From Actinomycetospora soli (GTDB lineage: Bacteria > Actinomycetota > Actinomycetes > Mycobacteriales > Pseudonocardiaceae): 64,000 nt of DNA. Below the pieces are notes generated by a model. That model searched no databases, was not told the DNA's origin, and saw only the letters and a list, made by a program, of their open reading frames with translations. The stretch covers positions 186,001 to 250,000 of the forward strand of contig NZ_JAJNDA010000009.1 in the NCBI RefSeq assembly GCF_021026295.1. The letters run 5' to 3'. Positions 1-64,000 of the stretch are shown here, piece after piece. The position numbers were made by a program, and so were the translations under genes. Position 1 is the stretch's first letter. Each line of letters begins with the position of its first letter.

Positions 1-1409
1 ACGTAGGTGGTGCCGTCGGTCTCCGGGCGCACCGTCCCGCCGTCGGGGGCCTGGGTGGTCGAGCGGCCCCCGCGGATCGGGTTCGAGCGCTCGTACTGGT
101 GGTTGTGGCCCTGAAGCGCGAGGTCGACCGAGAACTCGTCGAACAGCGGGGCGACCGCGGCGCGCACCCCGGCGTCGGAGGCGTGCGTCGAGGACGTCGC
201 GTAGGCGCAGTGGTGGAAGAACGCGACGACGAAGTCCACGCCCGAGTTCGGCGTGCGCCACTGGCCCAGCGTCTGCCGCAGCCAGGCGACCTGCGCGCCG
301 TCCGAGTAGCCGGCGTTGGTGGGGATCTCCGTCGACAGGTCGTTGGCGTCGACGCTGATCACGCCGACGTTGCCGTAGCGCATCGAGTAGACGCTGGGGC
401 AGGCGCTCGGCCCGGTCCGCGGCAGGTCCAACCGGGCCGCGTGGCCGCCGTAGCCGTGCGTGGCCCCGCGCCGCTGGTTGTCGTCGTAGAGGGCCTCCAT
501 GTCGTGGTTGCCGGTGGCGAACATCCACGGGGTGGAGGCGGCACTGCGCTCGATGAGCCCGAAGTAGGTGGTCCAGACGGTGGGGTCGAACGAGTCGAAG
601 CCGGTCGGCGACTTCGAGGTCCCGGTGCTGCGCACCGGCTGTCCCTCCCCGGAGGGATCGGCGTAGCAGATGTCGCCCGCGAGCAGGTGGAACGCCGGAC
701 GGGTGGTCGCGATCCGGTCCACCATCGACGTGGAGGGCGTCATCGTGCGCCGGGTGTCGTCCGGCTTGTAGTAGGCGTTGGTGAACCCGGAGAGCCCGCT
801 CGGCGGCACCATGTCGACGCCCTGGTCGGCGAAGGCGGTGAAGCTCCACGGTCCGCTCGGCTCCCGCGGCGCCGTGTGGAAGGTCGCGGTGTCCGTGGTG
901 GTGCCGTCGGCGAGCCGGAAGCGGTAGTCGTAGGCCTGCCCGGGCTGCAGCCCGGTGGCGAGCGCGTGCACGAAGTACTGGTCGGCGGCCCGGATCGACC
1001 CGTCGGCCTGCGGCACCTGGGAGACGAGCCGGCGGACCTCCACGGGCAGCCGTGCGCCGAACGAGCCGTTCTGCCCGAGGTCGACGACGACCGCGCCCTG
1101 CGGCGGGGCGGTCAGCTCCCCGGCCATCGCCATCGAACGCATCGGGTCGTCGCCGAAGGACAGGTGGCGGCCGACGACCGACAACGGCGCCTGCGCCGCC
1201 GAGGCGCACGCCGTCAGCGTCCACGGCGCGGAGGCCAGACCCATCGCCGCGATGACCCCGGAGCCGCGCTTGAGGGCGCTGCGCCGCGAGACCGGGTGGC
1301 GGCGCAGGAAGCCCGCGATCCAGTCGTGCTGCTCGGCGACGGTCATGTGCTCGGCGAGGTGGGCGGGCACGCCGACGTCGGGTGCCTCGCCACGGGGGGT
1401 GCGCGTCAC
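1..1409 (-). CDS. Tat-exported purple-acid-phosphatase-like metallophosphoesterase (3' end cut by window edge)
   Basis: The frame is open from GTG 1409 to the left edge, so the C-terminus is missing. The start is not certain; ATG 1346 is in frame downstream. A twin-arginine motif SRRSALK lies near residue 41, followed by a hydrophobic stretch ending in LTAC at residue 68. This suggests Tat export and possibly lipid anchoring. A fibronectin-like linker precedes the calcineurin-type catalytic core, where GDICYAD, GNHD and GHNH metal-binding motifs are visible in order. The family hydrolyses phosphomonoesters or diesters outside the cell. PHO-box-like repeats lie just upstream, so phosphate-starvation control is likely. 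The exact substrate is unknown. Confidence 0.85.
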   Translation of the reverse strand, partial: MTRTPRGEAPDVGVPAHLAEHMTVAEQHDWIAGFLRRHPVSRRSALKRGSGVIAAMGLASAPWTLTACASAAQAPLSVVGRHLSFGDDPMRSMAMAGELTAPPQGAVVVDLGQNGSFGARLPVEVRRLVSQVPQADGSIRAADQYFVHALATGLQPGQAYDYRFRLADGTTTDTATFHTAPREPSGPWSFTAFADQGVDMVPPSGLSGFTNAYYKPDDTRRTMTPSTSMVDRIATTRPAFHLLAGDICYADPSGEGQPVRSTGTSKSPTGFDSFDPTVWTTYFGLIERSAASTPWMFATGNHDMEALYDDNQRRGATHGYGGHAARLDLPRTGPSACPSVYSMRYGNVGVISVDANDLSTEIPTNAGYSDGAQVAWLRQTLGQWRTPNSGVDFVVAFFHHCAYATSSTHASDAGVRAAVAPLFDEFSVDLALQGHNHQYERSNPIRGGRSTTQAPDGGTVRPETDGTTY

Positions 1410-1443
1410 GACGGCAGCGTCGCCCGGAGGTGGGTCGTGCGCA

Positions 1444-1484
1444 TCCGAACGTGGTTGAACACGAGATGAACACGATCGGTGAAG
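1444..1484 (-). promoter_or_regulatory. Putative PHO box (PhoP-type direct repeats)
   Basis: Read on the minus strand, the units CTTCACC, GTTCATC, GTTCAAC and GTTCGGA begin at 1484, 1471, 1460 and 1450. The spacings are 13, 11 and 10 bases. Actinobacterial PhoP recognises GTTCACC-like direct repeats with an 11-base period. The element lies 35 bases before the phosphatase start. It is weaker in phasing than the copy upstream of phoX. Confidence 0.5.
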
Positions 1485-1522
1485 GGGACGAAACGGTCAG
1501 TGACGAGTCCGGAGGGTGGGGT

Positions 1523-1572
1523 GACGTCAGCGGTGGCCCACCGCCGACGTCGGGTGGCAGCCGTGTGCCACC
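1523..1572. repeat. Double-palindrome intergenic repeat, copy 1
   Basis: A 14-base arm at 1523-1536 pairs with 1538-1551 around a single central base with one mismatch. A second palindrome at 1553-1572 has perfect 7-base arms and a 6-base loop. Almost the same 55-base stretch recurs at 25454-25506 behind the DAHP synthase. Here it lies between divergent genes, about 20 bases before a hydrolase start. Confidence 0.7.
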
Positions 1573-1592
1573 GCTGACATCGGCGTCGCGTC

Positions 1593-3251
1593 ATGATGGA
1601 GCCCATGAGCCCCGTCACCCGACTGCTGCGACGCGGGATCGGACTGCCCGCCCCCCGCGTCCCGCGCGTGCGCGTCGCCCGGGACGTCGCGGTCCCGATG
1701 CCGGACGGGACCGTGCTGCGCCACGACCACCACCGCCCGGCCGGCGTCACCCGCGGCCCGGTCGTCCTCGTCCGCAGCCCGTACGGCCGGGCCGGGTGGG
1801 TCGGCCAGGTGTTCGGTCGCGTCGTCGCCGAGCGCGGCTACCACGTCGTCGTGCAGTCGGTGCGCGGCACGGCCGGCTCGGAGGGGGAGCTCTCGCCGTT
1901 CGACGAGGCCGACGACGGCGTCGCCACCGTCCGCTGGCTCGTCGCCCAGCCGTTCTGCGACGGCCGCATCGCCACGCTCGGACCGAGCTACCTCGGCATC
2001 ACGCAGTGGGCGCTCGCCCCCGAGGCCGGGGACGCCCTCGCGGCGATGGGCACCCTGGTCACCGCCTCGCAGTTCCGCGACCAGACCTATCCCGGCGGCG
2101 CGTTCTCGCTGGACAACGCCCTGTCGTGGGCCGCGATGATGACCCACCCGTCGCTGCGCGGGCGCCTCGTCGAGGCGGTGCGCCACCGGGTGCAGGCCGG
2201 GTTCGGCACCATCCCCCTCGCGCAGGCCGACCTCGTCGCCGCGGGCGTGCCGATCGACTTCTTCCAGGACTGGCTGCGCGAGGACGACCCGGACTCCGCC
2301 TACTGGGCCAAGCGGTCCTACGCCGGCGGCGTGCGCGAGGTCGGTCGGCGCGGCGTGGCGATCAGCATGACCGGCGGCTGGCAGGACATCTTCCTGCCCT
2401 GGCAGCTCGCCGACCACGCCGCGCTCCGGGCGGCCGGCGCCCGGCCGCTGCTGCGCATCGGCCCGTGGGTGCACACCACCCCGGCCGGCATGGCCGCCGG
2501 CATCCGCGACGCGCTGCGCACCTTCGACGAGACCTTCGGGCACGCCGTTCCCGACGACGGGCCCCGGGTGCACCTCGAGCTCTCCGGCGGCGGGGGCGAG
2601 CGCCGTCTCGAGGACTGGCCGCCGGACCACACCCGCGAGCAGGCGTTCTACCTGCGCACCGACCACGGGCTCGGCACCGAGCCGCCGACCTTCCCGACGC
2701 GCGACGACGCCTACTGGGCCGGCACCCGGATCACCTACGACCCGAACGACCCCACCCCCGCCGTCGGGGGCCCGATCCTCTCCGGGGCGTCCGGTCCCCG
2801 GGACCAGACCGAGCTCGAGGCCCGCGACGACGTCGTCGTCTTCACCGGTCCCGTCCTCGACGCCGACCTCGTGGCGCTCGGTCCGGCCCGGGCCACCGTG
2901 CACGTGCGGGCCGAGGTCGAGCACCTCGACGTGTTCGTGCGGGTCTGCGACGTCGATCCGAGCGGCCGCTCGGTGAACGTGACCGACGGGATCCGGCGCC
3001 TCCGGCCCGGCAGCCCAGCCCCGTCCGACGACGGCACCGTGGCGGTCGAGGTCGAGCTGTGGCCGGTCGGGCACCGGTTCGCCGCCGGGCACCGCCTGCG
3101 CGTGCAGGTCTCCGGCGGGGCGCACCCGCGGTTCGCCCGGCACCCCGGCACGGGTGCGTCCCTGGGCGACGGCCGGGTGCTCGTGCCGCGCGAGCGCGAG
3201 GTGCTGCACGACGCCGCCCACCCCTCCCACGTGGTGCTCGCCGTGGAGTGA
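1593..3251 (+). CDS. CocE/NonD family alpha/beta hydrolase
   Basis: A 552-residue protein with the S15/CocE layout: an N-terminal alpha/beta-hydrolase domain with the nucleophile-elbow motif GPSYLG around residue 132, and a C-terminal beta-sandwich domain of the X-Pro dipeptidyl-peptidase type. The family contains acyl-peptide hydrolases, cocaine esterase-like esterases and glutaryl-acylases, so a specific substrate cannot be assigned. No signal peptide is visible, so it is probably cytoplasmic. ATG 1605, preceded by GGAG, is an alternative start. It stands alone and is divergent from the phosphatase. Confidence 0.85.
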   Translation: MMEPMSPVTRLLRRGIGLPAPRVPRVRVARDVAVPMPDGTVLRHDHHRPAGVTRGPVVLVRSPYGRAGWVGQVFGRVVAERGYHVVVQSVRGTAGSEGELSPFDEADDGVATVRWLVAQPFCDGRIATLGPSYLGITQWALAPEAGDALAAMGTLVTASQFRDQTYPGGAFSLDNALSWAAMMTHPSLRGRLVEAVRHRVQAGFGTIPLAQADLVAAGVPIDFFQDWLREDDPDSAYWAKRSYAGGVREVGRRGVAISMTGGWQDIFLPWQLADHAALRAAGARPLLRIGPWVHTTPAGMAAGIRDALRTFDETFGHAVPDDGPRVHLELSGGGGERRLEDWPPDHTREQAFYLRTDHGLGTEPPTFPTRDDAYWAGTRITYDPNDPTPAVGGPILSGASGPRDQTELEARDDVVVFTGPVLDADLVALGPARATVHVRAEVEHLDVFVRVCDVDPSGRSVNVTDGIRRLRPGSPAPSDDGTVAVEVELWPVGHRFAAGHRLRVQVSGGAHPRFARHPGTGASLGDGRVLVPREREVLHDAAHPSHVVLAVE

Positions 3252-3293
3252 GTCGCCGCCGACGTGGGGCTCGTGGCCGTCAACACATCCGTT

Positions 3294-3299
3294 TATAGT
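3294..3299 (+). promoter_or_regulatory. Candidate -10 element for the 6C RNA
   Basis: TATAGT stands in an otherwise very GC-rich intergenic region, about seven bases before the first hairpin of the 6C RNA. No convincing -35 hexamer is visible at 17 bases upstream. Confidence 0.4.
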
Positions 3300-3305
3300 G
3301 CGCGG

Positions 3306-3400
3306 GCCGCCGGTCTCCGGCGGGGCACGGTGGACGCCCTCCCCCCGGGTGTCCACGGTGTCGAGCGGGCCGGCCGTCCCCCCGGCCGGTCCGCTCCCAC
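3306..3400 (+). ncRNA. 6C small RNA
   Basis: Three successive hairpins follow a TATAGT element. Hairpin 1 pairs CCGCCGG with CCGGCGG around TCT. Hairpin 2 (3330-3356) has a GTGGAC/GTCCAC stem and a loop with six cytosines at 3341-3346. Hairpin 3 (3363-3396) has a GAGCGG/CCGCTC stem, an inner CCGGCC/GGCCGG helix and again six cytosines at 3378-3383. Two neighbouring hairpins with C6 loops define the actinobacterial 6C RNA family, known from mycobacteria (B11) and streptomycetes. Family members act on GC-rich mRNAs through the C-rich loops. Exact ends are inferred from the hairpins. Confidence 0.85.
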
Positions 3401-3574
3401 CACCTCCCGCGTGTGATGCCCGTGTGATCGGGTCCTTGCGTTGCGTGGTCCCCGGCTGGAACGCTGTCCCGGCTCGAAGTCCTCCGGTTCAGCCCGCAGC
3501 CGCGATGACGAGGCTCGGACTCCCGCGCCGGAGCGCGGCGTGCCGTGCCTCGGACGCGGTGGCGGGGGCACGAC

Positions 3575-4420
3575 ATGGCGTCGACGACCACGGCCCACCA
3601 GGGCAAGCAGGGCAGATCCGGGAAACCGGAGGAGGACTACCGCGCGCTCGCGCCGTTGCTGGCCGAGCACGCGGGCTACGCGGCCGACGACCCGCGGCGC
3701 GCCGACCTGCGCAGTCGGCTCGTGGTGGCCTACCTGCCCGTCGCCCACAACATCGCGCGACGGTTCGCGCGGCGCGGCGAGCCGACCGAGGACCTCGAGC
3801 AGGTCGCGACGGTGGGTCTGATGCACGCCGTCGACCGGTTCGACCCGGGCCGCGAACGGGACTTCCTGTCCTACGCGGTGCCGACGATCATGGGCGAGGT
3901 CCGCCGCTACTTCCGCGACTCGGCCTGGTCGGTGCGCACGCCGCGCAGCGTCAAGGACCGCTACCTCGCGGTCGGCGGCGCGACGGCGACGCTCTCGCAG
4001 CGCCTCGGGCGGGCCCCGACGGCCGCCGAGATCGCCGAGCACCTGGGGATCTCGCGCGACGAGGTCACCGAGGCGGTGTCCGCGCACGGCTCGTACCACC
4101 CGGCGTCGCTCGACGAGACCCTCGGCGAGGGCGACGACTCCTCGCTGGTGAACGTGCTCGGCACGGTCGACCCGGAGTTCGACCGGGTGGAGGTGCGCGC
4201 GCTCGTGCACGGCCTCGTGGCGTCGCTGCCCCGCCGCGAGCGCACGATGCTCGCGCTGCGCTTCGTCCACGAGCAGACCCAGGCCGAGATCGCCGCGGTG
4301 CTCTGCATCTCCCAGATGCACGTCTCCCGGCTGCTCGCCCGCACGCTCGCGCAGCTGCGGGCCCAGGTGGAGGCGCAGCTGCTCGCCGACGACGACGCCG
4401 GGCCGTCGCTGGCGAGCTGA
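3575..4420 (+). CDS. SigB/SigF-family RNA polymerase stress sigma factor
   Basis: A protein of 281 residues with sigma regions 2, 3 and 4 in order: DLEQVATVGLMHAVDRF in region 2, the RTPRS strand before region 3, and ERTMLALRF with a helix-turn-helix QAEIAAVLCISQMHVSR in region 4. The 'QMHVSRLLART' recognition helix and overall length match the alternative SigB/SigF/SigG group that controls stress and late-growth genes. I chose ATG 3575 because GGCGGGGG precedes it; a GTG 30 bases upstream is possible. No anti-sigma factor or anti-anti-sigma gene is adjacent, which is unusual for this group. GTT-N16/17-GGGTA-like sites occur before the catalase and DUF1918 genes. Confidence 0.9.
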   Translation: MASTTTAHQGKQGRSGKPEEDYRALAPLLAEHAGYAADDPRRADLRSRLVVAYLPVAHNIARRFARRGEPTEDLEQVATVGLMHAVDRFDPGRERDFLSYAVPTIMGEVRRYFRDSAWSVRTPRSVKDRYLAVGGATATLSQRLGRAPTAAEIAEHLGISRDEVTEAVSAHGSYHPASLDETLGEGDDSSLVNVLGTVDPEFDRVEVRALVHGLVASLPRRERTMLALRFVHEQTQAEIAAVLCISQMHVSRLLARTLAQLRAQVEAQLLADDDAGPSLAS

Positions 4421-4426
4421 GGGCGC

Positions 4427-4482
4427 CCCTCGTCCCTCGTTCCTCGTCCCTCGTTCCTCGTCCCTCGTCCCTCGTCCCTCGG
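4427..4482. repeat. Eight tandem 7-bp repeats (YCCTCGT)
   Basis: Eight contiguous units alternate CCCTCGT and TCCTCGT and begin seven bases after the sigma factor stop. The array runs directly into the 49-bp palindrome. Such an array could vary in copy number between strains. Confidence 0.85.
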
Positions 4483-4485
4483 CGG

Positions 4486-4534
4486 CAGGAAAGCGTCGTT
4501 GCTGTCATCCGGTGGCAGCAACGACGCTTTCCTG
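4486..4534. repeat. 49-bp palindrome, 19-11-19, subtype A, intact copy
   Basis: The arm CAGGAAAGCGTCGTTGCTG at 4486-4504 is perfectly complementary to 4516-4534, with an 11-base loop. It could terminate the sigma factor transcript but lacks a T tract. A degenerate copy of the same sequence, inverted, is at 43979-44027. Two further 49-bp elements with the same geometry but other arms are at 29693 and 60073. Confidence 0.9.
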
Positions 4535-4731
4535 TCACGGGGCGGGTCCCCCGGGCGGCTGACGGGCGCGAATCTTCGTGACGTTCTGGTGACGGGCTGT
4601 CCGATTGTTCCGCCGTTGTTCACCGGCCGGTCCGGTTTCCCCTGGTCAGGGGGCGGATGACCGGCTCGCGCGGCGGCGCACGGGTGAGCACCATCCCGGG
4701 CGCGAACACCGCGCGAGCCCCGGGAGCGCCC

Positions 4732-6375
4732 ATGTCCACCGTCGCCGACCGCCCCGTCGCCTCCGGACCCGGCCTGCGCCGCACCGTCGGCTTCAGCGCC
4801 CTGATGTTCATCTCGCTCGGGTCGATCATCGGCTCGGGCTGGCTGCTCGGTGCGCTGACCGCGGCCAAGTCGGCGGGCGGGGCGTCGATCCTGTCGTGGG
4901 TGCTCGCCGGGGTGATCGTCATCCTGCTGGCGCTCGTGCACGCCGAACTCGGCTCCACCTATCCCGTCGCCGGCGGCACCGCCCGCTACCCGCGTCTCGC
5001 GTTCGGGGCGATCGCCGGGTTCACCGCCGGCTGGGTCGGCTGGATCCAGGCGGTGGCGATCGCGCCGATCGAGGTGGAGGCGGTGCTGTCCTACCTCGAC
5101 CAGCTCGTCCACGGCTTCGTCGATCAGGACGGCAACCTCACCGGGCTCGGGCTGCTCGTCGCAGCGGCCCTCATGGTGGTGTTCACCCTCGTCAACCTGG
5201 CCGGGGTCGCGCTGCTCGCGGAGACCAACCGGATCACGGTGCTGTGGAAGATCGCGATCCCGGTCCTCACCGTGATCGTCCTGGTGTTCGTCGCCTTCCA
5301 CGGCAGCAACTTCACCGCCGGTGGCGGCTTCGCCCCCTACGGCGCGCACGGCGTGTTCGCGGCCCTCCCGCTCGGCGTGGTCTTCGCCCTGCAGGGCTTC
5401 GAGCAGGCCGCGCAGATGGGCGGCGAGGCGCGCAACCCGCAGAAGGACCTGCCGCGGGCCCTCATCGGCGCGGTCGCGCTCGGCGTCGTCATCTACCTCG
5501 CCCTCGAGGTGGCCTTCGTCGGCGCCCTCGACCCGGCCGCCCTCGCCGCCGGCTGGGAGAACCCGATCGGCGAGGGCGACTTCGGCCCCTACGTGACGAT
5601 CGCCGGGGCGCTCGGCCTGACCTGGCTCTCGATCCTGCTCTACGTCGACGCGTTCATCTCGCCGGCCGGGACCGGCCTCGTCTACGTCGCGACCTCGGCG
5701 CGTCTGTCCTATGCCCTGGGCCAGACCGGGTTCGCGCCGAAGGGCCTCGCGAAGATCTCCCGACGCGGCATCCCGTGGGTCTCCACGCTCGTCGCCCTCG
5801 TCGTCGGGCCCATCTCGTTCGCGCCGTTCCCGAGCTGGCAGTCCCTGGTCTCGCTGGTCACCTCGGCCACCGTGATCATGTACGGCTTCGCCCCGCTGAC
5901 CCTCGCGGCACTGCGCAAGGTCGACCCCGACCGGCCGCGGCCCTACCGGATGCCCGCGGCGACCGTCATCGCCCCGCTCTCGTTCATCGCCGCGAACGAG
6001 ATCATCTACTGGTCGGGCTGGACGACCGACTGGAAGCTCGCCGTCGCGATCGTCATCGGGTTCGTGCTGTTCGCGGCCTACCGCGCCTACCGGGCCTCCC
6101 GCGAGGGGCTCGCCTTCTTCGGCACGGACCTCCAGCCGCGGTCGCTCGGCTGGATCTTGCCCTGGCTCGGCGGCATCCTCGTCATCTCCGCGCTCGGGCA
6201 GTACGACGGCGCCGGGATCATCCCGGAGTGGATCGACCTGCTGGCCGTGGCCGTGTGGTCGCTGGTGATCTTCTTCGTCGCGGTGGCGATGGTCATGCCC
6301 GCCGACCAGGTGGCCCGCGAGGTCGAGGCCGAGGCGTCCGAGGCGGGGGCGGAGACGGCGGAGCTGCACGGGTAG
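4732..6375 (+). CDS. APC-superfamily amino acid permease
   Basis: About 547 residues with some twelve hydrophobic segments, beginning with the typical APC motif SLGSIIGSGWL in the first helix. Helices follow with GGTARYPR and EARNPQKDLPRA, consistent with the amino acid/polyamine/organocation superfamily. It should be an inner-membrane proton or cation symporter for an amino acid; the substrate cannot be read from sequence. I prefer ATG 4732, which follows GGGAGCG at a good distance, over GTG 4684 and ATG 4657. It is followed by the FUSC gene on the same strand after 28 bases, so the two may be co-transcribed. Confidence 0.85.
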   Translation: MSTVADRPVASGPGLRRTVGFSALMFISLGSIIGSGWLLGALTAAKSAGGASILSWVLAGVIVILLALVHAELGSTYPVAGGTARYPRLAFGAIAGFTAGWVGWIQAVAIAPIEVEAVLSYLDQLVHGFVDQDGNLTGLGLLVAAALMVVFTLVNLAGVALLAETNRITVLWKIAIPVLTVIVLVFVAFHGSNFTAGGGFAPYGAHGVFAALPLGVVFALQGFEQAAQMGGEARNPQKDLPRALIGAVALGVVIYLALEVAFVGALDPAALAAGWENPIGEGDFGPYVTIAGALGLTWLSILLYVDAFISPAGTGLVYVATSARLSYALGQTGFAPKGLAKISRRGIPWVSTLVALVVGPISFAPFPSWQSLVSLVTSATVIMYGFAPLTLAALRKVDPDRPRPYRMPAATVIAPLSFIAANEIIYWSGWTTDWKLAVAIVIGFVLFAAYRAYRASREGLAFFGTDLQPRSLGWILPWLGGILVISALGQYDGAGIIPEWIDLLAVAVWSLVIFFVAVAMVMPADQVAREVEAEASEAGAETAELHG

Positions 6376-6403
6376 CGACCGGGGCAGCGGGTACCTCCGG
6401 CCG

Positions 6404-7450
6404 GTGCTGAACGGACTGGCGGAGCGTGCCTGGACCCGGGTGCGTCAGGCGTGGGTGCGGATCGCGCTGGACGGGGCGACGGCGGTGGCCGCCTTCGTCG
6501 TGGCCCAGCTGGTCCTGCGCCAGCCCGCGCCGATCTTCGCCCCGATCGCGGCGGTCGTCTGCCTCACCGACGCGCCCGCCGCGCGGGGGCCGCGGGCGCT
6601 GCGACTGCTGCTCGGCGTCGTCGCCGGGGTGGCGGTGGGGGAGCTCGCGAAGGTCGTGCTCGGCAGCGGCTGGCTGCAGGTCGGGGCGGCGGTCGTCGTC
6701 GGGATGCTCGTCGTGTCGCTGGGCAGCATCAACCCGCTCGCGCTGCTGCAGTCCGGGATCGCCGCGCTGCTCGTCGTCGGGATCGGCTCGTCCCAGGCCG
6801 GCTGGACCCGGCTCGCCAGTGCCCTGATCGGCGGCGCGCTCGCGCTCGTCGTCAGCCAGGTCCTCGTCTCACCGAGCCCCACCCGGCAGCTCGGCGAGGC
6901 CGTCACCGCCGCGTTGCGGCGGATCGCCGACGGCCTGCACGACGTCGGGTCCGGGCTGCGCTCGGGCACGTCGGAGGAGCTGCGGGACGCGGCCGAGAGC
7001 CTGCGGGGCGGGCACGACGACGTGGCGGAGTTCTTCGACGCGCGGACCACGTCGAACCGGCTGGCCCGCACCACCCTGCGCGGCCGGCGCGAGCGGGCCG
7101 CCCTCGCGGCGATGCAGCGACGGTTCGAGGGGCTGGAGTACGTCCACGCCGGGTCGGTGCTGCTCGCGCGGACCGCGGCCGAGGTCGTCGCCCGGGGCGA
7201 CGAGGTGCCCGCGAGGCTGGTGGACGGGGTGTCCGAGCTGGCCGCCGTGGTCGCGGCGTTGGCCGACCACCCGCGCGACACCGACCCGACGCCCGACGGC
7301 ACCCGGTCCGCGCACGACGTCGCCGACGGCCTCGCCGCCACGGACCCCGAGTCGTGGGCGGCCGGGGCGGCCCGGCTCGCCACTCAGCTGCACCTGCTCG
7401 CCGAGGACGTCGACGCGCTCACCGACCCGCGCTCACGAGTCGCCGCGTAG
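6404..7450 (+). CDS. FUSC-family / aromatic acid exporter-like membrane protein
   Basis: A 348-residue protein with about six closely packed hydrophobic segments in the first 160 residues, the pattern FAPIAAVVCLTDAP in the second helix, and a hydrophilic, helical C-terminal half. This is the half-size fusaric-acid-resistance/ArAE layout, whose members export aromatic acids or form general pumps. The start is GTG 6404. Its position in a genome segment rich in aromatic-acid catabolism fits an export role, but this is only contextual. Confidence 0.75.
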   Translation: MLNGLAERAWTRVRQAWVRIALDGATAVAAFVVAQLVLRQPAPIFAPIAAVVCLTDAPAARGPRALRLLLGVVAGVAVGELAKVVLGSGWLQVGAAVVVGMLVVSLGSINPLALLQSGIAALLVVGIGSSQAGWTRLASALIGGALALVVSQVLVSPSPTRQLGEAVTAALRRIADGLHDVGSGLRSGTSEELRDAAESLRGGHDDVAEFFDARTTSNRLARTTLRGRRERAALAAMQRRFEGLEYVHAGSVLLARTAAEVVARGDEVPARLVDGVSELAAVVAALADHPRDTDPTPDGTRSAHDVADGLAATDPESWAAGAARLATQLHLLAEDVDALTDPRSRVAA

Positions 7451-7550
7451 GTCCCGGGGCGGCCGGGCGGGCACTTGCAGCGGCCGATCGGGCCCCGCGA
7501 CCGCCGACGGTGCTCGATGATCATGACGACGGCGGGTGCGACCGGGCAGG

Positions 7551-8489
7551 ATGCGCCCCGTGAGCGAGGAGGCGGAGGGCCCGGGGTTCGAGGACGCGGC
7601 GGACGAGCTCTACGGGCTGCACCCCGACCACTTCGTGCCGCGCCGCACGGAGCTGGTCAAGGCGGCGAGGGCGGTCAAGGACAAGGAGACGGCCACCGCG
7701 ATCGGGGCCCTGCGCAAGCCGTCGCTCGGGGCGTGGCTGGCGAACGTCCTGGCCCGCGAGTCACCCGACGAGGTCGGCGCCCTGGAGGAGCTCGGCGGGC
7801 AGCTCCGGCAGGCCCAGGAGACGCTCTCCGGTGACGCGCTGCGGACGTTGACCGGGCAGCGCCGGGAGCTGGTCGGCGCGCTCGTCGCGCGGGCGCGCCG
7901 GCTCGCGCGGGAGGACGGCGAGAAGGTCGGCGACGCGGTCGCGCGTGACCTGGAGCAGACGATCGCCGCCGCGCTCGCCGACCCGGAGGCCGCGCGGGCG
8001 TTCGCGGCCGGGCGCCTGACGACCGCGCTCGAACCGGGCGTGGGCTTCACGGGCGGCTCGACCGCGCGCGGTGCGGGCGGCACCACGCGTCGGCCCCCGC
8101 CCCGCGGGTCGACGGCGCCGCGACCGGCACCCCGTCGTCAGGAGGAGCCGGAACCGGAGCCCGGGCCGGACCCCGCGGAGGCGGAACGCGAGCGGGCCCG
8201 TGAGGCGGCCGACCGGGCCGTCGAGCGGGCCCGGGAGGAGCGGGACGACACCGCCCGCGCCGCCGAGCGCGCCCGGCACCGCGCCGACCAGGCCGGGTCC
8301 GACCACGACGAGGCCGCCGCGGCGGCGCAGTCGCTCCGGGAGCGGCTCGAGCGCGCCGAGGCCGAGGAGACGGCCGCCCGCGAGGCCCTGGACGCCGCCC
8401 GGCGGGCCGCCGAGGAGGCCGACGCCGCCGCCGACGAGGCGCGCCGCGCGCTGGACCAGGCCGAGGCGGAGCGGGCGGACCTGGAGTAG
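7551..8489 (+). CDS. Hypothetical protein with long C-terminal coiled coil
   Basis: About 312 residues. The N-terminal 150 residues are helical and contain the conserved-looking phrase ALRKPSLGAWLAN. A proline-rich linker around residues 175-205 follows, then a highly charged Glu/Arg/Ala coiled coil to the end. No catalytic motif or signal peptide is visible. Similar actinobacterial proteins are annotated as hypothetical. GTG 7560 is an equally good start, being better spaced from GGCAGG. It converges on the lipase gene. I cannot assign a function. Confidence 0.7.
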   Translation: MRPVSEEAEGPGFEDAADELYGLHPDHFVPRRTELVKAARAVKDKETATAIGALRKPSLGAWLANVLARESPDEVGALEELGGQLRQAQETLSGDALRTLTGQRRELVGALVARARRLAREDGEKVGDAVARDLEQTIAAALADPEAARAFAAGRLTTALEPGVGFTGGSTARGAGGTTRRPPPRGSTAPRPAPRRQEEPEPEPGPDPAEAERERAREAADRAVERAREERDDTARAAERARHRADQAGSDHDEAAAAAQSLRERLERAEAEETAAREALDAARRAAEEADAAADEARRALDQAEAERADLE

Positions 8490-8498
8490 CGCCCTGCG

Positions 8499-8519
8499 GG
8501 TGCCAGCATTGCTGGCACC
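8499..8519. terminator. Bidirectional terminator-like hairpin
   Basis: GGTGCCAGC and GCTGGCACC form a perfect 9-bp stem around ATT between two convergent genes. No T tract follows on either strand. Confidence 0.6.
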
Positions 8520-8529
8520 GGAGTGCGGG

Positions 8530-9576
8530 TCAGCCCGCCGTCGCGTACGCCTTCAGCGGCGGCTCGGCGAACACGCGCGGGTACGTGGCGATCTGGTAGG
8601 CGGCGCCCGCGGCGTAGGCGGCGAACCGGGCCGGTCCGGTCACGGGGTCGACGCCGGGCTGGAAGGGCTGCAGGCACACGGCGCGGTCGATGCGGGCGGC
8701 GGAGGCGAGCCCTCCGTGGTCGAGCGCGTCCACCACGAGCGCGTAGGCCACCGGGTCGATCGAGCCCATCGACAGGTGCTCGGCGAGGTGGCCGGGGCAG
8801 ACGTCGAAGGTCGAGATGTTGGCGCGACCGCCCGCGCCGGTGTCGAGCCGCGAGCTCTCGGCCGGCGGGAGGTTGGGGACGACGACCTCGTCGGTCGGGG
8901 TCCACATCGACGTGTAGTTGATGCCGGCGAAGGTCTCCCCGCCGGCGTTGAGCGCGTCGAGGAACCGCGAGAACGTCGCCTGCTGCCAGATCGACGGGGC
9001 GCACCCCACGGTGCACACCGGGTAGGAGTCCAGCGTCCCGTGGTTGGAGGGGTCGATCCCGATGACCGACGCGGTCCGGTTCCGGGTGTCCGGCCAGTAC
9101 TTCAGCGCCCAGCGGCCGATCATGCCGCCCTGCGAGAAGCCGACGACGGCGACCTTCTGCCCGCTGCGCGCCGCCACGGTGCGGATCGCGTTGACGACGT
9201 ACTCCGCGGAGACCTGGATGTCGCTCATCGCGTGGTTGGGCAGCTCGACCGAGCAGTACGGCCGCCCCGCGGCGCGGAACGCGCGGAAGTAGTTCCAGGA
9301 GAAGTTCTCCTCCGGGGTCAGCGTCGTCCCCGGGATGAACAGCGCGACCGGCCGGGAGGTGTTCGTCGTCCCGGGCCCGCACGCGACCGCCGCGTCGAGC
9401 CGCGACTGGGGCACCGTGAACGCGGGTCCGCCGCTGCTGGACGACCAGGCGGGTGCCGGTACGACGGCGGGTGCCGCCGCCGCGGCGGGTGCCGCGAGGC
9501 CGGCCGCGAGGGCCAGTCCGAGCACGCCGGCGCCGAGCGCCCGGGCCCAGCGAGGCGTCGTCGGGAACGGACGCAT
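8530..9576 (-). CDS. Secreted CalB-like lipase/esterase
   Basis: A 348-residue protein with a clear Sec signal peptide (charged N-terminus, hydrophobic core, AAAAAP around residues 30-36). The alpha/beta-hydrolase motif GFSQGG carries the nucleophilic serine. An Asp in TPTDEVV and a His in PGHLAEH complete a plausible triad. The order and spacing resemble the extracellular lipases of actinobacteria related to Candida antarctica lipase B. It should act on esters outside the cell. ATG 9576 is preceded by AGGAGA. It lies tail to tail with the coiled-coil gene and is not obviously in an operon. Confidence 0.85.
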   Translation of the reverse strand: MRPFPTTPRWARALGAGVLGLALAAGLAAPAAAAAPAVVPAPAWSSSSGGPAFTVPQSRLDAAVACGPGTTNTSRPVALFIPGTTLTPEENFSWNYFRAFRAAGRPYCSVELPNHAMSDIQVSAEYVVNAIRTVAARSGQKVAVVGFSQGGMIGRWALKYWPDTRNRTASVIGIDPSNHGTLDSYPVCTVGCAPSIWQQATFSRFLDALNAGGETFAGINYTSMWTPTDEVVVPNLPPAESSRLDTGAGGRANISTFDVCPGHLAEHLSMGSIDPVAYALVVDALDHGGLASAARIDRAVCLQPFQPGVDPVTGPARFAAYAAGAAYQIATYPRVFAEPPLKAYATAG

Positions 9577-9632
9577 GTCGGTCTCCTGTCACCCGGGAAC
9601 TCGAGTACCGGGTAGTAGACCTCACACTGCGT

Positions 9633-10553
9633 TCACGACGACGGGCGGGGTACCTCCGGACGGACCGCCCGCTGCGTCCGGGTGGGGGTAGGTGCACCGA
9701 GCGCGCGGGAGATGCCGCGGGCCGCCGCGCGGACCGCCGGGACGAGCGTCCGCGGCTCGATCCCGCCGGGGGTCGACGGCGAGGGCACGACCACCGAGAT
9801 CGCGGCGACGACGGCGTCGGCCTCCCCGCGCACCGGCGCGGCGACCGAGAGCGAGGCGAGGTCGATCATCCCGTCGCAGACGGCCACCCCGTCGCGGCGG
9901 ATGCCGGCGAGCGTGCGGCGCAGGACGGCCGGGTCGGTGATCGTCCGGGCGGTGAACGAGGTGAGCGTGCTCGCGAGCACCGACTCCTGCACCACCGGCG
10001 GCGCGAACGCCAGCAGCACCTGCCCGACCCCCGTCCCGTGCAGCGGCCACCGCCCACCGACGCGGGAGAGCAGCCGGACGGCGTCGGGGTGGGCGAGGCG
10101 CTCGACGTAGACCCCCTCGTGGCCGTCGCGCACCGCGAGCTGCACGTTCTGCCGGGTGGCCTCGTAGAGGTCCTCGAGGAACGGCATCGCGCGCTCGCGC
10201 AGGCCGATGCTGCGCGGGGCGAGGGAGCCGACCTCCCACAGCCGCAGCCCGATCCGGTAGGCGCCGTCGCCGCCCCGTTCGAGCGCGCCCCAGCCCGCGA
10301 GCTCGCCGACGAGGCGGTGCGCGGTGGACACCGGCAGGGCCGCGGCGCGGGCGATCTCGGTGAGGGTCAGGGCCGTGTGGTCGTGATCGAACACCTCGAG
10401 GATCGAGAAGACGCGGCCGGTCACGGTGTCGCCGCCGGAGCGGGGGCCGCGGCGTGCGCGCGAGGAGGTCAGACCGCTGCCCGCGGGCAGGCCGGGCCGC
10501 GGCGGGCGGCCGACCGGCCGGGACGGAGCGGGCTCCGGGACGTCGGGGGTCAC
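9633..10553 (-). CDS. IclR-family regulator of the protocatechuate operon
   Basis: About 306 residues: a disordered Pro/Arg-rich N-terminal tail, a winged helix-turn-helix (LTLTEIARAAALPVSTAHRL), and the IclR effector-binding domain. GTG 10553 is chosen because AAGGAG sits seven bases upstream; longer versions would run through the operator. It is divergent from pcaH-pcaG-pobA, the classic position of PcaR/PobR-type IclR regulators. These respond to 4-hydroxybenzoate, protocatechuate or beta-ketoadipate. A perfect 7-5-7 palindrome touches its own Shine-Dalgarno sequence, suggesting autorepression. Whether it activates or represses the operon is unknown. Confidence 0.85.
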   Translation of the reverse strand: MTPDVPEPAPSRPVGRPPRPGLPAGSGLTSSRARRGPRSGGDTVTGRVFSILEVFDHDHTALTLTEIARAAALPVSTAHRLVGELAGWGALERGGDGAYRIGLRLWEVGSLAPRSIGLRERAMPFLEDLYEATRQNVQLAVRDGHEGVYVERLAHPDAVRLLSRVGGRWPLHGTGVGQVLLAFAPPVVQESVLASTLTSFTARTITDPAVLRRTLAGIRRDGVAVCDGMIDLASLSVAAPVRGEADAVVAAISVVVPSPSTPGGIEPRTLVPAVRAAARGISRALGAPTPTRTQRAVRPEVPRPSS

Positions 10554-10566
10554 CGTCGGCTCCTTT

Positions 10567-10585
10567 GCTTCCGGTGGACGGAAGC
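10567..10585. promoter_or_regulatory. Putative IclR operator, 7-5-7 palindrome
   Basis: GCTTCCG and CGGAAGC are perfect inverted repeats separated by GTGGA. The site lies between the divergent IclR gene and pcaH, immediately upstream of the regulator's AAGGAG Shine-Dalgarno. IclR proteins commonly bind palindromes of this size. Assignment to this regulator is by position. Confidence 0.55.
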
Positions 10586-10626
10586 CAGCCTCTCGCAGCC
10601 CCGGGATCCCCGCCACCCTGAGCGGT

Positions 10627-11394
10627 GTGAGCCCAGCAGCACCCGAGCGCCGACGCACGGAGCAGGACGAGGTCACGGACGCGATCCGCGAGGCCTCCGC
10701 CGTCGACCCGCAGCGCGGCGGACACCCCGACCGGGCCTTCGCGCCCTACCGTTCGACGAGCCTGCGGGCGCCGTCGCAGCCGCTGGTCGTCGCCCCGCCC
10801 AGCCTGCTCGAGCTGACGGCGCCGGTCTTCGGCGCGAAGGACGTCCGGCCGAGCGACGCCGACCTGACGCTGCACTCCACCGGCGAGCCGCTCGGCGAGC
10901 GCATCGTGGTGACCGGGCGGGTGCTCGACCGCGACGGCCGCCCGGTCCGCAACCAGCTCGTCGAGGTCTGGCAGGCCAACGCGTCCGGTCGCTACGCCCA
11001 CGACGGCGACCGCCACCCGGCCCCGCTCGACCCGCACTTCACCGGCGGCGGCCGCTGCCTCACCGACGACGACGGGCGCTACCGCTTCGTCACGATCAAG
11101 CCGGGCGCCTACCCGTGGCGCAACCATCACAACGCGTGGCGGCCGGCCCACATCCACTTCTCCCTGTTCGGGACGGCGTTCACGCAGCGCCTCGTCACGC
11201 AGATGTACTTCCCGGGCGACCAGCTCTTCGCGCTCGACCCGATCTTCTCCTCGGTCACCGACGAGAAGGCCCAGCAGCGCCTGGTCGCGCGCTACGACCA
11301 CGACACGACCGTCGCCGAGTGGGCGCTGGGCTACCAGTGGGACATCGTCCTCGACGGCCCCGGCGCGACCCCGCCCGACCCGGACGAGGTGTGA
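10627..11394 (+). CDS. pcaH: Protocatechuate 3,4-dioxygenase beta subunit
   Basis: The 255-residue product opens the ring of protocatechuate between the two hydroxyls, giving 3-carboxy-cis,cis-muconate, using non-haem Fe(III). All ligand motifs are present: Tyr123 in GRYAH, Tyr162 in GAYPW, and His175 and His177 in RPAHIH, with the conserved Arg172 before them. GTG 10627 gives a length typical of PcaH. It is first in pcaH-pcaG-pobA, one base before pcaG, and divergent from the IclR regulator. Confidence 0.95.
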   Translation: MSPAAPERRRTEQDEVTDAIREASAVDPQRGGHPDRAFAPYRSTSLRAPSQPLVVAPPSLLELTAPVFGAKDVRPSDADLTLHSTGEPLGERIVVTGRVLDRDGRPVRNQLVEVWQANASGRYAHDGDRHPAPLDPHFTGGGRCLTDDDGRYRFVTIKPGAYPWRNHHNAWRPAHIHFSLFGTAFTQRLVTQMYFPGDQLFALDPIFSSVTDEKAQQRLVARYDHDTTVAEWALGYQWDIVLDGPGATPPDPDEV

Positions 11395-11395
11395 G

Positions 11396-12007
11396 ATGAC
11401 CCTGGATCCGTCCCCCTCCCAGACCGTCGGCCCGTTCTTCGCCTTCGGCCTCCCGTTCGACGGCGGCGGTGACGTCGTGCCGCCCGGCACCGCGGGCGCG
11501 ATCTCGCTGCACGGCACCGTGCGCGACGGTGCGGGCTCGCCCGTGCCCGACGCGCTGCTCGAGTTCTGGCAGGCCGGCCCCGACGGCCGCATCCCGGTCC
11601 GGGCCGGCTCGCTCGCCCGCGACGGCCGGTCCTTCACCGGCTTCGCCCGCGTGCCGACCGACCGCGCCGGGGACTACGTCGTGCGCACCCTGCGGCCCGG
11701 CCCGATCACGGGGTCGCCCGAGGCGCCGCACCTCGCCGTCACGGTGTTCGCCCGCGGGCTGCTGCACCACCTGTTCACGCGCGTCTACTTCCCGAACCAC
11801 ACCGAGGCGAACGCCGCGGACCCGCTGCTGTCCGCGCTGCCCGAGACGCGCGCGGCCACGCTCATGGCCGTGCCCGACGGCTGGTTCGGCGGGCCCGGCT
11901 ACCGGTTCGACATCCGGCTGCAGGGCCCGGGGGAGACGGTGTTCCTCGACCTCGTCGGGGGCGACGCGGCCGAGTCGGGCGCGACCGTCGACGGGGCCTC
12001 GTCGTGA
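11396..12007 (+). CDS. pcaG: Protocatechuate 3,4-dioxygenase alpha subunit
   Basis: A 203-residue intradiol-dioxygenase-fold subunit without the full set of iron ligands, as expected for PcaG, which pairs with PcaH in an alpha-beta protomer. The opening SPSQTVGPFF and the VYFPNHTEAN segment are characteristic. ATG 11396 is one base after the pcaH stop, and its own stop overlaps the pobA start in GTGA, so translational coupling is likely. Confidence 0.95.
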   Translation: MTLDPSPSQTVGPFFAFGLPFDGGGDVVPPGTAGAISLHGTVRDGAGSPVPDALLEFWQAGPDGRIPVRAGSLARDGRSFTGFARVPTDRAGDYVVRTLRPGPITGSPEAPHLAVTVFARGLLHHLFTRVYFPNHTEANAADPLLSALPETRAATLMAVPDGWFGGPGYRFDIRLQGPGETVFLDLVGGDAAESGATVDGASS

Positions 12008-13209
12008 CCGCCCCGGACCGGACCACCGTCGCGATCGTCGGCGGCGGGCCCGCGGGCCTCATGCTCGCCCACCTGCTGCGGGCGCGGGGCGTGGACTCCG
12101 TGGTGCTGGAGTCGCGTCCCCGCGAGCGGGTGGAGTCGCGCCAGCGGGCCGGCATCCTCGAGCACGGCACGGTCGACGCGCTGCGCGAGGTCGGCGCGGA
12201 CGCCCGCATGGTCGAGTCGGGGATGCCGCACGACGGGTTCGCCTTCCACGTGCACGGCGAGCGCATCCACGTCGACATGCAGGCCCTGACCGGGCGCCAC
12301 GTGATGATCTGGGCGCAGACCGAGGTCGTGAAGGACCTCGTCGCGCTGCGCCTCGAGCAGGGCGAGCCGCTGCTGTTCTCCGCCGAGGTCCTGGCCGTCG
12401 ACAAGGTCGACGGGCCGCTGTCCCGCGACGGCGAGGCGCTCGTGCGCTACCGGTACGACGGCGCCGAGCACGAGCTGCGCGCGGACGTCGTGGTCGGGGT
12501 CGACGGCTTCCACGGGGTGGCACGCCGCGCGATCCCGGACGACGCCGTGCGCACCTACGAGCGCGTCTACCCCTTCTCCTGGCTGGGGATCCTCGCCGAC
12601 GCGCCGCCGTCGTCGGACGAGCTGGTCTACGCCCGGCACGAGCGCGGGTTCGCGCTGCTCTCGATGCGCTCGCCCTCGGTCACCCGGGCCTACATCCAGG
12701 TACCGAACGACACCGACCCGTCGTCGTGGTCGGACGAGGCCATCTGGGACGAGCTCGAGGTGCGGACCGCGCTCGGGGACGGCTCGTTCCGGCTGAACCG
12801 CGGCCCGGTCACCGACAAGAGCGTCACGCCGATGCGCTCGTTCGTCGCCGAGCCGATGCGCCACGGCCGGCTCTTCCTGGCCGGCGACGCCGCCCACATC
12901 GTCCCGCCGACCGGGGCGAAGGGGCTCAACCTCGCCGTCGCCGACGTCCGGGTGCTGGCCGGGGCGATCTCGTCCTGGGTGGCCGACGGCTCGCAGGAGC
13001 TGCTCGACGCCTACTCCGACACCGCGTTGCGCCGGGTGTGGCGGGGCGAGCACTTCAGCTGGACGATGACGACGATGCTGCACCGCGACCCCGACGCGGA
13101 CCCGTTCGACGACCAGCTCGCGCTCTCGCACCTGCGGCTGGTCGCGCAGTCCGAGGCGTACCGGACCGCGATCGCCGAGAACTACCGGGGCGTGCCCCTC
13201 GGCATGTGA
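12004..13209 (+). CDS. pobA: 4-hydroxybenzoate 3-monooxygenase
   Basis: A 401-residue flavoprotein monooxygenase. It shows the N-terminal FAD dinucleotide fold (VAIVGGGPAGL), the second FAD motif DG at the DVVVGVDGFHG segment, and the C-terminal GDAAHIVPPTGAKGLN flavin motif characteristic of p-hydroxybenzoate hydroxylase. It converts 4-hydroxybenzoate to protocatechuate using NAD(P)H and oxygen, feeding PcaHG directly. GTG 12004 overlaps the pcaG stop. The 3' end is embedded in an 18-bp hairpin. The later beta-ketoadipate genes (pcaB, C, D, I, J, F) are not in the window. Confidence 0.95.
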   Translation: MTAPDRTTVAIVGGGPAGLMLAHLLRARGVDSVVLESRPRERVESRQRAGILEHGTVDALREVGADARMVESGMPHDGFAFHVHGERIHVDMQALTGRHVMIWAQTEVVKDLVALRLEQGEPLLFSAEVLAVDKVDGPLSRDGEALVRYRYDGAEHELRADVVVGVDGFHGVARRAIPDDAVRTYERVYPFSWLGILADAPPSSDELVYARHERGFALLSMRSPSVTRAYIQVPNDTDPSSWSDEAIWDELEVRTALGDGSFRLNRGPVTDKSVTPMRSFVAEPMRHGRLFLAGDAAHIVPPTGAKGLNLAVADVRVLAGAISSWVADGSQELLDAYSDTALRRVWRGEHFSWTMTTMLHRDPDADPFDDQLALSHLRLVAQSEAYRTAIAENYRGVPLGM

Positions 13210-13245
13210 GCAGAAAGGGTCGCTATGGCGACCCTTTCTGCTCAC
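13206..13245. terminator. 18-bp perfect inverted repeat, bidirectional terminator-like
   Basis: The arms 13206-13223 and 13228-13245 (starting GTGAGCAGAAAGGG) are perfect complements around TATG. The pobA stop codon lies in the left arm, and the Lrp gene on the other strand ends 12 bases beyond. There is no T tract. Confidence 0.75.
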
Positions 13246-13256
13246 CAGAGCGAAGC

Positions 13257-13739
13257 TCACATGTTCGTGAACCGGTCGACCAGCCCCGACGTCGCGACCA
13301 TCGTCGTGAACCGCGCGACGCCGGGGATCTGGGCGAGCGTGCGGCGCAGCAGCACGTCGAGGGCGTGCACGTCGGCCACGTCGACCCGCATCAGGTAGTC
13401 GACGTCGCCGGTCACGTGGTGGCAGCTCACGAGGCCGTCGAGGTCGACGATCCAGCGCTCGAAGCGCCCGACCGTGTCCGCGGTGTGGTCGACCAGCACC
13501 ACCGACAGGTGCACCACGAGCGCCCGCCCGATCGCCTCCGGGTCCAGCACCGCCCGGTACCCGCGGATCACGCCCTCGGTCTCGAGGCGGCGCAACCGCC
13601 GCTGCGCGGAGGACGCCGAGACGGTCACGGCCTCGGCGAGGTCGGCCAGGCTGGACCGCCCGTGGTCGACGAGGTGGGCCAGGATCAACCGGTCGACGCG
13701 GTCGAGCTGGGTGGTTCGTCCATCGGACGCGGCGGTCAT
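13257..13739 (-). CDS. Lrp/AsnC-family transcriptional regulator
   Basis: A 160-residue protein: N-terminal winged helix (LDRVDRLILAHLVDHGRSSLADLAEAVTVS region with a typical QRRLRRLE recognition helix) followed by the RAM/Lrp ligand-binding domain with the TGDVDYLMRV strand. I chose ATG 13739 because the coding pattern upstream is not conserved in type; further in-frame starts exist. It is divergent, 80 bases apart, from an EamA exporter, an arrangement in which Lrp proteins usually control amino acid or drug export. A CACCAT...ATGGTG inverted repeat lies in the gap. Confidence 0.85.
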   Translation of the reverse strand: MTAASDGRTTQLDRVDRLILAHLVDHGRSSLADLAEAVTVSASSAQRRLRRLETEGVIRGYRAVLDPEAIGRALVVHLSVVLVDHTADTVGRFERWIVDLDGLVSCHHVTGDVDYLMRVDVADVHALDVLLRRTLAQIPGVARFTTMVATSGLVDRFTNM

Positions 13740-13819
13740 GACGGAATCATGCACCTGCTCGCCGTCGTGCCGCGGAAGTCGCCCGGCATCGCCCACCATG
13801 ATCGACGCACGATGGTGTC

Positions 13820-14788
13820 ATGACGAGGAACGTGGCCCTGCTGGCGATGGTGGTCGCCGGCGCGGCGTGGGGAGCGGTGTTCGTGGCGCCCGGACTGGCG
13901 CCGCTCGCCCCGGCCCTGCTGCTGGCGACCGGGAGGTTCGTGGCGTTCGGGGCGGTCTCGCTGCCCCAGGTCCGCCGGGTGCTGCGGGCCGACGTCCCCT
14001 GGGGCCGCGTGATCGCCCACGCCCTGACCGGCTCGGTCCTCTACTACGCCCTCGTCGCCGTCTCCGTGCGGCTGGCCGGCCCCACCGTCGCCGTCGCCAC
14101 CATCGGCCTCGTCCCCGTCGTCATGGCCCTGGTCTCCGCGCGCGGCACCGGTCGCGTCGCCGGGCTCGTCCCCGCGCTCGTCCTCGTCGCGCTCGGGCAG
14201 GTGCTGCTGCACGTCGGGCCCGGTCAGGACTGGTCGCTCGAGGCGCTCGTCGGGCTCGCCCTCGCCGTCCTCGCCCTGATCTCGTGGTCCTGGTACGGCC
14301 TGGACTCCCACAAGCTCCTGCACGACCGCCCCGACATCGCCCCCGTCCTCGCCGCCGCCCAGGGCCTCGCCGCGGGGGCCCTCGCCCTGCCGGCCGCGGC
14401 CGCCCTGCTCCTCGTCGACGGGGTCCCGGCGCAGCCCCTGCGGGCGCTCGTCGTGGTGCTGTTCCTCGGCCTCGTGTCCTCCTGGCTCGCCGTCCGCCTC
14501 TGGCACGCGGCCGCCGGACACCTCTCGCCGGTCCTCGTGTCCCAGCTCATGGCGCTGGAGACCGCCTGGGGCTTCGTGTTCGCCGCGATCGTCGAGGGCG
14601 GCGTCCCCGGCCCGCTGCAGCTCGCCGGCGAGATCACGCTGGTCGGCGGCGTCGTGCTCGCGGTGCTCGTCGACGCCCGCCGCTCCCGGCGTGCGGTGCC
14701 GGTCCCCGAGGTCCCCGAGGTCCCCGAGGTCCCCGAGATTCCCGACGGCGGATCGGTGCCGGAGCCGGTGTCGACCGGGCGTTCCTGA
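13820..14788 (+). CDS. EamA/DMT-superfamily exporter
   Basis: A 322-residue membrane protein with about ten hydrophobic helices in two EamA repeats; GAAWGAVFV in helix 1 is typical of the family. It should export a small metabolite across the inner membrane. The C-terminal tail has a short tandem array of VPE units, encoded by 9-bp repeats at 14703-14738, which may vary in number. Its divergent Lrp neighbour is the probable regulator. Confidence 0.85.
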   Translation: MTRNVALLAMVVAGAAWGAVFVAPGLAPLAPALLLATGRFVAFGAVSLPQVRRVLRADVPWGRVIAHALTGSVLYYALVAVSVRLAGPTVAVATIGLVPVVMALVSARGTGRVAGLVPALVLVALGQVLLHVGPGQDWSLEALVGLALAVLALISWSWYGLDSHKLLHDRPDIAPVLAAAQGLAAGALALPAAAALLLVDGVPAQPLRALVVVLFLGLVSSWLAVRLWHAAAGHLSPVLVSQLMALETAWGFVFAAIVEGGVPGPLQLAGEITLVGGVVLAVLVDARRSRRAVPVPEVPEVPEVPEIPDGGSVPEPVSTGRS

Positions 14789-14908
14789 GCGTCCCGGTCG
14801 GTCGGGTCGGGTCGGCTCGCGGTTCCCGTGGCACGGGGGCGAGCTGAGTGCGCCCGGTGCCGTTGGGATCGGACGGCCGGCACCGACCCGTCGTCGGACC
14901 CCTCCCGT

Positions 14909-14929
14909 ATTATCAGGTTTCCTGTTAAT
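14909..14929. promoter_or_regulatory. Putative MarR (CouR-type) operator
   Basis: ATTATCAGG and CCTGTTAAT form a 9-3-9 inverted repeat with one mismatch, in an AT-rich island just before the hydroxycinnamoyl-CoA hydratase-lyase gene. MarR proteins, including CouR of p-coumarate operons, bind AT-rich palindromes of this size and release DNA on binding the CoA thioester. The MarR gene encoded at 17236 is the natural candidate. The site overlaps TATTAT, which could be the -10. Confidence 0.6.
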
Positions 14930-14938
14930 GTCCCGGGC

Positions 14939-15784
14939 ATGAGCACGCCGCCGTCGTTCGAGACCGTCGCGATCGAGGTCGGGCAGGGCCCGGAGGAGGC
15001 CGGCATCGGCTGGCTGTTCTTCGACCGGCCCGACAAGCGCAACGCGATGAACCCGACCCTCAACCGCGAGATGATCGCGGCGCTCGACTGGCTCGAGGGC
15101 GCCGAGGACGTGCGGGTCGTCGTGCTCACCGGCCGCGGCGACGCCTGGTCGGCGGGGATGGACCTGCAGGAGTACTTCCGCGAGGTCGACGCCGCCCCGC
15201 CGCACGTGGAGATCCGGGCGCGCCGGGACTCGGCCGAGTGGCAGTGGCGCCGGCTGATCCACTTCGCGAAGCCGACGATCGCGATGGTCAACGGCTGGTG
15301 CTTCGGCGGCGCCTTCACCCCGCTCGTGTGCTGCGACCTGGCGATCGCCGCCGAGGACGCGAGCTTCGGGCTCTCCGAGGTCAACTGGGGCATCCCGCCG
15401 GGCGGCCTGGTCTCCCGGGCGCTGGCCGAGACGATCCCGGCGCGCGACGCCCAGTGGTACGTCATGACCGGCGAGCGCTTCGACGGCCGGCAGGCCTCCG
15501 CGATGCGCCTGGTCAACGAGGCCGTGCCGGGCGAGCGGCTCCGCGCGCGGACCGTCGAGGTGGCCGCCAGGCTGGCGGGCATGAACACCCACGTGCTGCG
15601 CGCGGCGAAGGTCGGGGTGAAGAAGGTGCGGCAGATGTCGTGGGACGTCGCCGAGGACTACCTGTACGCCAAGCTCGACGCCGCGACCGGGCACGACCCG
15701 GAGCAGGGCAAGCAGCAGGGGCTCACGCAGTTCCTCGACGCCAAGACCTACCGGCCCGGCCTGGGGGCGTACGAGCGGTCATGA
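14939..15784 (+). CDS. p-Hydroxycinnamoyl-CoA hydratase/lyase
   Basis: A crotonase-fold protein of 281 residues that hydrates p-coumaroyl-, caffeoyl- or feruloyl-CoA and cleaves it to the benzaldehyde and acetyl-CoA. Diagnostic stretches of the HCHL family are present: RPDKRNAMNPTLNREM, AWSAGMDLQEYFREVDA, AMVNGWCFGGAF for the oxyanion hole, and LSEVNWGIPPG with the catalytic glutamate. The C-terminal QFLDAKTYRPGL also fits. ATG 14939 follows the AT-rich promoter and operator. Its stop overlaps the ligase start in ATGA. The aldehyde product would need an oxidase not seen here to reach 4-hydroxybenzoate or vanillate. Confidence 0.93.
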   Translation: MSTPPSFETVAIEVGQGPEEAGIGWLFFDRPDKRNAMNPTLNREMIAALDWLEGAEDVRVVVLTGRGDAWSAGMDLQEYFREVDAAPPHVEIRARRDSAEWQWRRLIHFAKPTIAMVNGWCFGGAFTPLVCCDLAIAAEDASFGLSEVNWGIPPGGLVSRALAETIPARDAQWYVMTGERFDGRQASAMRLVNEAVPGERLRARTVEVAARLAGMNTHVLRAAKVGVKKVRQMSWDVAEDYLYAKLDAATGHDPEQGKQQGLTQFLDAKTYRPGLGAYERS

Positions 15785-17250
15785 CCCCGCCGCCCGGCCT
15801 CGGCACCTGGACCGCCCGTCGCGCCCGCAACTCCCCGGAGCGCGTGGCCCTGGTGCACGGCTCCACCCGGGTCACCTACGCCGAGCTCGACGACCGCGTC
15901 CGGCGCCTCGCCGCCGGCCTGCGCGGGCTCGGCGTCGGGCCCGGCGACCGCGTCGCCTACCTCGGCCCGAACCACCCGGCCTTCGTCGAGACGATGTTCG
16001 CGACGACGGGTCTGGGCGCGGTCTTCGTCCCGCTCAACACCCGGCTCGCCGCCGCCGAGATCGCGTTCGCGCTGTCGGACACGACGCCGCGGGTCGTGGT
16101 CACCCTCGATGACAGGAATGCGTCGCTGCTTGCACCCAGTGCAAGCAGCGACGCATTGCTTGCACTGGAGGTCGGCGGCGCCTACGACGACCTGATCGCG
16201 ACGAACGACCGCGCGGACCTCGTCGACGCCGACCCCGACGCGCTCGCGGTCCTCATGTTCACCTCCGGCACGACCGGCCGGCCCAAGGCGGCGTGCCTCA
16301 CGCACGCGAACCTGACGTGGAACGCGCTGAACGTCGTCGTCGACGTGGACCTGCGCTCCGACGAGGTGTGCCTGCTCTCGGCGCCCCTGTTCCACGCCGC
16401 GGCGCTGGGCATGACCTGCCTGCCGGTGCTGCTCAAGGGCGGCACCCTCGTGCTGGAGCAGGCGTTCGACGTCGACCGCACCCTCGACCTCGTCGAGCGG
16501 GAGCGGGTCACGGTCATGTTCGGCGTCCCGACCATGTTCGCGACGATCGCCCGTTCGCCGCGCTTCGCCGGGGCCGACCTGTCGAGCGTCCGCTACCTGC
16601 TCTGCGGCGGCGCCCCCGTGCCGCCGGGCCTGCTCGACGTCTACACGGGACGGGGCCCCGCCTTCCTGCAGGGCTACGGCATGACCGAGGCCGCGCCCGG
16701 CGTCCTGCTGCTCGACCCCGCGCACGCCCGCTCGAAGGCCGGGACGGCGGGCCGCCCGCACTTCTTCACCGACGTCGCGCGGTCGGAGGCGGGCGAGATC
16801 CTCGTCCGTGGCCCGCACGTCGTCGCCGGCTACTGGCGACGGCCGGACGAGTCCGCCGCGGCCTTCGACGACGGCTGGTTCCGCTCCGGCGACGTGGCCG
16901 AGGTCGACGACGACGGCTTCCACCGGATCGTCGACCGCGTGAAGGACCTCTACATCTCCGGCGGCGAGAACGTCTCGCCGGCCGAGGTCGAGGGGGTGCT
17001 CGCCGGCCACCCGGAGGTCGTGGACGCCGCGGTGGTGGGGGTTCCCGACGACCGCTGGGGCGAGGTCGGGCACGCGTGGGTCGTCCTCGCGGAGGGCGGC
17101 ACGACGACGCCGGCGGACCTGCTGGCGTGGCTCGACGGCCGGCTCGCCCGGTTCAAGACCCCGCGGACGGTCGAGGTCGTCGACACGCTGCCGCGCAACC
17201 CGACGGGCAAGCTCGACAAGCCGGCGCTGCGCCGCTCACTGGGCCAGTGA
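15781..17250 (+). CDS. Hydroxycinnamate CoA ligase (AMP-forming)
   Basis: A 489-residue ANL-superfamily ligase: P-loop FTSGTTGRPKA, the YGMTEAAP motif, GWFRSGDVAEVD, and the C-terminal lysine motif PTGKLDK. Co-translation with the hydratase-lyase (ATGA overlap) makes feruloyl/p-coumaroyl-CoA formation the likely role, supplying that enzyme. The region around residues 112-127 is encoded by a perfect 19-bp hairpin (16117-16157), unlike the rest of the gene, and looks like an inserted palindrome in a variable loop. The last 15 bases overlap the convergent MarR gene. Confidence 0.85.
   Translation: MTPPPGLGTWTARRARNSPERVALVHGSTRVTYAELDDRVRRLAAGLRGLGVGPGDRVAYLGPNHPAFVETMFATTGLGAVFVPLNTRLAAAEIAFALSDTTPRVVVTLDDRNASLLAPSASSDALLALEVGGAYDDLIATNDRADLVDADPDALAVLMFTSGTTGRPKAACLTHANLTWNALNVVVDVDLRSDEVCLLSAPLFHAAALGMTCLPVLLKGGTLVLEQAFDVDRTLDLVERERVTVMFGVPTMFATIARSPRFAGADLSSVRYLLCGGAPVPPGLLDVYTGRGPAFLQGYGMTEAAPGVLLLDPAHARSKAGTAGRPHFFTDVARSEAGEILVRGPHVVAGYWRRPDESAAAFDDGWFRSGDVAEVDDDGFHRIVDRVKDLYISGGENVSPAEVEGVLAGHPEVVDAAVVGVPDDRWGEVGHAWVVLAEGGTTTPADLLAWLDGRLARFKTPRTVEVVDTLPRNPTGKLDKPALRRSLGQ
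16117..16157. repeat. 19-3-19 palindrome inside a coding sequence
   Basis: AATGCGTCGCTGCTTGCAC at 16117-16135 is perfectly complementary to 16139-16157, with CCA as the loop. The preceding CAGGAATGCGTCGCTGCT resembles the arm CAGGAAAGCGTCGTTGCT of the 49-bp element at 4486. It keeps the reading frame and encodes a low-complexity Ala/Ser/Leu loop. A third TGCTTGCAC follows directly. Confidence 0.85.
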
Positions 17251-17703
17251 GGCCCGCGCCGCGTTGAGGTAGCCGCGGAAGCGTTCGCGCTCGTCGTCGT
17301 CGAGATCGTGGACCATCCGCTCCTCGATGGCCGCCACCGGCGCCGCGTAGCGCGCGAGCAGGTCGTGGCCCGCGGGGGTCAGCGAGATGAGCAGCTGGCG
17401 GCGGTTGTGCGGGTTGCGGTGCCGCACGATCAGCTCGCCGCGCTCGAGCGCGGTCACCAGGTCCGCCATCGCCTGCGGGGTGACGAAGGAGTTCCGGGCC
17501 AGCTCGGCGGAGGTGAGCCCGTCGCGGGCCGCGAGGACGGTCAGGGCCGTGTACTGCAGGGCGGTCACACCCGAGTCGCGCAGCAGCTCGTCGAGGCGGG
17601 CACGGACGATGAGCTCGACCTGCTTGACCGCGTAGAGCAGCGACGGCCGTGCGCGCGCGGGCCCCGGGGTCACCCGGCGCATCATGGCACGTCCGCGGCG
17701 CAC
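17236..17703 (-). CDS. MarR-family regulator, probable control of hydroxycinnamate genes
   Basis: About 155 residues with a winged helix (LTSAELARNSFVTPQAMADLV and RHRNPHNRRQLLISLT wing), flanked by the helical dimerisation ends typical of MarR. It is convergent with the hydroxycinnamate CoA ligase, sharing 15 bases at the 3' ends. CouR/FerR-type MarR proteins repress such operons and respond to the hydroxycinnamoyl-CoA. Several in-frame starts exist (17703, 17685, 17682). No copy of the 14909 palindrome lies in front of this gene itself. Confidence 0.8.
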   Translation of the reverse strand: MRRGRAMMRRVTPGPARARPSLLYAVKQVELIVRARLDELLRDSGVTALQYTALTVLAARDGLTSAELARNSFVTPQAMADLVTALERGELIVRHRNPHNRRQLLISLTPAGHDLLARYAAPVAAIEERMVHDLDDDERERFRGYLNAARASLAQ

Positions 17704-17792
17704 GTTCCGGGGTACGGGAGGTTGCGCGCGCGCCGGGGGCCGGGCGCGTGAGAATGTGCTCCGCTCCCCGATGAGGTGTTGGAGGTCCTTCG

Positions 17793-19256
17793 GTGCCCCT
17801 GTTGCGCGCGCTGCTCGACGGCGGCCTCGACGATCCCGAGGCGGTCCGGATCGGCGACACCGCGTTCTCCGGTCCGGAGCTGTTGGGGGCGGCGGCGGTG
17901 GTGGCCGACGAGATCGCCGACCGGAGCGCCCCGGGGTCGCCGGTCGCGGTGGGCGCCACGCCGACCGCGGAGACCGTCGTCGCGATCGTCGGCTGCCTGC
18001 TCGCGGGCGCGCCCGTGGTGCCGGTCCCGCCCGACTCCGGGCCGGCCGAGCGGGCGCACGTGCTCACCGACTCGGGCGCGACCACGTGGTTCGGCGAGAA
18101 GCCGCGCGACGTCACGCTCACCGCTCGCCGGGTCGACCTCTCGCGCCGTGCGGGCCACGCCGTGTCCGAGGCCGCGGGCGACGGGCCCGCGCTCATCCTC
18201 TACACGTCCGGCACGACGGGCTCGCCGAAGGGCGTGCTGCTCTCCGCCGACGCGATGGCGGTCGGGCTCGACGGCCTCGCCGACGCCTGGGCCTGGACCG
18301 ACGCCGACACGCTCGCCCACGGCCTGCCGCTGTTCCACGTGCACGGGCTGGTCCTCGGGGTGTTCGGGGCGCTGCGCACCGGCTCCCGGCTGGTGCACAC
18401 CGGTCGTCCGACCCCGGAGAACTACGCCGCCGCCGTCGCCGAGCACGGCGGGTCGCTCCTGTTCGGGGTGCCCACCGTCTGGTCGCGCATCGGCAACGAC
18501 CCCGCCGCGGCGGCCGCGCTGACCGACGCCCGCCTGCTCGTGAGCGGGTCCGCGCCGCTCCCGGTGCCGGTGTTCGAGCGCATCCGGGAGCTGACGGGGC
18601 AGGCGCCCGTGGAGCGCTACGGCATGAGCGAGACCATGATCACGCTGGCCGTGCGGGCCGACGGCGAGCGCCGCGCCGGGTGGGTCGGGGTGCCGGTGGA
18701 GGGCGTCGAGGCGCGCCTGCGGGCGGTGACCGAGGACAGCGACGACGCAGCCGGGGAGACCCGCGTGACCGACGAGGACGTGCCGGCCGACGGCGAGTCG
18801 ATCGGCGAGCTGCAGGTCCGCGGCGCGTGCCTGTTCGACGGCTACCTCAACCGGCCGGAGGCGACCGCCGGCACCTGGACCGACGACGGGTGGTTCCGCA
18901 CCGGCGACGCCGCCGTCGTCGACGCGACCGGCTACCACCGCATCGTCGGCCGCCGCTCGGTCGACCTCATCAAGTCCGGCGGCTACCGCATCGGCGCGGG
19001 CGAGGTGGAGACCGCCCTGCTGGCCTACGAGGGCATCAGCGAGGCCGCCGTCGTCGGGGAGCCCGACGACGACCTCGGGCAGCGCATCGTCGCCCACGTC
19101 GTGTGCCCGGACGGCGCCGTCGACGCGCAGGCGGTGATGGACTTCGTGGGCGAGCGGCTCTCGAAGCACAAGCGGCCCCGCGAGGTCGTCGTGGTCGAGG
19201 AACTGCCCCGCAACGCGATGGGGAAGGTGCAGAAGGCGCGGCTCCGGCGCTCATAG
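17793..19256 (+). CDS. Malonyl/methylmalonyl-CoA synthetase-like ligase (FadD36/MatB type)
   Basis: A 487-residue ANL enzyme with LYTSGTTGSPKG, GLPLFHVHGL, VERYGMSET, and the C-terminal AMGKVQK lysine. The short N-terminus and the HGLPLFHVHGLVLG stretch are those of mycobacterial FadD36 and MatB, which activate small dicarboxylic acids to malonyl- or methylmalonyl-CoA. GTG 17793 is supported by TTGGAGG eight bases upstream. It is divergent from the MarR gene but is probably not part of the aromatic pathway. A link to methylmalonyl-CoA mutase 8 kb downstream is conceivable. Confidence 0.8.
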   Translation: MPLLRALLDGGLDDPEAVRIGDTAFSGPELLGAAAVVADEIADRSAPGSPVAVGATPTAETVVAIVGCLLAGAPVVPVPPDSGPAERAHVLTDSGATTWFGEKPRDVTLTARRVDLSRRAGHAVSEAAGDGPALILYTSGTTGSPKGVLLSADAMAVGLDGLADAWAWTDADTLAHGLPLFHVHGLVLGVFGALRTGSRLVHTGRPTPENYAAAVAEHGGSLLFGVPTVWSRIGNDPAAAAALTDARLLVSGSAPLPVPVFERIRELTGQAPVERYGMSETMITLAVRADGERRAGWVGVPVEGVEARLRAVTEDSDDAAGETRVTDEDVPADGESIGELQVRGACLFDGYLNRPEATAGTWTDDGWFRTGDAAVVDATGYHRIVGRRSVDLIKSGGYRIGAGEVETALLAYEGISEAAVVGEPDDDLGQRIVAHVVCPDGAVDAQAVMDFVGERLSKHKRPREVVVVEELPRNAMGKVQKARLRRS

Positions 19257-20729
19257 GACGGCGCGCAGCGCACCCAGGAGGACCTCCCGGTCGTCGAAGG
19301 GTTCCGCCGTGTCCGCCCGCACGAGCGCCGGGTCGGCGCCCCGGCCGGCGACGAGCACGGTGTCCCCGGGCCCGGCCGCGCCGACGGCGTGGGCGATGGC
19401 GGCGCGCCGGCCCGGGCGCGTCACCACGCGGGCTCCCCGGGCGCCGTGGGCGCCCGCCGCGACCGCCGCGCGCAGGGCCGCGGGCTCCTCGTCGTGCGGG
19501 CTCTCGTCGGTGACCACCACGAGGTCGGCGCGCTCGGCGACGCAGCGGCCCAGGGCGGTGCGCTTGCTGCGGTCGCGCCCGCCGGTGGCCCCGAGCACGA
19601 CGACGAGCCGGCCCGGCGTGATCCGGCGCAGGAACGGCAGCACCCGCAGGTGGCCGCCGACGTTGTGGGCGAAGTCGACCAGGGCGAGGAAGGGCTGTCC
19701 GGCGTCGACGACCTCCAGGCGCCCGGGCAGGGCGTGGACGCCCTCCAGCCCGCGCACGGCGGCCGCGGGATCGGCCCCGGAGCCGACCGCCGCGGCGAGC
19801 GCGGCCAGCGCGTTCGGCACCTGGTGCGCGCCCAGTACGCGGAGCCGCACGCGGAGGTCGACGTCGGGTCCGCACGCCCGGAACGTGGTCCCGGAGGCGT
19901 CGGTCGCGACGTCGAGCGCGCGCCAGTCCGCGGGGCGTCCGGTCGCCGAGACGGTGGTCAGGGGGCACGCGGTCCACGCGGCCAGCCGTCGCCCGGCGTC
20001 GTCGTCGACCACGACGACGGCGGCCTCGGCCCGGTCGGGCGTGAAGAGCGAGGCCTTGGCGGCGTAGTAGTTCTCGAGGTCGGTGTGCAGGTCGAGGTGG
20101 TCGGGGCTGAGGTTGGTGAACACCGCGGTCCGGAAACGGGTCCCCGCGACCCGGTGCAGGGCGAGGCCGTGGCTCGACACCTCGAGCGTCACGTCGTCCG
20201 CCGCCGCGGCCCGGCAGCGCGCGAGCAGGTCCTGGACGTCGGGTGCCTCGGCGGTGGTGCGCTCCGCGGGCCGCTCGTCGTCGCCGGTCCGTACGACGAG
20301 GCTGCTCGCGGTCCCGGTCCGTCGTCCCGCGGCCCGCAGGGCGGCGTCGAGCAGGTGGACGGTGCTGGTCTTGCCGTTCGTGCCGGTCACGCCGTGGACC
20401 GCGAGCGCGTGCGAGGGGTCGTCTCGCAGCCACGCGGCCAGCGGGCCGAGCACCCGGCGCGGGTCGGGGACGACGAGGCTGGGGAGCTCCGGCGACGCGC
20501 GGTCGGACAGGAGGGCGACCGCGCCGGCGACCCATGCCTCGTGCGCGGACTCCGCGCCGTGGGCGTGCGCGCCGGGCAGCCCGGCGAACAGGTCGCCGGG
20601 GCGGACCCGGCGGCTGTCGAGGGTCACGGCCCGCACGACGTCGGGCCGGCGCCGCTCGGGCAGCTCGAGCCGGACCGTGGGCGCGTGGGCGCGCAGGAAG
20701 GCGACGAGCTCGTCCACCGTGCGCGCCAC
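19251..20729 (-). CDS. Orphan MurE-like Mur ligase with altered substrate motif
   Basis: A 492-residue Mur ligase with three domains: an N-terminal UDP-binding-like domain with LDSRRVRPGDLF, a central ATPase with GVTGTNGKTST, and a C-terminal domain. The order is that of MurE, which adds the third amino acid to UDP-MurNAc-dipeptide. However, the DNPR motif that selects diaminopimelate is replaced by ESPH (TDESPHDEEP). It also stands alone, away from any division-wall cluster. It may ligate another amino acid or serve a secondary pathway. GTG 20729 is supported by GGAGGAGG. The 3' ends overlap the FadD36-like gene by six bases. Confidence 0.75.
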   Translation of the reverse strand: MARTVDELVAFLRAHAPTVRLELPERRRPDVVRAVTLDSRRVRPGDLFAGLPGAHAHGAESAHEAWVAGAVALLSDRASPELPSLVVPDPRRVLGPLAAWLRDDPSHALAVHGVTGTNGKTSTVHLLDAALRAAGRRTGTASSLVVRTGDDERPAERTTAEAPDVQDLLARCRAAAADDVTLEVSSHGLALHRVAGTRFRTAVFTNLSPDHLDLHTDLENYYAAKASLFTPDRAEAAVVVVDDDAGRRLAAWTACPLTTVSATGRPADWRALDVATDASGTTFRACGPDVDLRVRLRVLGAHQVPNALAALAAAVGSGADPAAAVRGLEGVHALPGRLEVVDAGQPFLALVDFAHNVGGHLRVLPFLRRITPGRLVVVLGATGGRDRSKRTALGRCVAERADLVVVTDESPHDEEPAALRAAVAAGAHGARGARVVTRPGRRAAIAHAVGAAGPGDTVLVAGRGADPALVRADTAEPFDDREVLLGALRAVL

Positions 20730-20813
20730 ACCGCCTCCTCCGGACGCGGGGGGATCGGGTCCGACCCGCTCCCGGCAAACGCCGACTACCCTCCGGGGCG
20801 GGGAGGTGCGGCC

Positions 20814-21044
20814 GTGACCGACGAGGAGCTGATCGTCGCCTTCGCGCTGACGCGCCTGGACCACCCCGGTCTCGATCTCGAGGAGATCGCGTCGTTGCTG
20901 GTCCGCCGGCTCGGCCCGGACCGCACGCTCGACATGGCGCAGCAGAACCTCGCCGACCGCGGCGAGCTCCGCGGGTCGCTGTTCGCCGCCGCCGTCGAGC
21001 GCGTGATGCGGGTGGTGCTGACGCTGCGGGACGCGCCGGGCTGA
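20814..21044 (+). CDS. Small hypothetical protein, 76 residues
   Basis: GTG 20814 has GGGAGG eight bases upstream. The product is acidic and helical, with no membrane segment, and ends a few bases before the convergent MFS stop. It is divergent from the MurE-like gene with an 84-base gap. I do not recognise it. The good ribosome site and codon pattern support a real gene. Confidence 0.6.
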   Translation: MTDEELIVAFALTRLDHPGLDLEEIASLLVRRLGPDRTLDMAQQNLADRGELRGSLFAAAVERVMRVVLTLRDAPG

Positions 21045-21051
21045 CCCGGGC

Positions 21052-22320
21052 TCACCCGGCCGTCGGTCGCGGGAGCAGCAGGACCAGCAGCGCCGCCAGG
21101 GCGGCGGGGACCGCGAAGGCCACGAAGTTCATCGCGAAGCCCAGGCCGGAGGCGACCACGAGCCCGCCGTAGAGGGGCCCGGCGATCGCACCGAGGCGGC
21201 CGATCCCGAGCGCCCAGCCCAGGGCCGCCGCCCGCAGGTGCTCCGGGTACGACGTCGCGGTGAAGGAGTTGACGAGGATCGTCGTGCCGATCGTGCACGC
21301 GCCGGCGACCGCGATGACGGCCAGCAGTAGCGGCGTCGGCAGGGGCGTCGTCAGCACCAGGATCGCCGCGGCCGCCGTCAGGAACATCCCGACGACGACG
21401 CGGCGCGCCCCGACGCGGTCGGCGAGGGCGCCGAGCAGGGGTGTGCCGACGATGGCGCCGAGGTTGAGGGCGAGCAGGAACGCCAGCGCCCCGCCGAGCG
21501 CGTAGCCGGCCTGCCGCATGATCTGCGCGAGCCAGGTGTTCAGGCCGTAGACCAGCAGCAGCCCGATCCCGGTGACGAGCCAGAACAGCAGCGTGGTGCG
21601 CGGCGTCGCGAGCAGTTCGCGCAGCGGGGTCCGTCGGGCCGGTCCCGCGGCGACCGGCTCCGGGGCGCCGTAGCGCCGGGCGAGGGCGACGGCCTCCTCG
21701 GCGCGGCCCTGCGCGAGCAGGTACGCCGGGGACTCCGGCAGCGCGGCGACGACCACCACCAGCAGCACGAGGCCCACCGCGGCCCCGGCCCAGAACAGCG
21801 ACCGCCACCCGAGGGCCTCGAGCATGGTGATCCCGCCGAGGGCGGCCAGCACCCCGCCGACCGAGTAGCCGGAGAACATCAGCGCGTTGGCGGCGTTGCG
21901 CCGCCCGGCGGGCGCGTACTCGACGGTGAGGGCGATCGCGGTGGGGACGACGCCGCCCAGCCCGATGCCCGCGACGAGGCGCAGCACCCCGAAGACCTCC
22001 GGGCCCGGCGCGAGGGCGCACAGCGCCATGGCGACCGAGAACCACGCGATGCAGCCGATCATCAGGCGCCGCCGTCCGACCCGGTCGGTGACGACGCCCG
22101 CGAGCAGGGCGCCGGCCAGCATGCCGACGAGGGCGGCGGAGCCGATGCGGCCCGCGGCGGCGGCCGAGAGCGCCCACTCGCCGGAGACGAGGGCCGGGAG
22201 GACGCTGCCGTAGACGATCAGGTCGTAGCCGTCGACGACGATCGCGAGCCAGCACAGCCCGATGACGAGGGCGGGGGAGCGCGTCGCGGTGCCGACGGGC
22301 GGACGGGTCGTCTCGGTCAT
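21052..22320 (-). CDS. MFS transporter, aromatic acid:H+ symporter (AAHS) type
   Basis: A 422-residue protein with twelve predicted helices. The motif DGYDLIVYG in helix 1 and DRVGRRRLM after helix 2 are hallmarks of the AAHS family, which includes PcaK, BenK and VanK. It probably imports 4-hydroxybenzoate, protocatechuate or a hydroxycinnamate, fitting the catabolic genes 4-11 kb upstream. It is not in an operon with them. The exact substrate is open. Confidence 0.85.
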   Translation of the reverse strand: MTETTRPPVGTATRSPALVIGLCWLAIVVDGYDLIVYGSVLPALVSGEWALSAAAAGRIGSAALVGMLAGALLAGVVTDRVGRRRLMIGCIAWFSVAMALCALAPGPEVFGVLRLVAGIGLGGVVPTAIALTVEYAPAGRRNAANALMFSGYSVGGVLAALGGITMLEALGWRSLFWAGAAVGLVLLVVVVAALPESPAYLLAQGRAEEAVALARRYGAPEPVAAGPARRTPLRELLATPRTTLLFWLVTGIGLLLVYGLNTWLAQIMRQAGYALGGALAFLLALNLGAIVGTPLLGALADRVGARRVVVGMFLTAAAAILVLTTPLPTPLLLAVIAVAGACTIGTTILVNSFTATSYPEHLRAAALGWALGIGRLGAIAGPLYGGLVVASGLGFAMNFVAFAVPAALAALLVLLLPRPTAG

Positions 22321-22437
22321 GGCGCACTCCCGGCGGCGAATCGGGCGAATGCGACATGCCTAGAGCGCGCGTGCGGCGTCGGTCAAGCCGTGCGGCGGAC
22401 CGTGCGGCCCCCGGTCCGGATCGGGACCCCCGACGTC

Positions 22438-23343
22438 CTAGCCGGTCGCGCGCAGCTTCGCGAGACGCTCCTCGCGCGGCCAGCGGACGTTCCAGGCCCA
22501 GCCGAGCTTCTCGAACACGCGGATGGTCTCCGCCGACAGGTCGATCTCGAACCGGCCCACGCCGTGGCGGGCGGAGGTCGGGTCGGCGTGGTGGAGGTTG
22601 TGCCAGGACTCGCCCATCGACAGCAGCGCGAGCGGCCACACGTTGGTCGAGCGGTCGCGCGCCTTCCACGGCCGCTCGCCGACCATGTGGCAGATCGAGT
22701 TGGTCGACCAGGCCACGTGGTGGGACAGGCACACCCGCACCAGACCGGCCCAGAAGAACGCGGTGAACGCACCCCAGACCGACCACGTCGCGAGCCCGCC
22801 GATCGCGGCCGGGACGACGAACGAGGCCGCGGTGATCCAGCCGAAGGCCCGGCTGACCCGCACCACGTCCGGGTCGGCGAGCAGGTCCGGGCAGTAGCGC
22901 TGCTGGTCGGTGAGCGAGCGCTCGAGGATCCAGCCCATGTGGGCGTGCCAGAACCCCTTGGCCAACGCGGCCGGGGAGGTGCCGTAGCGCCACGGGGAGT
23001 GCGGGTCGCCCTCCTTGTCGGCGAAGGCGTGGTGGCGACGGTGGTCGGCCACCCAGTGCAGCACCGGTCCCTGCACCGCGAGGGAGCCGGCGACGGCCAG
23101 GGCGATCCGCAACGCCCGCCCGCACCGGAAGGCGCCGTGGGTGAAGTAGCGGTGGAAGCCGACGGTGACGCCGAGCATGGAGATCACGTAGAGCACCACG
23201 GTGAGGCCGACGTCCAGCCACGAGAGGCCCCAGCCCCAGGCCAGCGGCACGGCCGCGAGCAGGGCGAGGAACGGCACGATGACGACGAGATAGGTCATCA
23301 CGTGCGGGGCGAGCGGGCGTGGATGGACATGGGTCGTCGTCAT
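22438..23343 (-). CDS. Acyl-CoA delta-9 desaturase
   Basis: A 301-residue membrane desaturase with the three histidine boxes that bind the di-iron centre: HRYFTH, HRRHH and HNLHH. Two pairs of hydrophobic segments frame them. The layout is that of stearoyl-CoA desaturases such as mycobacterial DesA3, which put a cis double bond at C9 using electrons from a reductase. No partner reductase gene is adjacent. It would tune membrane fluidity. ATG 23343 was chosen. Confidence 0.9.
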   Translation of the reverse strand: MTTTHVHPRPLAPHVMTYLVVIVPFLALLAAVPLAWGWGLSWLDVGLTVVLYVISMLGVTVGFHRYFTHGAFRCGRALRIALAVAGSLAVQGPVLHWVADHRRHHAFADKEGDPHSPWRYGTSPAALAKGFWHAHMGWILERSLTDQQRYCPDLLADPDVVRVSRAFGWITAASFVVPAAIGGLATWSVWGAFTAFFWAGLVRVCLSHHVAWSTNSICHMVGERPWKARDRSTNVWPLALLSMGESWHNLHHADPTSARHGVGRFEIDLSAETIRVFEKLGWAWNVRWPREERLAKLRATG

Positions 23344-23521
23344 CGGTTCCTCACGCTACGGGCGGCGGGTGACCGTCGCGGGTCGCATCCGGAGCAACCG
23401 GACGGCTGCCAGGTGTCCGCCGCTTCCCGATCCGGACCCGGGGCAAACGCGACGTGACCGGTGGATGACGTTACGCAGCCGTGGCTGGCTCCCGAACGAG
23501 TGGTGCGGTCACGATCCGTCG

Positions 23522-23947
23522 GTGCTCACTCGCTCACTGTTCATCAGCATGCTCCTCGCTGCCCTGATCGGACTCGTGCCGGCGGCCGCGTGCGCCGCTC
23601 CCGCTGCGCCCGCCGTCGGGACCGTGACATCCGTCGCATCGGCCGTTCCCGGGTCCGACTCCGGCCTGCCCGTGCGGGCGCTCTCGAGCCTGCCGTCCCA
23701 GGCGACCGACACGGTCCGGCTGATCCAGCGGGGCGGGCCGTACCCGTACAGCCAGGACGGGACCGTGTTCGGCAACCGCGAGGGCGTGCTCCCGGCCCGG
23801 TCGAGCGGCTACTACCACGAGTACACGGTGATCACGCCGGGCTCGTCGGACCGTGGCGCCCGACGGATCGTCACCGGCTCGTCGGCCGAGTACTACTACA
23901 CGGGTGATCACTACGAGAGCTTCGTCGTCGTGGACGTGAGCCGATGA
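23522..23947 (+). CDS. Secreted guanyl-specific ribonuclease (RNase Sa/barnase family)
   Basis: From GTG 23522 the product has a signal peptide (about 27 residues, ending CAAP) and a mature domain matching RNase Sa: PYSQDG, GYYHEYTVITPG with the catalytic Glu, RGARRIVTG with the catalytic Arg, and YYTGDHY with the catalytic His. The mature part has no cysteine, so the disulphide that ties the ends of RNase Sa together is absent. ATG 23465 is an alternative start that would bury the signal peptide. Its stop overlaps the barstar start in ATGA. Confidence 0.88.
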   Translation: MLTRSLFISMLLAALIGLVPAAACAAPAAPAVGTVTSVASAVPGSDSGLPVRALSSLPSQATDTVRLIQRGGPYPYSQDGTVFGNREGVLPARSSGYYHEYTVITPGSSDRGARRIVTGSSAEYYYTGDHYESFVVVDVSR

Positions 23948-24270
23948 CCGATCTGCACGCGGCCGCGACCCGCGCCCGGGAACGGGCGCGGACCGTCGGC
24001 GTGGTGGCCGAGGTCGCCGACAAGCAGTCCACCCTCACGGCGATCGGCCGGGCCCTGCAGTTCCCCGGGTACGTCGCCGCGAACCTCGACGCGCTCGAGG
24101 AGAGCGTCCGCGACCTGTCGTGGCTGCCCGCGGGCCCGGTCGAGCTCGTCTGGGTCGACGGCCCGCTGCGCGACGCGGACCCGCCGACCCACCGGGCCAT
24201 CCAGGAGATCCTCGACGGGGCGGCCGGCACGGAGGGCGATCGTCCGTTCCGGGTCACGCGTGTAGGGTGA
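23944..24270 (+). CDS. Barstar-family ribonuclease inhibitor
   Basis: A 108-residue protein with barstar features: the QSTLTAIGRALQFPGYVAANLDALEESVRDL segment corresponds to the inhibitory helix and loop of barstar, in which an Asn-Leu-Asp-Ala stretch enters the ribonuclease active site. It has no signal peptide and should stay in the cytoplasm to neutralise the co-translated RNase before export. Coupling is by ATGA overlap. The stop lies inside the region where the next gene's leader peptide begins. Confidence 0.85.
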   Translation: MTDLHAAATRARERARTVGVVAEVADKQSTLTAIGRALQFPGYVAANLDALEESVRDLSWLPAGPVELVWVDGPLRDADPPTHRAIQEILDGAAGTEGDRPFRVTRVG

Positions 24271-24275
24271 TCGCC

Positions 24276-24341
24276 GTGCAGCGCTGGTACCGGTTTACGT
24301 GCCCGGCCCGGGAGGGGTCGGCGGGTAGACCGCTGCGCTAG
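24276..24341 (+). CDS. Attenuator leader peptide with Trp-Tyr-Arg-Phe
   Basis: A 21-codon frame from GTG 24276 to TAG 24339 encodes MQRWYRFTC and a tail, with Trp, Tyr and Phe within four consecutive codons. AGGG lies about nine bases upstream; GTG 24267 is an alternative start. It stands directly in front of the DAHP synthase gene and is followed by alternative RNA stems. Clustered codons for the end-product amino acids before a biosynthetic gene are the signature of ribosome-mediated attenuation. Confidence 0.75.
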   Translation: MQRWYRFTCPAREGSAGRPLR

Positions 24342-24389
24342 ACCCCATCCCGCGAGCCGTTCCCGGCTCGCGGTGCACGTCGGCGGGTC
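24314..24389 (+). promoter_or_regulatory. Putative attenuator stems before DAHP synthase
   Basis: GGGGTC (24314-24319) can pair with GACCCC (24341-24346), with an inner GCGG/CCGC helix. GACCC can instead pair with GGGTC at 24385-24389, enclosing the hairpin. A strong stem, 24350-24359 with 24364-24373 (CCGCGAGCCG), follows the leader stop. GTCGGCGGGT occurs twice, at 24317 and 24379. There is no T tract, so the switch may act on termination or on translation. Confidence 0.5.
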
Positions 24390-24419
24390 GGGTCCGGTTC
24401 CTTCTCCCTGGAGCCCCCG

Positions 24420-25475
24420 ATGACCGCCCTGATCGACGCCGGACCGCTCGACGGTGCCCGGACCGTCGCCGTCACGCCCCTGCCCTCACCCGCCCTGCTG
24501 CGGCACGAACTGCCCGCCTCCGACCGGGTCGCGGACGCCGTCCGTCGTGGCCGCGCCGGCGCCGAGGCGATCCTGCGCGGCGAGGACGACCGCCTGCTCG
24601 TGGTCGTCGGCCCGTGCTCGATCCACGACGTCGACGCCGCGCGGGAGTACGGCGCCCGCCTGGCCGCCGAGGCCGAGCGGCACGCCGATCGCCTGCACGT
24701 CGTCATGCGGACCTACTTCGAGAAGCCGCGCTCCACGGTCGGCTGGAAGGGTCTGATCAACGACCCGGGCCTGGACGGCTCGTTCGACGTCGCCCGCGGG
24801 CTGCGGACCGCCCGGTCGCTCATGCTCGACCTGGCCGAGCTCGGGCTGCCCCTCGGCTGCGAGTTCCTCGACCCGATCACCCCGCAGTACCTCGCCGACC
24901 TCGTCTCCTGGGGCTCGATCGGCGCGCGCACCGCGGCGAGCCAGGTCCACCGCCAGCTCGCGAGCGGGCTGTCGATGCCGATCGGGATCAAGAACGGGAC
25001 CGACGGCGACGTCGGGGTCGCGGTCGACGCGATCGGGGCGGCCGCGGCGCCGCACGCGTTCATGGGCGTCACGCCCGAGGGCCTGGCGGGGCTCATCACC
25101 ACCACGGGGAACGCCGACGCGCACCTGATCCTGCGCGGCGGCTCGTCCGGCACCAACTACGACGAGGCCTCGGTGGCCGCGGCCTGCGCGGCGCTGCGGA
25201 CGGCGGGGCACGGCGGCCGGGTCGTCGTCGACGCCAGCCACGGCAACTCGGGCAAGGACCACCGTCGCCAGCCCGCCGTCGTCGCCGACCTCGCGCGGCA
25301 GCGCGCCGCGGGCGGGCCGGTGGCCGGCGTGATGGTCGAGAGCTTCCTCGTCGAGGGTCGCCAGGCGATCGGGCCGGACATGGTGCGCGGGCGCAGCGTC
25401 ACCGACGCCTGCGTCGGGTGGGACACGACGGTGTCGCTGCTGGACGAGCTCGCGTCAGCGGTGGCCCACCGCTGA
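24420..25475 (+). CDS. 3-Deoxy-7-phosphoheptulonate synthase, class I (AroF/G/H type)
   Basis: A 351-residue DAHP synthase condensing phosphoenolpyruvate and erythrose 4-phosphate, the first shikimate-pathway step. Class I motifs are clear: LLVVVGPCSIHD, RTYFEKPRSTVGWKGL, GTDGDVGVA, LRGGSSGTNYD and DASHGNSGKD for the metal ligands. ATG 24420 follows the leader region. Most actinobacteria rely on a class II enzyme, so this is probably an additional isozyme. The Trp/Tyr/Phe leader suggests that expression follows aromatic amino acid supply. The stop lies within the hairpin repeat at 25454. Confidence 0.93.
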   Translation: MTALIDAGPLDGARTVAVTPLPSPALLRHELPASDRVADAVRRGRAGAEAILRGEDDRLLVVVGPCSIHDVDAAREYGARLAAEAERHADRLHVVMRTYFEKPRSTVGWKGLINDPGLDGSFDVARGLRTARSLMLDLAELGLPLGCEFLDPITPQYLADLVSWGSIGARTAASQVHRQLASGLSMPIGIKNGTDGDVGVAVDAIGAAAAPHAFMGVTPEGLAGLITTTGNADAHLILRGGSSGTNYDEASVAAACAALRTAGHGGRVVVDASHGNSGKDHRRQPAVVADLARQRAAGGPVAGVMVESFLVEGRQAIGPDMVRGRSVTDACVGWDTTVSLLDELASAVAHR

Positions 25476-25506
25476 CGTCAGGTGTCAGCCGTGTGCCAAC
25501 GCTGAC
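25454..25506. repeat. Double-palindrome repeat, copy 2 (terminator-like)
   Basis: GTCAGCGGTGG at 25454-25464 pairs with 25466-25476. A second unit with GTCAGC/GCTGAC arms follows at 25484-25506. The left part overlaps the last codons of the DAHP synthase gene. The sequence is a near copy of 1523-1572. Confidence 0.7.
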
Positions 25507-25606
25507 GTCCGGGGGCCTGGTCTGCACCGATTCCGTGACGCATGCCGTCGTGGGATGAGCCATCGGTGTCCGACCGGTCCGCGCTGACCGTTCTACGATC
25601 CCGCCC

Positions 25607-27475
25607 ATGACAGCACCCGAGGCGCCCGAGGAGCTCGTGCTCGCCGGCGAGTTCCCGACGCCGGCGCGCGACGCGTGGCGCGAGCTCGTCGCGGGCGTGC
25701 TCGCGAAGTCCGGGCGCGAGGTCGACCCGGCCGACGCCGAGGCGGCGCTCGCCACCGCCACCGACGACGGGTTCGGCATCGCCGCGCTCTACACCGCCGA
25801 CGACGCCCCCGACGTGCCCGCCGGGGTGCCGGGACTCCCGCCGTTCACGCGGGCGTCCCGGCCGGAGGGGCACGTCGCCGACGGCTGGTACCGGCGGCAG
25901 CGCCACGCGCTCACCGACCTGGAGTCGGCGCACGACGTCGTGATGGCCGAGCTGGAGAACGGCGTCTCCTCGCTGTGGCTGGTGCTCGGCGAGGCCGGCG
26001 GCCCGGCCGTCGACGCGCTGCCCCGCCTGCTCGACGGCGTGTTCCTCGACCTCGCCCCGATCGCGCTCGAGGCCGGTCGGGACACCCCGGACGCCGCCGC
26101 CGCGCTGCTGGCGCTCGCCGACGGGAACGGCGTGACCAGCGCCCTCGGCGGGTCGCTCGGCTACGACCCGCTCCTGGCCCGGACGCGGGGCGGGGAGCCG
26201 CTGACCGACGCGTACCGGTCGGCGATGGTCGAGCACGCCCGGACCGCCGCGGAGAAGCACCCGAGCCTCGCCACGGTCGTCGCCGACGGCCTGCCCTTCC
26301 ACGAGGCGGGGGGCTCCGACGGGCAGGAGCTCGGCGCCGCCCTGGCCACCGGCATCCACGCCGTCCGTCTGCTGAACGACGCCGGGCTGTCGGTCGACGA
26401 CGCCTTCGCCCGCGTCGAGTTCCGCCTCGCCGCGACCGCCGACCAGTTCGCCACGCTCGCGAAGCTGCGGGCGGCCCGCCGCTGCTGGGACCGGATCGGC
26501 TCGGTCGCGGGCGCCTCCGCGGCCGCCCGCGCGATGCGCACCCACGCCGTCACCTCCCCGGCGATGCTCACCGGCCGCGACCCCTGGGTGAACATCCTGC
26601 GCACCACGGTCGCCGCCGTCGGGGCCGGCCTCGGCGGCGCCGACGCGGTGACGGTGCTGCCGTTCGACTCCGTCCTCGGCCTGCCCGACGACTTCTCCCG
26701 CCGCGTCGCCCGCAACACCCAGGCGCTGCTGCTCGAGGAGTCCCACCTCGCGCACGTCATCGACCCGGCCGGCGGCTCCTGGTACGTCGAGTCGCTCACC
26801 GACGCCCTCGCCCACGCCGCGTGGGACGTCTTCACCGGCATCGAGCGCGACGGCGGGATCGAGGGCGTTCTCGACGACGGGTCGCTGGCGGCGGCGCTCG
26901 AGGAGACCTGGACCGCGCGCGCCGACCGGATCGCGCACCGCACGGACCCGATCACCGGCGTCAGCGAGTTCCCGAACCTGCACGAGACCCTGCCGACCCG
27001 CACCGCCCCGCCGTCGGGAACGGGGGACGCCGAGGGCGGCCTGCCGCGGCGGCGCTACGCGCAGGTCTTCGAGGACCTGCGTGACCGGGCCGACGCCGCG
27101 TCGTCGCGCCCCACCGCGTTCCTCGCGACCCTCGGGTCGCTCGCGCAGTACACCGCGCGCGTCTCCTTCGCGACGAACCTGCTGCACGCCGGCGGCATCG
27201 ACGTGACCGAGGGGCCGGGCGGGACCGACGTCGACGAGATCGTGTCCGCGTTCCGGTCGGCCGGGACGACCGCGGCCGTGATCGCCTCCTCGGACAAGGT
27301 CTACGCCGAGCACGCGGCGCCGCTCGCGCGGGCGCTGGCCGAGGCCGGGGCGACCCGGATCGTGCTGGCCGGATCGCCGAGGTCGCTGGACGACGACGCC
27401 CTGACCGGGCATCTGTACACCGGGTGCGACGCCGCGGCGCTGCTCACCGACCTGCTCGACGAGCTGGGGGCCTGA
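25607..27475 (+). CDS. mutA: Methylmalonyl-CoA mutase small subunit
   Basis: A 622-residue protein with the mutase TIM-barrel (LPPFTRAS, GGSLGYDPL, ARNTQALLLEESHL) and a degenerate C-terminal domain. That domain lacks the DxHxxG cobalamin-ligand motif, as expected for the non-catalytic subunit of the heterodimer. It supports MutB in converting (R)-methylmalonyl-CoA and succinyl-CoA. ATG 25607 follows the promoter region; its stop is three bases before mutB. I saw no cobalamin riboswitch upstream. Confidence 0.95.
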   Translation: MTAPEAPEELVLAGEFPTPARDAWRELVAGVLAKSGREVDPADAEAALATATDDGFGIAALYTADDAPDVPAGVPGLPPFTRASRPEGHVADGWYRRQRHALTDLESAHDVVMAELENGVSSLWLVLGEAGGPAVDALPRLLDGVFLDLAPIALEAGRDTPDAAAALLALADGNGVTSALGGSLGYDPLLARTRGGEPLTDAYRSAMVEHARTAAEKHPSLATVVADGLPFHEAGGSDGQELGAALATGIHAVRLLNDAGLSVDDAFARVEFRLAATADQFATLAKLRAARRCWDRIGSVAGASAAARAMRTHAVTSPAMLTGRDPWVNILRTTVAAVGAGLGGADAVTVLPFDSVLGLPDDFSRRVARNTQALLLEESHLAHVIDPAGGSWYVESLTDALAHAAWDVFTGIERDGGIEGVLDDGSLAAALEETWTARADRIAHRTDPITGVSEFPNLHETLPTRTAPPSGTGDAEGGLPRRRYAQVFEDLRDRADAASSRPTAFLATLGSLAQYTARVSFATNLLHAGGIDVTEGPGGTDVDEIVSAFRSAGTTAAVIASSDKVYAEHAAPLARALAEAGATRIVLAGSPRSLDDDALTGHLYTGCDAAALLTDLLDELGA

Positions 27476-27478
27476 ACC

Positions 27479-29683
27479 ATGAGCATCGGATCGTTCGCCG
27501 ACGTCGAGCTCGGCACGCCCGCCGGGGACGGCGACTGGACGGCGGCGCTGGAGGAGGCGACCGGCAAGGACGCCGACGACCTGCTCTGGGAGACCCCCGA
27601 GGGCATCGGCGTCAAGCCGCTCTACACGGCGGCCGACACCGAGGGCCTCGACTTCCTGGGGACGCTGCCCGGGCTCCCGCCGTTCCTGCGCGGGCCCTAC
27701 CCGACGATGTACCGCACCCAGCCGTGGACGGTGCGCCAGTACGCCGGGTTCTCCACCGCCAAGGAGTCGAACGCGTTCTACCGGCGCAACCTCGCCGCCG
27801 GGCAGAAGGGCCTGTCGGTCGCGTTCGACCTGCCGACGCACCGCGGGTACGACTCCGACAACCCGCGCGTGTCGGGCGACGTCGGGATGGCCGGCGTGTC
27901 GATCGACTCGATCCTCGACATGCGGCAGCTCTTCGACGGCATCCCGCTGGACCGGATGTCGGTGTCGATGACCATGAACGGGGCCGTGCTCCCCGTGATG
28001 GCGCTCTACGTGGCCGCGGCCGAGGAGCAGGGCGTCGCGCCCGAGCAGCTCGCCGGGACCATCCAGAACGACATCCTCAAGGAGTTCATGGTCCGCAACA
28101 CCTACATCTACCCGCCGAAGCCGTCGATGCAGATCATCTCCGACATCTTCGCGTTCACCTCGCAGAAGATGCCGAAGTTCAACTCGATCTCCATCTCCGG
28201 CTACCACATCCAGGAGGCCGGGGCCTCGGCCGACCTGGAGCTCGCGTACACCCTCGCCGACGGCGTGGAGTACCTGCGGGCCGGGCGGGACGCCGGGCTC
28301 GACGTCGACAAGTTCGCGCCTCGGTTGTCGTTCTTCTGGGGCATCGGCATGAACTACTTCATGGAGATCGCCAAGATGCGGGCCGCGCGCCTGCTCTGGG
28401 CGAAGCTCGTGAAGGGGTTCGGGGCGAAGAACGACAAGTCGCTGTCGCTGCGGACCCACTCGCAGACCTCGGGCTGGTCGTTGACCGCGCAGGACGTCTA
28501 CAACAACGTCGTCCGCACCTGCATCGAGGCGATGGCCGCGACCCAGGGCCACACCCAGTCGCTGCACACGAACGCCCTCGACGAGGCGCTCGCGCTGCCC
28601 ACCGACTTCTCCGCCCGCATCGCCCGCAACACCCAGCTGCTGCTGCAGCAGGAGTCGGGCACGACCCGGACCGTGGACCCCTGGGGCGGCTCGGCGTACG
28701 TCGAGCGCCTGACCCGGGAGCTCGCGGGCCGGGCCTGGGCGCACATCGAGGAGGTCGAGAACACCGGCGGCATGGCGAAGGCCATCGACGAGGGCCTCCC
28801 GAAGATGCGCATCGAGGAGGCCGCGGCCCGCACGCAGGCGCGGATCGACTCCGGGCGCCAGGCGCTCATCGGGGTCAACAAGTACCCGCTGCTCGGCGGC
28901 GAGGACGTCGAGGTGCTCAAGGTCGACAACGCCGACGTGCTGCGCCAGCAGGTCGCGCGGCTCGAGGAGCTGCGGGACGGCCGGGACGGTGACGCCGTCG
29001 AGTCGGCGCTCCACGCCCTGACGAACGCCGCGTCCGAGGCGGCCGAGGGGAAGCGCGGCTCCGACCTCGACGGCAACCTGCTCAAGCTCGCGATCGACGC
29101 CGCCCGGGTGCACGCCTCGGTCGGCGAGATCTCCGACGCGCTGGAGAAGGTCTACGGCCGGCACCGCTCGGACGTCCGGACGATCTCCGGGGTCTACCGT
29201 GACGAGGTGGGCGAGAACTCCGCGGTGGAGCAGGCGCGGTCGGCGGCCGCCGCGTTCGAGGAGGCCGAGGGACGTCGTCCCCGCATCCTCGTCGCGAAGA
29301 TGGGTCAGGACGGCCACGACCGCGGCCAGAAGGTGATCGCCACCGCGTTCGCCGACCTCGGCTTCGACGTCGACGTGGGCCCGCTGTTCCAGACACCCGA
29401 GGAGGTCGCGCGCCAGGCCGTCGAGGCCGACGTGCACGTCGTCGGGGTGTCGTCGCTCGCGGCCGGGCACCTCACGCTCGTGCCGGCGCTGCGTGACGCG
29501 CTGGCCGAGCTGGGCGCCTCGGAGATCCTCATCGTGGCCGGTGGCGTGATCCCGCCCGGCGACTACGACGAGCTCTACGCGGGCGGCGCGACGGCGATCT
29601 TCGGTCCGGGCACCGTGATCGCCGACGCGGCGACGGAGCTGCTGGGGTCGCTGCGGGAGAAGCTGGGGCACTCGGCGTCCTGA
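27479..29683 (+). CDS. mutB: Methylmalonyl-CoA mutase large, catalytic subunit
   Basis: A 734-residue protein with the barrel motif [17 protein letters not shown] and [11 protein letters not shown] for substrate binding, and a C-terminal B12 domain with GQDGHDRG, in which His is the lower cobalt ligand. It rearranges methylmalonyl-CoA to succinyl-CoA in propionate and odd-chain catabolism or, in reverse, supplies polyketide and methyl-branched lipid precursors. It forms an operon with mutA. The chaperone gene meaB is 4 kb downstream. Confidence 0.96.
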
Positions 29684-29692
29684 TCCCCGCCG

Positions 29693-29741
29693 CGCGAGGG
29701 GAGCTTTCACGCCACAAGAGCGCTCGAATCCTCCCCTCACG
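29693..29741. repeat. 49-bp palindrome, 19-11-19, subtype D, degenerate copy
   Basis: Arms 29693-29711 and 29723-29741 pair well in the outer part, while the inner part has diverged. The 11-base loop (29712-29722, CCACAAGAGCG) is the exact reverse complement of the loop at 60092-60102. It begins ten bases after the mutB stop. Confidence 0.75.
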
Positions 29742-29746
29742 GAGCT

Positions 29747-30008
29747 GGGGTGCTCGGCTGCCGGCGCGCGCTCGGCGCGAGTGGCACGTGACGCAGGTCT
29801 TGGGGCGCCCGGACCTGCGTGGGTGACCACTCGCGAGCGGGGTGCTCGGCTGCGGCGCGAGTGGCACACGGCGCAGGTTTCGGGGCGCCTGGACCTGCGT
29901 GGGTGACCACTCGCGAGCGGCGGGGTACTCGGCCGCCCGCGCGCTCGGCGCGAATGGTGCATGGCGCAGGTTCCGGGGCGCCCGGACCTGCGTCAGTGAC
30001 CACTCGCG
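29747..30008. repeat. Tandem array of three 80-92 bp hairpin units
   Basis: Units at 29747-29838, 29839-29918 and 29922-30008 each start GGGGTRCTCGG and end CCACTCGCG. In unit 1 the outer arms CGCGAGTGG (29776-29784) and CCACTCGCG (29827-29835) enclose perfect inner arms ACGCAGGTC (29791-29799) and GACCTGCGT (29812-29820). Units 2 and 3 keep most pairs. There are no spacers, so it is not a CRISPR array. Confidence 0.85.
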
Positions 30009-30014
30009 GCGGGC

Positions 30015-30437
30015 TCAGAGGCGAGCGGTGAGCAGTTCGACCAGGGCGGCGGTGACGTCGGGGAACGTCCCGGCCACGTCACCGCCCACCTTGTCGAGCA
30101 GGCGTGGCCCGGTGCCGTCGAGCGTCACGACGAGCAGGTCCATGTCGGTGTCGCCGAGCACGAGGACGTCGGCGCGCCCCGGGGCCTCCCGCCAGACGCG
30201 GTTCATCTCCACCAGCCCCGGGCCGGACGCACTGCCGTAGAGCACCAGCCCGTCGTGATCGAGCCCGTCGCAGTGCTGCAGGAACTCCGTGTACGCGGCG
30301 GGCAGGTCGGCGCCGAACTCCTCGGAGAGCGCTGCACGCACCGCGGCGACACCCGCCCGCCCGGCCGGTGCCCGCACGATCTCGCCGTGCCGACGCTTGT
30401 CAGCGAGGACCCGGGCGAGCACCTCGCCGAGGGTCAC
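30015..30437 (-). CDS. SMI1/KNR4 (SUKH)-like protein
   Basis: A 140-residue protein resembling YrhA-type SUKH domains: a helical N-terminus, LPAAYTEFLQHCDGL (typical of the family's central helix and loop), VLYGS and a VLGDTDMD strand pair. SUKH proteins include toxin immunity proteins and cell-wall regulators. GTG 30437 overlaps the stop of the SNF2 helicase gene in GTGA, so both are translated together. No toxin gene is adjacent, and a role with the helicase is a guess. Confidence 0.7.
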   Translation of the reverse strand: MTLGEVLARVLADKRRHGEIVRAPAGRAGVAAVRAALSEEFGADLPAAYTEFLQHCDGLDHDGLVLYGSASGPGLVEMNRVWREAPGRADVLVLGDTDMDLLVVTLDGTGPRLLDKVGGDVAGTFPDVTAALVELLTARL

Positions 30438-33400
30438 GAGATCAGCGCACGGATGTCGTCGGCGTCGAGCGTGGCCGCGAAGGCCGCACCGTCGTCCATG
30501 ACCCCGGCGGTGAGTTCAGCCTTCCGCTGCGCGAGCGCCCGCACCTTCTCCTCGACCGTGTCCTGCGCGATCAGCCGGTAGACCATGACCGTCCGGTCCT
30601 GGCCGATGCGGTGCGTCCGGTCGACCGCCTGCGCCTCGGTGGCGGGGTTCCACCACGGGTCGAGCAGGAAGCAGTAGTCGGCCTCGGTGAGGTTGAGCCC
30701 GAACCCGCCCGCCTTGAGGCTGATCAGGAACACGGGCGCGTCGCCGTCCTTGAACCCCGCGATCGCCGCGGCGCGGTCACGCGTGGTGCCGTCGAGGTAG
30801 GCGTAGGCGATGCCGGCCGCCTCGAGCGCCTCCCGCACGTGGGCGAGGAAGCCGGTGAACTGACTGAACACGAGGGCGCGGTGGCCGCCGCCGATGACGT
30901 CGCCGAGCTGGTCGACGAGGAGGTCGATCTTGGCCGAGCCGCCGGGCTCGTCCTCCCCGATCAGGGCGGGGTGCAGGCTCAGCTGCCGCAGCTTCGTGAT
31001 CGAGGCGAGGATGGCGATCCGGTTGTCGTCGACGTCGTCGAGCAGCTGCAGGATGCGGGCCCGCTCGCGCTGCAGCACCCGCTGGTAGAGCCGCTGGTGG
31101 GCCGGGGCGAGCTCCACCGGGAGCACCTGTTCCTGCTTCGGCGGCAGGTCCGGCGCGACCTGTTCCTTGGTCCGCCGCAGCATCAGCGGCCGGATCCGCC
31201 GGCGCAGGCGTGCGAGCAGCTCGGTGCCCGTGTTCCCGCCCTTCTCGATCGGCTTCGCGAACGTCTCCCGGAACTGCTCGGAGTTCGGGAAGAGGCCCGG
31301 CGCGGTGATCGAGAGCAGCGACCACAGCTCCATGAGGTCGTTCTCCATCGGCGTGCCGGTGATCGCGAGCTTCACCGGCGCGGGCACCCGCCGGGCGCAG
31401 GAGTACACCTTGGACCGCCGGTTCTTGAGGAACTGCGCCTCGTCGAAGAGCACCGCCGACCAGCCGATGCCCTCGTGCGCCTCGACGTCGAGCCGGAAGA
31501 GCGTGTACGAGGTGACGACGACGTCGGCGCCCGCCACGATCGACGTCAGGTCCTGGCCGCGCCGCCGCAGGGTGTCGGTCAGCGCCACCACCCGCAGCGC
31601 GGGCGTGAAGCGGGCGGCCTCCGCCGTCCAGTTCGGCACGACGCTGGTGGGCGCGACGATCAGCACCGGCCCGGCGTCGGGCTCGGTCTCGCGGGCGTGG
31701 GCGATCAGGGCGAGGGCCTGCACGGTCTTCCCGAGCCCCATGTCGTCGGCGAGCACCCCGCCGAGGCGGTGCCGCGCGAGGAACGCCAGCCACTCGAAGC
31801 CGGCGCGCTGGTAGGGCCGCAGCTCCGCCCGCAGCGTGGTCGGGACCGGCGCGGGGTCGAGGGAGCCGGCGGCGAGGAGCCCGCCGACCTGCTCCCGCCA
31901 CGCGTCGGCCTCCCGCGCCACGACGCCGAGCCCGGCCAGCTCCTCCCACCAGCCCGCCTGGTAGCGGCTCACCCGGAGCGGCCCGCCGGGGCGCTCCTGC
32001 ATCGCGCGCGCCTCCTCGATGAGGCGGCGCAGCGCCACCAGCTCGGGCTTCTCACGCGAGAAGTACGCGCCGTCGGGCAGGAGGAGGTGCGAGCGTCCCT
32101 TCGCGAGGGCCGTGAACACGTCGCTGAACGGGACCTCGCGGCCCTCCGCGCTGATCGTGATCCCGAGGTCGAACCAGTCGGTCCCCGCGTCCGGCCCGTC
32201 CTGCGTCGCCGTGGTGGACACACCGATCGTCAGGGCGTCGCCGACCTCGCGGTAGTGCGCGGGCTCGCCGGTCCGCTCGACCCGGATCCCCGGCGTGTCC
32301 TCGAGGACGGGCAGGATCTCGGTGACGAACGAGGCCGTGCCGAGCTTGATCAGCCGGTGCGGGTTCGGCCCGTCCACCGGCCGGACCCGGAACCGCCCCC
32401 AGTCGACCGGGAGGTCGGCCAGCCGGTCCAGCGTCCTCTGCTCGGCCGGCACGTCACGGAACTCCTCGCCCGGGGCCGGCCGGTCGAGGGTGGCCCGCAC
32501 GTCCGTGCCGCCGACGTCGTACGACCACTCCCAGCGCAGCGACAGGGCGTGCTCGGCACCGAAGGTCGCCTGCAGCACCAGCACGGGCGGGCCGATCCGG
32601 GGCGGGGTGAACGCGCCGTCGGACGACGTGACGCCGCGGACCTCCGCGAGCCGGGAGGCGAACCGCGACCGGAACCGGTCGACCGCCCCGGCCGGGACGC
32701 TCACGTCGGCGCCGTCGAGGGCGGCCTGCCACACCGCGCGGCCGACCGGCGGGTCGAGCCGGACCAGCGACAGCCGCGACGCGGCGGGCCCGACGCTCTC
32801 CTGCGGGACGACGGCGACCCCGTGGGCCGTGTCGCCCCCGAGGAACGCGACGGGACGCAGGTCCTGCGCCGGGGGTGCCGCGAACCGGAGCGTCGGACGG
32901 ATGGCGAGGGACCCGTCGTCGGGACCGGCCGTGACGTCGAGTTCCAGCGTGGCCCGGTCCCCGTGCTCGACCGGCCCGAGGCGGTGCCGGGCGGGCAGCA
33001 CCGCCAGCCCGGCGTCGGCCGCCGCGTCGAGCAGCGTCCAGAGCCGGGGGCTCGCGACGAGGGTGAGGTCGATCGTCTTCTCGTCCAGGCCGTAGCCGTA
33101 GTACCGGTACGGGAAGAACCCGGACTGCGACCGGGCGGCCTGGTGGAGCAGGTAGAGCTCCCGGACCACGGCGAGCTGGTCGGCGTCGTGCTGCGCCGGC
33201 GCGGTCGGCTGGAGCATGCGGTTCCACAGCAGCCCGCCGTACACCCAGCCCTTCGCCCCGGGCCGCATCAGCCGGGCCGTCAGCCCGCCCACGCCGTCGG
33301 GCGTGAGCTCGACCGCCAGCGGCACCTCGACCGCGGGCTCGACGGTCGGCGACGGCGGCGGCCCGAGCAGCGCCTCGAGCGTGTCCTCCCACGACGGCGT

Positions 33401-33721
33401 CGGCGGCGCCGGGGGTTCCGGCACGGCGGCGAACGCCATCGCCGCGACGTGCTTGCACATCGACCCGACCGGGCACGAGCACTCGCCGTCGACGAGCCGC
33501 GGGCCACCGCGCCCGCCGTCGTCGAAGCGGACGATCGTCGAGTAGATCTGTCCCTCGCCACCGCGCACGACGCCCCGCAGCTGCAGCGTGCCCCGGTGCC
33601 ACTCCGCGTACAGCACCGCGCCATCCCGCGCGTACCGCCGCCCCCGCTCCGACACCACCGGGCCCAGCACCTCGGCCAACCCCTCGGCGTCGAGCCCCTC
33701 GACCGTCACACGTTCCACCAT
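30434..33721 (-). CDS. SNF2-family helicase with SWIM zinc finger
   Basis: A 1095-residue protein. Residues 81-91 ([11 protein letters not shown]) form a SWIM zinc-binding motif. A bacterial SNF2-associated region follows. From about residue 640 a SNF2 ATPase core has [28 protein letters not shown], and the C-terminal lobe with FSQFTGF and [21 protein letters not shown]. This is the architecture of mycobacterial HelZ (Rv2101). The family remodels nucleoprotein or translocates on DNA; its cellular job in bacteria is poorly known. It overlaps a SUKH gene at its 3' end. Confidence 0.9.
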   Translation of the reverse strand: [1095 protein letters not shown]

Positions 33722-33837
33722 GTGAGGCCCCCTCTCGATCTCTCGGGCCCGACGGTAGAGCGGGGGTCCGACAGTCTCGTCCGGTCCCGGGTGGCGTCCC
33801 CGACGATCACCGTCGCCCGACCGGCGCCCGCCGTAGG

Positions 33838-34866
33838 ATGACCGACCATGTCGACGACGGACCCCGGACTGGCGACGTGACCGACATCGATCTCGAGAAG
33901 TACGTCGAGGGCGTCCGGTCGGGCTCGCGACTGTGGATCGGACGGGCGATCACGCTCGTCGAGTCGACGCGCGCCGACCACCGCGACGCTGCGCAGGAAC
34001 TCCTCGTCGAGCTCCTGCCGCGGGCCGGCGGGGCGAGACGGATCGGGATCTCGGGCGTACCCGGCGTCGGGAAGTCGACCTTCATCGGGGCACTGGGCTC
34101 CCAGCTGACCGCCGCCGGCAGCAAGGTCGCCGTGCTCGCGGTCGATCCCAGCTCCACCCGCTCCGGCGGCTCGATCCTCGGCGACAAGACGCGGATGGAC
34201 GCGCTCGCCACCGACGACCACGCCTTCATCCGGCCGTCCCCGACGGCAGGCACGCTCGGCGGGGTCGCGAAGGCCACCCGCGAGACGATGGTCGTGATGG
34301 AGGCGGCGGGCTACGACGTCGTCATCGTCGAGACGGTCGGGGTCGGGCAGTCCGAGACCGCGGTCGCCGAGATGGTCGACTCGTTCCTCTTCCTCACCCT
34401 CGCGCGCACCGGCGACTCGCTGCAGGGGATCAAGCGCGGCATCCTCGAGATCGCCGACGTCATCGCAGTGAACAAGGCCGACGGGCCGCACGCCCGCGAC
34501 GCGAAGCGCGCCGCGCGCGAGCTCGAGTCGGCGCTGAAGATGCTCCGCGGCGAGCGGGACCCGTGGACGGTGCCGGTGCTGACCTGCTCCGCGCAGGAGC
34601 GGACGGGGCTCGACGACGTCTGGTCGGCGCTCGTCGGGCACCAGGAGTTCCTCGACGAGCGCGGGGAGTTCGACGCCAAGCGCGCCCGCCAGCAGGTGGA
34701 CTGGACCTGGCAGATGGTCCGCGAGCGGCTGCTGAGCAAGCTCAAGGACCACCCGCAGGTCAAGGAGCTGCGCTCCGAGCTCGAGCGCGAGGTCCTCGAC
34801 GGCGAGCTCACCCCGGCCCTCGCGGCGGACCGGATCCTCGAGGCGTTCGGCTCCACCGGGGAGTGA
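33838..34866 (+). CDS. meaB: Methylmalonyl-CoA mutase chaperone GTPase MeaB
   Basis: A 342-residue G3E-type GTPase: P-loop GVPGVGKSTF, ETVGVGQSE, base-recognition NKAD, and a C-terminal dimerisation helix. MeaB loads, protects and reactivates cobalamin on methylmalonyl-CoA mutase. It is separated from mutAB only by the opposite-strand SNF2/SUKH genes. GTG 33877 is a plausible shorter start, because the family usually begins close to DIDLEKYVEGVR. It is convergent with the DUF2235 gene. Confidence 0.93.
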   Translation: MTDHVDDGPRTGDVTDIDLEKYVEGVRSGSRLWIGRAITLVESTRADHRDAAQELLVELLPRAGGARRIGISGVPGVGKSTFIGALGSQLTAAGSKVAVLAVDPSSTRSGGSILGDKTRMDALATDDHAFIRPSPTAGTLGGVAKATRETMVVMEAAGYDVVIVETVGVGQSETAVAEMVDSFLFLTLARTGDSLQGIKRGILEIADVIAVNKADGPHARDAKRAARELESALKMLRGERDPWTVPVLTCSAQERTGLDDVWSALVGHQEFLDERGEFDAKRARQQVDWTWQMVRERLLSKLKDHPQVKELRSELEREVLDGELTPALAADRILEAFGSTGE

Positions 34867-34869
34867 CCC

Positions 34870-34906
34870 GTTCCCGACGACGGGTGAGGAACCCGCCGTC
34901 GGGACC
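34870..34906. terminator. Bidirectional terminator-like hairpin
   Basis: GTTCCCGACGACGGGT (34870-34885) pairs with 34891-34906, with two mismatches and a GAGGA loop, between convergent meaB and the DUF2235 gene. No T tract is present. The left arm recurs almost unchanged before catalase and the P450 gene. Confidence 0.6.
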
Positions 34907-34913
34907 GTGGGGC

Positions 34914-36032
34914 TCAGGCCTGCGCCACCGGTCGGGGTCGCGCCGCACCGGCCTCGGGCCAACTCAGTGCCACTGCGGTGAGTCGACCCTCTCGTTCTGC
35001 CTCCGCGAACGACGGCGGCAGCGCCGTGCCCCGCGCCGACGAGGCCACCGACTCGTTGCGACCCACGCGCGGCGGATCGCCCACCTCGCGCCCGAACTCC
35101 CGGTCGGCCAGCCCCCCGGCCAGGCCCCACCAGAAGCCCTGCGTCGACGGCTCGCTCCCTGCGTCCGGGTGCACCGTCTTGCCGCGGCGCCGGGCCTCCC
35201 TGGTCGCAGGCCCCGGGTCCTGGAAGGCGTCGTCGACGAAGGCGAGTCCGTTCGAGTGCGCCCGCTCGGCGAGCCAGAGCAGGGCGATGTCGGACAGAGC
35301 GGCATCCGACGCGCCACCCCCGACCTCGGAGTGCACCCCACGGAACCAGACCTGCTCGACGTCCTGACCGGCTCCGCCCTGGGTCCACAGCGACGGCTGG
35401 TAGGCCTTGCGGCGCTCGTCGATGGCCAGAGCGTGGCAGGCGTGGCGCACGGACGGGCCGAGATCGGTGTTGTGGAACGCCCACCGCCCGTTCAGCACCT
35501 TGCCGAGCCTCGGGCCGGAGAACGGGATCCCGAGTGCGCCGACCGTGTCGAACACGCCGAGGAAGCGGATCTCCACGCGTCGACCGTAGGTCCGGCGGAA
35601 GAGATCGGCGGCAATCCGGCCCGACGGGTCATCGGGCTTGGTGCCGCGGTAGATCCGGTAGGCCTCATCCACCCGGTGGGCGTGTGCCGGACGGAGCAGG
35701 CCGCAGTTCTCGATGAGCCCCGCGACGCTGCGCACCGTGAAGGCACCCCGGCTGAAGCCGACGAGGTGGATCTCGTCGCCATCGTCGACGTTCTCGGCCA
35801 GGAAGCGGTATGCCTCCCGTACGTTGCGGGAGAGACCGAAGCCGAACACGCCGCCGCGAACGCGGTCGCCCACGCCCGTGCCGACCCCCGGGTCGTAGGA
35901 CACGACCTGCTCGACCCCCGCGCCGTCCCGCTCCGCCACGTTGAGGGCGAACTTCACGACGTTCGTGGGGGACCCGTCGGTCGGGTCCGCCACGTTCCAG
36001 GTGCCGTCGCAGCACACGACGACGCGCTTCAT
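34914..36032 (-). CDS. DUF2235 (Tle1-like) alpha/beta hydrolase
   Basis: A 372-residue protein opening with KRVVVCCDGTWN, the DUF2235 signature. A catalytic triad is visible: Ser in HLVGFSRGA, Asp in LGVFDTVGALG, His in WFRGVHSEVGGG. The family includes type VI phospholipases (Tle1) and cytoplasmic hydrolases. There is no signal peptide, VgrG, PAAR or immunity neighbour. It starts two bases after the stop of the haem peroxidase gene, so the two act in one operon. A lipase activity feeding the peroxidase is a reasonable hypothesis. Confidence 0.85.
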   Translation of the reverse strand: MKRVVVCCDGTWNVADPTDGSPTNVVKFALNVAERDGAGVEQVVSYDPGVGTGVGDRVRGGVFGFGLSRNVREAYRFLAENVDDGDEIHLVGFSRGAFTVRSVAGLIENCGLLRPAHAHRVDEAYRIYRGTKPDDPSGRIAADLFRRTYGRRVEIRFLGVFDTVGALGIPFSGPRLGKVLNGRWAFHNTDLGPSVRHACHALAIDERRKAYQPSLWTQGGAGQDVEQVWFRGVHSEVGGGASDAALSDIALLWLAERAHSNGLAFVDDAFQDPGPATREARRRGKTVHPDAGSEPSTQGFWWGLAGGLADREFGREVGDPPRVGRNESVASSARGTALPPSFAEAEREGRLTAVALSWPEAGAARPRPVAQA

Positions 36033-36034
36033 CG

Positions 36035-37933
36035 TCACAGCACTCCGGCGAAGCGGAGCAGGTCCGCGATCTTGCCGATCGGGTTCGCGCCCAGGTCGAC
36101 GAGCGTCCTGCTCCCGCCGGCGACACCCTTCGCGCGGGGGTCCCAGGCGGGTTCCTGCGCCAGGTACGACCCGGAGTCGTGTTTCAGCTGGCCGATCAAC
36201 GTCTCTGCGACGATGCGTCCCCCCAGGGGCCCGAGCTGATCGCCACCGCTCAACTCGGCCTCCTTGAGCACGTAGAACCACAAGGGCGTGGCCTCCAGGA
36301 ACTCGCCGTCGGTCAAGGCGTGCTTCAGGACACGGTTCGTTCCCGTGAGCAACTCGGCGGACGACAACGGGGTAAGGCCGTACTCACGCGCGACGGCCTG
36401 TCCGGTCGGTATGGCCAGCTTGTAACCGCGCAAGAGGTTGCGAACGGCGAGACGCTTGAGGATCTCTCGGACGCGGCGCGCCGTGTTGACGTCGTTGCCC
36501 TCGTTGCGCAGCTCGTCGAGCGGGAAGGCAACTCGGGTGTCGATCTTCCGTGCGAAACGAGCGGGCGACTCGTCGTTCGTCGCCGGCGGGAACCCGGGCT
36601 CGACATCCACGAGGCGGTCCCACTCCGCCGGCCAGTTGTCGGGCAGCGTGTCGGCGCCGTTGATGAAGCCCCCGCCTCCGGTGAACTGGAAGAGTTGATC
36701 GAACGTGGCTCGGGTGAAGAACCCCGTGCTCGGGTCGCCGAAGTTGCGGTTCCAGTCATATGCCGACCGAACCATGGAGTGGCCGAAGCGGTAGGCCGCG
36801 ACAGAGAACTCGAGCGGCATGTAGACGCCACGCGTGGTCGGGACGAACCTCGGGGCCTCCTCGACCGCGTCGATGGCGTCCTGCGGCACCAGCCGTACGA
36901 GGAAGTCGTTGCGCACCAGCCACTGGTAGGTCCAGCGCAGCAACCTCCGCGCCTCCACGAATGTGGCGTCATTATTCTTCACCGACTCCGGAGCGGGATT
37001 CGGGAGATTCGGATCGACCAGGTTGACGGCCCGGTTGTGCGCGAGCAGGAAAGCCGTGTGCAATTGCGCGACGATGAGGTTCTCATCGTTGCGTCCGTCA
37101 CCGATGCGCGCTCTGCGGATGTTCTCACCCGACTCGTGCCGAGGCAGGTCCCTGGACCTGTCGGCGCCGGCCGGCGAGATCGGTGGGATCGGGATGGTCG
37201 GGGACTGCTGGTCGTCGCCTGCGTCCGCCAGCTTCCCTTCGAGCAGTCGCGCTCCCACGAACGGAACCGCGTCGTCACCTTTGCCCTCGGGGCCGTCCCC
37301 GTAGAGCGAGTCGAGATTGAGGCTCGGTTCGCGGAGGTTCTGCAAGTGGTCGGCGACGAACTTCGGTGACGCCGGGACGAGGTGCCGGTCGACGATGCTC
37401 AGGTCGTCGTCGCGGTCGGTGTTCGCCGTGATGTCGTGGTCGATGAACTGGCCCCAGTAGGTGTAGATCGGAGTGATCGTCGAGTCGAGCGCCAGGTCCG
37501 TTGCTCCGGGCCGCGGATCGGTCGGGACGCTTTCGCTGCCGTCGTCCGCCAGGCTGTCGTCCCCCTCGACCATCGCCGAGCCGAGCGCCTTCAACGCGGC
37601 GACCACCGCCCCCGGGTCTCGGGTAGGGAGATGGTCGGCGGGCCAGCGGTCAGCGAGGTCCGGGAAGAGGTAGCCGAAGGGGGTGCCGGACGCGAAGACG
37701 TGACCGACGCCCGCCACCACACTCTCGGCGACGACATCAGTACGCCCCGACGCGTCGGGAAGGTTCTCGATCACGCGGTCGGCGAGCACCCGACCGCCGT
37801 GACGGAGATGGGCGAACGCTTTCGTGGGCGTCGGCGCCGTGGACTCGTCCGGAAGCCGAGGTGCGGGGAGAGCCACCTCGGGTGGGCTCGTGGCCGCGCT
37901 CGTCCCGTTCCCGCCGGTTGTCTGAGTCGTCAT
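36035..37933 (-). CDS. Animal-type (peroxidase-cyclooxygenase superfamily) haem peroxidase
   Basis: A 632-residue protein. The distal motif WGQFIDHDIT (Gln, Asp, His) lies near residue 170 and the proximal haem-ligand motif AYRFGHSMVRS near residue 405; NLIVAQLHTAFLLAHNR is also typical. This superfamily holds cyclooxygenases, alpha-dioxygenases and bacterial peroxicins. No signal peptide is evident. Codon choice is less extreme than in the neighbours (AT-rich triplets such as in 36965-36985), suggesting a different history. ATG 37933 has GGGGG upstream. It is followed by the DUF2235 hydrolase. Confidence 0.9.
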   Translation of the reverse strand: MTTQTTGGNGTSAATSPPEVALPAPRLPDESTAPTPTKAFAHLRHGGRVLADRVIENLPDASGRTDVVAESVVAGVGHVFASGTPFGYLFPDLADRWPADHLPTRDPGAVVAALKALGSAMVEGDDSLADDGSESVPTDPRPGATDLALDSTITPIYTYWGQFIDHDITANTDRDDDLSIVDRHLVPASPKFVADHLQNLREPSLNLDSLYGDGPEGKGDDAVPFVGARLLEGKLADAGDDQQSPTIPIPPISPAGADRSRDLPRHESGENIRRARIGDGRNDENLIVAQLHTAFLLAHNRAVNLVDPNLPNPAPESVKNNDATFVEARRLLRWTYQWLVRNDFLVRLVPQDAIDAVEEAPRFVPTTRGVYMPLEFSVAAYRFGHSMVRSAYDWNRNFGDPSTGFFTRATFDQLFQFTGGGGFINGADTLPDNWPAEWDRLVDVEPGFPPATNDESPARFARKIDTRVAFPLDELRNEGNDVNTARRVREILKRLAVRNLLRGYKLAIPTGQAVAREYGLTPLSSAELLTGTNRVLKHALTDGEFLEATPLWFYVLKEAELSGGDQLGPLGGRIVAETLIGQLKHDSGSYLAQEPAWDPRAKGVAGGSRTLVDLGANPIGKIADLLRFAGVL

Positions 37934-38272
37934 CGCGAAGCCCCCGTGGTGTCGGTGATCCGTATGTCGGAGGGACCCTCGCGGTCCTCGACGCGCGGGG
38001 GCATCGGGGAGCGCTCAGGGGTATAGCCGAGCCCAGCGCCGGCGGTCGCCCGCGTGCTGGCTGACGGTGGCTGAGCGCATGCATCGCGTCACAGAGGCGT
38101 TCATTCCGTCAGGGTTCGGTCATCGGGCGTGAGCACTTTCGGTGGTGCATCGGGGAGGTGTTCGGGGATTCGGGAGCGCTTTCCTGGGCCTTTCATCGCC
38201 CGTACCCGACAGGCGGATTCACCCACGTGCGCCACGCGGCCAGGCTGTTCGTGACGATGCGGAGGGGATCGG
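37934..38272. other. 340-bp divergent promoter region
   Basis: This region separates the peroxidase operon from the LuxR-type regulator. A GGGTAT element at 38019 and several short inverted stretches are present, but no clear -35/-10 pair or strong palindrome stands out. It is moderately less GC-rich than the rest. A shared promoter control by the regulator is plausible from the arrangement alone. Confidence 0.5.
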
Positions 38273-41011
38273 GTGCGACGACGGCCGACGGCGCTGAGCG
38301 CCCCGCTGGCGCGTCGGCGGGAGATCGCCCTCCTCGCCGACGAGGTGCGCTCGAAGCGTGAGGACGGCGTCGTCCGGGTGGTCCGAGGCGAGCCGGGCAG
38401 CGGGAAGACGACGCTCGTCGGGCAGGTGGCCGACCTGTCGGGTCGACGGGTGCTGCGAGCACGGGCGGCGCCGGGCGAGAGCGCCCTCCCGTTCGCCGTG
38501 GCGGCCGACCTCCTCCTCCCGCTGCGGCCCAGATTCGGGGCGCTGCCGGCCGTCCAGCGCGAGGCGCTCGAAGTGAGCCTCTCCCTCCGCTCCGGCACAG
38601 CGGGTTCCCCTCTGACGGTCTGCACAGCGGCGCTCGGGGCGCTCGCCGCGGCGGCCGAGCGGACGCCCCTGCTCGTCCTGGTCGACGATTTCCCGTGGGC
38701 CGACGCCGCCTCGCGACGCTTGCTGCTGTTCGTGGCGCACCGGCTCGCCCCCGAGCGCATCGCACTGCTCCTGACCTCGCGTGACGAGGTGCCGGACGAG
38801 CCGGACACGGCCGGCCTCCCCACGCTCGACCTCGGCCCCCTGCCCCGGGAGGAAGCCCGTGGTCTCGCGCGGGCCGCCGCCCCGGACGCCCACGACGGCG
38901 CCGTCGAGGACCTGGTGGACCAAGCGCAGGGGAACCCGCTCGCCGTCGTGGAGATGGCCCGCGAGCTCGGGGGCACGGCCGGCTCGTCGACCGTGGGGTT
39001 GCACCGGACCTGGGATGCCGCCCTCGACGCCGTTCCGGCCCGGACCGCCGAGGCGCTGGCGGTCGTCGCGCTCGGCCGGGACACCGGTCGAGCGGCGATC
39101 GAGCCCGTGCTGACCGATCTCGGGCTCGACGTCACCGACCTCGTCCCTGCCCAGGCCAGGCGCCTCGTCGTCGTCGGGAAGGACGAGGTCGTCCTGCGTC
39201 ACGGCCTGCTGCGCACGGCCGTCCTCGCCCGGACGCCGCTCGAACGACGGGCGGCGGTGCTCGAGCGTTTCGCCGCGCACACCGACGAGCACCTGGCCGT
39301 GTGGTACGAGGCGGGGGCGACCAGCGGTGTGGACGACGCGCTCGCCGACCGCCTGGTCGACGCCGCACGGCGCGCTCGTGACCGCGCCGCTCCACTGGAC
39401 GCGGCGCACGCCTGGGAACGAGCCGCCGGACTGACGTCCGACCCCCTCGTCCGGACCCGTCGGCTGCTCCACGCCGCGATCGACGCCCAGCTCGGAGGGC
39501 GTGTCGACCTGGCGCGGGCATGGTGTGACGAGGGCCTTCGGCTCGCGCCCACCCCGGACCTGACTGCGGACCTGGAACTGGTGCGGGCCCGGTGCCTGAT
39601 GTGGTTGGGCCGTCCTCGCGCCGCCGTGGCCGGGGCCGTCCGCGCCTCGGACGCCTCGTTGGAGCACGACCCGGCACGGGCGGTCGCCCTGCGGGCCGAG
39701 GCGGCTCTGCCGTGCGCCCTGATCGGGGACGTCCAGCAGATGGTGGCGATCGCCCACGAGGTCCGCGCGATCGCCGCCCCGGCCGGGCACGACGTCCCGC
39801 TCGCCGTGTGCGCGCTGCTCGGCTACGCCGAGTCCCTGGCAGGGCGTCTGACCCGAGCGCGTGGAGCGCTCGACGAAGCGACGTGGGACGTACCGGTGGA
39901 CCCGCGGCAGGACGGTCACGCGCGCGCCACGTACGCCCTCGCCTTGCACTTCGCCGAACGTCCGCGGGCGGCACGGCAGTTGGTCGACGAGGTCGTCGAC
40001 TCCGCCCGTGAGGTGGGCGCGCCGGTCCTGCTCGCCTTCGCCCTGCTCGTGCGCGCGGAGATCGAGAGTGCGGCCGGACAGTGGGCGGAGGCCTACGCGG
40101 ACGCCGGCGAGGGAACGGCCTGGGCCGAGGAGTTCGACCAGGTCGCCAGCCGCTCGCTCGCCGCGCTCGTGATGGCGCGGATCGACGCCGTCCGCGGTGA
40201 TTCGGCCTCGTGCCGACGGCGGGTCGACGAGGCACTGGCGGTCGCGGGCCCGCACGGCTTCGACAGCATGACGGTGTATGCCGCGGCCGCCCTCGGAGCG
40301 GATGCGCTGGCTCGCGGGGACGCCGAGGCAGCAGTCGCGCACCTCGACACCGCACGAGCCCTGTGCGAGGAGCACGGCATGGCCAATCCCGTCGTCGCGC
40401 CCTTCGGCGCCGACCTCGTCGAGGCGCACCTGCACGTGGGCGACCGTGAAGGAGCCCTGGACGCGCTGGCCTGGATCGAGGCGCGCTCGGACTCCCGGCT
40501 GGGCGCGGTCGTGGCGTGTGCAGCCCGCGGGCAGCTCGCCGACGACCCGGACGAGGCGGAGTCGGCGTTCGCCGAGGCGTACCGCGGCCTCGACGCGTCG
40601 GACCGGCCTTTCGAGCGTGCTCGCATCCTCCTCGCCCACGCCGCGACCCGCCGACGGTGGCGCCGGGTCCTCTCCGCCCGTCCGCTGCTGCTCGAGGCCC
40701 GGACCCGGTTCGCCGCACTCGGGGCCGAGCCCTGGTCCGAACGAGCCCGCGCTGAGCTCGCCGCGACGGGATTCCGGCCACCGGACGAGGCGCGACCCGC
40801 CGACGCCGCCGAAGGACTGACGCCGCAGGAGTTCCAGGTCGCGAGATTCGTGAGCGAGGGACGCAACAACGTCGAGACCGCCGCGGCGTTGTTCGTCTCC
40901 CGCAAGACCGTCGAGGCCCATCTGACCCGCATCTACCGCAAGCTCGGCGTCCGGTCGCGGAAGGAGCTGGTCGCTGCGCTGCGGGATCGCGAGGCGGGTC
41001 GCCCTCGCTGA
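38273..41011 (+). CDS. Large ATP-binding LuxR-family regulator (LAL type)
   Basis: A 912-residue protein: N-terminal AAA-like ATPase with Walker [10 protein letters not shown] near residue 41 and Walker [13 protein letters not shown], a long helical repeat region rich in Ala/Arg, and a C-terminal LuxR helix-turn-helix ([31 protein letters not shown]). LAL proteins activate transcription after binding an inducer and ATP. GTG 38273 is supported by GGAGGGG. It is divergent from the peroxidase/DUF2235 operon, which may be its target. Confidence 0.9.
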
Positions 41012-41014
41012 GGC

Positions 41015-41040
41015 GTTCGGTTCCTGACGACGGGTGGGTA
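41015..41040 (+). promoter_or_regulatory. Candidate SigB/SigF-type promoter for catalase
   Basis: GTTC at 41015-41018 and GGGTA at 41036-41040 are separated by 17 bases. This is close to the actinobacterial GTTT-N15-17-GGGTAT stress-promoter consensus. It sits 55 bases before the catalase start. A sigma factor of this group is encoded at 3575-4420. Confidence 0.45.
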
Positions 41041-41094
41041 GCCGCGAGGCTCGCGGCCGCCCTTCCACCCGGCCGCGTCGAGGAGGACGTCGAG

Positions 41095-42753
41095 ATGACC
41101 GACGTGTCCAGCAAGGGACCGGAGCCGGGCGACGAGCGCGCGGTGCTGACCAACCGACAGGGCCACCCGGTCTACGACAACCAGAACCAGCGCACCGTGG
41201 GAGCCCGCGGGCCCGCGACGCTGGAGAACTACCAGTTCCTCGAGAAGATCAGCCACTTCGACCGGGAACGCATCCCGGAACGCGTCGTGCACGCACGCGG
41301 GGCGCTCTCCTACGGCTACTTCGAGGCCTACGGCGCCTGGGGCGACGAGCCGATCGAGCGCTACACGCGCGCGAAGCTCTTCGCCGAGCAGGGCAAGCGG
41401 ACCGAGGTGGCCGTGCGCTTCTCCACCGTCATCGGCGGCCGGGACTCCGCGGAGACCGCCCGCGACCCCCGCGGGTTCGCGGTGAAGTTCTACACCGAGG
41501 ACGGCAACTGGGACCTCGTCGGCAACAACCTGGCGGTGTTCTTCATCCGGGACGCCATCAAGTTCCCCGACGTCATCCACGCCCTCAAGCCGGACCCCGT
41601 CACGTTCCGGCAGGAGCCGAACCGGATCTTCGACTTCATGTCGCAGACGCCGGAGAGCATGCACATGCTCATGAACCTGTTCAGCCCGCGCGGCATCCCG
41701 GCGGACTACCGCCACATGCAGGGGTTCGGCGTGAACACCTACAAGTGGCTCGACGAGCAGGGCGACTCGGTGCTGGTCAAGTACCACTGGATCCCGTCGC
41801 AGGGCGTCCGGTCGATGACCGAGGCGGACGCGGCCAACATCCAGGCGACCGAGCTGGGGCACGCCACGCGCGACCTCTACGAGGCCATCGAGAACGGTGA
41901 GTTCCCCGAGTGGGAGCTGCGCGTGCAGATGATGCCCGACGGCGAGCACCCGGAGCTGGACTTCGACCCGCTCGACGACACGAAGACGTGGCCGGAGAAC
42001 CTGTTCCCGGCCAAGCCGGTGGGGCGGATGGTGCTCGACCGCAACGTCGTGAACCAGTTCGCCGAGAACGAGCAGATCGCGTTCGGGACCGGCGTCCTCG
42101 TCGACGGGCTGGACTTCTCCGACGACAAGATGCTGATCGGCCGCACGTTCTCCTACTCCGACACCCAGCGCTACCGGGTGGGGCCGAACTACCTGCAGCT
42201 GCCGGTCAACCAGGCGCAGGCGCCGGTCGCGACGAACCAGCGTGACGGTCAGATGGAGTACACCGTCGACCACGGCGAGGGCACGAACCCGCACGTGAAC
42301 TACGAGCCCTCGATCCACGGCGGGCTGCGCGAGGCGCAGTACCCGCACCACGACGAGCAGGGCCCGGAGATCCACGGCCGGCTGACCCGCAAGCGCATCC
42401 CGCTCACCGAGGACTACCGGCAGGCCGGCCAGCGCTACCTGCTGCTCGACGACTGGGAGCGCGACGACCTGGTGGGCAACTTCGTGACGTTGCTCGGCCA
42501 GTGCGAGCGGGACGTCCAGGAGCGCATGGTCGGGCACTTCTTCCTCGTGGAGGACGAGCTGGGGGAACGGGTCGGGGACGGTCTGGGCATCAAGGCCTCC
42601 GACGTGTCCCACCTCGAGCCGCTGGCGAGCCAGACCCTGTCGTCCGAGGACGAGCAGCGCCGGGCGAACCTCGGCAGCAACGGCCGCCGGAGCGTCCAGG
42701 GGCTGACGATGACCCACTGCGTTCCCGACGAGCGGCTCGTGACCACCCGCTGA
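41095..42753 (+). CDS. katA: Monofunctional haem catalase
   Basis: A 552-residue catalase. The distal His66 in RVVHARG, the Asn region [18 protein letters not shown], and the proximal haem-ligand Tyr in [12 protein letters not shown] are all present, and the length fits the monofunctional small to mid-size clade of Bacillus KatA. It removes hydrogen peroxide in the cytoplasm. ATG 41095 is preceded by GAGGAGG. A stress-sigma-like promoter lies upstream. The LysR gene is convergent and 20 bases away. Confidence 0.95.
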
Positions 42754-42772
42754 GCCGACCGGCCCGCCGCCG

Positions 42773-43675
42773 TCAGGCCGCCCGACGTGACCGGAGCACG
42801 TCGAGCATGGCGGCGGTGGCGGGCGCCGGGTTCGGCAGCGTCAGCGCCTCGATGCGCCGCACGACGCGGGGACGCAGCCGACGCAGCACCACCCGGCGTC
42901 CCATCTGGTGCACGGCGAGGTCGGGCACGAGCGCGACGCCGACACCCGACTCGACCAGCCCGCTGACCATCGGGAAGTCGTCGGAGTCGAACGCGATGTT
43001 CGGGGTGTAGCCCGCCGTCGCACACATGTCGACGAGCTGCTCGCGGCACAGGCTGCCCGCGTCCCGGATCCAGGCGGCGTCGCGCAACGTGGCGACGTCG
43101 ACCTCGTCGGTCGGTCTCAGCGTGTCCCCGACGGCGGGGTGCCCGGCCGGGAGCGCGACGTTCACGGCGTCGTCGAACAGGAACGTCGACGTCAGCCCGT
43201 CGGCGTCGAGCGCCGGGCCGGGCACGTAGCCGAAGGTGATGGCCAGGTCGAGGTCACCGTCGCGCAGTCGGTCGGGACACTCGTCGGGTTCGGCCAGCTC
43301 GAGCGAGAGCCGGACGGCGGGGTGGCGGCGCCGGAACTCCCCGATCGCGCCGGGCAGCAGGCGGGCCCCCGCGCTCGCGAACGACGCCAGACGCAGCCGG
43401 CCCGCCCGCAGGGCGGTGAGGTCGGCCACCTCCTCGGCCGCCCGCGCCAGGCGCCCCGCGACGACCTCCGCGTGCTCGACGAGGAGCGCGCCCGCCTCGG
43501 TGGGCAGGACCCCGCGCGCATGGCGCACGAGCAGGGGCGTGGCCGTCTCCCGCTCCAGGGCCGCGACCTGCTGCGACACCGCGGACGGCGTGTAGCCGAG
43601 CTCCGCGGCCGCGGCCGTCATCGACCCGGCCCGCACGACCGCGCGCAGGGTCAGCAGGCGCCGCGGGTCGAGCAT
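42773..43675 (-). CDS. LysR-family transcriptional regulator
   Basis: A 300-residue LysR protein: N-terminal helix-turn-helix (GSMTAAAAELGYTPSAVSQQVAALE) and a periplasmic-binding-like effector domain. LysR proteins normally control a divergent gene. Here the divergent neighbour is only the small 80-residue gene, and catalase is convergent, so catalase is not an obvious target. No pair of redox cysteines like those of OxyR is placed convincingly. Target and ligand are unknown. Confidence 0.88.
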   Translation of the reverse strand: MLDPRRLLTLRAVVRAGSMTAAAAELGYTPSAVSQQVAALERETATPLLVRHARGVLPTEAGALLVEHAEVVAGRLARAAEEVADLTALRAGRLRLASFASAGARLLPGAIGEFRRRHPAVRLSLELAEPDECPDRLRDGDLDLAITFGYVPGPALDADGLTSTFLFDDAVNVALPAGHPAVGDTLRPTDEVDVATLRDAAWIRDAGSLCREQLVDMCATAGYTPNIAFDSDDFPMVSGLVESGVGVALVPDLAVHQMGRRVVLRRLRPRVVRRIEALTLPNPAPATAAMLDVLRSRRAA

Positions 43676-43738
43676 GCAGCAGAGCTTAAGCCCGCCCCGT
43701 GAACTCGTCGCTTCTCAGAACGCCCGGCCGCTCGGAGC

Positions 43739-43981
43739 ATGGACGGTGTGAAGCGCTGGAGCGGATTCGCCCGGTTCTGGGCGGAGCAGAGGGAGATGTC
43801 GGAGCGCCTGAGCCTCATGGAGCGCCCGTGGGAGGAGCGGTTCCTCCACTGGGCCTGGGAGGACGGCGAGATCGTGCTGCACGGCGAGCTCCTGCCGTCG
43901 CGGAAGCGGCGCATGTCCACCACCCGTGGCGGGTGGTGCCGGCGCGCGGCGGGCCGACCGCTGCCGCACCCGCCGCGCTGA
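43739..43981 (+). CDS. Small conserved-looking hypothetical protein
   Basis: A basic protein of 80 residues with the phrase RPWEERFLHWAWEDG and later TTRGGWC. From memory, similar short Trp-rich proteins are found across actinobacteria next to unrelated genes. GTG 43748 is an alternative start with better spacing from GGAGC. The stop codon lies in the first bases of the 49-bp palindrome at 43979. No function is known to me. Confidence 0.6.
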   Translation: MDGVKRWSGFARFWAEQREMSERLSLMERPWEERFLHWAWEDGEIVLHGELLPSRKRRMSTTRGGWCRRAAGRPLPHPPR

Positions 43982-44027
43982 CGATGCGGCGTTGCTGCCA
44001 CTGGATGACAGCAACGACGCTTTCCTG
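43979..44027. repeat. 49-bp palindrome, 19-11-19, subtype A, inverted degenerate copy
   Basis: The right arm CAGCAACGACGCTTTCCTG (44009-44027) is identical to 4516-4534. The loop CCACTGGATGA (43998-44008) differs by one base from the reverse complement of the loop at 4505-4515. The left arm has diverged in its outer half and overlaps the stop codon of the preceding small gene. Confidence 0.85.
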
Positions 44028-44042
44028 CTACGAGGTGAGGGG

Positions 44043-44327
44043 TCAGCCCGACGCGAACGGGTCGTGCTCGGCGAGCAGCTTGTCCAGGCGCGCCTGGTCG
44101 ACGCGGCTGAGGATCGTGCCCTCCTCCTGGCGGTCACGCACGACCTTCGCGAGCGTGAAGGCCGACGTGACGCACCACAGCAGGCCGACGGCGAGGAAGC
44201 CGCGGACCCAGCCGTCGACGGGCAGGTAGACGAGGCCGACGCCGAGGGCCAGCAGGGAGGCGCCGAACGAGAGCGCGGCCTGGGCGGCGAAGGCGGCGGT
44301 GACGGGACGGGCCGGAGCGGTAGCCAT
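44043..44327 (-). CDS. YiaA/YiaB-type two-helix membrane protein
   Basis: A 94-residue protein with two hydrophobic helices (about residues 8-34 and 38-62) followed by AFTLAKVVRDRQEE and a charged tail. This is the YiaAB two-helix domain, found in small inner-membrane proteins of unknown function. It is convergent with the small hypothetical gene, with the 49-bp palindrome between them. Confidence 0.75.
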   Translation of the reverse strand: MATAPARPVTAAFAAQAALSFGASLLALGVGLVYLPVDGWVRGFLAVGLLWCVTSAFTLAKVVRDRQEEGTILSRVDQARLDKLLAEHDPFASG

Positions 44328-44356
44328 GCCTCCGAACCGTGCCGGGCGACCCGGCG

Positions 44357-44971
44357 TCAGGAATCCGTGGTGCTACTCAGCCCGACGAGCAGGGCCGTGA
44401 ACGGCACGCGGCACTCCGCGCGAACCCGCTCCACGTCCTCCGGCGGCGTGCGCGCCAGGAGCTGGCCCGCCGCGCTGAGCATGCCGAAGACGACCCGCGG
44501 CAGTGCGTCGCCGCCCCAGATCGGGATCCGGCCGGTCCCGCGCAGCGCGCCGAGCATGTCGGTGAGCAGCCCGTAGGAGTACTTCGCCTCGTACCGCTGC
44601 AACGTGTCCCACCCGAGCGCGAGGGGCGCCTCCCGGAACACCAACGCGCCGTACACCGGCTCCGAGCAGGCCCGCAGGAACTGGTCCAGGGCCGCGACCA
44701 CGCCCGCACCGGGGTCCTCGCACGCCTCGAACGCCGCGCGCGCCGCCCCGCTCTCGGTGTGCTCGAGCTCGTCGAACAGCGCCTCGAAGAGCCCGGTCTT
44801 GCTCGCGAAGTGGTGGTAGATCGCGCCCTTGGTGACCCGGGCGTCGGCGGCGACGTCGTCGAGCGACGTCTGCGCGAACCCGCGCTCGGTGAACAGCCGG
44901 GCCGCCGCGTCCAGCAGGGCGCGCCGGGTCGCCCCGGTGTACTCCCCGCGACGGCTCTTGACCTCGACCAC
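44357..44971 (-). CDS. TetR-family repressor divergent from a P450
   Basis: A 204-residue TetR protein: N-terminal helix-turn-helix (ARLFTERGFAQTSLDDVAADARVTKGAIYHHFASK) and an all-helical ligand domain. GTG 44971 is the chosen start. It is divergent from a cytochrome P450 gene, and a perfect 6-5-6 palindrome lies in the gap, so it probably represses both itself and the P450 and responds to a small lipophilic ligand. Confidence 0.88.
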   Translation of the reverse strand: MVEVKSRRGEYTGATRRALLDAAARLFTERGFAQTSLDDVAADARVTKGAIYHHFASKTGLFEALFDELEHTESGAARAAFEACEDPGAGVVAALDQFLRACSEPVYGALVFREAPLALGWDTLQRYEAKYSYGLLTDMLGALRGTGRIPIWGGDALPRVVFGMLSAAGQLLARTPPEDVERVRAECRVPFTALLVGLSSTTDS

Positions 44972-44998
44972 GACGCCGAAGCATAGTCTGGGTCAGTC

Positions 44999-45015
44999 AC
45001 ATACCCCGAGTATGT
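44999..45015. promoter_or_regulatory. Putative TetR operator, ACATAC-N5-GTATGT
   Basis: A perfect 6-5-6 inverted repeat, AT-rich against its surroundings, in the 76-base gap between the divergent TetR and P450 genes. Size and position fit a TetR operator. Confidence 0.6.
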
Positions 45016-45047
45016 TCCCGACGACGGGTCGGTGAGAGGTGGTCGGT

Positions 45048-46397
45048 ATGGTCGCGTTCCTGGTCGACGGTGCCCGCAGCGGTGTGCCGTCCACACCCGC
45101 CCTCGCGGTGCGGTGGGGTCTCTCCCACGGCCTGCTGCGGCGTGCGCTCGCCGCCCGGGCGCGCGCGGGCAACCGCGACGCCCGGCTGCTGCGCGATCCC
45201 GCGCTGCAGGCCGAGCCGTGGGAGCACTACCGCGAGCTGCGTCGCCACCGCCCGTTCGCGCAGGGCCCGATGGGGCGCGTGACCGCGCACCACGACATCA
45301 CCACCGCGGTGCTGCGCAGCGACGACTTCGGGGTCGCCGACCGCGACCAGGTCTTCCCCGCCCCGGTGCGCCTGGGGATGCGGCTCATCGGGCCGCGCCG
45401 CTACGCGAGCATCGACGACGCCCCCTCGATGCTCGCCGTCGACCCGCCCGACCACGCCCGCTACCGCCGTCTGGTCACCCGCGCGTTCACCGCGAAGGCG
45501 GTCGCCGCCCTGCGCACGCGCACCGAGGAGATCACCTCCCGGCTGCTCGACGACCTCGAGCCGGAGCTGCGCCGCGGGTCGGTCGACCTCGTGTCCCGCT
45601 TCTCCGCCCAGGTCCCGGTGACCGTCATCGCCGAGATGCTCGGCGTCCCGCCCGAGCGGCGTGACGACCTCCTCACCTGGGGCGACGGCGGCGCCGCGAC
45701 CCTCGACCTCGGACTGCCGTGGTCGCGGTACGCGACCGCCGAACGATCCCTCGCCGCCTTCGACGGCTGGCTGCGCGACCACCTGCGCGCGCTGCGGTCG
45801 AACCCGGGCGACGACCTGCTCTCGCGGCTCGTGCAGGTGGCCGACGACGACGGGTCGGGCCTGACCGAGCAGGAGCTCGTCGCCACCTCGATGCTCATCC
45901 TCGCCGCCGGGTTCGAGACGACGGTCAACCTCATCTCGAACGGCACGCGGCGGCTCTTCGAGCACCCCGAGCAGCGGGCCCTGCTCGCCGAGCAGCCCGA
46001 CCTGTGGTCCAACGCCGTCGACGAGATCCTGCGCCACGACTCGCCGGTGCAGCGCACCGCGCGGCTGGCCCGCCGGGACACGGAGGTCGAGGGGGTGCCG
46101 ATCCGCCGCGGCGAGATCGTGGTGACGGTGCTCGGTGCGGCCAACCGCGACCCCGCGGTCTTCACCGACCCGGAGCGCTTCGACGTGGGCCGGCCGAACG
46201 CGCGCGACCACGTCGCGTTCTCCAGCGGCATCCACTACTGCCTCGGCGCCGCGCTCGCGCGGATGGAGGGCGAGGTGGCGCTGCGCGGCCTGTTCACCCG
46301 CTTCCCGGACCTGGCGCCGGCGGGCACCCCGGAGCGTCGGCCGACGATCATCCTGCGCGGCTGGAAGCGCCTCCCCGTCGGTCTCACGCACAGCTGA
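45048..46397 (+). CDS. Cytochrome P450
   Basis: A P450 of 449 residues. The I-helix oxygen-binding motif AGFETT, the K-helix ExxR (EILR) and the haem-cysteine loop FSSGIHYCLG are in order. It is a soluble bacterial class I type needing a ferredoxin and reductase, which are not adjacent. The substrate is unknown. ATG 45048 has AGAGGTGG upstream; GTG 45039 is possible. TetR control is likely from the divergent gene and the palindrome between them. Confidence 0.92.
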   Translation: MVAFLVDGARSGVPSTPALAVRWGLSHGLLRRALAARARAGNRDARLLRDPALQAEPWEHYRELRRHRPFAQGPMGRVTAHHDITTAVLRSDDFGVADRDQVFPAPVRLGMRLIGPRRYASIDDAPSMLAVDPPDHARYRRLVTRAFTAKAVAALRTRTEEITSRLLDDLEPELRRGSVDLVSRFSAQVPVTVIAEMLGVPPERRDDLLTWGDGGAATLDLGLPWSRYATAERSLAAFDGWLRDHLRALRSNPGDDLLSRLVQVADDDGSGLTEQELVATSMLILAAGFETTVNLISNGTRRLFEHPEQRALLAEQPDLWSNAVDEILRHDSPVQRTARLARRDTEVEGVPIRRGEIVVTVLGAANRDPAVFTDPERFDVGRPNARDHVAFSSGIHYCLGAALARMEGEVALRGLFTRFPDLAPAGTPERRPTIILRGWKRLPVGLTHS

Positions 46398-46449
46398 CGC
46401 ACAGGGTTCGCCCAGCCCGGGCGAATCGGGCGGTGCCACAGTGGGCGTC

Positions 46450-47181
46450 ATGAACGCAGCAGTGCGCGCCGAGCTCCGGCGGCCCGACGGCAGCCCGGTC
46501 CGTGCCCTCGTCGTCGACGACGAGCCGACGCTCGCGGACCTGCTCTCCATGGCCCTGCGCTACGAGGGCTGGGACGTCCGCAGCGCCGGCGACGGGCTGG
46601 GCGCGGTGACCTCGGGGCGGGAGTTCCGCCCCGACGTCGTCGTCCTCGACGTCATGCTGCCCGACATCGACGGCTTCGAGGTGCTGCGCCGGCTGCGGGC
46701 CGACAACCCCGACGTGCCGGTCCTGTTCCTCACCGCCCGCGACGCGGTCGAGGACCGGGTCGCCGGGATCACCGCGGGCGGCGACGACTACGTGACGAAG
46801 CCGTTCAGCCTCGAGGAGGTCGTCGCGCGGCTGCGCGGGCTGCTGCGCCGCGCCGCCGTGGCGACCGCCGTGCGCGGCGACGCCGGCCTCGTCGTCGGGG
46901 ACCTGACGCTCGACGAGGACTCGCACGAGGTGTTCCGCGGCGGCGACCAGATCGACCTGACCGCCACCGAGTTCGAGCTGCTGCGCTTCCTGATGCGCAA
47001 CCCGCGTCGCGTCCTGTCGAAGGCCCAGATCCTCGACCGGGTGTGGAACTACGACTTCGGCGGCCAGTCGAACATCGTCGAGCTCTACATCTCCTACCTG
47101 CGCAAGAAGATCGACGCGGGGCGGACGCCGATGATCCACACGGTGCGCGGGGCCGGGTACGTCCTCAAGCCCGCCGGGTGA
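46450..47181 (+). CDS. OmpR-family response regulator
   Basis: A 243-residue two-domain regulator: a receiver with acidic pair DDE, phospho-acceptor Asp in VVLDVMLPD and conserved Lys in VTKPF, then a winged helix (TATEFELLRFLMRNPRRVLSKAQILDRVW). ATG 46450 is chosen. Its stop overlaps the kinase GTG start in GTGA. The type resembles the TcrA/TrcR/MprA group of mycobacteria. Confidence 0.93.
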   Translation: MNAAVRAELRRPDGSPVRALVVDDEPTLADLLSMALRYEGWDVRSAGDGLGAVTSGREFRPDVVVLDVMLPDIDGFEVLRRLRADNPDVPVLFLTARDAVEDRVAGITAGGDDYVTKPFSLEEVVARLRGLLRRAAVATAVRGDAGLVVGDLTLDEDSHEVFRGGDQIDLTATEFELLRFLMRNPRRVLSKAQILDRVWNYDFGGQSNIVELYISYLRKKIDAGRTPMIHTVRGAGYVLKPAG

Positions 47182-48722
47182 TCGGAGTGCGCTTCCTGCG
47201 GTCCCTGCAGGCCCGCATCGTCCTGACGACGATGGTCCTGCTCCTCGTCGTCTGCGCCGTGGTCGGCGTCGGCGCCGCGCTCTCGCTGCGGCACTACCTG
47301 ACCCAGCAGCTCGACCAGGAGGTCACCCGCACCATCGGCTTCGTCGCCGACCCGCCCGACGGCGCCGACGGCCGCCGCCCGCCGCCGCCGGACGCCGGGA
47401 GCGGCTTCGGCGGCGGGGACTCGACGACCAGCCGCATCGAGGTCCGCAGCGTGGACGGGCGGGTGGTGTCCGCGGTCGCGCTCGGCGGCTTCCGCGGCTC
47501 CGACCTGCCGATCGCCCTCGACGACGTGGCCCCGGTCCTCGCGGTGACTCCGAGCGGGGGCGGCGCCCCCGGCGACCCCGACGATCCCGACGGCGAGTCC
47601 ACCCGGCCCCGGGTGGAGACGATCGACCTGCCCGCGCTGGCCTCGTCGTACCGGCTCTCGGCCCGGCAGACCGACGACGGATCGGTGGTCTACTTCGGCA
47701 TCTCGACCGGCCGCATGGACGCCACCGTGGGCAGCCTCGCCGTCTACGAGACGATCATCTTCGGCGGCGGGGTACTCGTCGCGGGCGTGGTCGCCGCCTT
47801 CGCCACACGCGCGACCCTGCGGCCGCTGCACCGGGTCTCGGCCACCGCCCGGCGCGTGTCGGAGCTGCCGCTCGGGCGCGGCGAGGTCCAGCTCGAGGAC
47901 CGTGTCCCGGCGGCGGACGCCGACCCGCGCACGGAGGTCGGGCAGGTCGGCGCGGCGTTCAACCGGATGCTGGACCACGTCGCCCGCTCGCTGGCCGCCC
48001 GGCAGGAGTCCGAGACCCGGGTGCGGCAGTTCGTCGCCGACGCCTCGCACGAACTGCGCACCCCGCTGGCGGCGATCCGCGGCTACTCCGAGCTCGCCCG
48101 CCGTCGGACGGGGGAGATGCCCGACGAGGTCGGGGCCATGCTCGAACGGGTCGGCTCGCAGACCGAGCGGATGACGCTGCTCGTCGAGGACCTCCTGCTG
48201 CTGGCGCGGCTCGACGCCGGCCGCCCGCTCGCGCGCGAACCGGTCGACCTCGCACGGGTCGTCCTGGACGCGGTGAGCGACGCCCACGCCGCGTCCCCGG
48301 AGCACCACTGGGCGCTCGACCTGCCCGACGACGAGGAGCCCGCGGAGGTCATGGTCATCGGGGACCCCGAGCGGCTGCACCAGGTCGTGGCGAACCTGCT
48401 CGCGAACGCCCGCACGCACACGCCGGGTGGCACGAACGTCGTCGTCGAACTGCACCGCGCCGGCGACGAGGTGCGGCTCGTGGTGCGCGACGACGGGCCG
48501 GGCATCGCGCCCGACCTGCTGCCCCACGTCCTGGAGCGCTTCGCCCGCGGGGACGCCGGCCGGGCCCGGGCGACCGGCTCGACGGGCCTCGGGCTCTCCA
48601 TCGTCTCGGCGGTGGTCACCGAGCACGGCGGCACCGTCGAGGTGACGAGCGTGCCCGGCGACACCCGGACCACCGTCGTGCTGCCGGCGGCCCCGGTGCG
48701 TGCCGAGCTGGCGCTGCGCTAG
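47178..48722 (+). CDS. Sensor histidine kinase
   Basis: A 514-residue membrane kinase: a first transmembrane helix (residues 10-33), an extracytoplasmic domain of about 150 residues with Gly/Pro/Asp-rich linkers, a second helix, HAMP, the dimerisation box FVADASHELRTPLAAIRGY with the phosphorylated His, and an ATPase domain with N, DDGPGIAP, FARGDAG and STGLGLSIV. GTG 47178 overlaps the regulator stop, so they form one signalling unit. The signal is unknown. Its stop shares the CTAG tetranucleotide with the convergent small gene. Confidence 0.93.
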   Translation: MIGVRFLRSLQARIVLTTMVLLLVVCAVVGVGAALSLRHYLTQQLDQEVTRTIGFVADPPDGADGRRPPPPDAGSGFGGGDSTTSRIEVRSVDGRVVSAVALGGFRGSDLPIALDDVAPVLAVTPSGGGAPGDPDDPDGESTRPRVETIDLPALASSYRLSARQTDDGSVVYFGISTGRMDATVGSLAVYETIIFGGGVLVAGVVAAFATRATLRPLHRVSATARRVSELPLGRGEVQLEDRVPAADADPRTEVGQVGAAFNRMLDHVARSLAARQESETRVRQFVADASHELRTPLAAIRGYSELARRRTGEMPDEVGAMLERVGSQTERMTLLVEDLLLLARLDAGRPLAREPVDLARVVLDAVSDAHAASPEHHWALDLPDDEEPAEVMVIGDPERLHQVVANLLANARTHTPGGTNVVVELHRAGDEVRLVVRDDGPGIAPDLLPHVLERFARGDAGRARATGSTGLGLSIVSAVVTEHGGTVEVTSVPGDTRTTVVLPAAPVRAELALR

Positions 48723-49009
48723 GTGTCGAGCCTGGCGAGGAGCCGGTCGAGCTTGGCCTCGACGCGGTCGAGGCGGTCCCCGAGCTCGGTCAGGGTGCGG
48801 AAGGCGGTCGCGTCGGTGTTGAGCACCGCGTCGAGGCCGGACATCCGCACCGGCGACCCGGGGACGCGGGAACCGTGGCGCTCGGGTTCGAGCACGGCGC
48901 AGTAGAGCTCGTTCACCCGGTAGTCGAGGAACGAGAGGATGTCGCCCACCGACACCGCGTTCCCGTACTGGCTGCGGACGCGGTCGCGCAGGCTGAGGTC
49001 GTCGTCCAT
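48719..49009 (-). CDS. Small hypothetical protein with C-terminal coiled coil
   Basis: A 96-residue acidic protein ending in a heptad-like helix (ELGDRLDRVEAKLDRLLARLD). No motif or membrane segment is seen. It is convergent with the histidine kinase; both stop codons are read from one CTAG. It is not recognised. The codon bias is compatible with a real gene. Confidence 0.6.
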   Translation of the reverse strand: MDDDLSLRDRVRSQYGNAVSVGDILSFLDYRVNELYCAVLEPERHGSRVPGSPVRMSGLDAVLNTDATAFRTLTELGDRLDRVEAKLDRLLARLDT

Positions 49010-49155
49010 GCCGGTGACCTTAAGTCACATCGACGGGTCTCCGGCTGCGGTGATCGGGTGATCGCCCCGCTGTGATCGTCGCTCGTTCGTGCCGCCCGGT
49101 AACGACGCCACTGTCCCGACCGCTAAGTGGGCAGCGTCGTCGGGGGAGGATCACC

Positions 49156-50787
49156 GTGGGATGTCGGGTCCGGGTGCTGGGAGCGCTCGTCGTGGTCGCG
49201 CTGACCGCGGGACCGGTGGCGGTCGCGGCCGCCGCGCCGGTCCCGGCCGCACCCGCCGTCGGGACGGCGGCGGAGCCCCCGCCGGTGGCGCCGCTGCCCG
49301 CCGCGACGGCCGTCGAGCCGAAGGTCGAGCGCGAGGCGCTCGGGGCGCCCGCCCCGTCCCCGGACTCGGCCGACGCGCGTCAGGCCTCGAGTCCCGACCC
49401 GCTCAAGCTCGTCGCCGTCAGCTGGACCGGGCCGACGCCCGACCTGATCGAACTGCGCAGCCGCCTGGCGAACGGCACGTTCGGGGCGTGGACCCGGGTC
49501 GACCCGGTGGACGCCGAGCGGGACGGGAAGCGGGCGGCCGTCGCGAGCAGCGAGCCGGTGTGGGTCGCCGACAGCCGGGAGGTCCAGGTGCGGGCGGTGG
49601 ACGACGGGGCGCCCGCGACGGCCCGGATGGCACTCACCTCGATCGACCCGGCGACGACGACCAACGACGCCCGCGCCGTCGCGGCGTCCACCGCCAGCCC
49701 GGGCCGGCCGGCGGTGGTGACGCGGGCCCAGTGGGGCGCGGACGAGAAGCTCATGACCTGGCCGCCGGAGTACACCCCGACGGTGCGGGCGGTGACGATC
49801 CACCACACCGCGGGCACGAACGCCTACACCGCGGCCGACTCCGCGGCGATCGTGCGCGGCATCTACGCCTACCACGCGAAGACCCTGGGCTGGGGCGACA
49901 TCGGCTACAACGTGCTCGTCGACCGCTTCGGCACCGTGTTCGAGGGCCGCAAGGGCGGGCTCGACCGCCCGGTGATCGCGGCGCACGCGGGTGGCTTCAA
50001 CCGCGAGACGTTCGGCATCGGGATGATGGGCGACTTCACCTCCGTCGCCCCGCCCGGCGCCCAGATCGAGGCGACCGCGAAGCTCGCGGCCTACAAGCTC
50101 GGCGGGCTCTACCGCGACCCCCGCGCCACCGTGTCGCTCACCAGCGCCGGCGGCGGCACGTCGAAGTACCCGAAGGGCCGGGTCGTCACCCTGCCCACGG
50201 TGTTCGCGCACCGCGACGTCGGCGCCACCGAGTGCCCCGGCAACACGGGCGTCCGGTCGATGCCGACGATCCGGGACCGGACGGCTGCACTCGTCGGGGA
50301 CCTCTCGGCCAACCCGATCCGCACGAAGTGGCTGGCGCAGCGCAGCGTGCTCGCCGAGCCCTCGGTCGTGGAGAGCGCGACCGCCCAGAACGCCCGTGTG
50401 ACCCGCTTCTCCGGCTCCGGCGGGGCGGTGTACTGGTCGTCGGGAACCGGGGCGTGGTCGGTGATCGGCGAGATCAACCGCCGGTACGACGCGCTCGGTG
50501 CCGCGTCCTCGCCGGTCGGGCTGCCGACGTCCGACGAGCGCCGCACCCCGGACGGCCGGGGCCGGTTCTCCCAGTTCACCGCCGGTTTCGTCTACTGGAC
50601 CCCGCAGACCGGCGCGTGGCCGGTGCGCGGCGGCATCCTCTCCACCTGGGCGGCGGCCGGCTACGAACGGTCGACCTACGGCTACCCGCGCTCCGACCAG
50701 TACGCGGTGAGCGGGGGCGTGCGCCAGGACTTCGAGCGGGGGTCGCTGTTCCTGCCGACCGGTTCGTCGGCGGCGCGGCGGGTCTGA
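49156..50787 (+). CDS. Secreted N-acetylmuramoyl-L-alanine amidase (PGRP) with LGFP repeats
   Basis: A 543-residue protein with a signal peptide (ending AAAAAP near residue 27), a Pro/Ala-rich linker, an amidase_2/PGRP domain (VVTRAQWGAD, VTIHHTAGTNAY with a zinc His, GYNVLVDRFGTVFEGRKGG, and HRDVGATECPG), then LGFP-like repeats (GLPTSDE, GYPRSDQ). LGFP repeats anchor proteins to mycolyl-arabinogalactan walls. It should cleave peptide stems from peptidoglycan in the envelope. GTG 49156 is fixed by GGGGGAGGA upstream. Confidence 0.93.
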   Translation: MGCRVRVLGALVVVALTAGPVAVAAAAPVPAAPAVGTAAEPPPVAPLPAATAVEPKVEREALGAPAPSPDSADARQASSPDPLKLVAVSWTGPTPDLIELRSRLANGTFGAWTRVDPVDAERDGKRAAVASSEPVWVADSREVQVRAVDDGAPATARMALTSIDPATTTNDARAVAASTASPGRPAVVTRAQWGADEKLMTWPPEYTPTVRAVTIHHTAGTNAYTAADSAAIVRGIYAYHAKTLGWGDIGYNVLVDRFGTVFEGRKGGLDRPVIAAHAGGFNRETFGIGMMGDFTSVAPPGAQIEATAKLAAYKLGGLYRDPRATVSLTSAGGGTSKYPKGRVVTLPTVFAHRDVGATECPGNTGVRSMPTIRDRTAALVGDLSANPIRTKWLAQRSVLAEPSVVESATAQNARVTRFSGSGGAVYWSSGTGAWSVIGEINRRYDALGAASSPVGLPTSDERRTPDGRGRFSQFTAGFVYWTPQTGAWPVRGGILSTWAAAGYERSTYGYPRSDQYAVSGGVRQDFERGSLFLPTGSSAARRV

Positions 50788-50798
50788 GTTCCCGGATG

Positions 50799-50847
50799 CA
50801 CGAAGGGCCCCTCCGGCCGAGGAGATCGACCGGAGGGGCCCTTCGTG
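50799..50847. terminator. 18-bp perfect inverted repeat, bidirectional terminator-like
   Basis: Arms 50799-50816 and 50830-50847 (CACGAAGGGCCCCTCCGG and its complement) enclose 13 bases, just after the amidase stop and before the convergent DUF1918 gene. Confidence 0.75.
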
Positions 50848-50924
50848 TACGACGAGGCCGGCCGGCGGTGGGCGCCCACGGCCAGTCCATCCGGACGACG
50901 GTGTCCTTCGCCGCCCGGGACGGT

Positions 50925-51260
50925 TCAGCGCTGGAGGCGGTCCGCGATCTTCGCGGCCGCGTCGGCCACCGTGCGGGCCGCCCGCCCGGTGACGTCCTCG
51001 GCGGTCGCGCGCGCCTCGCCGGCCAGCTCGGTCGCCTTCTCCGACGCCCGGCCTGCCGCCTGGTCGAGACGTTCCCGGACCGAGGGCGGCTCGATGGTGG
51101 CGTCGGGACCCGGCGTCAGGATGGTCTCGTCGCCGTTGTCGTAGCGCACCCGGTAGGGCGGGCCGTCGGTGCCGAGGACACCGACGATCGTGCCCGTGCG
51201 GTCGGGGGCGTCGACGGAGTTGGCGTGCAGGGTGATCCGGTCACCGACGTTCGCGCTCAT
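50925..51260 (-). CDS. DUF1918-domain small protein
   Basis: A 111-residue protein: residues 1-55 are the DUF1918 beta-barrel (MSANVGDRITLHANSVD, GTIVGV, PPYRVRYDNGDETI), and the rest is an Ala/Arg/Glu helix. The domain is widespread in actinobacteria without a known function. ATG 51260 has GGAAGGA upstream. A GGTGA-N16-GGGTAC site 35-60 bases upstream resembles a stress-sigma promoter. Confidence 0.85.
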   Translation of the reverse strand: MSANVGDRITLHANSVDAPDRTGTIVGVLGTDGPPYRVRYDNGDETILTPGPDATIEPPSVRERLDQAAGRASEKATELAGEARATAEDVTGRAARTVADAAAKIADRLQR

Positions 51261-51296
51261 GACGCTGTCCTTCCGCGAGGTGTCTCGACCCGTGGA

Positions 51297-51323
51297 GTAC
51301 CCCGTGCGGCCTCGAAGATCACC
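51297..51323 (-). promoter_or_regulatory. Candidate SigB/SigF-type promoter for the DUF1918 gene
   Basis: On the minus strand GGTGA is followed after 16 bases by GGGTAC (51297-51302). The -10 fits the GGGTAY stress consensus, while the -35 is only partial. It lies 37 bases before the start codon. Confidence 0.35.
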
Positions 51324-51328
51324 GGACA

Positions 51329-51364
51329 CACGCAGGGGCCCTCCGGACGGAGGGCCCCTGCGTG
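51329..51364. terminator. 17-bp perfect inverted repeat after the Clp gene
   Basis: Arms 51329-51345 and 51348-51364 (CACGCAGGGGCCCTCCG and its complement) with a two-base centre lie nine bases beyond the Clp stop. The arm resembles the hairpin at 50799, so the DUF1918 gene is flanked by two related hairpins. Confidence 0.7.
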
Positions 51365-51372
51365 GTCGTGGA

Positions 51373-53904
51373 TCAGCTCGCGAGCGAGGGCTGGTCGACG
51401 GTGAAGGTCAGGCCCCCGTCGGCCACGTCGACGCGCACCCGGTCACCGGCCGTGAGCTCGTCGCCGAGCAGCATCGAGGACAGCCGGTTGCCGACCTCGC
51501 GCTGGATGGTCCGGCGCAGCGGCCGCGCCCCGAACTCGGGCTGGTAGCCGTGGTCGGAGAGCCAGTCGACGGCGGCGGTGGAGAACTCGACGGCGATGTC
51601 GAGCGACTCCAGGCGCTCCCGCGTCTCGGCCAGCAGCAGGCCGGTGATGGTCCGCAGCTGGGCCTGGTCGAGCCGCTTGAACACGATGACCTCGTCGATC
51701 CGGTTGAGGAACTCCGGCCGGAACGACTCCCGCAGCCGCGGCATCAGCCGCTCCTGCAGGGACTGGTCCGGGTTCGCGCTCGATGGCGCGAAGCCCAGGG
51801 CCTGCGTGTTCGTGGTGATGAGCTCCGAGCCCACGTTGCTGGTCATGATCAGCACCGTGTTGCGGAAGTCGACCGTCCGGCCCTGCGAGTCGGTCAGCCG
51901 CCCGTCGTCGAGCACCTGCAGCAGCGTGTTGAAGACGTCGGGGTGGGCCTTCTCCATCTCGTCGAGCAGCACCACCGAGTACGGCCGACGACGGATCTCC
52001 TCGGTCAGCTGCCCGGCCTCGCCGTAGCCGACGTACCCGGGGGGCGAACCCACCAGGCGCGACACGGTGTGCCGCTCGGAGTACTCGCTCATGTCGACGC
52101 GGACCATGCGGTCCTCGTCGCCGAACATCGCCGCCGCCAGGGCCTTGGCCAGCTCGGTCTTGCCGACGCCCGTGGGGCCGAGGAACAGGAAGCTGCCGAT
52201 CGGCCGGTCGGGGTCGCCCAGACCGGCGCGCGAACGGCGGACCGCCTCGGCGACGGCCGTGACGGCATCGTCCTGGCCGACGACCCGCTCGTGGAGCTGG
52301 GCCTCCAGCCCGAGCAGCCGCGAGCGCTCGGTCTCGGTCAGCTGCGCGACCGGGATGCCGGTCGAGCGGGAGACCACCTCGGCGATGTCGTCGACGCCGA
52401 CGGTGAGGACGCCGTCGCGGCCGGACGACCGCTCCTGGCGGGCCTCCTCGAGGGCCTGCGTGGCCTGGGCGACCTCGTCGCGCAGGGCGCCGGCGCGCTC
52501 GTAGTCCTCGTCGGCGACGGCCTGGTCCTTGTCGCGCTGCAGCGACTCGAGCCGACGCTCCAGCTCCTGCGTGTCGGTGTGCGGGGCCTTGGAACGCAGC
52601 CGCTTCCGCGCCCCGGACTGGTCGACGAGGTCGATCGCCTTGTCGGGCAGGAACCGGTCGGTCACGTACCGCTCGGAGAGCTCCGCGGCGGCCGTCAGCG
52701 CGTCGTCGGTGAAGCGGACCTGGTGGTGCGCCTCGTAGCGGTCGCGCAGCCCATGCAGGATCGCGATGGTGTCCGCGACGCTGGGCTCGGGGACCATCAC
52801 GGGCTGGAAGCGACGCTCGAGTGCGGCGTCCTTCTCGATGGACTGCCGGTACTCGTCGAGCGTGGTGGCGCCGACGATGTGCAGGTCGCCACGCGCCAGG
52901 GCGGGCTTGAGGATGTTGCCGGCGTCCATGCCGCCGCCCTCGCCGGAGCCGCCGGCACCGACCAAGGTGTGCAGCTCGTCGATGAAGACGATCAGCGAGT
53001 CGGAGTGTTCGCGGATCTCGGCGACCAGCTTCGTCATCCGCTCCTCGAAGTCACCGCGGTAGCGGGTGCCCGCCACCATGCCGGTGAGGTCGAGCTGGAC
53101 GATGCGCTTGCCCTCGAGCTGCTCGGGGACGTCGCCGGCGACGATGCGCTGGGCGATGCCCTCGACGACGGCGGTCTTGCCGACGCCGGCCTCGCCGATC
53201 AGCACCGGGTTGTTCTTGGTGCGCCGCGAGAGGACCTCGAGGGTCTGGTCGACCTCGTCCTCCCGGCCGATGACCGGGTCCAGCTCGCCGGCCCGCGCCC
53301 TGGCGGTGAGGTCGACGCCGAACTGGTCGATGGTCGGGGTGTCCGAGTCGCCCGCGGGGGCACCGGCCTGCGGGGCCGGGCGGCCACCCGAGGAGGCGCT
53401 GCGCTGCAGCGACTGCGGGTCGACGCCGCGCGACTGCAGCGCCTTGCCGGTGGGCGAGTCGGGGTTGGCCGCGAGGGCGAGCACGATGTGCTCGGGGCCG
53501 ATGTAGCTCGACCCGAGCGCCCGGGAGATCTGGTGGGCGTCGAGCAGCGTGCGCTTCGCGGTGGGGGTGAGGGCCGGCGGCTCGCCGGAGGCCTCCCCGC
53601 GCGGGAGCTGGCCGTCGGCGTACCGGGCGAGCTCGTCGGTGTCGGCCCCGGTCCCGGCGATCAGGGCGCGCAGCGGCGCGACCTGGAGCCCGGCGAGCAG
53701 GAGGTGCCACGCGTCGAGGTCCGTGTTGCCCCGCTCGACGGCCTGGGCCGCCGCGGTGCCCACGAGACCCCGGGCCTGCTCGGTCATGAGGGCGGTGATG
53801 TCGATGCGCTGGGCGCCCCGCGGCGTGTTGCCGCCGAGGAAGCGCGCCAGGAAGTCGTCGAACTGGCCGGACCCGGGGCCGCCGGGACCGAATGCGCTGG
53901 TCAT
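51373..53904 (-). CDS. ClpC-like AAA+ unfoldase (Clp protease ATP-binding subunit family)
   Basis: An 843-residue Hsp100: a Clp N-domain pair, first AAA+ module with GEAGVGKTA and [13 protein letters not shown], a short middle region with a UVR-like motif ([18 protein letters not shown]), and a second AAA+ module with GPTGVGKTE and [14 protein letters not shown]. The short middle region and UVR motif favour ClpC over ClpB. The first 30 residues are an unusual Gly/Pro-rich tail, so this may be a second, stress-specific paralogue. An HspR-type palindrome lies upstream. Confidence 0.9.
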
Positions 53905-53993
53905 GCGTACCTTTCCTGGAGGGTCCTGCCGCCTGCGACCGGTGGTCTGCGGCGGCTGTCGTAGGGCTCAGCAATCGCCGTCCGGGATTCATT

Positions 53994-54014
53994 CCTGAGT
54001 CGGGGAGACTCAGG
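53994..54014. promoter_or_regulatory. HAIR-like HspR operator upstream of the Clp gene
   Basis: CCTGAGT-N7-ACTCAGG is a perfect 7-7-7 inverted repeat. HspR boxes (HAIR) are CTTGAGT-N7-ACTCAAG, so each arm differs by one symmetrical base. The element is 90 bases before the Clp start, where heat-shock repression of clpB/dnaK-type genes acts in actinobacteria. A GGAAT, reminiscent of SigH/SigE -35 elements, abuts it on the minus strand. Confidence 0.6.
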
Positions 54015-54131
54015 TCTCTGCGAGCGGAGACGACGGCTCTGAGCGGCTCCGGCTCAACCCCTCACCCGGGACGGGTGTTCCCGGTCGCGCCCGGATGTCA
54101 CGCCTGCGGTCCGAGGGGTAACCAGGAGGAC

Positions 54132-55151
54132 ATGACGACCGCACACGAGGTCCACCTCGCCCGCCGCCCGCAGGGGTTCCCCACGCCCGACGACTTCGCG
54201 CTGGTGGAGCGCGAGCTCCCGGCACCCGGGCCCGGCGAGGTCGAGGTGGCGAACCGGTACTTCTCGGTCGACCCCTACATGCGGGGGCGCATGAACGACG
54301 TGCCGAGCTACGTCCCGCCCTTCAAGCTGGACCAGGCCATGGACGGCCGCTCCGTGGGCGAGGTGACCGCCCTCGGCGACGACGTCACCGACCTCGCCGT
54401 CGGGGACCTCGTCCTCGGCAACCTCGCCTGGCGCGACCACGGCATCTCGAAGGCCAAGCACCTGCAGAAGGTCCCCGACGTCGAGGGCGTCGACCCCCGC
54501 GCCTACCTCGGCGTCCTCGGCGCGCCCGGCCTGACCGCGTGGGTCGGCCTGCTCGACCACGCCGCCTTCCGGTCCGGCGACGCCGTGTTCGTCTCCGGTG
54601 CGGCCGGGGCCGTCGGCAGCCTCGTCGGGCAGATCGCGAAGCAGAAGGGGGCGTCGCGGGTGATCGGCAGCGCCGGGTCGGCGGAGAAGGTCGCCTGGCT
54701 GACCGGCGAGCTCGGCTACGACGCGGCGTTCAACTACAAGGACGCGCCGGTGCGCGAGCAGCTGGAGAAGGCCGCCCCCGACGGCATCGACGTCTACTTC
54801 GACAACGTGGGCGCCGACCACCTCGAGGCCGCGATCGCCGTGGCGAACGACTACGCCCGCGTCGCCGCGTGCGGCGCGATCGCGCACTACAACGACACCG
54901 ACGGCGACACGACCCCCGGCCCGGACAACCTGTTCCAGATCGTCAAGAAGCGGCTGTCGATCCAGGGCTTCATCGTCTCGGACTCGCTCGACCGCTTCCC
55001 GGCGTTCCTGGAGGAGGTCACGCCGTGGGTGGCCGAGGGACGCGTGCGGTTCGCCGAGACCGTGACCGAGGGCGTCGACCACGCCGTCGACGCCTTCCTC
55101 GGGCTGCTGCGAGGCGAGAACACGGGTAAGGCCCTGGTCCAGGTGCGCTGA
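54132..55151 (+). CDS. NADP-dependent medium-chain reductase (CurA/leukotriene B4 dehydrogenase type)
   Basis: A 339-residue zinc-free MDR protein: N-terminal GroES-like domain with SVDPYMRGRM, nucleotide fold VSGAAGAVGSLVGQIAK, and IDVYFDNVG and ISIQGF-like segments of the CurA/PTGR family. These enzymes reduce alpha,beta-unsaturated ketones or aldehydes with NADPH in the cytoplasm and help detoxify reactive carbonyls. ATG 54132 has AGGAGGA upstream. It stands alone and converges on phoX. Confidence 0.88.
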   Translation: MTTAHEVHLARRPQGFPTPDDFALVERELPAPGPGEVEVANRYFSVDPYMRGRMNDVPSYVPPFKLDQAMDGRSVGEVTALGDDVTDLAVGDLVLGNLAWRDHGISKAKHLQKVPDVEGVDPRAYLGVLGAPGLTAWVGLLDHAAFRSGDAVFVSGAAGAVGSLVGQIAKQKGASRVIGSAGSAEKVAWLTGELGYDAAFNYKDAPVREQLEKAAPDGIDVYFDNVGADHLEAAIAVANDYARVAACGAIAHYNDTDGDTTPGPDNLFQIVKKRLSIQGFIVSDSLDRFPAFLEEVTPWVAEGRVRFAETVTEGVDHAVDAFLGLLRGENTGKALVQVR

Positions 55152-55157
55152 CGCGCC

Positions 55158-55199
55158 CGTGAGTACTTCTGACGGTGATAGCCGTCAGAAGTACTCACG
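55158..55199. terminator. 18-bp perfect inverted repeat, bidirectional terminator-like
   Basis: CGTGAGTACTTCTGACGG (55158-55175) pairs perfectly with 55182-55199 around six bases. The phoX stop codon lies within the right arm. It is not followed by a T tract. Confidence 0.75.
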
Positions 55200-57243
55200 A
55201 GGCGAAGCCACCTCCGTCGGACCGCCACACCACCACGACGGCGGGTCGGGCCGGGCTGGTGCCGCCGTCCGGCCAGTGCGACGCCGGGCGGTCCAGGGAG
55301 GCGTCGTCGACCTCGCCCGGGTGCTGCACGCACACCATCGCGCAGTTCGCCATGATCACCGGACCGCACGTCTCGGCGCCCCGGGGCACGGTGAGGAACT
55401 GCTTGACCCGGCCCCGGTCGGCGCCGGCGAGCGAGACCGCGAACAGCCCGTCGTTGGCGTCCAGCGCGTTGCCGTCGGTGGAGACCCACAGGTGCCCGTG
55501 CGTGGGGTCGAAGGCCAGGTTGTCCGGGCACGAGATCGCGCTGACCTGGTCCTTCGGGAACCCGCCGTAGTAGGTGTCCGCCGCCTTCGGGTCGCCGCAG
55601 ACGAGCAGCAGCGACCAGGCGAAGGTCGTCGCGGTCGGGTCGGAGCGGTCCTCGACGAGCTCGAGCACCTGGCCGTTGGTGTTCGCCGGCCGCGGGTTCG
55701 CGGCGTCGGGTCCGGCGGCCCCGGGCTCGACGCCCCGCTCGTCGTTGTTGGTCAGCGCCATGTACACCGCGCCCGTCACCGGGTGCGGCTCGACGTCCTC
55801 GGGGCGGTCCATCTTCGTGGCGCCCACGACGTCCGCGGCCTGCCGGGTGAACAGCAGCACCTCGGTGCCCGAGAAGCCGGGCACGAACGAGCGCGCGGTG
55901 CCGTCGGGCCGCGACTCCACCAGCGGGCGCCACTCGCCCCGGCCGCCCGACCCGCCGTCGGGACGGGCCTCACCGGTGAAGGTGGCGACGTAGAGCGTGC
56001 CCTGGTCGAGGAGCGTCTGGTTGAACGCCCGGTCGGCGGGCGCCGTGCCGGGGCGGGCCTTCGCGGAGGAGACGAACTTGTAGGCGTACTCGAAGCGCTC
56101 GTCGTCGCCCATGTACGCGACCGTGGTCCCGTCGGGCAGCACCCGCACCGTCGCGCCCTCGTGCTTGAACCGGCCGAGCGCGGTGTGCTTGCGCGGGGCG
56201 GCCGCCGGGTCGAACGGGTCGAGCTCCACGACCCAGCCGAAGCGGTGCGCCTCGTTCGGCTCGCGGAGCAGGTCGAAGCGCGGGTCCACGGTCTCCCAGC
56301 GCCGCTCGCTCGCCTCGCCGTCGAGCCCGAGGCGCTCGTAGCGGGCCTTCAGCACCGGGTCGGCGACCGCGGCGCCGTTCGCGAAGTACTGGTCGATGTT
56401 CTCCTCGCCGGAGAGCACCGTCGACCACGGCGTCGTCCCGCCGGCGCAGTTGTTCAGCGTGCCGAGCACGGTCCGGCCCTCGGGGTCCGCCGCCGTCCGG
56501 ACCAGCGGGTCACCCGCGACCGGGCCGGTCAGGGTGAACGGCGTCGTCGCCGTGACCCGGCGGTTCAGCGGGTCCTGCAGCACGGAGGTCGGCCGTCCCG
56601 ACGACGGGTCGAGCGCCACCGCCACCACGCTCATCCCGTGCGCGGCCATCCCGATCCGGATCTGCTCCGGGGTAGGGGCCTCCGCGACGTAGGCCGGGTG
56701 CATGAACGGCTCGGTGGTGTACTCGTGGTTCGCGACGAGCAGTGCCCGCGTGGTGTCCCCGGGGATGGGGATCACGGCGAGGAAGTCGTTGTTGAACCCG
56801 AACTGCTGCGCCTGCCTCTCGGCGGTCTGGTTCGCGACGTCGAAGGTGGGCGCGCCGGTGACCACCGGGTCGCCCCAGCGGATGAGGACCTGCTGGGCGT
56901 AGCCCTCCGGCACCGTGACCGCGTCGGCGGTGTTCGGCGCGACCGCGGTGAAGCCGAGGCCGGGCGAGGGCGGGACGGGCGCGGACGGGGACGGGGTGGC
57001 CGCCGCCGTCGGCGCGGGTCCGCCGCCGCCGCAGGCCGCGAGCGCGCCGGTCGCGCCGACCACGAGACCCGCCGACAGGACGCTGCGCCGGCTCAGCGTG
57101 CCGGACACGACCTCGCGGAACGTCGGGTTGTCACTGCGGTTGCGCACCGGGGCGTCGCAGGCGTCGCCGCACTTGTAGCGGCAGTGCGTGGCGGAGCGGC
57201 GGTGGTCGGTCCGGGTGAGCAGCGGCAGGAGACGGCGGTTCAC
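55195..57243 (-). CDS. phoX: PhoX-family alkaline phosphatase, Tat-exported
   Basis: A 682-residue DUF839/PhoX protein. A twin-arginine signal LSRRSVLSAG with a hydrophobic core and AAC lies unusually far inside (about residue 50), after a Cys-containing N-terminal segment; this is common in PhoX. Catalytic-domain phrases include CAGGTTPWSTVLSGEEN, NEAHRFGWVVE and EVLLFTRQ. PhoX uses Ca and Fe to release phosphate from organic esters outside the cell. GTG 57243 is supported by CGGGAG. An exact 11-base PHO-box repeat lies upstream. Confidence 0.92.
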   Translation of the reverse strand: MNRRLLPLLTRTDHRRSATHCRYKCGDACDAPVRNRSDNPTFREVVSGTLSRRSVLSAGLVVGATGALAACGGGGPAPTAAATPSPSAPVPPSPGLGFTAVAPNTADAVTVPEGYAQQVLIRWGDPVVTGAPTFDVANQTAERQAQQFGFNNDFLAVIPIPGDTTRALLVANHEYTTEPFMHPAYVAEAPTPEQIRIGMAAHGMSVVAVALDPSSGRPTSVLQDPLNRRVTATTPFTLTGPVAGDPLVRTAADPEGRTVLGTLNNCAGGTTPWSTVLSGEENIDQYFANGAAVADPVLKARYERLGLDGEASERRWETVDPRFDLLREPNEAHRFGWVVELDPFDPAAAPRKHTALGRFKHEGATVRVLPDGTTVAYMGDDERFEYAYKFVSSAKARPGTAPADRAFNQTLLDQGTLYVATFTGEARPDGGSGGRGEWRPLVESRPDGTARSFVPGFSGTEVLLFTRQAADVVGATKMDRPEDVEPHPVTGAVYMALTNNDERGVEPGAAGPDAANPRPANTNGQVLELVEDRSDPTATTFAWSLLLVCGDPKAADTYYGGFPKDQVSAISCPDNLAFDPTHGHLWVSTDGNALDANDGLFAVSLAGADRGRVKQFLTVPRGAETCGPVIMANCAMVCVQHPGEVDDASLDRPASHWPDGGTSPARPAVVVVWRSDGGGFAS

Positions 57244-57324
57244 GTGGGGGAGCTCCCGGTCGTCACGATCGTGTGGTGGTGCCACCGACCGTAGGTAACG
57301 ATCACGGACGAATCGGGCATACGA

Positions 57325-57342
57325 GACGAACGACAGGTGAAC
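57325..57342 (-). promoter_or_regulatory. PHO box (PhoP direct repeats) upstream of phoX
   Basis: On the minus strand GTTCACC (57336-57342) and GTTCGTC (57325-57331) are direct repeats with an exact 11-base period, as required for actinobacterial PhoP. The site is about 80 bases before the phoX start. Confidence 0.65.
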
Positions 57343-57351
57343 GACCCGGGG

Positions 57352-58572
57352 TCAGCGCACCGTCGCGGCGGCCCGCTCCGCCGCTCCGGCCCCGACGTGC
57401 CGGTCCCGTGCGGCCCCGAACCCGGCCACGGTGAGCGGGACGAGCATCACGAGCAGCGTGACCATCGGCCAGGTCCAGCTGCCGGTCACGTCCCGGATGG
57501 CGCCCAGCGCGAAGGGCCCGGCGGCCGCCACGACGTAGCCCACGCCCTGCGCCATCCCGGAGAGCTCCGAGGTGTGCGCGGCGTCGGGCGAGCGCAGCGT
57601 GATCAGGGTGAGGCCGAGCGAGATCCCGACCCCCTGGCCCAGTCCGATGATCACCATCCACAGCGCGGCGGAGCCGTCCGGGGCGAGGAGCAGCCCGAGG
57701 TAGCCCACGACCCACAGGCCGATGAGCAGGCCCACGAGGTGGAACTGGGTCGGGCGGCGGGTCGCGAGGACCGGGGTCAGCGCCGAGGTCACCAGGGAGG
57801 CGAGGCCCGTGAGCGAGAGCAGGAGTCCGGCCTCGGCCGGGGTGCGTCCCCGCTCGACGAACAACGTCGGCGCCCACGCCGTGAACGAGTAGAACTGCAG
57901 CGACTGCAGCCCCATCAGCAGCGTCACCTGCCACGCGAGGGCCGAGCCCCACAGGCCGCGGACCGGGGCCGCCGGCGCCACGGGCGGTGCCGCCGCGGCC
58001 GCGCGCCGGGCCCGCAGCACCCAGGGCGACCACAGCAGGATCGCGAGGCAGGCCCCGATCGCCCAGAGCGCGAGGGCCGGGCGCCAGCCCAGTCCGGTCG
58101 CCTGCTCGATCGGCACCGTGACCGCGGCCGACAGGGCGCCGCCCGCGGAGATCATCGTCGAGTAGGCGCCGGTCATCGCCCCCGTGCGGTGCGGGAAGTC
58201 GCGCTTCACCACGACCGGCATCAGCGTGTTGCCGATCGCGATCGCGACCCCCGCCAGCAGGCTGCCCACCAGCAGTGCCGCAAGCGAGGGCACCAGCCGG
58301 ACGAGAATCCCGGCCGTCAGCACGAGCAGCGCGGCGAGCAGCGTCGTCTCCAGACCGATCCGCCGCGCCACCCGCCCCGCCACGGGGGCGAGCAGGCCGA
58401 AGCAGAGCACCGGCAGCGTCGTCACCAGTCCCGCGACGGCGCTGGAGATGCCGAGGTCCGCGCGGATCTGGGCGACCAGCGGCGACACCGCGACCACCGC
58501 GGGGCGGAGGTTCAGCGCGATCAGCAGGACGGCGACGACGAGCAGGGTGGTCCGGAGGCGCGACGTCGACAC
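57352..58572 (-). CDS. MFS transporter, CynX/NimT family
   Basis: A 406-residue protein with twelve predicted helices. The N-terminal phrase ALNLRPAVVAVSPL is typical of the CynX/NimT (cyanate or 2-nitroimidazole) family. The substrate is unknown. GTG 58572 is preceded by GGAAGGA; no upstream start is better. It follows the phosphodiester glycosidase gene by 23 bases on the same strand, so the two may be co-transcribed. Confidence 0.85.
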   Translation of the reverse strand: MSTSRLRTTLLVVAVLLIALNLRPAVVAVSPLVAQIRADLGISSAVAGLVTTLPVLCFGLLAPVAGRVARRIGLETTLLAALLVLTAGILVRLVPSLAALLVGSLLAGVAIAIGNTLMPVVVKRDFPHRTGAMTGAYSTMISAGGALSAAVTVPIEQATGLGWRPALALWAIGACLAILLWSPWVLRARRAAAAAPPVAPAAPVRGLWGSALAWQVTLLMGLQSLQFYSFTAWAPTLFVERGRTPAEAGLLLSLTGLASLVTSALTPVLATRRPTQFHLVGLLIGLWVVGYLGLLLAPDGSAALWMVIIGLGQGVGISLGLTLITLRSPDAAHTSELSGMAQGVGYVVAAAGPFALGAIRDVTGSWTWPMVTLLVMLVPLTVAGFGAARDRHVGAGAAERAAATVR

Positions 58573-58595
58573 GCCGACATCCTTCCATCGGCGAA

Positions 58596-59939
58596 CTACC
58601 GGTGATGCCTCCCGGCCGCCGTGTGCTTCGTCCCGGTGTGCTGCGTGGAGGGCGGTGCGCCGGCGGTGTCGGCCACCGTGCGCAGGTCGAAGGAGAGGAA
58701 GTCGCGGCTCGAGGTCTGCAGGTAGTGCTGGGCCCCGACCTGCTCGCCGGGGAACAGCGTGAAGGCGTCGGGCCGCGGGTCGCCGGTGGGGTGGAAGTAC
58801 GCGCCGGTGACCCACGCCGGGTTGATGTCCAGCTCCATCCCACGGACCACGCCGGCGCTGCGCAGGATCTCGCCGAGGGTGCACACCGACAGCGCCGGGC
58901 CGCCGACGTAGACCTCCGCGCCCGTCGCCGTCACGCCGAACGCCGACCGGTTGATGTAGGCGGCCTGCCCCACGGTCGAGCCCCACTCGGCGGTGCCGCC
59001 GGTGGCGCAGGTCGGGTTCACCACGCCCTGGTCCACGAGCGGCACCAGGTTCTGGCGCACCGCGACGACGTCCGGGCCCATCCGGACCTCGCTGCCCCAG
59101 GCGCCGACGTCCGCGGTCCCGTCCCGGCGGATCACGAGGCTGGCCGCACCCGGGACGAGCGGCCGGGCCTCCCGGCCGTCGAGGTACCAGCCGCCGTGGC
59201 TGTCGCCCTGCAGCCGGAAGCCCGCGGAGAACGCGGCGACGACGGTGCGCTGCTCCTGCGCGTCGATCGACGACGGCACCGACCACGTGCCGCCCGGGTC
59301 CTCCGAGCCGGGGTGCAGCACGCCGCGCACCAGCGTCGGGTCCATCCACAGCACACCGACGGTGAACGACGTGTGCTGCGCGTCCGGGCGCACCGACGCG
59401 ACCCGCACCGCGGACCCGCGCGGCGTCGACACCACGGTCTGCCACTGGCCCTCACCGGGCAGCGGCGGGAGCCCGGCGGGCGCGGGGAGCGGGGGTGGCG
59501 CGGGGCTGCCGCCCGGACGGTCGGCCTCCGCCCCGTTCGCGGGCGGGATGCCCCCGGCCGGGGCGCCACCGGTCGGCGGCTGGTCGAGCTGGTACTGCGC
59601 CGATTCCAGGGCGGTCACCACCGGCCCGAGCCCGTGGTCGCGGCCCCATTCCGCCAGCCGCGCCGCGACGGTGTCCGAGCCCGGCCGCGTCAGCGCGTGG
59701 ACGAGCGACGGGGCGGCGACCACGCCGACGAGCACGACCGCCACGACGAGTGCGGCGAGCGTCCGCCGCGCCCACCGACGCCGGGGCAGCAGGCGCCGCC
59801 ACCGGCTCGTCCCGACGGCGGGTGGGGTCGGCCCGGTGCCTGTCGGCCCGGGCGTGTCCGGCTCGTCGTCGGGACGCGCGATCCGGTCGGTGGGTCCGGT
59901 CCCGGTGGGGTCGAGAGCGGACGGGGAGTGCGGGGCCAC
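58596..59939 (-). CDS. Membrane-anchored phosphodiester glycosidase (NAGPA/DUF2233) domain protein
   Basis: A 447-residue protein: a Pro/Thr-rich cytoplasmic tail, one transmembrane helix (about residues 58-82), a Pro/Gly-rich linker, and an extracytoplasmic domain with AAFSAGFRLQGDSHGGWYLDG and GAWGSEVRM, resembling the phosphodiester glycosidase fold that removes GlcNAc caps in the lysosomal uncovering enzyme. Bacterial roles are unclear; wall or teichoic-type polymers are possible substrates. GTG 59939 lacks a clear ribosome site, so the true start may be downstream. Confidence 0.75.
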   Translation of the reverse strand: MAPHSPSALDPTGTGPTDRIARPDDEPDTPGPTGTGPTPPAVGTSRWRRLLPRRRWARRTLAALVVAVVLVGVVAAPSLVHALTRPGSDTVAARLAEWGRDHGLGPVVTALESAQYQLDQPPTGGAPAGGIPPANGAEADRPGGSPAPPPLPAPAGLPPLPGEGQWQTVVSTPRGSAVRVASVRPDAQHTSFTVGVLWMDPTLVRGVLHPGSEDPGGTWSVPSSIDAQEQRTVVAAFSAGFRLQGDSHGGWYLDGREARPLVPGAASLVIRRDGTADVGAWGSEVRMGPDVVAVRQNLVPLVDQGVVNPTCATGGTAEWGSTVGQAAYINRSAFGVTATGAEVYVGGPALSVCTLGEILRSAGVVRGMELDINPAWVTGAYFHPTGDPRPDAFTLFPGEQVGAQHYLQTSSRDFLSFDLRTVADTAGAPPSTQHTGTKHTAAGRHHR

Positions 59940-60072
59940 GACCGTTGATCGTGCCCCTGACCTGCGGTGTCACCGTGAAGCGGGGTGCTCCGCGTGACAC
60001 GTGTCGCGCGCGATCGGATCGTGCTGTCCGGGTTCGTCCCGCGGTGTCCGGGTCCCCCGCACCCCCGACATG

Positions 60073-60121
60073 CGTGAGGGGAACCCTCGAGCGCTCTTGT
60101 GGCTCGAGGGTTCCCCTCACG
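60073..60121. repeat. 49-bp palindrome, 19-11-19, subtype D, intact copy
   Basis: CGTGAGGGGAACCCTCGAG (60073-60091) pairs perfectly with 60103-60121 around the 11-base loop CGCTCTTGTGG. The loop is identical, inverted, to that at 29712-29722. It lies after the HtdX gene stop on the minus strand and may terminate that operon. Confidence 0.9.
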
Positions 60122-60140
60122 TCGGTCGGGGGCGGTGCGC

Positions 60141-60998
60141 CTACGACGCCGGGCGCACCGTCAGCAGCAGGTGGTCCTTGCCCTTCTTCGAGCGCAGCGC
60201 GGCGTCCCAGCCGTCCTTCGTGGCGGCGGTGTAGAGGAACGCCTTCGACGGGATGCGCAGCGGCGAGCGGAACACCGCGTCGACCGTCACGGCCTCGTCG
60301 GTGCGGCCGGCGAGCGCCGCGAGGACGCGCGCTTTCGACCACATGCCGTGCGCGATCGTGCCGGGCATCCCGAACGCCTTCGCCGCGAGCCCGTTCACGT
60401 GGATCGGGTTCACGTCCCCGGACACCGCGGCGTAGCGCCGGCCGATGTCGCCGGGCACCGTCCACACCGCGTGCGGCCGGTCCCCGACGTGCGGCTCCGG
60501 CTCCGGCGGCGCCGCGTCGGTCGGCTCCTCGGCGCTCGCCCCGCGCACGAAGTAGGTCGAGCGCGAGTGCCAGGCCGCCTCCTCGTCGGGCAGGCCGACC
60601 GTCGACACCAGGTCGACCTGCGCGCCCTTGGGGTGCGCGACGAGCCGCTCGGCGTGCACGCGCACCACCAGCGGCTCCCCGACGGCGAGCGGCCGCTGCT
60701 GGGTGATGACGTTGCGCAGGTGCACCATGCCCGGCGCGGGCAGCGGGAACTCGCGGTCGGTCATCAGCCGCATCTGCAGCGGGAACGCCAGCATGTGCGG
60801 GTAGGTGATCGGCAGCTCGCCGCCCACCCGGAACCCGCACACGTGGGCGTAGTCCGCCACCGCGTCGGCGTCGATGGTGGCGTTGACCAGCTCCAGGGTC
60901 CGGTCGGGCAGCGTGGACCCGCCCGACCGGGCCGTCAGCAGGGCCCGCCCGTAGAGCGCGCCGAGCGTCGGCGCGCTGTCGAGGGTCTCGGTGGGCAT
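60141..60998 (-). CDS. MaoC-type (R)-3-hydroxyacyl thioester dehydratase, HtdX-like
   Basis: A 285-residue double-hotdog protein. The hydratase-2 motif appears as YAAVSGDVNPIHVNGLAAKAFGMPGTIAHGMW, with the catalytic Asp and His. The length and the neighbours fabG4 and fadA2 match mycobacterial Rv0241c (HtdX). It should dehydrate 3-hydroxyacyl thioesters in a fatty-acid cycle. The start is two bases after the fabG4 stop, indicating one operon in the order fadA2, fabG4, htdX. Confidence 0.88.
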   Translation of the reverse strand: MPTETLDSAPTLGALYGRALLTARSGGSTLPDRTLELVNATIDADAVADYAHVCGFRVGGELPITYPHMLAFPLQMRLMTDREFPLPAPGMVHLRNVITQQRPLAVGEPLVVRVHAERLVAHPKGAQVDLVSTVGLPDEEAAWHSRSTYFVRGASAEEPTDAAPPEPEPHVGDRPHAVWTVPGDIGRRYAAVSGDVNPIHVNGLAAKAFGMPGTIAHGMWSKARVLAALAGRTDEAVTVDAVFRSPLRIPSKAFLYTAATKDGWDAALRSKKGKDHLLLTVRPAS

Positions 60999-61000
60999 CG

Positions 61001-62383
61001 TCAGGCCCCCAGGTAGTTCTGGCCGTCGACGCGCAGGACCTGCCCGTTGATCGCGTACGAGGCGCCCTGGGCGAACCAGGCGATCGTCTCGGCGACGTCG
61101 ATCGGCAGGCCGCCCTGGGTGAGCGAGGACAGCCGGCGGCCCGCCTCGCGGGTGCCGACCGGCATCGCCGCGGTCATGGCGGTCTCGATGAACCCGGGCG
61201 CGACCGCGTTGATCGTCGCGTCCTTGTCCGCGAGCAGCGGGGCGGTGGCCTCGACCAGCCCGATGACGCCCGCCTTGGAGGCGCCGTAGGAGGTCTGGCC
61301 GCGGTTGCCCGCGATGCCGGCCATCGACGAGACGGTGACGATGCGGCCGCCGCGGTGGAACCCGTCGTCGTCGGACGAGGCCAGCAGCAGGTCGTTGATC
61401 GCGAGCTGCGAGTTCAGGTTGACGTCGATGACCGAGTTCCAGCGGTCGGTGTCCTGGTTCGCGAGCAGCTTGTCGCGGGTGATGCCCGCGTTGTGCACCA
61501 CGATGTCGATCCCGCCGTGCCGACGGCAGTGCTCGAGGATGGCCTCGCCCGCGCCGTCGGAGGTGATGTCGAGCTGCAGCGCCGTGCCGCCGACGTCGTT
61601 CGCGGTGTGGGCGAGCGCGTCCCCCGCGGACGGCACGTCGACGGCCACGACCGTCGCGCCGTCCCGGGCCAGCGTCTGCGCCACGGTGCGGCCGATGCCG
61701 CGCGCGGCGCCGGTGACGACCGCGACCTTGCCCGTCACCGGGTGTTCCCAGTCGGTGCCCGCCGAGGAGCCCGCGTACCCGGGCACGGTGCCGACGTCGA
61801 GGCGCTGCCCGTCGACGAACGCGGAGCGCGAGGAGAGGAAGAACCGCAGCGTCGACTCGAGGTCGTTCTCGGCCCCGTCGGCGACGTGGACCAGGTTCAC
61901 CGTGGCGCCGTAGCGCGCCTCCTTGGCCGCGGAGCGGACGAGGCCCTCGAGCGACCGGCGGGCCGCGCGGACGGCGGGGCGCTCGGCCTGGGCCGGGACG
62001 TCCCCGATCACGAGGATGCGGCCCGACGGCCCGACCCGGCGCATCACCGGGGTGAGGAACTGCTGGACCGCGGCGAGGTCGCGCGGGCTCGACAGCCCGG
62101 TGGCGTCGAGGACCGCGGCGGCGACCTTCGACGAGGACGAGCCGCCGCCGATCGGGGCGGCCGGGTCCTCGTGGACCTCCACGCCCGCGTCGGCGAGGAC
62201 CGCGCGGACGACCTTGGCGACCCGGCCGTCGGCGGTGGCGGTGCCGAGCAGGGCGGCGCCGGAGAGCAGCGGCTGCCCGGGCTGCCAGCGGCGCAGCTTC
62301 GGCACCGGGGGGAGACCGACGTTGCCGGCGACCGCCCGGCCGAAGCCCGAGTTGACGAAGTCGGAGTACCAGTCGTGCGACAT
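61001..62383 (-). CDS. fabG4: High-molecular-weight 3-oxoacyl thioester reductase (FabG4-like)
   Basis: A 460-residue two-domain SDR: an N-terminal non-catalytic flavodoxin-like domain (to about residue 210) and a C-terminal Rossmann domain with TGAARGIGR, NAG, the Ser, and YGASK active site. Mycobacterial FabG4 (Rv0242c, 454 residues) has just this layout and uses NADH. It lies between htdX and fadA2, as in mycobacteria, and probably reduces 3-oxoacyl-CoA or -ACP in an alternative elongation or degradation module. Confidence 0.92.
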   Translation of the reverse strand: MSHDWYSDFVNSGFGRAVAGNVGLPPVPKLRRWQPGQPLLSGAALLGTATADGRVAKVVRAVLADAGVEVHEDPAAPIGGGSSSSKVAAAVLDATGLSSPRDLAAVQQFLTPVMRRVGPSGRILVIGDVPAQAERPAVRAARRSLEGLVRSAAKEARYGATVNLVHVADGAENDLESTLRFFLSSRSAFVDGQRLDVGTVPGYAGSSAGTDWEHPVTGKVAVVTGAARGIGRTVAQTLARDGATVVAVDVPSAGDALAHTANDVGGTALQLDITSDGAGEAILEHCRRHGGIDIVVHNAGITRDKLLANQDTDRWNSVIDVNLNSQLAINDLLLASSDDDGFHRGGRIVTVSSMAGIAGNRGQTSYGASKAGVIGLVEATAPLLADKDATINAVAPGFIETAMTAAMPVGTREAGRRLSSLTQGGLPIDVAETIAWFAQGASYAINGQVLRVDGQNYLGA

Positions 62384-62396
62384 GACGTGTCCCTTC

Positions 62397-63686
62397 TCAG
62401 GCCTCGAGGATGGCGACGACGCCCTGGCCGCCGGCCGCGCAGATGGAGATGAGCCCGCGACCTCCGCCGTTCTGGTGGATCGTCTTCGCGAGCGTCGGCA
62501 CGATGCGGGCGCCGGTCGCGGCGAACGGGTGGCCGGCGGCCAGCGAGCTGCCGTGCACGTTGAGCTTGCCGCGGTCGATCGAGCCGAGCGGCGCGTCGAG
62601 CCCCAGGCGCTCCTTGCAGAACTGCGGGCTCTCCCAGGCGGCGAGCGTGGCGAGCACCGTCGAGGCGAACGCCTCGTGGATCTCGTAGAAGTCGAAGTCC
62701 TGCAGGGTGAGGCCGTTGCGCTCGAGCAGGCGCGGCACGGCGTAGGCGGGCGCCATCAGCAGGCCCTCGTCGCCGTGCACGTAGTCGACCGCGGCGGTCT
62801 CGGCGTCGACCAGGTGCGCGAGCACCGGCAGGCCGCGCTCGGCGGCCCACTCGTCGGAGGCCAGCAGCACAGTGGCCGCGCCGTCGGTCAGCGGCGTCGA
62901 GTTGCCCGCCGTCATGGTGGCCTCGGCCTTGTCGCCCCCGGCCGGGAAGAACACCGGCTTGAGCTTGCCGAGCTTCTCCGCCGTCGAGTCGGCGCGGAGG
63001 TTGTTGTCCTTGGTGAGGCCGAGGAACGGCGTCATGAGGTCGTCGAAGAACCCGGCGTCGTAGGCCTTCGCGAGGTTCTGGTGCGAGCGGGCCGTCAGCT
63101 CGTCCTGCGCGGTGCGCTCGACGCCCCAGTGGGCGGCGGTGATCGCGGCGTGCTCGCCCATCGCCATGCCGGTGCGCGGCTCCCGGTTGGCCGGGATCTC
63201 GGGCACGAGCTGGCCCGGGCGCAGCCCGGCGAGGGCCTTGACGACGCCGGCGGTCGACTTCGCGCGGTTCGCCTCGAGGAGGACCTCGCGCAGGTCGTCG
63301 TTCACCGCGATCGGGGCGTCGGACGTGGTGTCCACACCGCCCGCGATGCCGACCTCGATCTGCCCGAGGGCGATCTTGTTGGCGACGAGGATCGCGGCCT
63401 CGAGGCCGGTGCCGCACGCCTGCTGCACATCGTAGGTCGGGGTGGCGGCGGAGAGCCGCGAGCCGAGGACGGCCTCACGGGTGAGGTTGAAGTCGCGGCT
63501 GTGCTTGAGGACGGCGCCGGCGACGACCTCGCCCATGCGCTCCTCGGTCAGCCCGAAGCGGGCGACGAGACCGTCGAGCGCCGCGGTGAGCATGTCCTGG
63601 TTCGAGGCGCGGGCGTAGGCGCCGTTGGAGCGGGCGAACGGGATGCGGTTGGCGCCGACGACCGCCGCGCGACGGGGGCTGGCCAT
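62397..63686 (-). CDS. fadA2: Acetyl-CoA acyltransferase / thiolase, FadA2-like
   Basis: A 429-residue thiolase. The nucleophilic Cys is in QQACGTGLEAA, the His in YEIHEAF, and the second Cys in SICAAGGQG. ATG 63686 has GGAGGA five bases upstream, which settles the start. It is 13 bases before fabG4 and is divergent from a TetR gene, as in the mycobacterial Rv0241c-Rv0243 region. It would condense or cleave acyl-CoA units with the products of the next two genes. Confidence 0.92.
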   Translation of the reverse strand: MASPRRAAVVGANRIPFARSNGAYARASNQDMLTAALDGLVARFGLTEERMGEVVAGAVLKHSRDFNLTREAVLGSRLSAATPTYDVQQACGTGLEAAILVANKIALGQIEVGIAGGVDTTSDAPIAVNDDLREVLLEANRAKSTAGVVKALAGLRPGQLVPEIPANREPRTGMAMGEHAAITAAHWGVERTAQDELTARSHQNLAKAYDAGFFDDLMTPFLGLTKDNNLRADSTAEKLGKLKPVFFPAGGDKAEATMTAGNSTPLTDGAATVLLASDEWAAERGLPVLAHLVDAETAAVDYVHGDEGLLMAPAYAVPRLLERNGLTLQDFDFYEIHEAFASTVLATLAAWESPQFCKERLGLDAPLGSIDRGKLNVHGSSLAAGHPFAATGARIVPTLAKTIHQNGGGRGLISICAAGGQGVVAILEA

Positions 63687-63745
63687 GGGGTCCTCCAGGG
63701 AGGTGCGGGCTTGGTTACTCAAAAGTAGCAGGTACCGTGGGTGCC

Positions 63746-64000
63746 GTGAGTCGTCGTTCGCATCGTCACGAGGACGAGGGGTCCGGCCGGCGTGGCCGCC
63801 GCACCCCGTCGTCGGAAGGCGCTGTGACCGACGGCGCACCGGAGCAGGACACTGCCCCGCCGCCCCGCCGCGACAAACGTTCGAGCCGCTGGGACGAGCA
63901 CCGGCGCGCCCGGCGGCAGGAGCTCACGCTCGCGACGATCGTCGCCATCCGGCAGTTCGGACCCGACGTCGGGATGAGTCAGGTCGCGGCGCAGGCGCGG
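63746..64000 (+). CDS. TetR-family regulator, N-terminal part (cut by window edge)
   Basis: An open frame of 85 codons from GTG 63746 to the right edge. After a basic, disordered 50-residue tail it shows RWDEHRRARRQEL and the beginning of a TetR helix-turn-helix (VAIRQFG, GMSQVAAQA). It is divergent from fadA2. A TetR gene also lies near this locus in mycobacteria (Rv0238). A further GTG at about 63824 is possible. The C-terminal ligand domain is outside the window. Confidence 0.75.
   Translation, partial: MSRRSHRHEDEGSGRRGRRTPSSEGAVTDGAPEQDTAPPPRRDKRSSRWDEHRRARRQELTLATIVAIRQFGPDVGMSQVAAQAR

Follow-up and report, generated by a model that had tools for sequence, protein, structure and literature searches.

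What controls the class I DAHP synthase gene of Actinomycetospora soli, and what part does the short reading frame directly ahead of it play? The locus lies in a 64,000-nucleotide stretch of DNA, the whole of which is called the window here and to which all coordinates refer. All aromatic amino acids, and many actinobacterial natural products, derive from the pathway that DAHP synthase opens. Our comparison with relatives suggests that the frame encodes a leader peptide that raises DAHP synthase when aromatic amino acids are scarce. We consider it likely that the leader acts as a ribosome-mediated attenuator, which would report charged Trp-, Tyr- and Phe-tRNA and control the class I enzyme. 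In the window, this control probably acts on translation initiation, not on termination.

The leader ORF, its promoter and its neighbours

The DAHP synthase gene occupies 24420-25475 on the + strand (TIGR00034, 466.6 bits; PF00793, 281.7 bits) and is the single class I copy of the 6.5 Mb source genome, which carries one class II DAHP synthase at another site. The nearest named relatives of the locus are from Actinomycetospora, and the DAHP synthase of L001 has 91% identity. Downstream on the same strand, two adjoining ORFs at 25607-29683 presumably resemble methylmalonyl-CoA mutase subunits. Upstream, about 78 nt separate the leader stop from the DAHP synthase start, and the leader region has the following elements.

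24263-24268, + strand: -10 box TAGGGT (TAnnnT), its end 7 nt upstream of the leader ORF; transcription predicted to begin at the GTG
24276-24341, + strand: leader ORF VQRWYRFTCPAREGSAGRPLR, GTG start, TAG stop at 24339-24341, 21 sense codons
24285-24296, + strand: putative sensing codons TGG TAC CGG TTT (Trp, Tyr, Arg, Phe), from window sequence and codon bias

Both the 21-codon frame ahead of the class I gene and its Trp, Tyr and Phe codons had been pointed out in the first-pass annotation, and both are present in the window sequence. The start common to relatives is GTG 24276, and GTG 24267, at which the frame had been begun earlier, is a second in-frame alternative.

A TAnnnT box about 7 nt before a start codon is the geometry of leaderless transcripts. 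Among 161 loci tallied, the distance from the end of this box to the start codon was 7 nt in 120, 6 nt in 31 and 8 nt in 6. Such conserved spacing argues for a leaderless leader with its own promoter, and implies that transcription in the window would start at the GTG. A secreted-type ribonuclease gene (PF00545) and then a barstar-family inhibitor gene (PF01337) lie at 23369-24270. The barstar stop TGA (24268-24270) stands 5 nt before the leader start, within the nine bases given earlier. Transcription of the leader by readthrough from this RNase operon had been suggested; we rejected it as unnecessary, because the leader has a conserved -10 box and barstar is confined to some Actinomycetospora. 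A tblastn search of L001-L080 and L168-L175 found barstar in L001 and L168-L172 only, and RNase/barstar genes precede DAHP synthase only in some loci of this genus.

Distribution and codons of the leader family

Conservation was assessed in 225 upstream regions, comprising the window, 78 loci of an 80-locus set (L077 and L080 were excluded because their upstream DNA was too short), 86 class-wide loci and 60 family loci; the set takes in non-actinobacteria and paralogues, and some species are represented twice. We found an ORF of 10-40 codons in which W, Y and F fall inside 8 codons in 158 of the 225 regions, and 157 of these 158 had a TAnnnT -10 box 6-8 nt before the start. Dinucleotide shuffles (n = 2250) yielded 11 such ORFs, none of which also had the box, and the reverse strand of the same regions yielded none (0/225). 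Comparison of the upstream regions of relatives, proposed earlier as a check, showed conserved aromatic leader codons, and on this basis the leader is a member of a widespread actinobacterial family.

The trio leader was present in 68 of the 78 loci and in 52 of the 60 family loci; among the 86 class-wide loci, 36 had the trio ORF with the box, and 37 if the box was not demanded. For main-copy Pseudonocardiaceae loci (L198-L249) the count was 51/52, L245 being the exception, and more distant class I paralogues had a leader in just one of eight. The one with a leader is L252 (leader sequence MTITYRWFEWPAASRRHAI), in contrast to the remaining seven. Ten of the 78 loci were misses. Eight of them (L029, L040, L043, L049, L060, L066, L072 and L079) belong to one actinobacterial MAG and otherwise to Rokubacteria, Deltaproteobacteria, Chloroflexi and Planctomycetota, and the remaining two (L055 and L065) have the leader FAFWF, without Tyr. 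In the class search, the leader was mostly absent from the large family f17, and the leader of L137 reads W-Y-Y.

Moreover, a leader lineage of RRYxYF type lacks Trp in 12 loci, to which L104 and L129, having just Y and F, can be added. These leaders, with Tyr and Phe kept and Trp lost (RRYPYF type), belong to L097, L104, L111, L112, L129, L130, L132-L134, L138, L144, L146, L151 and L155, and it looks as if the set of sensed amino acids had changed in this lineage.

Codons were tallied in 135 distinct leaders, which were selected by the trio except for 70 loci (two of those without Tyr). Order and number of aromatic residues varied, with YWF in 48 leaders, YFWF in 41, WYF in 8, YWFFW in 8, and 14 further types. 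The last Phe codon was TTT in 132 of the 135 leaders; TTT:TTC was 5:353 in 70 DAHP synthase genes. Tyr codons in leaders were TAT in 107 cases and TAC in 41; TAT:TAC was 1:360 in the 70 genes. Six window genes had ratios of 0:69 for TTT:TTC and 1:48 for TAT:TAC, and the window leader itself has TAC for Tyr and TTT for Phe. A rare, wobble-read codon should heighten the sensitivity of stalling; alternatively, the preference for TTT and TAT may come from a need for unpaired A/U-rich RNA. The codon content of the family suggests that Trp, Tyr and Phe may all be sensed by one leader.

The leader is dedicated to class I DAHP synthase. A sequence-only model built from 21 leaders gave one match in each of 54 among 120 family genomes; in 53 of these genomes a class I DAHP synthase match followed at 48-151 nt, and in the remaining one the leader match was at a contig end. 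Some family genomes with a more distant class I gene only (e.g. G410, G424 and G441) had no leader match. In the genus, the model found one copy in 8 of 18 genomes, and a protein search found class I DAHP synthase in 7 of 17 genomes, all seven with the leader; the eighth leader-bearing genome is 59% complete, below the completeness limit of the protein search. This patchy occurrence of enzyme and leader suggests that they were gained or lost together. In the same genome, a search of 1.5 kb upstream of other aromatic genes found no such leader ORF before the class II DAHP synthase and pheA matches or before a second chorismate-binding gene; the trpE-like gene, whose frame is open to the locus edge, lay outside this search. 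The earlier proposal that one leader replaces separate isozymes is unsupported, since the genome also has the class II enzyme.

RNA helices and the proposed switch

The RNA from 24276 to 24440 has a more stable fold than shuffled versions of it (z -2.98, 2/200 equally good), and the following segments and helices were delimited.

24302-24310, + strand: segment A, CCCGGCCCG, right after the last aromatic codon, with conserved CGGCC core
24315-24321, + strand: segment A', GGGTCGG, complementary to A (hairpin A:A' within the ORF), assigned from complementarity alone
24314-24346, + strand: helix P2, GGGGTC 24314-24319 with GACCCC 24341-24346, from the swap test
24350-24359 with 24364-24373, + strand: hairpin P3 (B:C), 10 bp, from folds, arms near-invariant in relatives
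24362-24371 with 24383-24392, + strand: helix C:D, CCCGGCTCGC with GCGGGTCGGG, from the swap test (z -9.3)
24382-24401 with 24410-24428, + strand: hairpin S (D:E), from fold and swap test

A motif search placed the CGGCC core at +10 relative to the last aromatic codon in most sequences (63/69 Pseudonocardiaceae, 24/25 Nocardiaceae). Hairpin S covers the likely Shine-Dalgarno sequence GGAG (24410-24413) and the ATG, and C:D excludes both P3 and the outer part of this hairpin.

In the swap test, the duplex energy of true partners was compared with that of permuted partners in 2000 permutations. Kinship was ignored and groups were drawn by us; within these terms, three helices were partner-specific in the main group of 67 Pseudonocardiaceae-type sequences without inserted terminator, namely P2 (-12.4 vs -10.8, z -7.5), C:D (-19.3 vs -16.5) and D:E (-17.9 vs -15.5, z -6.7), each with 0/2000. 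Eleven control pairs in the same sequences gave z from -1.7 to +2.3. In this group, the inner A:B helix had no partner specificity (1544/2000) and A:D gave 235/2000. A:A' paired worse than permuted partners in both Pseudonocardiaceae (1999/2000) and Nocardiaceae (2000/2000). In the 25 Nocardiaceae, D:E (17/2000) and A:B (43/2000) scored, and P2 (1876/2000) and C:D (213/2000) were unsupported. The counts per 2000 were 5 for A:B, 4 for B:C, 6 for C:D and 2 for D:E in mycobacteria; 31 for A:B, 30 for C:D and 20 for D:E in the Nonomuraea type; 0 for A:B and 1616 for D:E in Micromonosporaceae; 1868 for A:B in Kribbella; and 513 for A:B and 17 for C:D in Micrococcaceae. Mutually exclusive helices linking the ORF to an expression signal (P2, C:D and D:E) are thus partner-specific in Pseudonocardiaceae, and support for them is weaker in Nocardiaceae.

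These tests divide the stems put forward in the first-pass annotation. The pairing of GGGGTC with GACCCC holds within P2 in the family of the window, but not in Nocardiaceae, and the 10-bp hairpin is present as P3. The pairing of the post-stop GACCC with a distal GGGTC (24385-24389) showed no partner preference (805/2000 in the 67 Pseudonocardiaceae, 863/2000 in the 25 Nocardiaceae) and was dropped; in the 67 Pseudonocardiaceae, the distal GGGTC prefers the 3' hairpin arm (C:D) and the Shine-Dalgarno region (D:E) instead, with 0/2000 each. Of attenuation by alternative stems, a leader peptide with P2, C:D and D:E is retained, and termination is probably to be replaced by translation initiation.

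A switch can be proposed from these pairings. Transcription would start at the leader GTG, as judged from the -10 spacing, and translation would be leaderless. With ample aromatic amino acids, the ribosome would reach the stop codon and cover the 3' strand of P2, and A:A' would reform behind it; B would then take C (P3), leaving D free for the Shine-Dalgarno and start region (S), and the gene would be OFF. A shortage of Trp, Tyr or Phe would instead stall the ribosome at codons for these amino acids, ahead of A, so that P2 could form and A could leave A' and occupy B (or D). D would then be occupied by C or A, S could not fully close, and the gene would be ON.

The strength of this switch was computed with a ribosome mask to +8 of the A-site codon (to +13 was also tried) for the stalled state, relative to a ribosome at the stop. 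Stalling cut the cost of opening the start region by 2.96 (first codon) and 2.76 (last codon) kcal/mol in 66 Pseudonocardiaceae and by 3.97 and 3.63 kcal/mol in 25 Nocardiaceae; for shuffled UTRs the drops were 0.94 and 0.73 kcal/mol. The effect was positive in 51/66 Pseudonocardiaceae (opposite sign in 6-7) and in 23/25 Nocardiaceae. In terminator-bearing groups the first-codon drop was 0.6-1.9 kcal/mol, and in Kribbella the last-codon value was -1.1 kcal/mol, with opposite sign in 6/9. The computed direction agrees with induction by starvation. In the window itself, the cost was 17.3 with the ribosome at the stop, against 16.8 with a stall at the first aromatic codon and 13.8 with one at the last. 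OFF is thus still favoured at equilibrium, and the computed switch is weak. In addition, forcing C:D costs about 15 kcal/mol, and an inner Shine-Dalgarno hairpin (24396-24415) persists in that state. Co-transcriptional folding would have to assist switching in the window.

Output of the leader and comparison with known systems

Partner-specific P2, C:D and D:E, together with the lack of a convincing terminator, point to control of translation initiation. Classical transcription attenuation, in which stalling of the ribosome lets RNA polymerase read through a leader terminator, would have precedent in the aroR-aroF case of C. glutamicum, which is transcriptional according to the portions of its reports at hand. 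Moreover, mycobacterial, Micromonospora, Kribbella, Arthrobacter-type and Nonomuraea-type relatives have a U-tailed hairpin in the interval from leader to gene, with terminator stems that are partner-specific in five groups (0-3/2000). A simple scan of the window also flagged a single terminator-like site, at 24384-24396, with GTTCCTTCTC after it. However, this sole match between leader and gene is weak, having 5 pairs with just 3 G-C, and its T-rich tail is, by inspection, not kept in sister Actinomycetospora; no convincing intrinsic terminator was found in this interval, and a U-tailed hairpin is missing from most Pseudonocardiaceae leaders seen. For the window, we therefore regard termination control as improbable. 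When ten terminator-bearing leaders were folded, the terminator stem was present whatever the ribosome position, and no pairing emerged as an anti-terminator; signals for the ORF tail or the leader 5' part with the 3' arm were weak and unreliable, some of the intervals being empty.

Two further explanations dispense with codon sensing. Arrest by the nascent peptide itself, as in TnaC, could account for the fairly conserved C-terminal half of the leader peptide (RPAPGGS.G type), but this tail overlaps A, A' and P2, so that RNA pairing accounts for it, and the aromatic cluster varies freely in order and number, which codon sensing fits better. We give this mechanism very little credence. No more plausible is a leaderless upstream ORF without sensing function, whose translation would simply deliver ribosomes to the gene through coupling or reinitiation. 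Reinitiation after leader genes has been suggested in actinobacteria (PMC4833913), but ribosomes would have to bridge about 78 nt in this locus, and there would be no need for aromatic codons that include the rare TTT and TAT. Codon sensing with output on translation initiation thus remains our preferred reading.

The closest known system, the aroR-aroF attenuator of C. glutamicum, was reportedly described by Neshat et al. in 2014. Like the window, it has an aromatic-codon leader peptide ahead of a class I DAHP synthase; in its available descriptions it has Phe-Tyr-Phe and an intrinsic terminator, whereas the window has W, Y and F, a Shine-Dalgarno hairpin and no convincing terminator. We found a leader candidate in 13 of 14 Corynebacterium loci, 12 of the 14 being of FYF type with the same anatomy; five of the 13 candidates have Trp before FYF and most have no Trp. 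These relatives share with the window the -10 spacing, the GGCTCCGGG/CCCGGAGCC pair and the following hairpin. Judged through them, the window leader has the anatomy of the aroR-aroF type and lacks its terminator output. As far as the excerpted reports go, Phe limitation raises aroR-aroF transcription, and Tyr supply is without effect despite the Tyr codon of the leader (PMC11802643, PMC4046766, PMC7356990).

Leaderless leader peptides trpL, leuL and ilvL are described for S. lividans in the sections available (PMC8079986), and polycysteine leader attenuators have been reported in mycobacteria. These resemble the window in having a short ORF with pathway-product codons before the gene, several without typical terminator, but they concern different amino acids and genes; in the part available, the leader list of S. 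lividans includes no aromatic DAHP synthase leader. The proteobacterial aroF, aroH, pheA and trp attenuators, in a Shewanella table (PMC2659441), share leader-peptide control of DAHP synthase; in the same excerpt, unlike the window, each responds to one amino acid, with separate isozymes and transcription termination. A 2005 survey states, in its available text, that there were no conserved RNA structures before actinobacterial Phe and Tyr genes (PMC1262725). Rfam covariance models (riboswitch and T-box) had no match in the window at gathering threshold, in 9 loci, or in 24200-24480 at E up to 1. A full-text literature search, with subscription papers mostly beyond its reach, did not turn up any description of a Trp-Tyr-Phe leader ahead of a class I DAHP synthase. 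Leader-peptide attenuation itself is known; new here are the three-residue form, its breadth, and the probable translational output in the family of the window.

The U-tailed terminator between B and C in other lineages indicates the same leader with a different output. Tentatively, and with somewhat less than even confidence, we propose that one leader integrates the charging of three aromatic tRNAs, any shortage giving ON, through A':A, A:B/P2, B:C, C:D and D:E to the Shine-Dalgarno sequence, and that in the course of actinobacterial evolution the codons were kept but the output changed, with a hairpin controlling translation initiation taking the place of a transcription terminator nested between B and C. 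Such modular platform swaps are known for riboswitches; the literature searched held none for a leader-peptide attenuator of DAHP synthase. If true, a single three-product leader would explain how the level of one isozyme can be set without three feedback-specific copies. The leader would be a ready engineering target for aromatic overproduction, and its family a testable case of an attenuator exchanging transcriptional for translational output.

In three Pseudonocardiaceae loci, L071, L244 and L246, a hairpin is still inserted between B and C, which makes them possible intermediates of the change of output.
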